This document shows, piece after piece, positions 1 through 36,419 of a stretch of DNA of 36,419 bases. The notes below the pieces were generated by a model. It was given only the letters and a program-made list of their open reading frames with translations. It ran no database searches and was not told the origin of the DNA. Position numbers and translations under genes: made by a program. The stretch is from Candidatus Moraniibacteriota bacterium (lineage in GTDB: Bacteria; Patescibacteriota; Minisyncoccia; Moranbacterales; UBA11712). Location of the stretch: the NCBI GenBank assembly GCA_030679895.1, contig JAUXSN010000002.1, positions 1 to 36,419 on the forward strand, given 5' to 3'. Every line of letters begins with the position of its first letter. Position 1 is the stretch's first letter.

Positions 1-6
1 CCGTTT

Positions 7-642
7 ATGGAAAAATTGATTAAAGAACGAAAATTAAACTTATTTGTCCTATCTAGTTCCCTTTATGTTTCATTTCAGCTTTTTGCCAATATCCTTTCAA
101 CCAAAATAGCCATATTGCCATATTTCAATCTGGCCATCGACGGAGGAACAGTCATTTATCCGCTCACTTTCACGTTGCGCGACTTCGTCCACAAAACCCA
201 CGGGAAAAAAGACGCCCGGCAGGTGATCATCATCGCGGCCGCTCTCAACGCCGTGATGTTCGGCCTCTTTTGGCTCGTCGGGAAAATGACTCCCGACCCG
301 ACCTGGCAATTCCAAAGGGCATACGAGCAAATTTTGCTTCCCGTGGGACGAATAGTCCTCGCGAGCATCATCGCCCAAGTGATTTCGGAGCTCATTGATA
401 CGGAAATTTTCAGTAGGGTATATAAAAAAACCAGTGATGCTGTGGCGGTTTTTTCGTCAAATAGCATCAGCTTGGTCGTGGACAGTTTCATTTTCAGCTT
501 CATCGCTTTTCTCGGCGTTTTGCCGTTTGCGACGGTGATGCAAATATTCGTCGCGAACATTTTGGTCAAATTCGTCATCAGCACTTTGAGTGTGCCGACG
601 ATAAAGCTGATCCCAAGAACAGCGAAATTTGAGGATATATAA
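7..642 (+). CDS. Queuosine precursor transporter (YhhQ/VUT family)
   Basis: This 211-residue, largely hydrophobic protein has about five to six membrane segments and resembles the YhhQ/VUT family (DUF165), whose members import queuosine precursors such as preQ0/preQ1. Family-like stretches are the N-terminal LFANILSTKIA, the GTVIYPLTFTLRDFVHK segment and the ISELIDTEIFSRV stretch, which carries polar and charged residues inside a membrane region. Length fits the family. The ATG lies 6 nt from the window edge, so no upstream promoter can be seen. pyrE follows 25 nt after the stop. No queuosine biosynthesis gene is in the window, so substrate assignment rests on family resemblance alone. Confidence 0.85.
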   Translation: MEKLIKERKLNLFVLSSSLYVSFQLFANILSTKIAILPYFNLAIDGGTVIYPLTFTLRDFVHKTHGKKDARQVIIIAAALNAVMFGLFWLVGKMTPDPTWQFQRAYEQILLPVGRIVLASIIAQVISELIDTEIFSRVYKKTSDAVAVFSSNSISLVVDSFIFSFIAFLGVLPFATVMQIFVANILVKFVISTLSVPTIKLIPRTAKFEDI

Positions 643-667
643 GGATAAATTTTTAATTTTAAATTTT

Positions 668-1354
668 ATGGAAATGATACCACCACAAGAAGAGGAAAAT
701 ACACTAGAACAAACACAAAAAAAAGTTGCTCGAGCTCTTTTAGAAATTGGAGCAGTTGGATTCAGGCCCGAAGATCCGATTCAATTTAAATCTGGCATTT
801 GGTCCCCTGTATATGTTGATAACCGTCTTTTCACCTCTAATCCAAACGAATGGAAAGATGTTATTGAAGGATTTCAGAATTTGATAAAAGAAAAAGCGCT
901 TTCATTTGATATGATTGCAGGTATAGAGTCTGCCGGTATTTCTCATAGTGCCGTTTTAGGATATCAAGAAAAAAAGCCCATGGTTTATGTGAAAAAAGAA
1001 GTAAAGGAGCACGGAACAAGAAAAAGGATCGAGGGCGGAAAAGTTGAAGGAAAAAAAGTGCTTTTGCTTGAAGATTTGGTTTCAACGGGAGGTAGCAGCA
1101 TATCCGGAGTGAATGTTCTACGAGAAGAAGGCGCTCAAGTTGATGACTGTGTCGTGATTGTAAGTTATGGTATGAAGAAAGCAACGGAAAAGTTTGATAA
1201 AGAAAAAGTTAATCTTCATACTCTCACATCCTTTCCTGTAATTTTAGAAGAAGCAGTGTCTATGGGCAAAATATCAGATGAAGTATCGGAGACAGTAAAA
1301 GATTGGCTTGCCGATCCTGATGGCTGGGCGGGGAGGCATGGATTTGATAAATAA
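668..1354 (+). CDS. pyrE: Orotate phosphoribosyltransferase
   Basis: The enzyme transfers orotate to PRPP to make orotidine 5'-monophosphate, the penultimate step of UMP synthesis. The PRPP-binding signature VLLLEDLVSTGGSS lies near residues 131-144. The catalytic-loop region reads YVKKEVKEHGTRKRIEGG, with the expected lysines and a histidine, and the N-terminal substrate region reads FKSGIWSPVYVDNR. I take the ATG at 668 rather than the ORF-track start at 629. The extra 13 residues would overlap the end of the transporter gene, and MEMIPPQEEENT is a more natural start. The protein is then 228 residues, normal for bacterial PyrE. pyrF follows in the same direction, so the pair catalyses consecutive steps. 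Confidence 0.93.
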   Translation: MEMIPPQEEENTLEQTQKKVARALLEIGAVGFRPEDPIQFKSGIWSPVYVDNRLFTSNPNEWKDVIEGFQNLIKEKALSFDMIAGIESAGISHSAVLGYQEKKPMVYVKKEVKEHGTRKRIEGGKVEGKKVLLLEDLVSTGGSSISGVNVLREEGAQVDDCVVIVSYGMKKATEKFDKEKVNLHTLTSFPVILEEAVSMGKISDEVSETVKDWLADPDGWAGRHGFDK

Positions 1355-1365
1355 TATACTTTATC

Positions 1366-1395
1366 TTGTATCAGTAAACTAGTTTACTGATACAA
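1366..1395. repeat. Perfect 30-bp palindrome between pyrE and pyrF
   Basis: The 30 bases form a perfect palindrome with half-site TTGTATCAGTAAACT and centre AACTAGTT. No T-run follows on either strand, so this is not a standard intrinsic terminator. It could be a binding site for a dimeric regulator or an RNA hairpin between the two pyr cistrons. Confidence 0.75.
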
Positions 1396-1430
1396 ACGTT
1401 CTTTAGCGCTAATAAGTAAATTTTATAAAC

Positions 1431-2228
1431 ATGCCCATTATTGACAAGTACAACGACCGATCAGACAAAGTTAATTCCCTCGCTTGCGTAGGGCTCGATT
1501 CGGAATTTGAAAAACTGCCGGAGCGCTTTAAGAAAATGGAAAATCCGCAGTTCGAATTCAATAAGTGGATCATTGATCAGACTCACGAATTCGTCGCCGC
1601 TTTCAAGACGAACATCGCTTTTTATGACCAGCGCGGCGATCAGGGACTCAAGGAGCTAAAAATGACGCAGGACTACATCAAAGAAAACCATCCGGATATT
1701 TTTCGAGTGTGCGATTCAAAAAGAGGTGACATCGGAAATACGAACAAAGGGTATGTTGATGAAATCCTTGATTGGCTGGATTTTGACGCTATGACCCTTC
1801 ATCCATATATGGGAAAAGAATCTCTGTTGCCGTTTCTTGAAAGAAAAGATAAGGGACTCATAATCCTTTGCCGCACTTCAAATCCAGGCGCGGGAGAGCT
1901 TCAGGATTTAATGATAAATAACAAGCCGGTCTGGCAGATAGTGGCAGAGAAAGTGCGGGACGAATGGAACGAGAATAATAATTGCATGTTGGTCGTTGGT
2001 GTGACCGTTCCAGAGGAAGCAAAAAGAATCCGCGAAATTGTAGGCGACATGACTTTTCTTATGCCCGGCGCCGGCGCCCAGGGAGGCGATATCGAAAAAA
2101 CCGTGAAAGCCTCACTTAATTCTCAAAATAAGGGTTTCATTCTCAATTCTTCCCGCGGAGTTATTTTTTCCGAAAATCCAAAAGAAGAAGCGAAGAAATT
2201 AAGGGACGAAATCAATAAGTATCGGTAA
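1431..2228 (+). CDS. pyrF: Orotidine 5'-phosphate decarboxylase
   Basis: This enzyme decarboxylates OMP to UMP. The catalytic signature CDSKRGDIGNT is at about residues 94-104, giving the D-x-K-x-x-D triad D95/K97/D100. An upstream AAFKTN supplies the other catalytic lysine (K59). The phosphate-binding region near the C terminus is recognisable as LMPGAGAQGGD and ILNSSRGVIF. At 265 residues, with DSKRGDIGNTNKGY, it fits the longer type-2 PyrF subfamily rather than the roughly 230-residue E. coli type. It lies 76 nt after pyrE, separated by a perfect palindrome, and ends at a strong bidirectional terminator. No other pyrimidine gene (carAB, pyrB, pyrC, pyrD) is in the window. Confidence 0.94.
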   Translation: MPIIDKYNDRSDKVNSLACVGLDSEFEKLPERFKKMENPQFEFNKWIIDQTHEFVAAFKTNIAFYDQRGDQGLKELKMTQDYIKENHPDIFRVCDSKRGDIGNTNKGYVDEILDWLDFDAMTLHPYMGKESLLPFLERKDKGLIILCRTSNPGAGELQDLMINNKPVWQIVAEKVRDEWNENNNCMLVVGVTVPEEAKRIREIVGDMTFLMPGAGAQGGDIEKTVKASLNSQNKGFILNSSRGVIFSENPKEEAKKLRDEINKYR

Positions 2229-2230
2229 AT

Positions 2231-2261
2231 AAAAACCCCGAAGCTTAGCTTCGGGGTTTTT
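2231..2261. terminator. Bidirectional intrinsic terminator between pyrF and purCE
   Basis: A 9-bp GC-rich stem, CCCCGAAGC / GCTTCGGGG, with a TTA loop is flanked by five A on the left and five T on the right. It can end both the pyrF transcript (+) and the convergent purB-purCE transcript (-). Confidence 0.95.
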
Positions 2262-2294
2262 GTATTTTGTTAAATAATCCGGCCATCTAATATA

Positions 2295-3605
2295 TCAGGT
2301 ATCGAAACTTTCCATTTTGAATCTCCGTTGCATATACGCGATTGGATTTTTTTTGGCCAAAATATTGAGCGCAAAATCGACCGCGTTGGATTCGCGTTCG
2401 ATCACCGCCATCGGGACATCCGAGGGCATCCGCAGGCTACTCCAGGCGTCCCCCGGAAAGATTTTGGCGGTCGCCGGAATGGAAATCACCGGCCAATGAG
2501 TATGAGTGGCAAGCACCGGTCCGAGTCCGTTGCTCAAACCCACTTTGGTGACAATCACTCCCCCGCCCGGAAATTCTCGCTCCAGATTTTCAAGTTCCTT
2601 GAGGCAAAGAGCGGTTTTTTTGTGTCCGGAAATTATTTTTTTCACCACTTTTATGCCCGGAATATCCGGCGCTTCCGGCGCTTCGTCTTTTTCCGAGCCG
2701 GTCCACAAAACCAGCGCCTGGTCGGGAATATACGGAAAATCTTGCACGAGGTCTGCCACAATTTGATACTTGGGTTCGATTGTTTCCAGATCTTCCCCGT
2801 CACGGAAAGCTTGCTTCGAAAGCTCTTTCCATTGGGGATCTCGCAAACGCCAGGAATCGTTATCAATTACGTCCGCTACCACCAGCTCCCCGTCTTTGGT
2901 CAACCCAAATTCAATCTTCATATCAAGCATCCTGTAATTTCTTTGCGAAAACGCGCCCTCGAGAACCAAAAAGGTTTTCCGCATAATTTCGTCCATTTTT
3001 TTGAGTCTTCCGGAATCTCCCAAAAGCACTTTTTCGCGTGGTATTGTCCTTTTGAGATCCGCTTCTTTGTCCCAAACCGGCTTCCAGGCAAAAAGCGGCT
3101 TCCAATCCTCCTCTTGCGGGTTGAGAATCACCGGATCGTCCTGTTCCGAGGTCAGGTCTTCGATCAGCGTTTCACCGGCAATGGAAACTCCCCCTTTGGT
3201 TGTCTTCAGGAAAAATTCATTCACGAGATGGCGAAAATAGACCGGCGGCTTGCCCTCTGAAACTGCCATTTGCGGATTTCTTTTAAGATAACTGCCGAAA
3301 GCGTAGCGCCTCGGCACGGCTTCAACTAGGATCATTTGGCAAGGCTTGGCGGCAAACTCTGTTTCGGAGATTTGCTCCACGAAGTGCGTGGGAATTCCCG
3401 CTTTGTTCAAAAGCTCAAACACCCGGCAAGTCGTGAGATTTGAATTCTTGCCTTTGCTTTTGAATTTTTTGGTATATTTTGGATCGTTGAACGCGGTAAT
3501 GTCGTCTTTGTATTCGACGATTACCGTCTTGAGATCTTTTTTGTTTTCCCAAATTTTTTTGGTTTTTCCCTCCGCGATCAAATCGCCTTTTTGATACTGC
3601 GACAT
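2295..3605 (-). CDS. Bifunctional SAICAR synthetase / AIR carboxylase (PurC-PurE fusion, PAICS-like)
   Basis: Residues 1-270 are a SAICAR synthetase: GKTKKIW nucleotide loop, VPRRYAFGSYLKRNP and a C-terminal DVIDNDSWRLRDP. Residues 295-430 are a PurE carboxylase domain with GS (303-304), SGHKK (326-330), GLSNGLGPVLA and DAWSSLRMPS. The order PurC then PurE and the GxSNGLGPV / WSSLRxPS motifs match animal PAICS, whose class II PurE carboxylates AIR with CO2 directly and needs no PurK. Most bacteria keep purC and purE separate. One deviation is ISGHKK where families usually have SAH. The gene starts 22 nt after the purB stop, so the two are probably co-transcribed. A terminator lies beyond the stop. 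PurK absence cannot be judged from this window. Confidence 0.93.
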   Translation of the reverse strand: MSQYQKGDLIAEGKTKKIWENKKDLKTVIVEYKDDITAFNDPKYTKKFKSKGKNSNLTTCRVFELLNKAGIPTHFVEQISETEFAAKPCQMILVEAVPRRYAFGSYLKRNPQMAVSEGKPPVYFRHLVNEFFLKTTKGGVSIAGETLIEDLTSEQDDPVILNPQEEDWKPLFAWKPVWDKEADLKRTIPREKVLLGDSGRLKKMDEIMRKTFLVLEGAFSQRNYRMLDMKIEFGLTKDGELVVADVIDNDSWRLRDPQWKELSKQAFRDGEDLETIEPKYQIVADLVQDFPYIPDQALVLWTGSEKDEAPEAPDIPGIKVVKKIISGHKKTALCLKELENLEREFPGGGVIVTKVGLSNGLGPVLATHTHWPVISIPATAKIFPGDAWSSLRMPSDVPMAVIERESNAVDFALNILAKKNPIAYMQRRFKMESFDT

Positions 3606-3627
3606 AAAAATAATTTAATTGTATATA

Positions 3628-4932
3628 TTAATTCTTGCCAAAAACTCTTTCAAATATATAATCCACATGTTTCAGCTTCAGCTTCAAATCAAAACACTCT
3701 TCCAACTCTTTTCCACTGATATATTTCATAACTTCTTTATTTTTCCGCAAAGCCTCCTGAAAATCTTCCCGGCTTTCCCAGCAATTTTGGGCAATATCGC
3801 GGACGATTTTATAGGCATCTTCCCGCGGGAGATTGCTCTTCTCGGCCAGTAGCGTCTGAACCTCCTGGGAGAAAACCAATCCTTTGGTGAGAAAAATATT
3901 TTCCTTCATCTTCTCGGGATAGGCTATCAATTTTTCCAGGCTGCCCGCCAGGCGGTTCAGCATATAATCAAGGAGTATCGAAGCGTCGGGTAAAAATATT
4001 CTTTCCTGGCCCGAGTTGGAAATGTCCCGCTCATCCCAAGTGCTTATTGTTCCGAGAGCCGTCACCGCGTATCCCCGCATCATATTCGCCATGCCGGATA
4101 AATTTTCGAAGGATATGGGATTACGCTTATGGGGCATAGCCGATGAGCCCCTTTGATTTTTGGGATCGAAATATTCCTGCGCCTCGAGAATTTCCGTTCT
4201 CTGCAACGTTCTGATGTTCACGCATATTTTTTCCACCGTCCCGGCAATGATCGCGAGAGTTGAAACGTATTCCGCAATGATATCGCGGGAAATAATTTGA
4301 GTGGCAATAATCGGTTTAAGACCGAGGATTTGGCAAGTTTCCTCTTCGATCTTGGGATCGAGCGTATACATTCCGACGGCTCCGGAAATTTTCCCGACCG
4401 CCACCCGTTCGCGTAATTTTTTCAGCCGATCTTCATGCCGCGCGAATTCGTCATACCATTTGGCCAGTTTCACGCCGAAAGTTATCGGCTCGGCGTGTAC
4501 ACCATGCGTGCGGCCAATTTGCGCCACATCTTTATATTCAAACGCTTTATTTTTTAAAACTTCTTTGTTTTTTTTAACGCGATCCAGCAGCAGATCAATG
4601 CTAGCCGCCAATTGCAAGCTTAGAGCCGTATCCTGCGTGTCATACGAAGTCATTCCGGCATGCCAAAAAGGCCGCAGTTTTTCGGGAAGCTGGGGCGAGG
4701 TGTGCATAAGAAAGGCGATCACATCATGTTTTGTGATCTCTTTTTCAATTCGGTTGATTTCTTCCGGATCTATTTTTATCGATTCAACCAGATTTTCCGG
4801 AATTTTTACCTTAAGCAGGCCAAGATTAACTTTGGCTCGCAGTACGGCGATCTCGACTTTAACCCAATTGCGAAATTTGGTTTCGTTGCTCCAAATTTGG
4901 CTCATTTCCTTGGTGGAATATCTCGAAATCAT
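3628..4932 (-). CDS. purB: Adenylosuccinate lyase
   Basis: PurB cleaves SAICAR to AICAR plus fumarate, and adenylosuccinate to AMP plus fumarate. The fumarase/aspartase superfamily signature SSAMPHKRNPI is at residues 263-273, and the substrate and catalytic motifs TSYDTQDTA and GRTHGVHAEP are at about 95-103 and 140-149. The length of 434 residues is normal for the short bacterial form. The ATG start sits about 70 nt downstream of a TATAAT-like box. The purCE fusion follows after 22 nt, so the enzymes that make and cleave SAICAR are in one transcription unit. Confidence 0.95.
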   Translation of the reverse strand: MISRYSTKEMSQIWSNETKFRNWVKVEIAVLRAKVNLGLLKVKIPENLVESIKIDPEEINRIEKEITKHDVIAFLMHTSPQLPEKLRPFWHAGMTSYDTQDTALSLQLAASIDLLLDRVKKNKEVLKNKAFEYKDVAQIGRTHGVHAEPITFGVKLAKWYDEFARHEDRLKKLRERVAVGKISGAVGMYTLDPKIEEETCQILGLKPIIATQIISRDIIAEYVSTLAIIAGTVEKICVNIRTLQRTEILEAQEYFDPKNQRGSSAMPHKRNPISFENLSGMANMMRGYAVTALGTISTWDERDISNSGQERIFLPDASILLDYMLNRLAGSLEKLIAYPEKMKENIFLTKGLVFSQEVQTLLAEKSNLPREDAYKIVRDIAQNCWESREDFQEALRKNKEVMKYISGKELEECFDLKLKLKHVDYIFERVFGKN

Positions 4933-5006
4933 GCTTTATATATCAATAATAGTTAGGTTGATTTTCCTAAATATTATTCTAGAGGATAAACATTCTGTTG
5001 TCCAAA

Positions 5007-5012
5007 ATTATA
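5007..5012 (-). promoter_or_regulatory. Candidate -10 box for purB
   Basis: On the minus strand the copA-purB gap contains GCGTATAATTTT, a consensus TATAAT, about 75 nt upstream of the purB ATG. No good -35 hexamer is seen at 17 nt, so the assignment is tentative. It would start transcription just past the copA stop codon. Confidence 0.4.
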
Positions 5013-5025
5013 CGCCAAAGTATTA

Positions 5026-7248
5026 TCATTTCTTATATATCCGCAAGCTGTTCGCCACCACCGAAACCGAGCTCATGGACATCGCAGCGGCGGCGATGAT
5101 CGGGCTCAAGAGCCCTGCCGCGGCCAAAGGAATGGCAATAACGTTATAGGCAAAGGCCCAAAAAAGATTTTGCTTGATCGTCTTGAAAGTGAGACGGGAA
5201 ATTTTGATCGCTTCGACCACTTTCTCAAGATTATTTTGAATGAGGATTATTTGGCCGGCTTCTTTCGCGATGTCTGTCGCCGATCCCATAGCGATTCCAA
5301 GATCGGCTTGCACGAGGCTCGGCGCGTCATTGATTCCGTCGCCGACAAAAATAACTTTTTCGCCCTGCTTTTGAAGCTTCTTCACTTCCTCCGACTTTTC
5401 CGATGGCAGAACCTCCGCCAAAACTTTTGCGATCCCGAGTTCCTGCGCCACGGCTTCGGCGGTTTTTTTGTTGTCCCCTGTTATCATCGCGAGCTCGAGT
5501 CCCATATTCTTGAGTTCCTCGATCACTTTTTTTGATTCATCCCGAATCTCGTCGGCGACCACAATGGCTCCGACAATTTGAGCTCCATGCGCCACAAAAA
5601 GCCGCGTTCCCGTTCCCAATTTATCATCACTAATGATTCCGTCCGCCCATTTTGTCTCTAAATTATTTTCTTCCAACAATTTTTTGTTTCCCAAAAGCAA
5701 AGCTGTTTTATGTTCCACGCAATTGGCTTTTATCCCTTTTCCTCTTATTTCTTTCACATTCTCGAGTTCCGCCAGTTTAATATTCCTCCCCTCAATATGT
5801 TTCGCTACTGCTTTTGAAAGCGGATGGTCTGAATTTTTGGCAAGGCTCGCCGCAATTTTCAGAATTTTATCTTCCGTGAATTTATGCCCCGGATTACTGA
5901 TTATTTTTTGCACTTCCGGTTTTCCGCGAGTCAGCGTTCCCGTCTTATCGAACACAACTATAGTGATGTCTTTCGCTCTTTCAAAACTTTCCCCTTCTTT
6001 AAAAAGGATTCCATTTTTCGATCCCCGACCAGTTCCAACCATAATGGCCGTCGGAGTAGCCAGGCCCAAGGCGCAAGGGCAGGCGATCACCAAAACCGCC
6101 ACAGCATTTATGATCGCTATCGCCAAGTTATGACTGAAAAGATACCAACCGAAGAAAGTTAGAAAGGCCACGCAGATTATCGCCGGCACAAAAATACCCG
6201 ATATTTTGTCGGCCAGTTTCTGGATCGGCGCTTTTGAGGATTGAGCCTCTTCGACAGTTCTGATTATTTGCGCGAGCACTGTTTCTTCGCCAATATGCGT
6301 TATTTTTATCTTAAGCACTCCGTCTAAGTTGACCGTCGCGCCGTATGCTGAAGAATATTTTTTCTTTTCCACCGGCAGGGATTCTCCGGTCAGCATCGAT
6401 TCATCAATATTGGATTCGCCCTCGACCACGATTCCATCGAGCGGAATTTTCTCTCCGGCTCGTACAATGATTGTATCGCCGACTTTAATTTCATAAATAT
6501 TTACTTCTTTTTCTTCGCCATTCACTATAAGCCGCGCTTTTTTTACCCCGAGTTCCAATAGTTTTCGCATCGCCTCCCCCGCTTGGCCGGTACTTTTGGC
6601 CTCAAAATATTTTCCGAGGATAATAAGGGTGATAATGAGCGCCGCCGATTCCAAATAGCCAACGCGCGCGGAAAATATCGCCCACAGGCTGTAGAAATAG
6701 GCCGTGAGCGTGCCAAGCGAAATCAAAGTGTCCATGTTGGCCCGCATTTTTTTGGCTTGCATATACGCCATCCGGTGAAAGCGCCAGCCGCAATAGAAAA
6801 CAACCACTGTTGCAAAAAAAAGATTGAGCCACATGACAAGATCGGTTTTCAAGATCAAAACACCCGTCTCAATCTTGAAAAACATACCAAGAAGGAGGGG
6901 GGCACTCAAAATGGCAGAACCCAAGAACGCTAGCCAATTTTTCCGGATATCCTCGCCGATATGTTCATGCTCGCCATTTTCCATGAGCATTCGATGTTCT
7001 GTATGCTTCGTATGCTCCATGTTATGTGTTTCGTGTTCTACAACTTCATAGCCGTTATCCTTTATCACCTGCTTAACATCCTCCCCGCTCAAAACATCCG
7101 CGTCGTATTCAACAGACGCTTTTTTGGTCGCGAAGTTAACATTCGCGCTTAAAACACCTTTCCTTTTCAAAAGTTCTTTTTCGTTGTTTATGGCGCAAGA
7201 GGCGCAAGACATGCCGCTAATTTTAATTGATATTTTTTTTGATTCCAT
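5026..7248 (-). CDS. copA: Copper-translocating P1B-type ATPase
   Basis: This is a 740-residue heavy-metal P-type ATPase that exports monovalent copper across the cytoplasmic membrane. An N-terminal HMA domain carries GMSCASC (C15/C18). A histidine-rich linker (seven His between residues 72 and 96) precedes the membrane domain. The transmembrane metal site CPC is at 390-392, the phosphatase motif TGES at 287-290, the phosphorylation site DKTGTLT at 434-440, then SDHPLSKA with the P1B-specific HP dipeptide, and [11 protein letters not shown] with flanking ALGLATPTA points to copper or silver, not zinc. It is last in a csoR - HMA/TauE - copA operon and starts 11 nt after the upstream stop. The His-rich linker may buffer metal; that is inference. 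Confidence 0.96.
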
Positions 7249-7259
7249 AAATTTGGATC

Positions 7260-8657
7260 TTATTCCACTATAAATTTACCCCGCACCATTCCCATTCCGC
7301 AGCTGAAGGCGATCTCGCCGGATTTTTGAGGAGTGAATTGCACCACATTTTCGCCATACTTCAAATTTTTCGAAATATTGAAAGACGGCACGATGATCGT
7401 GCTGGTGCAGCCGCTGACATTCACACCGTTGATAACCCATCTTACGGGAACACCCTGCTTTATCTTGAAAACGCTCGGTTCAAACCCGCTTGAGGTTACG
7501 TTCATAGTTATGGTTTGTTCGACCTGGCTCGCGGTCTGTTTTTGAACGGGTGCAGTATCGCTTTTTACCGCAATCTCTTTTTTATTGTTATTCGAACTTA
7601 TGACATTTGTCTTCACGCCCTTGAGAGCCAGACCGGAATTGAGCGTATAAATGGCAAAAATTATGATGAGAGCCCCCGCCACTTTTTGAAATACCACGAA
7701 TCCCCGATTTTTTGCGAAGGATGCCGTGATACCCAAAACCAGAAGTGTTGGTACTGTGCCAAGCGCGAAGAGAAACAGGCTCAAGGCGCCAATCAGAAAA
7801 CTGCCGGAAGCCAGCGCGAAGAGCTGCATACTTTGAGTGAACCCGCAGGGAAGAAAAAAACTTAAACCGCCCAGAAGAAAGGGAGCTGCTTTATGTTCCG
7901 AGCGCTTCAATTCTTTCCATTTGCCGCTAAAACTTTTGGGCATTCGAATCCCGACAGCTGAAAGCGAAGGAACAATCCCCAGGATATTCAGTCCCAGCCA
8001 TCCCATAACCACGGCGATGATGATCGTATAGGCGGAAATGAAATTGCCGGATACATTCAGTTCTCCGCCGATGATTCCCAACAGTCCGCCTAAAAGAAAA
8101 AATGCCGCCAATCGTCCGGTATGAAAAAATAAATTCGGCCGGACGGCGCTTTCAAAAAAACCTTTCCCGCTGCTTTGATACTTCTCGGAAAAAGCGATTA
8201 TTACCGCTCCCACCACCGCGAGACACGAAGAGACGGAAGCAACCAGACCGATAAGAAAAGATACTCCGTATGACAGCGTTGCGCTTTTAATATTAATCGC
8301 ATCAACGAAGCTGGCGCTTTGAAAAAGGCGACACAGTAATAAAATGATTAGGGTAATAATGCCCGCGTTCAGCCAGTCCTGCCACGTAGCTTTGTTTTTC
8401 CCGCCATTTTCTTTTTCGGCTTGCCTCGCCGATAGACGGGACGGATTATTTTCAGTAGCGGCATAGCCGTATTTTTTGGCAATTTCTTTTATCGCGTCGA
8501 GATCCGGCTCCGTTTCTTGGTAAAAAATTTCGGCCGTATTGTTTTTCCAATCCACTTTTACATCCGCCACACCGGCGACATTTCTGAATTCACCATCGAG
8601 CAATTTTTCGCAGCTCGCGCAATGCATCCCTTGGATATAGATTTTTTTTGAACGCAT
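7260..8657 (-). CDS. HMA domain - TauE/SafE (DsbD-like) membrane domain - cupredoxin-like fusion
   Basis: Three parts are visible. Residues 1-70 are a heavy-metal-associated domain with GMHCASC (C13/C16). Residues about 93-345 are a set of hydrophobic helices like the sulfite-exporter TauE/SafE or UreH/DsbD-like membrane family, including [17 protein letters not shown] with a membrane cysteine. After a polar linker, the last 85 residues resemble a cupredoxin_1 domain: [20 protein letters not shown], then a cysteine loop and a C-terminal [11 protein letters not shown]. Proteins of this layout sit beside copper ATPases in many bacteria and are thought to move or sequester copper at the membrane. 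The exact function is not known. Its place between csoR and copA supports copper handling. Confidence 0.88.
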
Positions 8658-8670
8658 ATTTTTTCCAAGA

Positions 8671-8705
8671 TCCGACCTTGGGGCGACCCTAAGGTTGGAC
8701 CTTAG
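8671..8705. repeat. Overlapping alternative hairpins in the csoR-HMA/TauE gap
   Basis: Two inverted repeats overlap. CCTTGGGG/CCCTAAGG (8676-8694, one mismatch) shares its right arm with the perfect CTAAGGT/ACCTTAG (8689-8705). Only one can form at a time in the csoR operon transcript. No strong U-run follows. Confidence 0.55.
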
Positions 8706-8715
8706 TATATCATTA

Positions 8716-9006
8716 TTATTTCGACAATCTGCTAATATTCAGTATCTCATCGATCATTTCTTGCTTTCGCTTCTCATTCGTCCCCCGCATAGCGCTCACA
8801 AAACAGCTGTTGAGATGCCGCTCCAGCAGCTTATTATTGGCCGACTTCAAAAGGCCGATGACCGCCAAATTCTGCTGGAGGATATCAATGCAGTATTCCT
8901 TATTTTCAACCATTTTTATTACGTTTCCGAGATGGCTATGGGCTTTCTTCAGCGCCGTAATGATTTCTTTATTTTTATCGGATAAATCGGTTTTGACATT
9001 TGACAT
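8716..9006 (-). CDS. csoR: CsoR-family copper-sensing repressor
   Basis: This 96-residue all-helical DUF156 protein matches the CsoR/RcnR/FrmR family. The Cu(I)-binding C-H-C triad is present as C39 (EYCIDIL), H64 and C68 (RHLNSC), the spacing seen in characterised CsoR proteins. RcnR-type nickel sensors need an N-terminal histidine ligand and FrmR differs in the third ligand, so copper is the better call. It is first in the operon with the HMA/TauE fusion and copA. A matching inverted repeat overlaps its promoter, which suggests copper-relieved autorepression of all three genes. The short C-terminal tail ISRLSK is unremarkable. Confidence 0.93.
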   Translation of the reverse strand: MSNVKTDLSDKNKEIITALKKAHSHLGNVIKMVENKEYCIDILQQNLAVIGLLKSANNKLLERHLNSCFVSAMRGTNEKRKQEMIDEILNISRLSK

Positions 9007-9028
9007 GTGAGTTTTAAGCTTTATTTAT

Positions 9029-9045
9029 TACCTCCCCCCTAGGTA
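9029..9045 (-). promoter_or_regulatory. Candidate CsoR operator
   Basis: The minus strand reads TACCT-AGGGGGG-AGGTA: perfect 5-bp arms around a G tract, the general form of CsoR operators (T-A-C-C ... G-rich ... G-G-T-A). It lies just downstream of the csoR -10 region and 22 nt before its ATG, so bound repressor would block initiation. Confidence 0.65.
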
Positions 9046-9048
9046 TAC

Positions 9049-9075
9049 ACTATACTCTACTCCAGATGCTGTCAA
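9049..9075 (-). promoter_or_regulatory. Candidate csoR operon promoter
   Basis: On the minus strand a consensus TTGACA (9070-9075) is followed by TATAGT (9049-9054) at a 15-nt spacer. A TAGTGT at 17 nt is an alternative -10. The spacing is short, as in some metal-regulated promoters. The operator-like repeat is immediately downstream. Confidence 0.5.
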
Positions 9076-9125
9076 ATTATTTCAATGACGTTTGGATTTC
9101 TTTCATTTCATGACATTAGCGTACT

Positions 9126-9162
9126 AAATATAGCCAGACGTTTTTGTTTGGCTATATTTTTT
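9126..9162 (+). terminator. Hairpin plus T-run in the csoR-metallophosphoesterase gap
   Basis: A perfect 11-bp stem AAATATAGCCA / TGGCTATATTT closes a 12-nt loop and runs into TTTTTT on the plus strand. It looks like an intrinsic terminator, yet no plus-strand gene lies upstream of it in this divergent gap. It ends only about 12 nt before the -10 of the next gene. Confidence 0.55.
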
Positions 9163-9171
9163 GTCCATCAA

Positions 9172-9180
9172 TGCTATAAT
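9172..9180 (+). promoter_or_regulatory. Extended -10 promoter of the metallophosphoesterase gene
   Basis: TGCTATAAT is a consensus TATAAT with the TGn extension. The ATG at 9187 is 7 nt past the hexamer, where transcription should start, so the mRNA is predicted to be leaderless. Confidence 0.65.
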
Positions 9181-9186
9181 AAAAGC

Positions 9187-10293
9187 ATGGAACCTTCTTC
9201 AAAAAAAAAATTGCTCGCAGTCACCATTGCTTTTTCTGTCATGGCTTTTGCCAGTATAGCCTATTTTCTCGTTGCTCCCGAAAAAGAAATAACTGCAGAA
9301 AATAAACCCGCAGCGACAACTCCCCAACTCAAATCATTCCGGGGTGTTTTGGCCAGCACATTGCTTGACGCGAAAGAAGAAGCCGTCAAGATCGGAGAAA
9401 AAATCGGCGAAGCTGTTTCGAATCCGTTCGCCAGCACTCAAAACGATTCTTCTCAAAAGACTTCTTCCGAAACATCCGGTGAAAATAGTTTTTCTTTCGC
9501 GATTCTCGGCGATACACAACGTTTCGATGCCGGAAATCCGCAGGGAAATTTCCAAAAAGCGATGGCAAGCATAACAAAATTAAATCCTGATCTCGTGTTG
9601 GCTGTTGGTGACTTGGTTGAAGGCTGCGACGGAGACAACAAATGTTCTAAAAAATATAGCGACTGGAAAAAAATAGTGGGCTCTCTTTTGCCCAACACCT
9701 ATGCCATGCAGGGCAATCACGACCGCACCGGAGATGACAAAACCGACGATGTCTGGCGGTCCAGTTTCAGTTTCCCGACCAATGGCCCGTCCGGATTTAG
9801 CGAACAGGTCTATTCTTTTGATCATAAGAACTCTCATTTCGTCGTTCTGGACAGTGACAAACCTAAAGAACATCTGGTGAACGGCGAAGAGAGAAGCTGG
9901 CTCGAAAAAGACCTCTCCGCCAACAAAAAAGAAAATACTTTCGTTTTCTTCCACGAACCCGCTTATCCCGTGAGCTCCAAAATTACGGAAAGTCTTGACA
10001 AGGAGCCGACGGAGCGTAACGCCCTTTGGGAAATTTTGGATCGCCATAATGTTACGGCCGTTTTCAACGGGCACGAGCATATTGTCAGCCGCCGCAAAAT
10101 AGATGGAATTTATCAATTCGTTTTCGCCAATACGGATTCTTTCAATCATGATCTTCCGAAGTCCGGCATTGCCGAATACGCCAGCCAGATACAAGGCAGT
10201 TCCGGCCTCGTAAAAGTGGATGGGGGGGAAATTACGGTCGAAACCCACGCTCCCAGCGGTACACTCTTGAATTCATTTACTTTTTCGAAATAG
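9187..10293 (+). CDS. Membrane-anchored calcineurin-like metallophosphoesterase
   Basis: The five metallophosphoesterase blocks are visible: FAILGDTQ (about 105-112), AVGDLVEG (139-146), MQGNHDR (174-180), FFHEPAY and FNGHEHIVSRR. Together they supply the Asp, Asn and His ligands of a two-metal site. The first 32 residues contain one hydrophobic helix (LLAVTIAFSVMAFASIAYFLV) after SSKKK, a signal anchor placing the catalytic domain outside the membrane. A Ser/Thr/Lys-rich stretch links the two. The ORF-track start at 9085 is upstream of the promoter, so I use ATG 9187 (368 residues). The substrate cannot be told. A perfect palindromic terminator follows the stop. Confidence 0.88.
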   Translation: MEPSSKKKLLAVTIAFSVMAFASIAYFLVAPEKEITAENKPAATTPQLKSFRGVLASTLLDAKEEAVKIGEKIGEAVSNPFASTQNDSSQKTSSETSGENSFSFAILGDTQRFDAGNPQGNFQKAMASITKLNPDLVLAVGDLVEGCDGDNKCSKKYSDWKKIVGSLLPNTYAMQGNHDRTGDDKTDDVWRSSFSFPTNGPSGFSEQVYSFDHKNSHFVVLDSDKPKEHLVNGEERSWLEKDLSANKKENTFVFFHEPAYPVSSKITESLDKEPTERNALWEILDRHNVTAVFNGHEHIVSRRKIDGIYQFVFANTDSFNHDLPKSGIAEYASQIQGSSGLVKVDGGEITVETHAPSGTLLNSFTFSK

Positions 10294-10323
10294 AAAACTT
10301 GATAGGAGCCCAACTTATATATT

Positions 10324-10359
10324 AAAAAGAATTACGTAACTAGTTACGTAATTCTTTTT
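10324..10359. terminator. Perfect 36-bp palindrome / bidirectional terminator
   Basis: The 26-bp palindrome with half-site GAATTACGTAACT is flanked by A5 and T5-6, so both strands can form hairpin plus U-run. It lies between the convergent metallophosphoesterase and HAD genes. The stem is AT-rich. Its AACTAGTT centre is the same as that of the palindrome at 1366-1395. Confidence 0.75.
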
Positions 10360-10416
10360 TCGGAGTTTGATTCTCCCCGCCGAGATCCGCAGGAGTAACC
10401 CTTTCAGATATTTTAA

Positions 10417-11073
10417 TTACAAAAGTTTTTCCCAGTCTCCTTCCTCGAAATCCAGAAGTGACGGCAAGATCAAGTCCGCTATTGCCAGTTTCGGATGATC
10501 AAAAAACATTTCCTCCGGAACGCAGACGCATTTCATGCGCGCGGACTTCGCCGCCAGAAGCCCGTTGAAAGAATCCTCGAAGGCAAGACAATATTCCGGA
10601 GCGACATCGAGCATTTTTGCCGTCGTGAGATATACTCCCGGATGCGGTTTTCCATGCTCTTCGAATTCCGCGGAGTAAATTTCGTCAAAATATTCTCCTA
10701 TTCCCAGTTTTTCGACGGCAGCGTCAATTATCAACATAACCGACGAAGAGGCTAGGGCCATTTTTACATTTTTTTTCTTCATCATCTCCAGTATTTGCCT
10801 CGTGCCTGGCATTTCAACGCCCCTGGCCCTGACTCGCGAGATAAGATCCGCGACAAGCGCGTTCTCAAGTTCTTTCTTGGATGGAGTAGTCCAGGGTTTT
10901 ATGTTGAACCAGTGGTCGACAATTTTGTCGACTCTCAGGCCTGCAGTTTCAACAACCTGCGATTTGTCCAGATTAAGACCAGCCATCTTAGCGGTCTCGA
11001 TTTCCGCCTCCCACCAAAGCGGTTCTGAATCAATAAGAAGACCATCCATATCGAATATGACTGCTTTTATCAT
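10417..11073 (-). CDS. HAD-superfamily sugar-phosphate phosphatase (HxpB/YniC-like)
   Basis: The 218-residue protein has the HAD nucleophile motif DMDGLLIDSEP (D8/D10), motif II in LASSSVM, a lysine in EEHGKPHPGVYL and motif IV in CLAFEDSFNGLLAAKSA. Beyond the motifs, GLLIDSEPLWWEAE, TAGLRVDKIVDHW and WTTPSKKEL resemble E. coli YniC/HxpB, a hexitol and 2-deoxyglucose 6-phosphate phosphatase of the beta-phosphoglucomutase-like subgroup. A general sugar or polyol phosphate phosphatase is the likely role; the natural substrate is unknown. Its promoter at 11157-11186 is nearly identical to the one driving the adjacent noncoding RNA. Confidence 0.88.
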   Translation of the reverse strand: MIKAVIFDMDGLLIDSEPLWWEAEIETAKMAGLNLDKSQVVETAGLRVDKIVDHWFNIKPWTTPSKKELENALVADLISRVRARGVEMPGTRQILEMMKKKNVKMALASSSVMLIIDAAVEKLGIGEYFDEIYSAEFEEHGKPHPGVYLTTAKMLDVAPEYCLAFEDSFNGLLAAKSARMKCVCVPEEMFFDHPKLAIADLILPSLLDFEEGDWEKLL

Positions 11074-11156
11074 AATCCTATTCCCTTAGTTTTATTTTAT
11101 GCGTATAAGCCCTGCCAAAATCCACGTAGAGGGAAAACTGTGTATTTTCTGCCCCT

Positions 11157-11186
11157 ATCCTATCACCAAAACGCCTTTTTTATCAA
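11157..11186 (-). promoter_or_regulatory. Sigma70-type promoter P1 (HAD phosphatase)
   Basis: The minus strand has TTGATA (11181-11186), an 18-nt spacer and TAGGAT (11157-11162), followed by AGGGGCAG. The predicted start is near 11149, about 76 nt before the HAD ATG. The spacer AAAAAGGCGTTTTG nearly matches that of promoter P2. Confidence 0.7.
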
Positions 11187-11189
11187 ATA

Positions 11190-11234
11190 AAAATGGGGGG
11201 ATATCAAGGCATCACGATTGCCGACATCCCCCCA
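11190..11234 (-). terminator. Terminator of the noncoding RNA
   Basis: In the minus-strand RNA, GGGGGGAT pairs with ATCCCCCC (plus strand 11226-11233 with 11195-11202), with an inner GGCA/TGCC stem, followed by ATTTTTATTT. The U-run overlaps the upstream edge of promoter P1. Confidence 0.85.
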
Positions 11235-11656
11235 GGCCAAACACGCCTTCTCCCCTTGAGATGGACTATAAAGTCGCCCCAGGACTCATTAGCCCACCGC
11301 TCTCGGGATCCTTACGGATGAGGCCCAAGAACCGTTCCAGATAAAACTGGCTCACGCATACTGCAAGAGAGGCGCGAGAGTTGCTTCGTGCAGATCATGA
11401 CATAACCCCCAAAAAGAGAAAGAGGTTCGCCGAATGAGGGCGATTATCCCGGGATATACTCCACCGGGTCAGATGGAGTATTATTCAACCGAGATAAATG
11501 TTTCAATGATCCGCTCCAAACACAATCTCTCTATTTGCGGGATATCCTACCGGACGAAAGGCCACCCTAGCGGCGGCACGCTATCCATGTCAACCCCACA
11601 AAGTTCCTTATAAAGAACGACAATGACTGTTATGAATATAACAGGCTCAATTTCTT
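11190..11656 (-). ncRNA. Structured noncoding RNA of about 465 nt, family not recognised
   Basis: This stretch has no convincing ORF but is a complete transcription unit on the minus strand: promoter P2, a GC-rich body and an intrinsic terminator. Visible local stems (plus-strand coordinates) include TGTTAT/ATAACA at 11628-11643, an 8-bp ATACTCCA stem at 11456-11481, CCAG/CTGG at 11337-11350, GACT/AGTC at 11264-11275, and 11308-11319, which in the RNA is AUCC-GUAA-GGAU with a GNRA tetraloop. I looked for RNase P RNA (GAGGAAAGUCC), tmRNA (GGUUCGAAUCC acceptor, tag ORF), the SRP RNA domain IV core and 6S RNA features and found none. A very divergent RNase P RNA or tmRNA remains possible. The start is approximate. 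Confidence 0.72.
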
Positions 11657-11662
11657 GCCCCT

Positions 11663-11691
11663 ATTCTATCTCAAAACACCTTTTTTATCAA
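11663..11691 (-). promoter_or_regulatory. Sigma70-type promoter P2 (noncoding RNA)
   Basis: The minus strand has TTGATA (11686-11691), a 17-nt spacer and TAGAAT (11663-11668), a near-consensus promoter. It continues as AGGGGCAAGAAA, so transcription should start at about 11655-11656. It is almost the same sequence as P1, roughly 500 bp away. Confidence 0.8.
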
Positions 11692-11742
11692 GAAAGAACA
11701 GGATTTGATCCCTGTTCTCGCCGTAAACTAAAATCGGCTTTG

Positions 11743-11997
11743 TTATTCCAAATCTTTTTTCATTTTCTCAAAATCTTCTTTAGTTACCTCTCCTTTGGCA
11801 TAGCGTTCTTTGAGAATATCCAAAGCGCCCTTTTCCTTGTGCTTATGTTCGCCAAGATTATGCCAGCAACCATGACCTGAAAAACCGCGGATCAAGGCAA
11901 AAATCGCAAAAATAATCAGCGCCCAAAAAATAAGCATGGAGATGAAACCAAAGCCAAAACCGATTCCTCCCATATGCCCGTAATAATTTCCCATCAT
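11743..11997 (-). CDS. Small SHOCT-domain membrane protein
   Basis: This 84-residue protein has a Gly/Met/His-rich start ([11 protein letters not shown]), one hydrophobic helix (about residues 17-38, [18 protein letters not shown]) and a C-terminal SHOCT motif, [26 protein letters not shown], which is typical in position and length. A short [16 protein letters not shown] stretch after the helix has four His and one Cys and might bind metal. SHOCT proteins are often oligomerising membrane proteins of unknown role, and many sit near copper genes. Here the copper island is about 2.7 kb away. Two adjacent ATGs (11997, 11994) are possible starts. The stop is about 50 nt upstream of promoter P2. 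Confidence 0.82.
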
Positions 11998-12073
11998 ATA
12001 TGTATTTTACTATTTACCTCAACAACTATTACGTTTCGGGCATCTCTTTATTTCAACCGCTTTTCTTAACATA

Positions 12074-12113
12074 TAAAAAGCCCCGGGGAGGAAGAACATT
12101 TCTCTCCAGGGCT
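12074..12113 (-). terminator. Terminator after the YkgJ-like gene
   Basis: In the minus-strand RNA, AGCCCTGGAGAG pairs imperfectly with CTCCCCGGGGCT and runs into TTTTTAT. The stem overlaps the stop codon of the gene. Confidence 0.75.
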
Positions 12114-12531
12114 AAAAGGTTATCCAGCGTCCTCCCTCCATTATGGGACAGTTTGGTAAAAGAGACGTGCCGAATATACGGCAGGCGATTGGCCGATACT
12201 CGTAAATCGCGCATTTGTTTTCTCGATTAAGGAACACGCACTTAATCCATTTAATGCGTTTATTGACAGCATAAATAATTGCTTCACACATCAGCTCTTC
12301 AATTTCCCTTTCCGTGGCCTCCTTTTTTATTCTTTGAAAGATTTTTAGGAGCGGGAAAATATAATATCCCCTGTTTCGCCCGCCGATCAGTTTCACGATT
12401 TTGCAGTTGTACCGACGGAATAGGCCCAGTTCCTCGGCTCTCTGGAATGAATCCCGATCCCAAAGAGTGAAAATTCCACAGCAAAATGCTTTGCAAGGCC
12501 AGCCTCTCGTGCAGGGTGGTGTTTGGTACAT
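12112..12531 (-). CDS. YkgJ-family cysteine cluster protein
   Basis: The 139-residue protein has the cysteine pattern of the YkgJ/UPF0153 family, annotated as putative zinc- or iron-chelating. Cys occurs in PCTRGWPCKAFCC near the N terminus, in KWIKCVFLNRENKCAIYEYRPIACR in the second half, and in LLPNCP near the end. The segment CAIYEYRPIACR closely matches the family hallmark C-xIYExRPxxCR. Biochemical function is unknown for the family. It is alone on the minus strand, divergent from lgt across a gap of about 105 nt, and ends in its own terminator. Confidence 0.87.
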   Translation of the reverse strand: MYQTPPCTRGWPCKAFCCGIFTLWDRDSFQRAEELGLFRRYNCKIVKLIGGRNRGYYIFPLLKIFQRIKKEATEREIEELMCEAIIYAVNKRIKWIKCVFLNRENKCAIYEYRPIACRIFGTSLLPNCPIMEGGRWITF

Positions 12532-12624
12532 ATTGCCCTCCTCAATATGTAAGGTTGATATGATTTTTGAAGTAATTCATCCTACCAAAGATCTCTGTGT
12601 TTTTCAAATTTGTTCTAGATACAC

Positions 12625-12630
12625 TATACT
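12625..12630 (+). promoter_or_regulatory. lgt promoter -10, predicted leaderless mRNA
   Basis: TATACT ends 6 nt before the lgt ATG at 12637, so initiation at the usual distance gives an mRNA starting on or next to the start codon. No Shine-Dalgarno sequence is present. Confidence 0.55.
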
Positions 12631-12636
12631 AAATAC

Positions 12637-13467
12637 ATGCCACAAGCTTGGCAAAATATTCCCGATCACCTGAATCCAATTGCATTCCGCCTCGGCCCGG
12701 TTGAGATTTTCTGGTACGGAATAATGTATCTGGTTGCTTTTGCGATTGTTTATTATTTGGTCCGTTACCGAATCAGAACTGAAAAAATGGGAATTTCTTT
12801 TGAAACCGTCCAGGATTTTTTTCCTTGGGCAATTGTGGGCTTGTTATTAGGCGCGCGGCTCGGAGATGTTTTCATTTATGACTGGAGTTATTTTTCGAAG
12901 CATCCGCTTGAGATATTTTTGCCTTTTGATATTTATAATCATTGGCAATATATCGGGATTTACGGGATGTCGTATTTTGGGGGACTCGTCGGCCTTGCGA
13001 TTGCGCTTTATCTCTTTTGTAAAATTAAGAAAATTAATCTTTTGGAGTTTAGCGATTTGTTCTCCCCCGCCGTCCCGCTTGCTTTCACTTTCGGCCGATT
13101 GGGAAATTTCATAAACGGGGAATTGTACGGACGAATTACAAATAAATTTTGGGGAATGTATTTCCCGGCTGATTTTTCCGGCCAGCTTCGCCATCCTTCG
13201 CAGCTTTATGAAGCGCTTCTTGAGGGAATTTTGCTGTTCGCTATTTTGTGGAATCTTCGCAAAAAAAATTACCCGGCCGGGTATTTAACTGCTTTTTATC
13301 TCATTGGCTACGGAATCGCCCGCTTCACCGGCGAATTTTTCCGTGAGCCGGATAAAAGCTGGTTCTTCAACCCGAAAATGTTATCGAGCGGACAAGTATT
13401 TTCCCTTCTTTTGATTTTTGCCGCCCTATTTTTACTAATACTGAAAAGATCCAAAAGGCGTGCTTAG
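12637..13467 (+). CDS. lgt: Prolipoprotein diacylglyceryl transferase
   Basis: Lgt moves the diacylglyceryl group of phosphatidylglycerol to the lipobox cysteine of prelipoproteins at the membrane. The family signature GRLGNFINGELYGR is at residues 153-166. Other recognisable parts are WYGIMYLVAF near the N terminus, GARLGDVFIYDW, the GMSYFGGLVG loop, RHPSQLYEALLEG, and the C-terminal GIARFTGEFFREPD. It is 276 residues with about seven hydrophobic helices, normal for Lgt. Its 3' end overlaps the 3' end of convergent purM by 33 nt, with no terminator between them. Its presence implies that lipoproteins are lipidated in this organism. Confidence 0.95.
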   Translation: MPQAWQNIPDHLNPIAFRLGPVEIFWYGIMYLVAFAIVYYLVRYRIRTEKMGISFETVQDFFPWAIVGLLLGARLGDVFIYDWSYFSKHPLEIFLPFDIYNHWQYIGIYGMSYFGGLVGLAIALYLFCKIKKINLLEFSDLFSPAVPLAFTFGRLGNFINGELYGRITNKFWGMYFPADFSGQLRHPSQLYEALLEGILLFAILWNLRKKNYPAGYLTAFYLIGYGIARFTGEFFREPDKSWFFNPKMLSSGQVFSLLLIFAALFLLILKRSKRRA

Positions 13468-14610
13468 CTCCACTTCATTTTTTCCTTTTGCCTCTTCACA
13501 TTTCCCAAGTTCGTATAACTCAACACTGGTTTCTTTGGAAACGAAATCGATGGCCTCTTTCAAAATTCCGCCTTCGCCCGATCCCACCGCTTCGAGCCCA
13601 ATCCCCATATTAAACGTCACGCACATATTTTCCCAACTTTCTTTTGATTCGTTCTGAATCAATTTAAAAAGAGGCGGGCAATCCGGAATTTGCTTTATAT
13701 ATCGAATATTATTTCCCAAGCTGCGCACCTTCGTCAGTCCTCCGCCGGTATTGATGCAAAGGCCATGAAGCAGATGGAGCGCTTTTTTCTTTTTCAACTC
13801 CTCTATCAAAAATTTTATCACAATCGCCCACTGGCGCGTGGGAGAAAGGATGGCTTCGCCGATTGTCATGCCCAGTTCGTCGATACGGTCTTCCACTTTA
13901 TATTTTCCCAGGTAGGGATATTTTTCACGGACTAAGAACGGATATTTTTTGGCGTAGTCGGCGCGCATCAGACAAGTTCTGGCCATCGTGAGTCCGTTCG
14001 TCATCATTCCGGAATTCGGTTTTTCTTCCCATTCGGCCTGCCCGGCGCTGGAAAAACCAAAAATCGAATCCCCCGCTTCGATGTTTCCCCGGATTATATC
14101 CGCCTCCGGCGCAGTCGCGCGAACATCAATATCAATGGCGTAGGAATTGACCTGGTCCGGAAGATCGGCCGTTTCCCCGCCCAGAAATTCAATTTCCAGG
14201 CCGAACTTTTTATAGAGTTCGATCATTTTCAAAAATCCCAATCCCAGCTGTTTCAAGATTATATCTTTGGGAACGTTTTTCGAATTGATGTTGATGACAT
14301 CCGTTACTTCATAGGTATCAATGAATCCGCTGGCCGCAATGTCGCCCGTATTCGAAGAAAGCGCGTCAAAAATTTCTTCCTGGAAAATTGTTTCGTCGCC
14401 GGTTTCGAAATAATGGAGGCAACGCTGGATACTCTTGCTCCCGCTGCCGTCGGAATGCTTCACTTTCACCCAGCCCGGATTTTTCTTGTCGCGCGCCATC
14501 ACGCAAAAAGCGTTCGGGAAATCATTCTTCATGATTTTCTCAAACACTCCCCGCACGTTATCCTTGTGCGGATCAACTCCCAATTTTTCGTAGATGCTTT
14601 GTTTGGGCAT
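13435..14610 (-). CDS. purM: Phosphoribosylformylglycinamidine cyclo-ligase (AIR synthetase), long form
   Basis: The protein belongs to the PurM/AIRS ATP-dependent family that closes FGAM to AIR. Family-like motifs are DVININSKNVPKD, the GGETADLPDQ core (about residue 164), IFGFSSAGQAEW, MMTNGLTMAR, ILSPTRQWAIVI, CINTGGGLTKV and FNMGIGLEAV. At 391 residues it is longer than the roughly 345-residue E. coli enzyme. The extra sequence is mainly at the N terminus and in FLVREKYPYLGKYKVEDRID. It begins 28 nt after the purL stop, which places consecutive steps together. The tail overlaps lgt on the opposite strand. Confidence 0.9.
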   Translation of the reverse strand: MPKQSIYEKLGVDPHKDNVRGVFEKIMKNDFPNAFCVMARDKKNPGWVKVKHSDGSGSKSIQRCLHYFETGDETIFQEEIFDALSSNTGDIAASGFIDTYEVTDVININSKNVPKDIILKQLGLGFLKMIELYKKFGLEIEFLGGETADLPDQVNSYAIDIDVRATAPEADIIRGNIEAGDSIFGFSSAGQAEWEEKPNSGMMTNGLTMARTCLMRADYAKKYPFLVREKYPYLGKYKVEDRIDELGMTIGEAILSPTRQWAIVIKFLIEELKKKKALHLLHGLCINTGGGLTKVRSLGNNIRYIKQIPDCPPLFKLIQNESKESWENMCVTFNMGIGLEAVGSGEGGILKEAIDFVSKETSVELYELGKCEEAKGKNEVELSTPFGSFQY

Positions 14611-14638
14611 AAATATTATTTAGTACTTTTATTTTTTC

Positions 14639-17600
14639 TCACTTCCGGTTGCACCACTCCCGCGCGTTCTGGAACATCTTGAGCCAGGGAGACGCTTTCC
14701 AGGCTTTATTTTGCTCTTCCGGAAGATAGGGCCATTGCCATTTGAGAAAGGCTCTTTCCGGATGCGGCATCATGGCAAGATGCCTTCCGTCCGGAGAACA
14801 AAGAGCCGCAATTCCTTTGAGCGATCCGTTTGGATTGAAGGGATATTTTTTAGCCGGTTTGTTTTTGTCATCGACATAGATTATAGGCGCCAGTTTCCTG
14901 GCCGAGACTTTTTTGAAAATATCCTGGTCTGGACAATAAAGTTGTCCCTCTCCATGAGCTATCCAAATTCCCAGTTTTGAATTTTCCATACCTTGAAGCA
15001 TCATCGCCGGGCTTTTTTTGATTTTCACCGTCAGCCATCTTGATTCAAACCGGCCGGATTGGTTCCGGATGAATCTGGGCTGTTTTTCATCGGGCGTTCC
15101 TTTAAACGGCACCCAGCCGAGAAGCGCCATCAACTGGCAGCCATTGCAAACTCCCAACGAGAAAGTATCTTCTCGCTCATAAAATTTATCAAACATCTCT
15201 CTTATTTTTTCGTTGAAGCGAATTGTGCCCGCCCAGCCTTTAGCGCTGTCCAGAACATCGGCATAGGAAAATCCTCCCACAAAAACGAGGCCCCTGAAAT
15301 CGTCCAGGCTGATTTCCCCATTCAAAAGATCATTTACGGTGACGTCCCATGGTTCGAACCCGGCCGCGAAAAAAGCGGAAGTCATTTCCCGGTCCCCATT
15401 GCTGCCTTCCTCGCGAAGAATAGCTACCTTTGGTTTTTTTTCGGCTTCGATAATTTCATCCGGCGTTTTTTCTGGTTCAAAAGACACCTCGTAACTGATT
15501 CCTTGGCGGTTATGCTGCTTGGCTTGAACTTTCGCCAGCTCTGGATTCATTTGAAATTGCTCCAGCCGGTCGCTGGTCGCTTCCCACCATTTGAGAAGGT
15601 CTTTCGTGCTTGCGTCCAATTCCAGTTTTTCCCCGTTATATATTTTGAGATCCTTTTCTTTTTTAGTTCCGCCAAGTGTTTCGAAAAGCAAGTCCGAATC
15701 CCTGAAAATCGAAATGATTTTTTCTTCGTTTTCCGGAAGATATTCGATCACAATCCCCAATTCTTCCGAAAATAGTTTTGAGACCAGGTCCGCACTTTCC
15801 CCAAGCTTAATTTCAGCTCCGCAATTTCCCGCCATCACCATTTCAGCTATTGCCGTCACCAGCCCTCCATCGCTTCGGTCATGGCCCGCCAGTATCAGAT
15901 TTTCTTCAATCATTTTTTGAACCGCCAGAAATGCTTTTTTGAGTTTTTCCGGGTTTTCAACATCTGGCGAAACATTTCCTATTTTTCCAAAAATTTGAGC
16001 CAGAGCCGATCCGCCAAGGCGATTTTCACCAGTTGAAAGATCAACGAACATCAACCGGCTCTCACCCGGCTTTTTGATGTCCGGCGTCACAAATTTTTCG
16101 ATGTCAGGCATGGTAGCGTAAGCCGAAACTACCATCTGGCCCGGTGCTTTCACGACTTCCTCGCCAACTTTGGCCGCCATGGAAAGGCTGTCTTTCCCTC
16201 CGTCAACCGCAATTCCGAGACTGATCATGATATCTCTCATTGAAACAGCCGCGTCATATATATTCGCGCCTTCTCCCGGAAGTTTGGCCGCCCACATCCA
16301 GTTGACCGAGCACTTGATATGAGGCAAGTCGCTTATTTTTGCCCACATCATATTGGTAAGCGCCTCGCCAACCGCCATTCTCGCCCCCGCTTTGGGATCA
16401 ATCAGCATCTTCAAGGGTTGCTCGCCGATTGAAATGGCTGTTCCTGTTTTTCCAAAATGGCTTTGGGCCACAACTGAAACATCCGCAACCGGGAGCTGGA
16501 GCGGGCCCGAGCATTGCTGGCCCGCGATAAGTCCCGTAACGCTCCGGTCGACTTTCCGCACCAAATATCCTTTTGATCCGACGGACGGCAAGCAAAATAT
16601 TTTTCTGACCGCGTCTTTGATTTTGATATTTTTCGGCAAAACAAACGGCTTCAATTTCAAAGGTTTTCTTTTGGACACGAATTTTTTCTGTGGCATGTCG
16701 CCTAAAATTTTTTCAAGCTCCAGATTAACCGGCGAAGAATCGTCCTTACTGTCATGAAGAACAATTTTTCCGTCCCCCGTGATTTCTCCCAGCACTTCGC
16801 AGCTTACTCTTTCTCTTTGGCAGATGGATTGAAAGCCTTCCATCTGTTCCGGCCGGATGAGAAGAGCATTGCGTTCTTGATATTCTCCGCCCCAAATTTC
16901 AAGGACCGACATGGTCTTGTCTCCCAGTTTAATATTTCTGATTTCCACCTTGCCTCCGACTGGATCGACCAATTCGGTGACAACATTGCAAGGACCGCCC
17001 GCCCCCTGATCATGGATACTGACAATTGGATTATCGCTGCCCATCTCCACGCAGGCTCTGATAACCCGGTTCATTTTTTGTTCCATCTCTGCATCTCCTC
17101 TTTGCACCGCTGAAAAATCAAGTTCTTCCTTGTTTTCTCCCTGGATCATACTTGAGGCCGAGCCGCCTCCAATTCCAATGCGATAAGCCGGGCCGCCGAT
17201 CTGGATAATTTTCATTCCCGCTTCCGGTTTTTCTTTTTCAATATGCCGCTCATCCATTTGTCCCACCCCTCCCGTAAACATGATGGGTTTGATCCATTCC
17301 CTTCTTTCATTCTTCTTTAGTTTTATCCCAAAAGTTCTTACGAATCCCTGAATCAGCGGTTCGCCAAATTTGTTTCCAAAATCCGAAGCTCCGTTGCTTT
17401 CTTTGATCAGGATCTGAAGCGGCGTCGCCAGATTCGTTGGATATTCGAAGCCTTTTTTTTCTCCGCCGATTTTATGATCATTTATATTCAAACTTCCCGT
17501 GCAATAGCCCGCCGTTCCGGCAATAACAAGCGCCCCTTTTCCCGTCGCCTGGACATCCCGAATCCGACCGCCGGTTCCTGTTTCCGCGCCCGGAAAAGGA

Positions 17601-18451
17601 GCCACTCCTGAAGGAAAGTTGTGGGTTTCCGCGGTGAATATCGGGTGATAAGTCTCCTCCCGAAAAGAAAAAGGGGAGAATTTGCCGGATTTTTCCGGCT
17701 TTATGGTTTTTATTTGGTATCCTTTGATGGCGCTCGAATTATCCTTGAAAGCGATGAGGCTGTTTGAGGGATTGGCCTTGAGCGTGGAGCTCACAACATC
17801 GAGCAAGTTTTCCGGCATCTCCTGTCCGTCAATGATAATCCGTCCTTTGAAAAACCAATGGCGGGAATGTTCACTGTTGGCTTGCCCGAGCTGAAAGCAT
17901 TCCACGTTGGTCGGATTTCTCTTGAAGTCTTTTGCAAATAAATCGAAATAGAAATTTATGTCCCAATCGTCCATTCCCAGCCCGATTTCTTTGTTTATTT
18001 TTCGAAGCTCCTCTATTCCTTTTTCGATAAGCCGGATTTCATAAACTTCTTTCGGTTTGATTCCGGTTTCGAAAGTTTCCAACGGCTTTTCATAAACACA
18101 TTCCGTCATCCGATCATGGCTCGCTCTGGTAAATTCTTCAATGCCCGAGTCTTTCGGCAAAACGCATCTTTTCGATTTTTCAATTCGCGTTATTTTTTCA
18201 ATGCCGCAGGACCGACAGATGGAAACGGCGTTCGTCGAAAAAGCGGACTCAAAATTCATCCGCGGCCCGATTTCGACTATTTCGCCTTTTTCCGGATCAA
18301 GAAAAGAGTTCCGGCTCAAATTTTCCGGCTCAAAAGTTTCCGCGAAAAGCCATTTCAGGACTTTTATTTCGCTTTCCGAGAGCGGCTCGGCCGTTTCAAT
18401 ATAGAAGCAGTACTCCTTATCCTCCCCGTATTTTTTATAAAATCGCTCCAT
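14639..18451 (-). CDS. purL: Phosphoribosylformylglycinamidine synthase, large single-chain form
   Basis: A 1270-residue FGAM synthase containing both the synthase and glutaminase parts, as in E. coli PurL and eukaryotes. The central domains carry [47 protein letters not shown] and, in the second AIRS-like half, [17 protein letters not shown]. The C-terminal 260 residues are a class I amidotransferase: [14 protein letters not shown] with the nucleophile Cys, and MMPHPERAF with the His/Glu pair. It converts FGAR, glutamine and ATP to FGAM. No separate purS or purQ is needed. purM lies directly downstream and an EhaR-like HAD gene upstream, with a terminator between that gene and purL. Confidence 0.96.
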   Translation of the reverse strand: [1270 protein letters not shown]

Positions 18452-18537
18452 ATATTCCTAAATAATTCTTATTTCTCTTTTTTTAATATATCACAGGAAA
18501 AAGAATCGGAATAGTTATTTTTAACTTCAAAAGTTGA

Positions 18538-18576
18538 CAAAAAAAGAAGGAGCAAAGCCGAATCAGCCTTGCCCCA
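18538..18576 (-). terminator. Terminator between the EhaR-like HAD gene and purL
   Basis: The minus-strand RNA folds GGGGCAAGGC...GCTTTGCTCC and runs into CTTTTTTTG. Read-through would be needed for co-transcription with purL. Confidence 0.8.
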
Positions 18577-18603
18577 TTTTGTTTTTTTCGACTCATCCAG
18601 TCA

Positions 18604-19677
18604 TTATGTCAGAGAGCCGATGTGCACACCCCGGAACTTCTTCCGCATATTCTCGCTCCTTGCCTCCAAGCGTTTGACATTTTCCGACGTTACGACATGA
18701 AGCTTCCCGCCGAAATGGGCTTGGCGAGAAGGTGCACAAAAGCTGATCGCGCCCTCCCGGCCGCTTTTGTCGAACACATCGGCAACTTCGGTGATGGCCC
18801 GGGCATCTTGCCCAATATACATGATATCAGAAAGCTCGCAAACTTGGTGGCCTTTCCCGTTGAACATCATAACAAGGCCTTTGTTGAGAAGATACCGGGC
18901 GACCTCGACGTCGGTTTGGCTGTCGCCGACGTACATTATGCGCCGCAAGGGTTGGTCAGCAATTTCCGCAATATCTTTGAGCGCTTCATACTTCTGAAAC
19001 TGACCAACGGGGTGAACTTCTTTCATCAACCTGCCAACCTCCATGTTGCGCACCGTATACCAGATGAATCCGGTGATACGGTCATAATTTTTTTGATGAT
19101 TTTCCGCAATTTCTCCGGTAAGGTGATCATATTTAACCGGAGGCATCTGCGACAGCTCCTCTAAAAATTTGAGGAGTTTATTTTTCTGTCTCGTGGTCGT
19201 TGAAACCCCGTTGTAGAGCTTGGGATCGATCCTCGTACAGTAAGCTTGTTGAAAATCCAACCCCACGAGGTCGCAGAACGCTTCGATAAAAAAACTATAA
19301 CTCGTGGAGATTTGGAATATTTCATAGCCGCGGTTTTGCAGATCCGGGATTACTAAATCGATTTTAGGAACGACTAGAATATTGCTCTTTGAAAATTCAT
19401 AAAGCCATTCAAGTTTTGTCCCAAGAGCCCGGATGAAAGGAAGAATGACTTTCAGTGTGTGGCCCGCCGAATAGGTCGGATCAAGACGAGCCATCTTTTT
19501 GAAGTCACCCCAGATATCATCAATGACACTCAGATTTCTAAAGGTGGCTGCCGCCGCTTTTTCGGAAAAACCAAAAAGCATCAAAATGGCGACAAAGAGT
19601 TCGAAAGCGTTATCGTTTTTCGTGCAGGGACCTTCGTTGTCCAGCACAACCACAGGCCGCGATTTTTCTTGTTTCAT
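18604..19677 (-). CDS. HAD-like phosphatase resembling archaeal EhaR
   Basis: This 357-residue HAD-superfamily protein begins VVVLDNEGPCTKNDNAFEL, which recalls the opening of the methanogen EhaR proteins (CEGP...NDNAFEL). That leaves D-x-E in place of the usual DxD nucleophile motif. A later MYVGDSQTDVEVARYL is a typical HAD motif IV acidic pair. SFFIEAF and QISTSYSFF fit a motif II region. Between them lies a long insert unlike common sugar phosphatases. It sits between purN and purL, and its leader copies that of purN, so a role in purine metabolism is a fair guess, but the substrate is unknown. I use ATG 19677, with GGGAG nine nt upstream, instead of the TTG at 19683. Confidence 0.7.
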   Translation of the reverse strand: MKQEKSRPVVVLDNEGPCTKNDNAFELFVAILMLFGFSEKAAAATFRNLSVIDDIWGDFKKMARLDPTYSAGHTLKVILPFIRALGTKLEWLYEFSKSNILVVPKIDLVIPDLQNRGYEIFQISTSYSFFIEAFCDLVGLDFQQAYCTRIDPKLYNGVSTTTRQKNKLLKFLEELSQMPPVKYDHLTGEIAENHQKNYDRITGFIWYTVRNMEVGRLMKEVHPVGQFQKYEALKDIAEIADQPLRRIMYVGDSQTDVEVARYLLNKGLVMMFNGKGHQVCELSDIMYIGQDARAITEVADVFDKSGREGAISFCAPSRQAHFGGKLHVVTSENVKRLEARSENMRKKFRGVHIGSLT

Positions 19678-19726
19678 AGCCAAAATCTCCCTCTTAATCC
19701 TTTAGGATTTATTTTAAAATTATAAA

Positions 19727-19752
19727 AGAAGCGACCTCCTAGCCCCTCCTCT
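19727..19752 (-). promoter_or_regulatory. Leader element copy A (upstream of the EhaR-like HAD gene)
   Basis: The minus strand reads AGAGGAGGGGCTAGGAGGT, then CGCTTCT. AGAGG and CTTCT can pair with one G-U. A small AATCCT/AGGATT hairpin and a GGGAG Shine-Dalgarno follow. It lies about 56 nt before the ATG. The 19-nt core differs from copy B at one base. Confidence 0.6.
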
Positions 19753-19792
19753 TTGTCTGATTTTATCTAAGCATTATTCATCAAAATTTGCA

Positions 19793-19828
19793 AAAGAAAA
19801 GGGTAGGCCCCTATAGAAGCCTACCCCT
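19793..19828 (-). terminator. purN terminator
   Basis: The stem GGGTAGGC / GCCTACCC (19801-19808 with 19819-19826) is followed on the minus strand by TTTTCTTTT. It lies 15 nt past the purN stop. Confidence 0.85.
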
Positions 19829-19843
19829 GTTAATTTTCAGCGG

Positions 19844-20563
19844 TTAAAACGTGAAGTTTTCCACCTCCCGGGAAAAATCACGTACGCCTTTTTTGTTTCC
19901 AGCCCATACCATTCCTTCACAAAATTGGATTTCTCCTTCCGCCAAAGCCTTGAGCGTGAGAAGGATCAGCGGCAATTCGCGGCGGAACTCCTCAGCCCTG
20001 ATCTTCTCCGGATCCGGGTCGAAAACAGGAAAGGAAAAATATGCCAAGGCCGGTCCTTTGTCGAGCTCAGGCGTGGCGAGATTAATCATTGCCCCGGCCG
20101 TATCCGCGCCCTGTTCAATAATCTGTTGCATTACTTCCTGCCAGGTACCGACAAATCTCCCCGGCAAATCTGGATGCAAATTAAGCATTTTGAGTTTGCC
20201 GCAAAGAAAAGGACTCGCAATAAGCATATAGCCCGCCAACAGGACAAAATCGACCTCAATGCTTCCGATGACTTCGTCGACGCTTCGATCAAACTCTTCG
20301 CGGGCTTGCTTCAGCGCCAGTTCATTCCCCTTGTTTTGGAAAATAAACTTCCTCAGACCATGGGATGAACTCGAAAAAAGTTTGGTATGGTACTCTTCGA
20401 GTCCCTCTTCCAGCGATCCGTCGATCATTTCTGGCCGGTCGCAGAAAACATAGCTTATGCTGACATCCGGGAGGTAGCCCGAGTTAATTGCGCCTAAAAT
20501 GCCATAAAGAAGGTCGTATGCCTCCTTATCCCTGAGCGAAGAAAAAATTCCGATATTCAGCAT
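19844..20563 (-). CDS. purN: Phosphoribosylglycinamide formyltransferase (PurN-like)
   Basis: The 239-residue protein has the formyltransferase core: FVLLAGYMLIASP, LNLHPDLPGRFVGT with the catalytic Asn and His, and AGAMINLATPELDKGPALAY, the region that in PurN carries the ligand-binding and catalytic Asp. It would use 10-formyl-THF to formylate GAR. It is somewhat longer than E. coli PurN (212 residues), with an extra segment around LEEYHTKLFSSSSHGLRKF. The ATG is supported by GGGAG nine nt upstream. It is the first gene of the purN - HAD - purL - purM series, with an extended -10 promoter and a leader element. Confidence 0.85.
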   Translation of the reverse strand: MLNIGIFSSLRDKEAYDLLYGILGAINSGYLPDVSISYVFCDRPEMIDGSLEEGLEEYHTKLFSSSSHGLRKFIFQNKGNELALKQAREEFDRSVDEVIGSIEVDFVLLAGYMLIASPFLCGKLKMLNLHPDLPGRFVGTWQEVMQQIIEQGADTAGAMINLATPELDKGPALAYFSFPVFDPDPEKIRAEEFRRELPLILLTLKALAEGEIQFCEGMVWAGNKKGVRDFSREVENFTF

Positions 20564-20603
20564 ATCCCTTATCTCCCTATATCAGTCAAGAATTTTTCTT
20601 AAT

Positions 20604-20636
20604 TTTAAAAGAGGAAACCTCCTGGCCCCTCCTCTG
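20604..20636 (-). promoter_or_regulatory. Leader element copy B (upstream of purN)
   Basis: The minus strand reads AGAGGAGGGGCCAGGAGGT, then TTCCTCT. AGAGGA pairs with TCCTCT. A small AAGAA/TTCTT hairpin and a GGGAG Shine-Dalgarno follow. It lies about 53 nt before the ATG. Pairing is kept relative to copy A although the arm bases differ. Confidence 0.6.
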
Positions 20637-20660
20637 AAACTAGACTAACATTCGGCGATA

Positions 20661-20669
20661 ATTATAACA
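20661..20669 (-). promoter_or_regulatory. purN extended -10 promoter
   Basis: The minus strand reads TGTTATAAT, a consensus -10 with TGn extension. The predicted leader is about 90 nt. The region where its -35 would fall overlaps the divergent promoter of the zinc-ribbon gene. Confidence 0.65.
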
Positions 20670-20673
20670 AGTA

Positions 20674-20702
20674 TTGACAAAAACGCCTTAAAATGCTAAT
20701 AT
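20674..20702 (+). promoter_or_regulatory. Promoter of the RGG zinc-ribbon gene
   Basis: TTGACA (20674-20679), a 17-nt spacer and TAATAT (20697-20702) preceded by TGC, an extended -10. Transcription should start near 20709, giving a leader of about 127 nt. Confidence 0.75.
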
Positions 20703-20708
20703 TCCTTC

Positions 20709-20835
20709 CAGTTATCGAATTAGGCGTAGTATCCAAATATTACTTTATATAAGGAATACGAAAAGTCGTCGCCTAAGTGAGAGCTATCTTGAGCCGAGGG
20801 CTTCAGGATTATTAAAAAATTAGGCGAGACGAAAA
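20709..20835 (+). promoter_or_regulatory. Long structured 5' leader with alternative pairings
   Basis: TTAGGCG (20720-20726) can pair with CGCCTAA (20770-20776), and the same CGCCTAA can instead pair with a second TTAGGCG (20820-20826) just before the ATG at 20836. An AGCC-GAG-GGCT hairpin lies between. This is the layout of a two-state RNA switch controlling translation. Confidence 0.6.
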
Positions 20836-21066
20836 ATGGATTATCAAAATCGTCCCCAAAGGCAGATGTTTGATGTCGCCGAACTCAACCTCAAATGCGC
20901 TGAGTGCGGAGTAGACATCAAAGAACTTCCTTTCCAGCCGACCCAGAAAGACGACGGAACTTATGGCAGAATTTATTGCCAGGAGTGCAACCGAAAACGT
21001 CGAAGAGACACTGGCGGCGGAAATCGCGGGGGCTTTGGTGGTGGCGGTCGAAGAGACCGATACTAA
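20836..21066 (+). CDS. CxxC-x17-CxxC zinc-ribbon protein with RGG tail
   Basis: This 76-residue protein has a zinc-ribbon core with CAEC at about residues 21-24 and CQEC 17 residues later. It ends in an Arg/Gly-rich tail, RRRDTGGGNRGGFGGGGRRDRY, typical of RNA-binding RGG boxes. Small proteins with this pattern are common in CPR genomes and are presumed to bind nucleic acid; none has a firmly known role. The gene stands alone, with a strong promoter, a long folded leader and its own terminator, which suggests high or condition-dependent expression. It is divergent from purN. Confidence 0.85.
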   Translation: MDYQNRPQRQMFDVAELNLKCAECGVDIKELPFQPTQKDDGTYGRIYCQECNRKRRRDTGGGNRGGFGGGGRRDRY

Positions 21067-21073
21067 TCGAAAC

Positions 21074-21107
21074 AAAAAAAACCGTTCTTCATTGAGCGGT
21101 TTTTTTG
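21074..21107. terminator. Terminator between the zinc-ribbon gene and the Nudix gene
   Basis: The stem ACCGTTC / GAGCGGT with a TTCATT loop has A-rich sequence on the left and T7 on the right, so it can act on both convergent transcripts. Confidence 0.88.
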
Positions 21108-21125
21108 TTGTAAAAATAGTTTGGC

Positions 21126-21521
21126 TTATTTGATAAATCCAAAATGTTTCAAGGCCGGCACAATATTCGGCGCCAGATTGTTCGGAAGATTGTCGATTGG
21201 CAGCCAATCCCAACTTCGGATGTCTTTTCCCGGTTTTATTTCACCGATCCTCGCGGCCAAATAGTGGACTAAGATGACATCAATTTTGCCTTCCGGCATT
21301 TCTTTGATCGTATGCGTAATGAACGGTTTTTCATCCAGAATCTCGATATCAATCCCCATCTCCTCTTTCACCTCGCGCCTGGCGTTCTCAATCAGCCCGC
21401 TGCAAAAATCGTCCACCCTTCCCCCGCAAAATTTCCAAAAGGTTGTATCCCCGTGCTGATTGAGGAGTACCCTCCCGTCTTCCATAATCACCGGCCCGGA
21501 AGCGATAATGATTTTGGTCAT
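21126..21521 (-). CDS. Nudix hydrolase (131 residues)
   Basis: The Nudix box is recognisable as GGRVDDFCSGLIENARREVKEEMGI, with an intact REVKEE metal-binding core. It is one residue longer between GG and REV than the consensus, and the first box Glu is absent. The N-terminal IIIASGPVIMEDGRVLLNQH and KFCGG strands fit the fold. Substrates of this subfamily (nucleotide or nucleotide-sugar pyrophosphates) cannot be inferred. It is convergent with the zinc-ribbon gene, sharing a terminator, and divergent from the C39-like gene. Confidence 0.88.
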   Translation of the reverse strand: MTKIIIASGPVIMEDGRVLLNQHGDTTFWKFCGGRVDDFCSGLIENARREVKEEMGIDIEILDEKPFITHTIKEMPEGKIDVILVHYLAARIGEIKPGKDIRSWDWLPIDNLPNNLAPNIVPALKHFGFIK

Positions 21522-21582
21522 AAATATTTTCCATTAATTCTTATCTATCCTATACTATTAGCATAAAAGCCATATTTTTTCA

Positions 21583-22383
21583 ATGATCAGAAAAACCAAG
21601 AAAATTATTATTTTTGTTGCAATAATCGCCGTTGCCGCCGCGTTGTATTTTACCTCGCGTGGCCGAAAAGCAAACGACAACAATGCCCGAATAAACGCAA
21701 TTGGACCTACCACTCAAAACCAGCCAGAAACAACAAAAACGCCTGAACCGGAAAACAAAATCGAACCAAAAAAAGAACAGCCTATTCCCGAAGAAGCACC
21801 GCCCTCAAAAGAAATTCCCGAAAAATATCTTCTGGATATGCCTTTCTATTCCCAAGCCCCTCTTTCGAAGTGGGACGCGTTTCATGAGGATATGTGCGAG
21901 GAAGCCTCAATTCTCAACGCCGGACTATATCTCGAAGGCAAAAAACTGACCAAAGACCAATTTGAATCCGAACTTCAGAAAATACAAAAGACCGAAAAAA
22001 AAGAAATTGGCGAGTGGAAAAGCACGACCGTTGCCCAGACGAAAAAGCTGGTCGATGCCTATTTTGAAGGCAAGATTAAAAGCAAAATCATTGATAGCCC
22101 GACCATTGAACAAATCGAATCCGAAATCGCCCAGAACAATCCGGTGATTGTTCCACTGGCCGGCCGGGATATTGGAAACCCGAACTTCACCCCGCCGGGG
22201 CCCGTTTATCATATGCTGGTTGTGAAGGGTTACGACAGCCAAGATTTCATCACCAACGACGTCGGCACCCGCAAAGGAAATTCTTATGCTTATAAAAAAG
22301 AGGTGATTATGAAGAATATCCATGACTGGAATAAGAAAGATATACATTCAGGATCCAAGAAAGTATTAGTTCTATATAAATAG
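21583..22383 (+). CDS. Membrane-anchored C39-like (papain-fold) peptidase
   Basis: Residues 1-25 form a basic start and one hydrophobic helix (IIIFVAIIAVAAALYF). A Pro/Glu/Lys-rich linker follows to about residue 80. The rest resembles Peptidase_C39_2: LLDMPFYSQAPLSKWDAFHEDMCEEAS with the candidate nucleophile Cys, then PVYHMLVVKGYDSQDFITNDVGT with the His and an Asn/Asp. An extracellular cysteine peptidase role is likely; the target is unknown. A TATACT box lies about 27 nt upstream of the ATG. Two cell-wall-active candidates follow downstream, so this may be a surface-processing neighbourhood. Confidence 0.83.
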   Translation: MIRKTKKIIIFVAIIAVAAALYFTSRGRKANDNNARINAIGPTTQNQPETTKTPEPENKIEPKKEQPIPEEAPPSKEIPEKYLLDMPFYSQAPLSKWDAFHEDMCEEASILNAGLYLEGKKLTKDQFESELQKIQKTEKKEIGEWKSTTVAQTKKLVDAYFEGKIKSKIIDSPTIEQIESEIAQNNPVIVPLAGRDIGNPNFTPPGPVYHMLVVKGYDSQDFITNDVGTRKGNSYAYKKEVIMKNIHDWNKKDIHSGSKKVLVLYK

Positions 22384-22404
22384 ATCCATCAAACAAACTC
22401 TCAT

Positions 22405-22545
22405 TAAATTTTCAATTTCTAATTTTAAATTTTCAAACAATGCCATAATTTCTCAATTTTAAATGATTAAATGTTTGAAAATTCGGTCATTGAAACATTG
22501 GAAATTGTTTAGAAATTGAGAATTGAAAATTGAAAATTATAAACT
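22405..22545. repeat. AT-rich imperfect inverted repeat
   Basis: The left half (AAATTTTCAATTTCTAATTT..., ending near AAACATT) is imperfectly complementary to the right half (...GAGAATTGAAAATTGAAAAT). Both halves contain short TTTTCAAT-type repeats. It fills the gap between the C39-like gene and the first lysozyme-like gene, and holds no ORF. Confidence 0.65.
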
Positions 22546-22573
22546 TGGCACCCCACCGATCTTGATATATAAT
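22545..22573 (+). promoter_or_regulatory. Promoter of the first lysozyme-like gene
   Basis: TTGGCA (22545-22550), a 17-nt spacer and consensus TATAAT (22568-22573). The leader is about 33 nt. Confidence 0.75.
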
Positions 22574-22612
22574 ACTTAATAAGCATAAACCTTAAGTCAC
22601 ACTCTACGCCTA

Positions 22613-23632
22613 ATGTATTGTCTTGTTGATTTTCGAAATCGTCCGCAATATAAACACACCTTTCGCGCTCTTGAAAAAGCCAAAGAGTGCCTAAAAAAAA
22701 TCCGGAACAACCCCTTGGGAGCGACCATAATCTACGCTGACGGGCGAAGAGAATATTTTGAGAATGGACTTCCGGAAGGATATTCCGATTTTTCCGGGAG
22801 ATCAGCCTGCGTAAAAAAGGGCTGTCACGTGAAATACAAAATTCGCCGCCTTGGAGTTTTGGACGGATTGGCAAAAACCGCTCATACCGAAACAAAAAAT
22901 ATTCCAAATTGGAAAGAAAAATCGATTTTCTCTCTTTTTATGCTGGGCAATCGAAAATTTTACGCCTGTTTGGTTGTTTTGGCTCTTATAGCCTTCTCTT
23001 TCTCTTTTCTTTTTCAAAAAAAATTCGGGCCGGGATCCATCGCCCGATCCGGTGATAACGGGGAAATCCAAGGCCGGGTTGCCGGAGCCATGGATTCGAA
23101 AGTTGGCGATAGCTCCGAAGACCAGGGAAATGACGCTTCTCTTCAGCTGGCTGACGCTGACATCATTATGAGCCTTCTCGGAAAAGTGGAGGAAAAACAG
23201 CATTCAGCGTTCCAAAAAGAAATTCTGGGCTATATCAAGGGAAAACCGATGGAAAGTATGTCCCCTTATATCGCCAAGCAACCCAGAATAGTGGCCGCTT
23301 TCATCGTGGGAATCGCCATGAAGGAGAGCAAGTTTGGGATATATGCTCCGCATGACAGCAGTGGACGCGATTGCCTGAACTATTGGGGTTACAGGGGCAG
23401 AGAAAACACCACCGCTTCCGGTTATAGCTGTTTTGACTCACCCGAACACGCGATACAAGTCGTGGGGAAGAAAATAGCCTCACTGGTAAACCGTGGCATA
23501 AGCAACCCCGCCGAGATGATCTCCTGGAAGTGCGGCTCGACTTGCGCCGGCCATGGCGCGGAGAACGTCCGCAAATGGATCGCGGATGTGGGAGTGAATT
23601 TTTATAAGATAAACAAAGGGAAAAATTCTTGA
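22613..23632 (+). CDS. Membrane-anchored lysozyme-like (lytic transglycosylase/glucosaminidase-type) protein, paralog 1
   Basis: The 339-residue protein has a cytoplasmic N-terminal part of about 115 residues with several Cys (KECLKK, SACVKKGCH). One membrane helix follows (ACLVVLALIAFSFSFLF), then a linker, then a C-terminal domain of about 110 residues. That domain has AAFIVGIAMKESKFGIY, where the Glu-Ser dipeptide recalls the catalytic ES of lytic transglycosylases, then DCLNYWGYRG, GYSCF and WKCGSTCAGHG. Four Cys in the domain are shared with the next gene and could form disulfides outside the cell. A peptidoglycan-cleaving role is likely but not certain. The N-terminal region is not recognised. 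Confidence 0.75.
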   Translation: MYCLVDFRNRPQYKHTFRALEKAKECLKKIRNNPLGATIIYADGRREYFENGLPEGYSDFSGRSACVKKGCHVKYKIRRLGVLDGLAKTAHTETKNIPNWKEKSIFSLFMLGNRKFYACLVVLALIAFSFSFLFQKKFGPGSIARSGDNGEIQGRVAGAMDSKVGDSSEDQGNDASLQLADADIIMSLLGKVEEKQHSAFQKEILGYIKGKPMESMSPYIAKQPRIVAAFIVGIAMKESKFGIYAPHDSSGRDCLNYWGYRGRENTTASGYSCFDSPEHAIQVVGKKIASLVNRGISNPAEMISWKCGSTCAGHGAENVRKWIADVGVNFYKINKGKNS

Positions 23633-23663
23633 ATTACGGCTCTGATGTGTCGCACATTGTGAT

Positions 23664-23692
23664 TTGACACCAAATCGGGCTTCTGCTAGCAT
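23664..23692 (+). promoter_or_regulatory. Promoter upstream of the second lysozyme-like gene
   Basis: TTGACA (23664-23669), a 17-nt spacer and TAGCAT (23687-23692) with a TGC extension. The predicted start is near 23699, 167 nt before the ATG. Confidence 0.7.
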
Positions 23693-23714
23693 ACCCTCTG
23701 TAGCCAGTGATAAG

Positions 23715-23737
23715 TAGCAATTCAATGCTATTTTTTT
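23715..23737 (+). terminator. Small terminator or attenuator in the leader
   Basis: TAGCA-ATTCAA-TGCTA is followed by TTTTTTT. It lies downstream of the promoter at 23664, so it could act as an attenuator for the second paralog as well as end the first gene. The stem is only 5 bp. Confidence 0.5.
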
Positions 23738-23796
23738 ATTGGTGAAAGGTTGACTAATATAGCTTGTATAAAGCAATATTTGCCAATTTGTCCGCT

Positions 23797-23835
23797 TCAG
23801 CCCCGGGAGAATGTCGCAGATAAATGGGGCTTTTG
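23797..23835 (+). other. Second leader hairpin
   Basis: AGCCCC and GGGGCT enclose about 21 nt and are followed by TTTTGAA. It lies about 30 nt before the ATG of the second lysozyme-like gene. It may be part of a leader structure with the hairpin at 23715. Confidence 0.4.
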
Positions 23836-23865
23836 AAGGGATACTAATCATTAGAATATTTTTTA

Positions 23866-24732
23866 ATGAGTAACTTTGGAAGATCCGCTGTTTATGGGGG
23901 GATTTATGCCAAAGATCAAAACGAAAATACTTGCGAAAAATGCGATATTAAAATTAATTGCCGTTTCCGCAAAATCTCGAGCCTTTTCGAAAAATCACTA
24001 GAAATCGCGATAAATTGCTGGGGGAAAACAAAAGAATTATCAAATACAAGTAAAAATAAGCTAAAAGGACATATTTGGGAAAAACAGGATCTCTACCTGC
24101 CTGTTTTGATTGCCGCTGTTATGTTGGCCTTAGTTTTCTTGTCAAAGACCGCTTTTTCCAAGACTCCCGATATAACAAATAATTTGCCGGTTGAAGACAA
24201 CTATAGGATGAAATTGATCGGAACGAATATAAATCCTGGAAAAACAAAGATCTGTTCTGCTGATAATCCTGAATATCAGAAATATCTTGAGAATAACAAA
24301 GGGGGGGAATCCGACGATAATGGCTTGAAAGAAGATGTGGCCGCCATCGTGAAAAACACTCCTATGGCAGCCATGGCCGAAGCCATTTCCCAAAAATCCC
24401 GGCCGGTCGCCGCTTTCATTGTGGGAATCGCTATGAAAGAAAGCAAATTCGGAGTATATTCTCCGAAGCTTGCCGGACGCGATTGCTTCAACTATTGGGG
24501 TTTCAAAGGTGGCGGGAAAACCACCTCGGGCGGATATTCTTGTTTCAGTTCCCCTGACGAAGCCGTCAATGCTGTTGGAAATAAAATCGAAAAAATGGTA
24601 GCCAAGGGCGTTCGAAGTCCCGCTCAAGCAATCTCCTGGAAGTGCGGAAGTTCTTGCGCCGGCCACGGCCAAGCCAACGTCCAGAAATGGATTTCGGATG
24701 TCGGAATAAACTTCTATAAAATCAATTCGTAA
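23866..24732 (+). CDS. Membrane-anchored lysozyme-like protein, paralog 2
   Basis: This 288-residue protein is a tandem paralog of the preceding gene. The C-terminal 105 residues match closely: AAFIVGIAMKESKFGVY, DCFNYWGFKG, GYSCF, WKCGSSCAGHG and WISDVGINFYKIN, with all four Cys kept. The N-terminal half is unrelated apart from layout: a cytoplasmic part with CEKCDIKINC, one helix (LPVLIAAVMLALVFLSK) and a linker. This suggests duplication of the enzymatic domain with free divergence of the cytoplasmic part. It has its own promoter and a 167-nt leader. A bidirectional terminator separates it from rpoD. Confidence 0.75.
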   Translation: MSNFGRSAVYGGIYAKDQNENTCEKCDIKINCRFRKISSLFEKSLEIAINCWGKTKELSNTSKNKLKGHIWEKQDLYLPVLIAAVMLALVFLSKTAFSKTPDITNNLPVEDNYRMKLIGTNINPGKTKICSADNPEYQKYLENNKGGESDDNGLKEDVAAIVKNTPMAAMAEAISQKSRPVAAFIVGIAMKESKFGVYSPKLAGRDCFNYWGFKGGGKTTSGGYSCFSSPDEAVNAVGNKIEKMVAKGVRSPAQAISWKCGSSCAGHGQANVQKWISDVGINFYKINS

Positions 24733-24741
24733 TAATCTTAC

Positions 24742-24773
24742 AAAAAAAGACCCCGCAGCGCGGGGTCTTTTTT
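24742..24773. terminator. Bidirectional terminator between paralog 2 and rpoD
   Basis: An 8-bp stem GACCCCGC / GCGGGGTC with an AGC loop is flanked by A7 and T6. It serves both convergent transcripts. Confidence 0.95.
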
Positions 24774-24790
24774 GTTATATATTGTATGAT

Positions 24791-26086
24791 CTAATAGTCC
24801 TTCAACTTTTCTATCAGTCCGCTTTCCCGTATCTTATCAAGCGCTTTCGCTTCGATCTGCCGGATTCTTTCTCGGGTGACGCCAAACTCGTGTCCCACTT
24901 CTTCAAGAGTATGCGTTACTCCGTCTTCAAGGCCAAAACGAATTTTAAGGATTTTCTGCTCGCGAGGCGTAAGATCTTTCAGAATTTCGTCCACGTGATC
25001 CGTCAGAAGCTTTCTGGCCGCCGACTGATGAGGCATTACGGTTTCCGTGTCTTCGATGAAATCCCCCAAAATACTGTCATCCTCGCTGTCGCCCACGGGC
25101 GTTTCGATGGAAACGGTTTCTTGGGATATTTTCATAATGTGCCGGACTTTGTCCACTTCGATTCCCATCTCGGCCGCGGTTTCTTCCGGCAGAGGATCGC
25201 GGCCCAACTCCTGCACCAGTCGCCGGGTGGCCTGGGTGTATTTGTTGATCGTCTCCACCATATGGACCGGGATGCGGATCGTTCTTGATTGGTCAGCGAG
25301 AGCTCTCGTGATGGCCTGCCTGATCCACCAGGTGGCATAAGTGGAAAATTTGTAGCCTTTCCGATAATCGAATTTCTCCACCGCCCGGAAAAGTCCGATG
25401 TTTCCTTCTTGGATCAGATCAAGAAGCGACAAATTTGTGCTTCGTCCGACATATTTTTTGGCAATGCTCACAACAAGGCGCAAATTAGCTTCGGTGAGTT
25501 TTTGTTTGGCCGCCAAATCCCCTTTTTCAATCCGCTTTGCCAGTGATACCTCTTCCTCCCCTTTGAGCAGCGGCACTCGCCCGATTTCCCGCAGATACAT
25601 CTGGACCGAATCCGAAGAAACATCGCCGAGATCGAGCGGAATATCGATATTTTCAACTTTTTTCTCTTTTTGCTCGGCTGCTTTTTCGATGTCTTCCTTC
25701 AGCACTTCGTCCGAGCTTATGATTTTTATGCCCTGGGCATCCAGCTTCTCATACAGTTTTTCAAGCGCGCTCAAATTTTTCTCCACTTCCGGAATGATAT
25801 GCAGAATTTCATCTTCGGTCACAAAACCTCTTTGCTTTCCCAGCCGGATGAATTCATCAGTCCGCTTCTTTTCTCTTTCTCCGCTAGGAGACAGTTTTTC
25901 CTCTTTTCCGGATTTTTCTTTACGAAGAATTTTCTTTTTCTGCTTTTCCTTTTTTTTCGCTTTCGCGGGCTTCACAACTTTCTTCTTTTTCTTTTGCGCG
26001 CGTTTTTTCAATGAAAAAGATTTTTTTCTTTTCCGACTGGCTTTCTTCACTACCGCTTTTTTCTTCTTTTTCTTTTTTCTAAGCAT
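24791..26086 (-). CDS. rpoD: Primary RNA polymerase sigma factor (sigma70)
   Basis: The 431-residue protein has region 1.2 ([16 protein letters not shown]), 2.1-2.4 ([52 protein letters not shown]), region 3 and 4.2 ([25 protein letters not shown]), all close to consensus for group 1 sigma. The promoters found here (TTGACA/TATAAT) agree with this. A region 1.1-like segment lies at about 80-125. The first 65 residues are odd: a tract made mostly of Lys and Arg. The gene begins 25 nt after dnaG, the classical macromolecular-synthesis arrangement. Confidence 0.96.
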
Positions 26087-26111
26087 GACAATAAAAAGTT
26101 AACTAAAAAAA

Positions 26112-27971
26112 TTATATCTCTATTCCTGATGCTAAATTTTGGAATTCATTCACCAATATTTTGACCGCTTCCTTGTCGCCTGTTCTTTCGGCTTCTTTTA
26201 TATCTTGGGTGATCCTGACAATTTTTTCTTTTATGCGCGTTTTTTTCAGCCTTTCAAGACATGCCTTCAACTCCAGAGCCGGATCGAAGAAACGCTGGCC
26301 CTCCGTTCTGTTTTCCGCCTCCACTTCTGCTTCGAGAATAGTCTCTTCAATAAACTTAACCAATTTATAATCGGAAAAAGAGCTTTTGATTTTAGCTGGG
26401 TCATAATCCCCTTTTTCTTTTTTTATCGCCTCAAGAATGCTTTTTTCTTCTTTTTCGAAAAAATAATCCGGTCTTATTTTTTCTAGTTGCCGCCGGCCTT
26501 CTTTTGGGAAAGCGAGGAGAAGGCCGATGATCCTTTTTTCGTGAGAATAGCCCTTTTTTTCTTGTTTTTTCTCTACTTCCCGCGAACCGGTTTTCGTTTC
26601 TCTTGTTTCTTTTTTGGACTGTTCCAGCACGTTTGCGAGGATTTTTTCTTCGGTGCCCAGTTTTTCCGCTAAAACCTTAAGCCAGTGGGATTGCTCGACC
26701 GGGCTCGAAATATCCTTGATCACATTCAGAAGCTCTTTGGCAATTTTTTTCTTTCCTAGCGGATCTTTCGAATCGTGCCGTGAAAATATGTCTTCGAAAT
26801 AATACTCAATCAGCCCCCTGGCCTCCAAAACGGATTTTCTCCAAATTTCTTTATTTTCTCGGATAATATCGGCTGCGTCTTTCCCGCTGGGCAGCAAGAC
26901 TATTCTAACATCTAAATCGTTCTCAAGACAAACGCGGGCGCTTTTTTTCGCCGCCGCTTGCCCCGCCGAATCCATATCAAAGGCCATCTTGAGATTTTCC
27001 GTGTAGCGTTTGATTATTTTTATCTGCTCGAATGTCAAGGCTGTTCCGGAAACCGCGACTGTATTCGGAAAACCGGCTTGAGAAGAAGCGATGACATCCA
27101 TATTCCCTTCGACAAGAATGATTTCGTCTTTTTTCCTTATTTCCGTCTTGGCCAGATGCAGCCCGTAAAGAGTCTTGCTTTTGTCGTAGAGTTCCGATTG
27201 GGGCGTATTGATATACTTGGCGTTTTTTTCGTCGCCTCCCGGAGCCACGCGGGCCGAAAAACCAACGACTCGCCCCATCACGTCAAGGATCGGAAACATG
27301 ATGCGGTCCCTGAATCTGTCATAACAACGATCAGCAGTCAGTGACCAGTGACCAGTATTGTTATTTAAATCTTTTCCAATTTTATTGTTCACTGTTCGTT
27401 GTCCACTGTTCACTGATTTTTCAACCAGCAATCCGGTTTTAGAAATATCGGCAATATTATAATTCTTCTTCAATAAAAATTCCAGAATATTCCGCCAGCC
27501 CTCTGGCGCGTAGCCGAGGCGGAATTTTCTCATTGTTTCGTCCGTCAAGCCTCGTTCGCGCAGATATTTCAGAATTTTTTCCTTTCCCGTTCCCTCCCAA
27601 AGATTTTTCTCGTACCATTTGGCGGCCAGTTCCAGAATCTTATAGAGTTTCGGCTTAACGCTGTCTTCCTTCTTTTTTGTCCCTTCATATTTTTTGAGTT
27701 GAACTCCCGCTTTTTGAGCCAGCTGTTCAAGAGCTTCCCGAAACCCGATGCCTTCCATTTCCATCACAAAGGAAAAAGCGTCCCCGCCCTTGCCGCACCC
27801 GAAACAGTGCCAGCTCCGGCGCTCTTCGCTTGCTATGAAAGAAGGGCTTTTTTCATTATGAAAAGGACAGAGCGCTTTCCAATTGCTCCCCGCTTTCGTG
27901 AGCCGGATGTACTCACCGATGAGTTCGACAATATTTACCCGGCTTTTTACCTCTTCGACATCGGAATTCAT
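26112..27971 (-). CDS. dnaG: DNA primase with an in-frame repeat-derived insert
   Basis: DnaG makes RNA primers at the replication fork. The N-terminal CHC2 zinc finger is CPFH...WHCFGCG. The catalytic core includes YDRFRDRIMFPI, VVGFSAR and the Toprim parts LVEGNMDVIA and AFDMDSAG. I use ATG 27971 and not the TTG at 28001, because the codons between overlap an extended -10 (TGGTATTAT). The protein is then 619 residues. Just before YDRFR, about 30 residues (VNSGQRTVNNKIGKDLNNNT...) are encoded by an inverted-repeat DNA element and are not expected in the family. rpoD follows 25 nt downstream. Confidence 0.95.
   Translation of the reverse strand: MNSDVEEVKSRVNIVELIGEYIRLTKAGSNWKALCPFHNEKSPSFIASEERRSWHCFGCGKGGDAFSFVMEMEGIGFREALEQLAQKAGVQLKKYEGTKKKEDSVKPKLYKILELAAKWYEKNLWEGTGKEKILKYLRERGLTDETMRKFRLGYAPEGWRNILEFLLKKNYNIADISKTGLLVEKSVNSGQRTVNNKIGKDLNNNTGHWSLTADRCYDRFRDRIMFPILDVMGRVVGFSARVAPGGDEKNAKYINTPQSELYDKSKTLYGLHLAKTEIRKKDEIILVEGNMDVIASSQAGFPNTVAVSGTALTFEQIKIIKRYTENLKMAFDMDSAGQAAAKKSARVCLENDLDVRIVLLPSGKDAADIIRENKEIWRKSVLEARGLIEYYFEDIFSRHDSKDPLGKKKIAKELLNVIKDISSPVEQSHWLKVLAEKLGTEEKILANVLEQSKKETRETKTGSREVEKKQEKKGYSHEKRIIGLLLAFPKEGRRQLEKIRPDYFFEKEEKSILEAIKKEKGDYDPAKIKSSFSDYKLVKFIEETILEAEVEAENRTEGQRFFDPALELKACLERLKKTRIKEKIVRITQDIKEAERTGDKEAVKILVNEFQNLASGIEI
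27331..27416. repeat. Inverted-repeat element inside dnaG
   Basis: Coding-strand left arm TCAGTGAACAGTGGACA is nearly the reverse complement of right arm TGGTCACTGGTCACTGA, with an AT-rich centre. Each arm is itself built of short CAGTGA-type repeats. The reading frame stays open through it. Confidence 0.75.
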
Positions 27972-27991
27972 CAGGTAAGGGTTGTTTATTA

Positions 27992-28000
27992 ATAATACCA
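27992..28000 (-). promoter_or_regulatory. Extended -10 of the dnaG-rpoD operon
   Basis: The minus strand reads TGGTATTAT, a TGn extension on TATTAT, about 20 nt before the ATG at 27971. This argues against the TTG start in the ORF track. Confidence 0.5.
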
Positions 28001-28067
28001 AGCCAACGGCGAAAATATTTCGCTGATTGAAGCAATGAAGTTTTTTCAGTTTGTGTTTAGTTTTTTT

Positions 28068-28349
28068 CTAGACGAGAATGAGCGACTTGGCCGTAATTCC
28101 GTAAAGCTGATCCAGATCCTTTGTGATCCGGTTCAGGTCTTTGGCGGAGGCCTCGATCGCCACCGTAATCATGGCGGTGCAATGCTCAATGCAATGCCGC
28201 TGGACATTGACGCCGAGCCTCGCCAGGATCAAGTGCCCGCTTTCCGTGAGAATCCGGTTCACTTCCGGCGAGTGCATCTGCCGGTCCTTCACCAGAATGG
28301 TAATCGTGGCCAGATGTAATTTTGGTTTTATTGCGTTTTTTTCAGGCAT
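28068..28349 (-). CDS. TM1266-like ACT-fold small protein
   Basis: The 93-residue protein has one ACT-like alpha/beta domain: HLATITILVKDRQMHSPEVNRILTESGHLILARLGV, then HCIEHCTAMITVAIEASAKDLNRITKDLDQLYGITAKSLIL. This matches the TM1266 family, often labelled iron-only hydrogenase system regulator, in length and in the pattern V-x-D-R...NxIL...G..I..R.G. No hydrogenase gene is in the window, so that label should not be taken as function. Here it may be a ligand-binding or DNA-binding homodimer of unknown role. It lies upstream of dnaG in the same direction, across about 95 nt that include the dnaG promoter. Confidence 0.7.
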   Translation of the reverse strand: MPEKNAIKPKLHLATITILVKDRQMHSPEVNRILTESGHLILARLGVNVQRHCIEHCTAMITVAIEASAKDLNRITKDLDQLYGITAKSLILV

Positions 28350-28429
28350 AAAGCTGTTTCTTTAGCTAATCATAGCTTAACGGAAGATCTTGTTTTTGTA
28401 TAGTTTTCGGTTTTTTTCTTTTTGGCAGT

Positions 28430-29002
28430 TCATTTTTTGAATAATAAGTTGTAAAATTCATTCCGGTATTTTTTATCAAAACGAGCTCGGAGAAGAGAGC
28501 TTTTTATTTCCCCTTCATAAAAATCCGGATTCTCGGAAAGCGTCAGAAGTTCATTGAAAGCTACCAGTCTAGTTTTTATTTTTTCTCCCGCGTCCGGCTG
28601 GGGTGGCTGCTTGAAATAGCAATCGCGGGCGATATAGGTATAAATTGTCCAGATCATTTTCCCGCTTGGATTTTGTTCTTTCCAAAGCGCCCAGTCTTTT
28701 GACGCGTATCCTGTTTCTTCAAGAAGCTCTCGTTTCGCCGCCGCAAGCGGCCTTTCTCCCTCATCGATCCGCCCGCCGGCAATTGTTGTTTTATCTGTTT
28801 TCCAGTTCGGCTGCCTTTGTTTCAAGATCAAAATCTTGTCCCCGATGACCGGAATCACGTTGACGGTGTCGGGACGGCGCAATTTTTCAAAAATTTCAAC
28901 CGAACCGTCAAACATTTTCTGCTTCCACTGCCAGACGTCAAAAATAACGCCCTTAAAAACGCGCTTGGCATTGGCCGGAAGATTTTTTCTGTTTTTAGGC
29001 AT
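28430..29002 (-). CDS. Nudix hydrolase, ADP-ribose pyrophosphatase-like
   Basis: The 190-residue protein carries a complete Nudix box, GGRIDEGERPLAAAKRELLEETGY. The preceding VNVIPVIGDKILILKQRQPN strand pair and the N-terminal FKGVIFDVWQWKQKMFDGS resemble ADP-ribose/NDP-sugar pyrophosphatases, which have an N-terminal beta domain for dimerisation. The substrate is not certain. It has its own short upstream gap and no clear operon partner; the GT39 gene upstream ends in a terminator. Confidence 0.88.
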   Translation of the reverse strand: MPKNRKNLPANAKRVFKGVIFDVWQWKQKMFDGSVEIFEKLRRPDTVNVIPVIGDKILILKQRQPNWKTDKTTIAGGRIDEGERPLAAAKRELLEETGYASKDWALWKEQNPSGKMIWTIYTYIARDCYFKQPPQPDAGEKIKTRLVAFNELLTLSENPDFYEGEIKSSLLRARFDKKYRNEFYNLLFKK

Positions 29003-29071
29003 ATTTTAAGGCTTTATTTAGACAGTTTCTAAAATCTAACGCCCAAAAAGAAAAAGATACTTTTACTAAAT

Positions 29072-29092
29072 CCAAAAATCCGGAGTCCGGAT
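29072..29092 (-). terminator. Terminator after the GT39 gene
   Basis: In the minus-strand RNA, ATCCGG-ACT-CCGGAT runs into TTTTT, 9 nt past the stop codon. Confidence 0.75.
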
Positions 29093-29101
29093 ATAGAAAG
29101 A

Positions 29102-30811
29102 CTATTTTATCCGTATCGTCGCGAAGTCCGTTCCAAAACCCGGCTGGGGATCTATTTTTTCAAAATTTGCCCCGGGAAAAGCTGTTTCGATTCTCGCCAT
29201 CAGGTCATCATCATACCCCATCAGGATTATTTGCGAAGGTTTTTTTATCGCGCTCGGATCAAAATCGGGCTTTACGTAAAAAATATTGGCTGTTTTGCCG
29301 TAGGTAAAAAGTTTGATCACTTGGGCGGAAACAGGAAGGCCGTCTTCCGTTTCTTTTCCTCCTCCGTTTGTCACCACGTATTTCGAGAGACCAACCGGCA
29401 GATTATTGATATACTTGGCCATATTCATAAAATTCTGGTTGAAAGCCTGATGGGACTCTTCGCTCTGTCCCCAGTCCACAAAATACATTTTTGTGGACAG
29501 CAATCCGCTGCCGATGATCGCAACGGTTAAAAGGGCATAAACCGCTTTTTTAAATTTCGCTTTCCGATAGCGCCCGGCCCATTTGAATGCGGCTTCGATG
29601 GAAAATACCGCGATCAGTAGCGCGGCCGGCATGCTCCCGATACTTCTAAGGGCGTGCGGGATTCCTTCATAAGTCATCGCCGCCGGAAGAAGCATCACAA
29701 AAAACCAGGAAAGAAGAAGCGAAACCAGAATCAGGCGCTCGCTTCGTTCACCGCTCTTGATCCGGCGATAGAGAAGATAAAAAAATTCATAGATGGAATA
29801 AAACAGGCCGGCGAGGAAAAACATTCCGATAATTATGGGGAGTTCCGGCTGTGTGGGCAGATTTTGCCGCCAATTCTGATCGCCGTAGAAATTGAACTCG
29901 GCTAAGGTCTTTCCGAAACTGGCGCCGATCGTCAGAAGCAAGTGCCCTCCATTCACTGCCGGATTGAACACCGACACCTCTCCGGTGCGGGAGGTGAAAA
30001 GTTCGGGGTGGATCGCGAAATTCACGAGCATAGGAAGCGCCACGAGAATCATAGCGAAAGAAAAAGCGGCGATTTCTTTCCAATGGGTCGCCAAAAATCT
30101 TTTCCGGCTGATGATAAACGCAGCCAGAAGAACAATCAGGATTAAGGGAGCGATGCGAAAAGCGATATAGGTATAAGTCCCCAGTCCGAAGAACATCCCG
30201 GCAATGGCATAATCGATAATTTTCTTTTTTTGGATCCCCCGGATGAGGAAAAAGATCGTGAAGACCAAAACAAAGGGCAGGAGACTAGCCCGAAAAGAAA
30301 TGCGGCTGAAATTGATGGCCCAAAAAGTCGTGGCCGTCAAAAATCCGGCGATGAGACCGGCTCTCCGGCTCCGGAACAGTTCCTCGCCGAGAAGTATCAT
30401 CCCCAGAACCGTCAAAGTTCCCGCCAGAACCGACCACATCTTGAGCGTAACCACGCTCACGCCAAAAAGGGTGAATCCTAGGGCGATGAGATTCATGAAA
30501 AGGCCTTCGCGCCCGTTGTTGTTAGTATAAAAAAGCTTCCAATGATGACTGGCGTTGGCAGTGAGAGCGTCCGTTCCATTGACGGCTTCATCCGGATAAA
30601 CACCGGCCGGAATGGAGCTCAAGTGATAGGTTCTGATGAAAAAAGCCAAAAGGACAATGAACAGTCCCAGAATGAAGAAAGTTTTGCGGCTTAGGGTTTT
30701 TTCGTCATCGGGCTTGTCTTTCAGGAAACCGAATGATTCATTCGTGGCAGATTTTTTTTGACTGCTTTTTTTCCCTCGTGAACCGGATTTTGACTTTAAT
30801 GATTTAGCCAT
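29102..30811 (-). CDS. Glycosyltransferase family 39-type membrane protein
   Basis: The 569-residue protein has about 10 or more hydrophobic helices and a large C-terminal extracytoplasmic part, the form of GT39/ArnT/PMT-like enzymes that use lipid-linked sugars. The first loop, after the first helix, reads YHLSSIPAGVYPDEAVNGTDAL, with the acidic PDE pair typical of the catalytic site. NNNGREGLFMNLIALGFTLFG matches the family's next motif. A Lys/Ser-rich cytoplasmic N terminus of about 45 residues precedes the first helix. The acceptor cannot be inferred; protein or surface polymer glycosylation is likely. It is single, between a terminator and a 175-nt gap with two hairpins. Confidence 0.85.
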   Translation of the reverse strand: MAKSLKSKSGSRGKKSSQKKSATNESFGFLKDKPDDEKTLSRKTFFILGLFIVLLAFFIRTYHLSSIPAGVYPDEAVNGTDALTANASHHWKLFYTNNNGREGLFMNLIALGFTLFGVSVVTLKMWSVLAGTLTVLGMILLGEELFRSRRAGLIAGFLTATTFWAINFSRISFRASLLPFVLVFTIFFLIRGIQKKKIIDYAIAGMFFGLGTYTYIAFRIAPLILIVLLAAFIISRKRFLATHWKEIAAFSFAMILVALPMLVNFAIHPELFTSRTGEVSVFNPAVNGGHLLLTIGASFGKTLAEFNFYGDQNWRQNLPTQPELPIIIGMFFLAGLFYSIYEFFYLLYRRIKSGERSERLILVSLLLSWFFVMLLPAAMTYEGIPHALRSIGSMPAALLIAVFSIEAAFKWAGRYRKAKFKKAVYALLTVAIIGSGLLSTKMYFVDWGQSEESHQAFNQNFMNMAKYINNLPVGLSKYVVTNGGGKETEDGLPVSAQVIKLFTYGKTANIFYVKPDFDPSAIKKPSQIILMGYDDDLMARIETAFPGANFEKIDPQPGFGTDFATIRIK

Positions 30812-30906
30812 GTTTTTTGTTTTAAATTTTCAGTTTTATGTTTTTATAATAATATACTCGCCGCTAATTCACAAAGGCGTGAATAATAGTTTGTGATATC
30901 CTAATT

Positions 30907-30980
30907 TTCCCTAACATTAAATGTTAGGGAATTTTTTTCGCGGGCTTTTTAATCTATTCCTAATCTCGTAGATTAGGAAT
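30907..30980. repeat. Two strong hairpins in the GT39-ahcY gap
   Basis: TTCCCTAACAT / ATGTTAGGGAA (30907-30931, TAA loop) and ATTCCTAATCT / AGATTAGGAAT (30956-30980, CGT loop). The T-run after the first is on the plus strand, where no gene is being read, so neither is a normal terminator for ahcY. The second lies 5 nt past the ahcY stop. Confidence 0.65.
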
Positions 30981-30985
30981 TTTGA

Positions 30986-32392
30986 TTAATACCGGTAAAA
31001 ATCCGGTTTGAAGGGTCCTGATTCGGAAATTCCGAGATATTCCGCTTGTTCCTTAGTGAGCGTCGAGAGCTTTACACCAATTTTTCCGAGGTGGAGGCAG
31101 GCCACTTCTTCGTCAAGTTTTTTGGGAAGAATATGAACGCCGATGGGGTATTTTTTCGTCCAAAGTTCCAATTGGGCAAGAACTTGATTGGAAAAACTGC
31201 TGCTCATCACAAAACTGGGATGTCCGGTCGCGCAACCAAGGTTCATAAGACGCCCTTCGGCGAGAATATATATTTCGTTTCCACCAGGAAAAATATATTT
31301 GTCCACTTGGGGCTTGATGTTCACTTTTTTGACGCCCTTCGCGCTGTCGAGCTTTTCCATTTGAATTTCGTTATCAAAGTGGCCGATGTTCGCGACAATC
31401 GCCTGATTTTTCATTTTTTTCATGTGGTCATATGTAACAACGTGCCGATTGCCGGTCGCGGTGATATAGATATCGGCTCTTCCCAGAGTATCCTCGATAG
31501 TCGTGACTTCATACCCCTCCATCGCCGCCTGAAGAGCGCAAATCGGATCAATTTCCGTGATGATCACCCGCGCGCCTTGCCCGCGGAGCGCTTGCGCGCA
31601 ACCTTTTCCCACTTCGCCGTATCCGCAAACCACCGCTGTTTTCCCTCCCAGCATTACATCCATCGCTCGGTTGAGCCCGTCGATGACTGAATGCCGGCAT
31701 CCGTAAATATTGTCGAATTTGCTTTTGGTCACCGAATCATTGACGTTGATCGCCGGAAATAATAATTTTCCTTGTTCAAAGCGTTGATAGAGCCGGTGCA
31801 CGCCGGTCGTCGTTTCTTCGGAAACGCCTTTGATTTTTTTCGAAACGTTTTCCCAACGCTTCGGTTTTTTTTGAAATTCTTTTTTTAGGATCTTAATCAA
31901 TTCCTGAAAATCTTTTTCGGATCGGCTATAATCTTTTTTTAGCAGTTCCGGATTTTTTTCTATTTCCGCCCCGAGATGAACCATCAGCGTCGCGTCCCCT
32001 CCGTCATCGACAATAAGGTCCGGACCTTCTCCGTTTCCGAAGTCCAGCGTTTTCTCAAGACACCACCAGTATTCTTCAAGAGTTTCGCCTTTCCAGGCAA
32101 AAACGGGAATGCCGGCCTTGGCGACAGCCGCCGCCGCATGGTCTTGCGTGGAAAAAATATTGCAGCTCGACCAGCGCACCTCGGCGCCAAGGGCCGCAAG
32201 GGTTTCGATAAGCACCGCGGTCTGGATCGTCATATGGAGCGACCCCGCTATTTTCGCATTCTTAAAGGGTTTTTTACTTGCATATTTTTTCCGAATTGCC
32301 ATCAGCCCCGGCATTTCCTTTTCGGCAATCTTGATTTCCTTTCGGCCCCACTCGGCGAGTTTAATGTCTGCCACTTTGTAATCTGTTTTCAT
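30986..32392 (-). CDS. ahcY: Adenosylhomocysteinase
   Basis: AhcY reversibly splits S-adenosylhomocysteine into homocysteine and adenosine, using tightly bound NAD. Family motifs are [13 protein letters not shown] and the [15 protein letters not shown] loop near the N terminus, [17 protein letters not shown] in the middle, the Rossmann [29 protein letters not shown], and the C-terminal [13 protein letters not shown]...[10 protein letters not shown], which ends with the KPxxYRY signature. At 468 residues it is normal for a bacterial enzyme. A PfkB-type kinase with adenosine-kinase-like features lies 21 nt upstream, so the adenosine made here can be phosphorylated to AMP. Confidence 0.96.
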
Positions 32393-32413
32393 TAATTTAA
32401 AAAATTTAATAAT

Positions 32414-33364
32414 TTAATCAGCAAGATCAATTTCTTCTTTATATGCTTTCTTGTATCTTTCGCTGAATTCCTTTTTTGTGAACCTATGCTCCTGCGTTCC
32501 GTATTTCTCAATCGCGAAACTGGCCGCGACGCTCCCGAGCCGGGCGCACATTTTCAAATTATACCCCTTATCGAGGCCAATTAAAAGCCCCGCGCGATAC
32601 GCATCCCCGGCACCGGTAGGATCAACGATTTTTTTCGGCTTGCTCGCTTCCACGCGTATTTCTTCTTTTTGATTGGTTTTGATGAGCGATCCATTAGCGC
32701 CAAAAGTCGTAATCAGCATTTTTATTTTATTTAGCATATCATTTTCGCTCCAGCCGGTCCTTTTTTGAATCATTTTAATTTCATAATCATTCCCAACAAG
32801 AACATCCGCCTGACTAATGGATTTTTTCAATTCCTTGTCGCTGAAAGCCGGAATCTGCTGTCCGGGATCGAAAATTGTTTTGATGCCAAGGATAGCGCAC
32901 TGCGACAAGTGCCTGATCATTATTTTCTTTTGCGTCGGTGAAACAATGGCCCACTTCGGTTTTTTATCCCGCTTTTTGAAAAAAATATCCGGCGCCAAGC
33001 CAAGAGCTCCGTTATAGAACGCGGTGATTTGATTGTCATCGAGATCGGTTGTTATATAGCAGGAAGCGGTGAAAAGTTTTCCGTCTTTCACAATTTTATT
33101 CGTTTCGATGCCTAATCTTTTTAGATGTTCGATGTATTCGTCTCCGTCCTGCCCGACAGACGAAACAACAATCGGATCCGCGCCAAGCAGCTTGAGGCTG
33201 TAGGCAATGTTTCCAACCGTTCCCCCTTTGCTTTTTCCAAGCTTTTCCACTGTGAAACAAACATTCAGAATATGAATATTGTCCGGCAGAATATGGTTTT
33301 TGAAGCGATCCGGAAAGTCCATGATATGGTCATAGACCAAAGATCCGGAAACAAGAATTGGCAT
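32414..33364 (-). CDS. PfkB-family carbohydrate kinase, probable adenosine kinase
   Basis: The 316-residue ribokinase-fold protein has the N-terminal GGTVGNIAYSLKLLGADP motif (PfkB signature 1 region) and DPTGAGDAYRAGLLIGL (signature 2, catalytic Asp in GAGD). MPILVSGSLVYDHIMDFPDRF and the HILNVCFTVEK segment resemble the bacterial adenosine/nucleoside kinase branch. The neighbour AhcY releases adenosine, so adenosine to AMP is the most economical role, but ribokinase-type substrates cannot be excluded. It starts 4 nt after the hypothetical gene and ends 21 nt before ahcY, so co-transcription is likely. Confidence 0.85.
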   Translation of the reverse strand: MPILVSGSLVYDHIMDFPDRFKNHILPDNIHILNVCFTVEKLGKSKGGTVGNIAYSLKLLGADPIVVSSVGQDGDEYIEHLKRLGIETNKIVKDGKLFTASCYITTDLDDNQITAFYNGALGLAPDIFFKKRDKKPKWAIVSPTQKKIMIRHLSQCAILGIKTIFDPGQQIPAFSDKELKKSISQADVLVGNDYEIKMIQKRTGWSENDMLNKIKMLITTFGANGSLIKTNQKEEIRVEASKPKKIVDPTGAGDAYRAGLLIGLDKGYNLKMCARLGSVAASFAIEKYGTQEHRFTKKEFSERYKKAYKEEIDLAD

Positions 33365-33368
33365 AAAA

Positions 33369-33815
33369 TTATATTTTATCTTTTTTAACGAATTCTTCTT
33401 CTAAATCCTTGAGAAACTCCAGATATCTTTTATCATTTCTTCCGAAAATTATTCCATAGGCTTTAACATAAAGCCAGAAAAATTTTTCTCTGTCGTACTG
33501 CTCGGACGCGAATAAAGAATTTATTTCATCGGTGATTGTATTCAGATTGTCTATCCTTTTTCTTGATTCATCCTTGATTTTACTGTGATCGTAAGCTGAT
33601 TCTGGATAACGCTCTTCATAACGAGAAACAATCTTTGTCTTCCCTTCCGCATGCTTTTTTTTTAATTCTTCCAGAGTATCCATGTCCCACCAATCAGCGT
33701 CTATAGCTCCAGCAGAAAATACCTGATAAGCATTATTGTAGTCACCACTCACTCCTGTCTCCGGGACAATTTGAGGAATTTCTTGAAGAACTTTTTCTTG
33801 GTGTTCTACTGCCAT
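33369..33815 (-). CDS. Hypothetical protein (148 residues)
   Basis: I do not recognise a family. The protein is soluble, charged and mostly helical in appearance. An N-terminal segment (HQEKVLQEIPQIVPETGVSGDYNNAYQVF) and a short acidic stretch (AIDADWWDMD) are followed by Lys/Glu-rich helices, EELKKKHAEGK and RKRIDNLNTITDEINSLF. It ends KRYLEFLKDLEEEFVKKDKI. No signal peptide, membrane helix or Cys motif is present. The 4-nt gap to the PfkB kinase gene suggests translational coupling. Confidence 0.75.
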   Translation of the reverse strand: MAVEHQEKVLQEIPQIVPETGVSGDYNNAYQVFSAGAIDADWWDMDTLEELKKKHAEGKTKIVSRYEERYPESAYDHSKIKDESRKRIDNLNTITDEINSLFASEQYDREKFFWLYVKAYGIIFGRNDKRYLEFLKDLEEEFVKKDKI

Positions 33816-33835
33816 AAAATTTAGTACCTAATTAT

Positions 33836-34063
33836 TTATTTTTTCCGCCTCTTGAGGTTCGGGGTAGTCTTTTCGGCCATCGCGCGGGCTTTTTCTTCCG
33901 GCATTCCCAGCTTATCAACTGCGATTTTGATTTGCATTTCAATATATTCAGGCATTTCCATCTTAGCAGTGAATTCACCATTCTGGAAGCAAAAATGGCA
34001 ATATTCGCTGCTCGGCGACCCGTCCGCGTTCGTCCCAAAGTCTTCCGATTTGCTCATCGGCAT
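33836..34063 (-). CDS. Zinc-ribbon protein, 5' end interrupted by an in-frame TAA
   Basis: The open frame from ATG 34063 gives 75 residues: MPMSKSEDFGTNADGSPSSEYCHFCFQNGEF, then a helical tail with a basic end. This matches a small putative zinc-ribbon family whose members begin with C-x-SCGMPM before DFGTNADGS. Reading upstream in the same frame from ATG 34093 gives MGTTTC-stop-SCGMPM: the first CxxC is there, but its second position is TAA, one base from CAA (Gln). Translation from 34063 would lack the first two ligands and leave only YCHFC. So this is a recent nonsense change, a sequence error, or a read-through gene. It lies between genes of a tight operon. Confidence 0.7.
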   Translation of the reverse strand: MPMSKSEDFGTNADGSPSSEYCHFCFQNGEFTAKMEMPEYIEMQIKIAVDKLGMPEEKARAMAEKTTPNLKRRKK

Positions 34064-34113
34064 CCCGCAGCTTTAGCAAGTTGTTGTTCCCATAAGTTTT
34101 CTTTATTTATTAT

Positions 34114-34770
34114 CTATTTAACTTTCACCATCCTCAAAATCTTTTTTATTTCCTTGTCATATTTCTTGAGCAAATAAAAAAGATCCCAAGTAAAATTATC
34201 CGGATGGAATTTCATCTCCCTCGCTAGAACTTTCTTTTCATAAAACAGCACTCCGCTCGCCTCCTTGTCGACGGGCTTTACGGAACCGTTATAAAGGCCG
34301 ACATAAAAATTATATTTGTTCGCTATATGGACTTTTTTTCCTTTAATCATTCTTTCCATGGACATTATCCTTGTATCGATGTGCCTCACGAGAGCCACGC
34401 TTTCCATATATTTTCGGAGCAATTTGAAAGCTTTTTTGAATTCATCTTCCGTTTCCACCACGATTGACGGAACCTTGAGCTCCTGTACGGTCTCAAACAT
34501 GACTGTGTAGAAAGGCACGTCCCCGAAAGTCACATGTCCACCAATAGTCTTATCTATAAGAGACGCGTTGTGGTTTTTTCGGTGAGATCTTTTCTGGAGA
34601 AGCAGTTCACCGTCTAGATTGAAGAGCAAAGTCATGACAACTTCACAAGCCCACGTTGGTTTTCCCGTTTTTTTGAAAACCTTAGTTTGCTCAGCATAAA
34701 ATTTGTCCCGATCCATCGCCGCCGCCACATCCGTTTTCTTGAGATCGTAGGTTGTGATGAGTTCGCCCAT
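34114..34770 (-). CDS. Nudix-fold protein with a degenerate Nudix box
   Basis: In this 218-residue protein, WACEVVMTLLFNLDGELLLQKRSHRKNHNASLIDKTIGGHV is a clear Nudix start, similar in feel to IPP isomerase-like members. The box then reads GGHVTFGDVPFYTVMFETVQELKV. Where the consensus has R-E-U-x-E-E it has F-E-T-V-Q-E, so the Arg and one of the metal-binding Glu are lost. Activity may be altered or lost, or the metal site may be built differently. The C-terminal 90 residues (RMIKGKKVHIANKYNFYVGLY...) look like a normal domain end. The zinc-ribbon gene follows after about 20 nt. Confidence 0.8.
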   Translation of the reverse strand: MGELITTYDLKKTDVAAAMDRDKFYAEQTKVFKKTGKPTWACEVVMTLLFNLDGELLLQKRSHRKNHNASLIDKTIGGHVTFGDVPFYTVMFETVQELKVPSIVVETEDEFKKAFKLLRKYMESVALVRHIDTRIMSMERMIKGKKVHIANKYNFYVGLYNGSVKPVDKEASGVLFYEKKVLAREMKFHPDNFTWDLFYLLKKYDKEIKKILRMVKVK

Positions 34771-34825
34771 TGGTTTAAAATTTACGAAAATTAATTTTCT
34801 ATATTTTTTTAAGTGCTAAACAACG

Positions 34826-35611
34826 TTAATTCTTGTGTCCAAATAATTTAAGGTAATGTTCTTTGAGTGTTTTATTTGCTTGCGGCATATTTAGGTTGTT
34901 GATTAAAGATTTCCATTCTCCTGCTTGAGTATATCTTTCCGCCACATTTAATGCGATGGGATCCCTCAGCTTGTTGATGTTCAATGGGAGACTCAAACCA
35001 TCGGAATATAGTCCAGCTTTCCCTAAACCCCGAGTAATCTTTTCCGTTTCTTCATTTTTGAAATTGAAGCAGTATATCATCACATTGTCCGGCATATTCG
35101 CAAGAATAGATCTGAATCCGCTTTGAAATTCCACATTTGCGCTCTTTCCCAGTCTGCCAGAAGGATATATCAACACTATTCCATTATGATCCTGTATATG
35201 TTCGACCACGGATTGAACCATCTTTCGACCCTCGGAAAGATTATTGCCGCTGGGTATCGGGATGAAATAATTTCTGCCCAGCGCTCTTCCATATTCTTCG
35301 TATCCTCTCGGAGTTGTGACCATTTTGAGATCAGCCGGATCTCTCGTCAGTGCTCCGATAATCGCCGGGGTGTCTATTCCGCCTGGGTGATTCGCGATAA
35401 TAAGACCTGCTTCCTTATTAAGCTTTTGCCTTTCCTCGTCTTCAGCATCTTTTTCGTATCGGACATCAACATTAAAAACCTCAAGGAGGTAGCCCGAAAC
35501 ACCTTTCAATCCTCCCTCTCGGAATTTTTCTGCCATTTTCTTCTCCATATTCTGACGCATCGCACCCCTGTATTCTTCATGAACATAACCTCCTGGTTTA
35601 AGTGATTCCAT
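34826..35611 (-). CDS. PlsC-like acyltransferase
   Basis: The 261-residue protein has the HxxxxD motif of glycerolipid acyltransferases as ANHPGGIDTPAII (H75/D80). It has a block II-like region at GRNYFIPIPSGNNLSEGRKM and block III as IVLIYPSGRLGKS, where most members have FPEGTRS. No membrane helix is evident, unlike many PlsC proteins. It could acylate lysophosphatidate or a related lipid, but the Ser for Glu change in block III makes the acceptor uncertain. It lies 4 nt upstream of the next gene's reading start and in the same eight-gene run. Confidence 0.78.
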   Translation of the reverse strand: MESLKPGGYVHEEYRGAMRQNMEKKMAEKFREGGLKGVSGYLLEVFNVDVRYEKDAEDEERQKLNKEAGLIIANHPGGIDTPAIIGALTRDPADLKMVTTPRGYEEYGRALGRNYFIPIPSGNNLSEGRKMVQSVVEHIQDHNGIVLIYPSGRLGKSANVEFQSGFRSILANMPDNVMIYCFNFKNEETEKITRGLGKAGLYSDGLSLPLNINKLRDPIALNVAERYTQAGEWKSLINNLNMPQANKTLKEHYLKLFGHKN

Positions 35612-35615
35612 AAAA

Positions 35616-36080
35616 TTATATCTTTTTCCTTAACCTCAAAATATATTCCCGAAAACCGTATTTTTTCCAGGCGGCTCTGGCTTGCTTATTTTTTTCGAGT
35701 ACGGTGAGCTCAACTTCTTTAATCTTCTTTTCCTTGTACCACTTGTAAATATGCGAGAGAAATCTATCTGCCATGCCTATCCTTTGGTATTCTTTCTCAA
35801 GATAAATGAAGCTGATGTCTCCATATGGCCTTTTACCCCAAATAAGCGGCGTTTTCCGGATTTTTGCCAAGGCAAAGCCAAATATTTTTTCGCCTTCAGT
35901 CGCCACTAGCAAGAGACTCCTGCTCGAGTACGTATTTTTCCTGAAATAATCAAGAAATAGTCTTTTCAAATCTTTGGACAGAGGGTAATACTGGTCAATT
36001 CTATCAAGATACCAATTGAAATCCACCGCCATTTCCGCGATTCTAGGAACATCCTCAATTTTCGCTTTTCGAATTTGCAT
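35616..36080 (-). CDS. GNAT-family N-acetyltransferase
   Basis: The 154-residue protein has the GNAT fold: MQIRKAKIEDVPRIAEMA at the start, SLLLVATEGEKIFGFALAKI as the central strand pair, and the acetyl-CoA motif A as ISFIYLEKEYQRIGMADRFLSHIYKW (Q/R-x-x-G-x-A). LTVLEKNKQARAAWKKYGFRE is the typical motif B. The substrate is unknown. I use ATG 36080; the ORF-track start at 36116 is a TTG that overlaps the upstream gene. The start lies 4 nt after the LysE-like stop and the stop lies 4 nt before the acyltransferase ATG, implying tight coupling. Confidence 0.87.
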   Translation of the reverse strand: MQIRKAKIEDVPRIAEMAVDFNWYLDRIDQYYPLSKDLKRLFLDYFRKNTYSSRSLLLVATEGEKIFGFALAKIRKTPLIWGKRPYGDISFIYLEKEYQRIGMADRFLSHIYKWYKEKKIKEVELTVLEKNKQARAAWKKYGFREYILRLRKKI

Positions 36081-36084
36081 AAAT

Positions 36085-36419
36085 TTATCTTTTTGAAAGC
36101 GCCACTTTGAGCCCAAGAAGAATCAGCATCCCCCCGAAGAATTTGGAGAAAATGTTCTCGAAGCGTTCGTAAACTTTTCGCACCCGCTGTTGGGTGAAAA
36201 ATATCGCCACGAGCGAAAACCACAGAATCGTATTTACCATCATAATAGCACTTGTGGAGAGAAGTACAGACTTCGGGACATCCGGAGAAATCACGAGCGT
36301 AAAAAGCCCCAAAAAGAAAAGAGTGACTTTAGGATTCAAGATATTCGTGAGAAATCCCATTTTCACCGCTGAAAGCGCGGAAATATCTTCTTTTGATTCT
36401 TCCTGTTTTATTTCAATAT
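36085..36419 (-). CDS. LysE/RhtB-family exporter, partial (3' part only)
   Basis: The frame is open to the window edge, so the gene is cut off and the GTG at 36366 is not its start. The visible part includes SALSAVKMGFLTNILNPKVTLFFLGLF, the second-half signature of LysE/RhtB amino-acid exporters (G-x-x-x-N-x-x-N-P-K-x-x-x-FF). It then has a loop, a second helix (STSAIMMVNTILWFSLVAIFF), and a last helix with GGMLILLGLKVALSKR. The substrate of this family varies (basic amino acids, homoserine, threonine and others). The GNAT gene follows immediately. Confidence 0.85.
   Translation of the reverse strand, partial: IEIKQEESKEDISALSAVKMGFLTNILNPKVTLFFLGLFTLVISPDVPKSVLLSTSAIMMVNTILWFSLVAIFFTQQRVRKVYERFENIFSKFFGGMLILLGLKVALSKR

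Follow-up and report, generated by a model that had tools for sequence, protein, structure and literature searches.

A palindromic element with seven-base-pair arrays for arms lies in frame in the DNA primase gene of a Moranbacterales bacterium, at a loop site occupied by other such arrays in its relatives

The stretch of DNA analysed here (the window, 36,419 nucleotides in length) is contig C24 of a Candidatus Moraniibacteriota genome of 1.03 Mb in 57 contigs, 97.7% complete (hereafter G000), and it carries the DNA primase gene dnaG at positions 26112-27971 of the minus strand. The frame was assigned to dnaG by its profile match to TIGR01391 (E 5e-128) together with Pfam; the open frame runs over 629 codons (26112-28001, minus strand) to a TTG at 28001, with ATG 27971 as the inferred start codon. 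Among named DnaG records, the nearest is that of Candidatus Moranbacteria bacterium GW2011_GWF2_35_54. Inside the gene is a palindromic element of 91 bp with heptamer arms (27325-27415, minus strand; family A in what follows), which is translated in frame as VNSGQRTVNNKIGKDLNNNTGHWSLTADR. On the coding strand, the 5' arm (27381-27415) is made up of five 7-bp units (CAGTGAA, CAGTGGA, CAACGAA, CAGTGAA, CAATAAA), an AT-rich centre (27360-27380) separates the arms, and the inverted 3' arm (27325-27359) has the reverse complement CAACGAT, CAGCAGT, CAGTGAC, CAGTGAC, CAGTATT. Both arms are strict 7-bp arrays in which the units are degenerate with a patterned variation, roughly CARYGAW. In the protein, 31 residues are encoded between GLLVEK and YDRFRDRIMFP.

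The original prediction, made from the sequence alone, had placed an inverted-repeat element of about 86 bp in frame at 27331-27416, with near-complementary arms, an AT-rich centre and about 30 extra residues just before YDRFRDRIMFP. All of this held, with a slightly larger element and with arms that are imperfect complements; the composition of short CAGTGA-type repeats held in part, the 7-bp periodicity of both arms having been only half seen. The view of a single insert must be corrected to that of an inverted pair of 7-bp tandem arrays at a recurrent loop site. The pattern CAGTGAACAGTG, allowed up to 2 mismatches, was found seven times in the window, five of the seven within the dnaG insert, against 0.68 expected, and TGGTCACTGGTCACTG, allowed up to 3 mismatches, was found in the window only within the insert, once per arm, against 0.05 expected. 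Single-strand folding of the palindrome is modest (z -1.9 as DNA and -2.1 as RNA) because the arms are imperfect, and a comparison with the curated RNA families of Rfam gave no match to E 0.1.

The dnaG insert is very likely one copy of a dispersed repeat family whose arms are inverted arrays of degenerate 7-bp units. BLAST found 24 matches of the element within its own genome, where AGTGAACARTGAACA at up to 3 mismatches was matched 119 times and its reversed pattern 42 times. Exact matches to the inner junction CAGTGAACAATA number 10 in G000, with none in G001 (the sole genome of the same genus that was compared) and none for the reversed sequence. When about 16 family A elements were aligned, the order of the units was partly common and the inner boundary CAATA...TATTG was common, while the sequence between the arms was not conserved among copies. 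The copies sit mostly in operon spacers between co-directional genes and some lie in coding frames; one of the three checks proposed with the original prediction, a search for further copies, came out in its favour, with both intergenic and in-frame copies. Family A is patchy among relatives, being present in G000 and in G003, G004 and G005, all three of other genera, and at or near the control level in G006 and in G001, where the signal is absent (1 match versus 4 for the control). At the element sites compared with G001, neither a target-site duplication nor fixed element ends could be defined, the flanks being too diverged.

Besides dnaG, family A lies in frame inside leuS, femAB and prmC. 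In leuS (TIGR00396), two inverted arrays flank conserved coding sequence at a distance of about 125 bp from each other and read SVISEQRSVNN and LFTVHCSLF; both read in frame, and the possibility of a frameshifted leuS was therefore rejected. The copy in the FemAB protein reads VSEQRTVNNEQ, that in PrmC reads FIVHCSLFTV, and a copy in rpsQ adds the C-terminal extension NEQRTVNSDQ to ribosomal protein S17. Arrays read in the 5'-arm direction give QRTVNN in DnaG and FemAB, QRSVNN in LeuS and QRTVN at the S17 C-terminus, and those in the 3'-arm orientation give FTVHCSL-like peptides in LeuS and PrmC. A perfect CAGTGAA array would meet a TGA in any frame within 21 nt. In dnaG, leuS and femAB, all in the 5'-arm direction, the unit whose TGA would be in phase has CGA (three of three), which is what survival of frame-preserving copies alone would produce. 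That the frames stay open in many unrelated genes speaks against an assembly artefact, with an artefact at a single site not excluded; the genomes compared are mostly draft assemblies.

The period of 7 was also recovered by an unbiased scan for degenerate tandem repeats over 436 kb of sampled stretches, about half of the genome. At a strict threshold there were 18 arrays at period 7 and 0-2 at the other periods from 4 to 13, with the multiple 14 also visible, and at a looser threshold 51 arrays versus at most 7; a Markov control gave 0 arrays, and the period-7 scan of a 50-kb stretch of E. coli found none. The heptamer families in the genome are unrelated in sequence (A, CARYGAW; B, AATTTTC/GAAAATT; C, CAAARCK; D, YARATAC), and at least 20 unrelated heptamers have nothing but the period in common. 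In family B a conserved core runs through 7 copies, each about 135 bp long, and one of these, of the same inverted architecture, lies in an operon spacer at 22404-22546 as the second element of the window. An inverted partner (17/24 or better) was found within 200 bp for 31 of the 51 arrays, compared with a direct partner for 7/51 and with 0/51 in a distant control stretch. In paired elements the same strand runs 3' inward in both arms, and the inverted heptamer arrays span 70-130 bp. By location, 32 of the 51 arrays are intergenic, 15 are at gene edges and 4 are inside genes, in a sample that is 88.9% coding according to a simple ORF caller. Outside family A, the genes with internal arrays encode an NrdG2-type activase (AISNFQFPISN), PheT (YQIPDTKYQI) and a glycosyltransferase, with a weak array as the fourth internal case. 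Single arms make up several of the arrays and most of the in-frame heptamer cases. Elements not internal to genes lie between co-directional genes in 29 of 32 cases, often touching stop or start codons, and co-directional gaps form the majority of intergenic gaps in this genome regardless of the elements (165 of 217). A CAA core common to all heptamers was considered and is not claimed, the signal being weak outside this genome (21/34 versus 15.3 expected). Period-7 arrays were also observed outside Patescibacteria, on two Omnitrophota contigs (L245, 2895-2977, and L248, 1236-1273), the pair on L245 being inverted (GTAAGCT / AGCTTAT).

An AlphaFold2 model of DnaG built from a 32-row alignment has a mean pLDDT of 87.5, and residues 201-218, between strands 192-194 and 226-228, fall below 50. 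The core flanking the insert is confident (neighbours above 88), and primases of the PDB align before and after this stretch and not through it. The low confidence and the gap in the PDB alignment are most simply explained by a disordered loop, which is a prediction of the model, and the insert is likely a tolerated extension between the two strands that precede YDRFRDR, its neutrality being inferred. In G001 the DnaG loop is 18 residues shorter and lacks the repeat, and the sites of the family B element in a dnaK/grpE-like spacer and of the family C element at L091:8208 are likewise empty or shorter. The other two of the three checks put forward with the original prediction came out in its favour as well: neither the DnaG of the same genus nor distant DnaG proteins carry the insert, and it forms a low-confidence loop within an otherwise confident model. 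Neither of the two outcomes that would have refuted it, conservation of the insert in distant DnaG proteins or lack of any other copy in the genome, was met.

The DnaG loop is a recurrent site for unrelated heptamer arrays in many relatives, and the G000 insert is not a single odd event. Among 30 DnaG loci of the order, the same loop is filled by differing arrays, with units CARYGAW in G000 and G005, ATACNAR in five genomes, and ACAACRA, ACAACCC, CAAARCT, CCTACAA or an AAATTC type in others. When the loops 30 nt or longer were pooled, the lag-7 self-match was 0.478 versus 0.295 after shuffling (z 13), with further peaks at 14 and 21 and none elsewhere. On a DnaG tree built without the loop, eight loop labels, given by eye, require 9 changes, with labels A and D accounting for two apiece. 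Across the order the loop is longer than outside it, where most DnaG proteins have a short one; one Yanofskybacteria DnaG has gained ACAATGAACAAGGAACAATGAAC at the same loop. The HAFDA loop of PheT carries ATACCAR, GGATCAA, ATCAARR, AAATCAA, AAATCCC and CTAACAA units in six genomes, other sites in PheT are also occupied by arrays, and the FemAB loop of G019 is an apparent third case of a refilled loop. A second in-frame heptamer array was observed in the dnaG of G003 (L061, 2996-3027), at about residues 95-103, between the zinc domain and the catalytic core.

The genome also contains five Y1_Tnp matches, four of them above the Pfam cut-off. These four RAYT-like Y1 transposase genes, L105 (C15:71838), L106 (C27:26591), L107 (C22:18349) and L108 (C2:4399), each have their own perfect short palindrome at the flanks, and at L105, L107 and L108 an extra palindrome copy lies in frame within the transposase gene. 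The REPs of these loci are 15-23 nt long and not heptameric, and no heptamer arrays were found beside the four loci; the fifth, below the cut-off, was outside this check. These REPs are a second, separate class of element that lies in frame in genes. The CTTGGAAACTWAGTTTCCAAG REP has 12 of its 13 copies within called genes, in frame and read as LETKFPS, LGNLVSK or WKLSFQV, with hosts that include SMC (identified from N-terminal sequence only), DnaX, MnmA, PheT (two) and RuvX (two), and all eight half-sites of the GGAAGYTWARCTTCC type are within called genes, including UvrC and LeuS. The in-frame cases lie at L095, L097, L091, L103, L109, L110 and L085, and a glycosyltransferase is also among the hosts. 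At least two of the called genes carrying REPs are weak, one a short ORF and one a RAYT gene itself. G001 lacks the REP segment in SMC, DnaX and one glycosyltransferase. In the window, an L108-type copy (TTCCTAATCTCGTAGATTAGGAA) was observed in a spacer at 30957-30979, with another palindrome (TTCCCTAACATTAAATGTTAGGGAA) nearby.

The original prediction had proposed a parallel to the Rickettsia palindromic elements (RPE; Ogata et al. 2000, 2002, as summarised in PMC10969869). This held for behaviour: both are dispersed palindromic repeats of around 100 bp (here 91 bp, about 16 copies) with several families in a reduced genome, inserted in frame in unrelated housekeeping genes, tolerated as an extra protein segment and absent from a close ortholog (here the G001 dnaG). 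A conserved translated peptide, another RPE feature, is seen at most in part, and the differences are that here the arms are degenerate 7-bp tandem arrays of many unrelated heptamer families, most copies are intergenic, in-frame cases are mostly single-armed, the same protein loop is reused, and the phylum is another. The element behaves like an RPE and is built differently, a likeness in behaviour that carries no evidence on common descent. In make-up it is closer to the known heptanucleotide repeats, namely the STRRs of cyanobacteria and TAACTGA of Beggiatoaceae (PMC4679880), and GGGAATC of Xanthomonas and GGGGA(C/T)T of Nostoc (PMC4692102). These have a period of exactly 7, form short dispersed arrays mainly between co-directional genes, adjoin start or stop codons and in some cases overlap gene ends. 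However, they chiefly consist of a single fixed unit repeated in direct orientation, with inverted sets reported as exceptions, whereas the arrays described here have degenerate units, belong to many families, mostly form inverted pairs and repeatedly lie in frame within conserved proteins. REP/RAYT systems likewise consist of short palindromes in many copies, and this genome has RAYT-like genes with flanking REPs of its own, but the heptamer element is longer, has a period of 7, is not beside the four RAYT-like loci, and consists of inverted arrays of 70-130 bp instead of an imperfect hairpin of 20-40 bp with a tetranucleotide tag. MITEs are also short, non-coding, dispersed inverted repeats; the element has inverted arms, but no fixed terminal inverted repeat of a known transposon and no target-site duplication were seen, its ends being too diverged to show a duplication. 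The open-access literature searched held nothing on palindromic or heptamer repeats in CPR/Patescibacteria and no account of the combination seen here, in which the same protein loops are occupied by degenerate, inverted heptamer arrays from many families; subscription papers were outside our reach.

We consider it likely, with a probability of roughly 0.7, that the insert is a dispersed, non-autonomous palindromic repeat that has been copied to new sites and is tolerated in DnaG. The element would be copied with the aid in trans of an unidentified activity, and copies would persist where they are harmless, in tight operon spacers, at gene ends and in surface loops where the frame is kept open. 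Spread by copying is itself an inference, and we moderately favour it over growth in place, mainly because copies agree in their degenerate unit order and share an exact inner junction, and because family B has a conserved core. A simple mobile unit of one piece is argued against by the two leuS arrays split by conserved coding sequence, by the single-armed copies, and by the many unrelated heptamers that are alike solely in period and geometry.

Growth in place remains possible. Slipped-strand steps of 7 nt would build the array and template switching at the fork would make the inverted arm, with nothing moving and with loops and spacers tolerating the result. This explanation is supported by the prominence of period 7 (with 14) alone among periods 4-13, by the 20 or more unrelated heptamers with only their period in common, and by the unrelated heptamers that the same DnaG and PheT loops carry in relatives; among long simple repeats, heptanucleotides are reported to be the most frequent kind in most bacterial genomes, and a model of slippage by the polymerase footprint has been proposed for them (PMC4679880). 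Against it, dispersed copies of one family have a common degenerate unit order and an exact inner junction, the family B core is common to 7 copies of about 135 bp, slippage predicts identical adjacent units while neighbours here differ patternwise at the R, Y and W positions, and the dnaG arms, unlike the products of a fresh template switch, are not exact complements. RAYTs act on palindromic REPs, and it might be supposed that the genome's own Y1 transposases spread the heptamer palindromes as REPs, given the four genes over the cut-off, the fifth below it, and the in-frame position of their REPs inside genes. This is very unlikely, and RAYTs were rejected as carriers, the four loci each being flanked by a differing palindrome of their own, short and non-heptameric.

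If a telomerase-like reverse transcriptase added templated heptamers to DNA 3' ends, the inward-facing inverted arms would be accounted for; this origin was rejected and is all but excluded, a search of the 97.7% complete genome for the RVT_1 domain having given no match. The loop could also be a selected functional part of DnaG, for example a partner-binding segment, and its greater length across the order than outside agrees with that. However, its length and sequence vary between close relatives, it is predicted to be disordered, and its peptide matches those from the same repeat in unrelated proteins, which makes a selected function highly improbable. A bolder reading, which we can offer only as a possibility, is that Patescibacteria, and perhaps other lineages such as that of an Omnitrophota contig, have an undescribed process making inverted pairs of 7-bp arrays of almost any sequence. 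If true, it would continually supply essential proteins with new surface loops, and over time different heptamer families would come to fill one and the same loop.

A review of prokaryotic MITEs sets Rickettsia apart for how unusually often palindromic repeats there are fused in frame to genes, and suggests that proteins may evolve by this route in other organisms too (PMC10969869). The Patescibacteria case is a clear parallel, with two element classes at once, in which dispersed repeats repeatedly become parts of essential proteins. It provides a testable source for odd loops in CPR proteins, as a period-7 scan of loop DNA flags them. It also raises the pointed question of why the period is exactly 7 bp and the pairs are inverted, which the comparative genomics of densely sampled CPR clades could answer. 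Elsewhere in the window, the neighbouring ORFs 22613-23632 and 23866-24732 have a 60-bp stretch that is 83% identical and are probably tandem paralogs.
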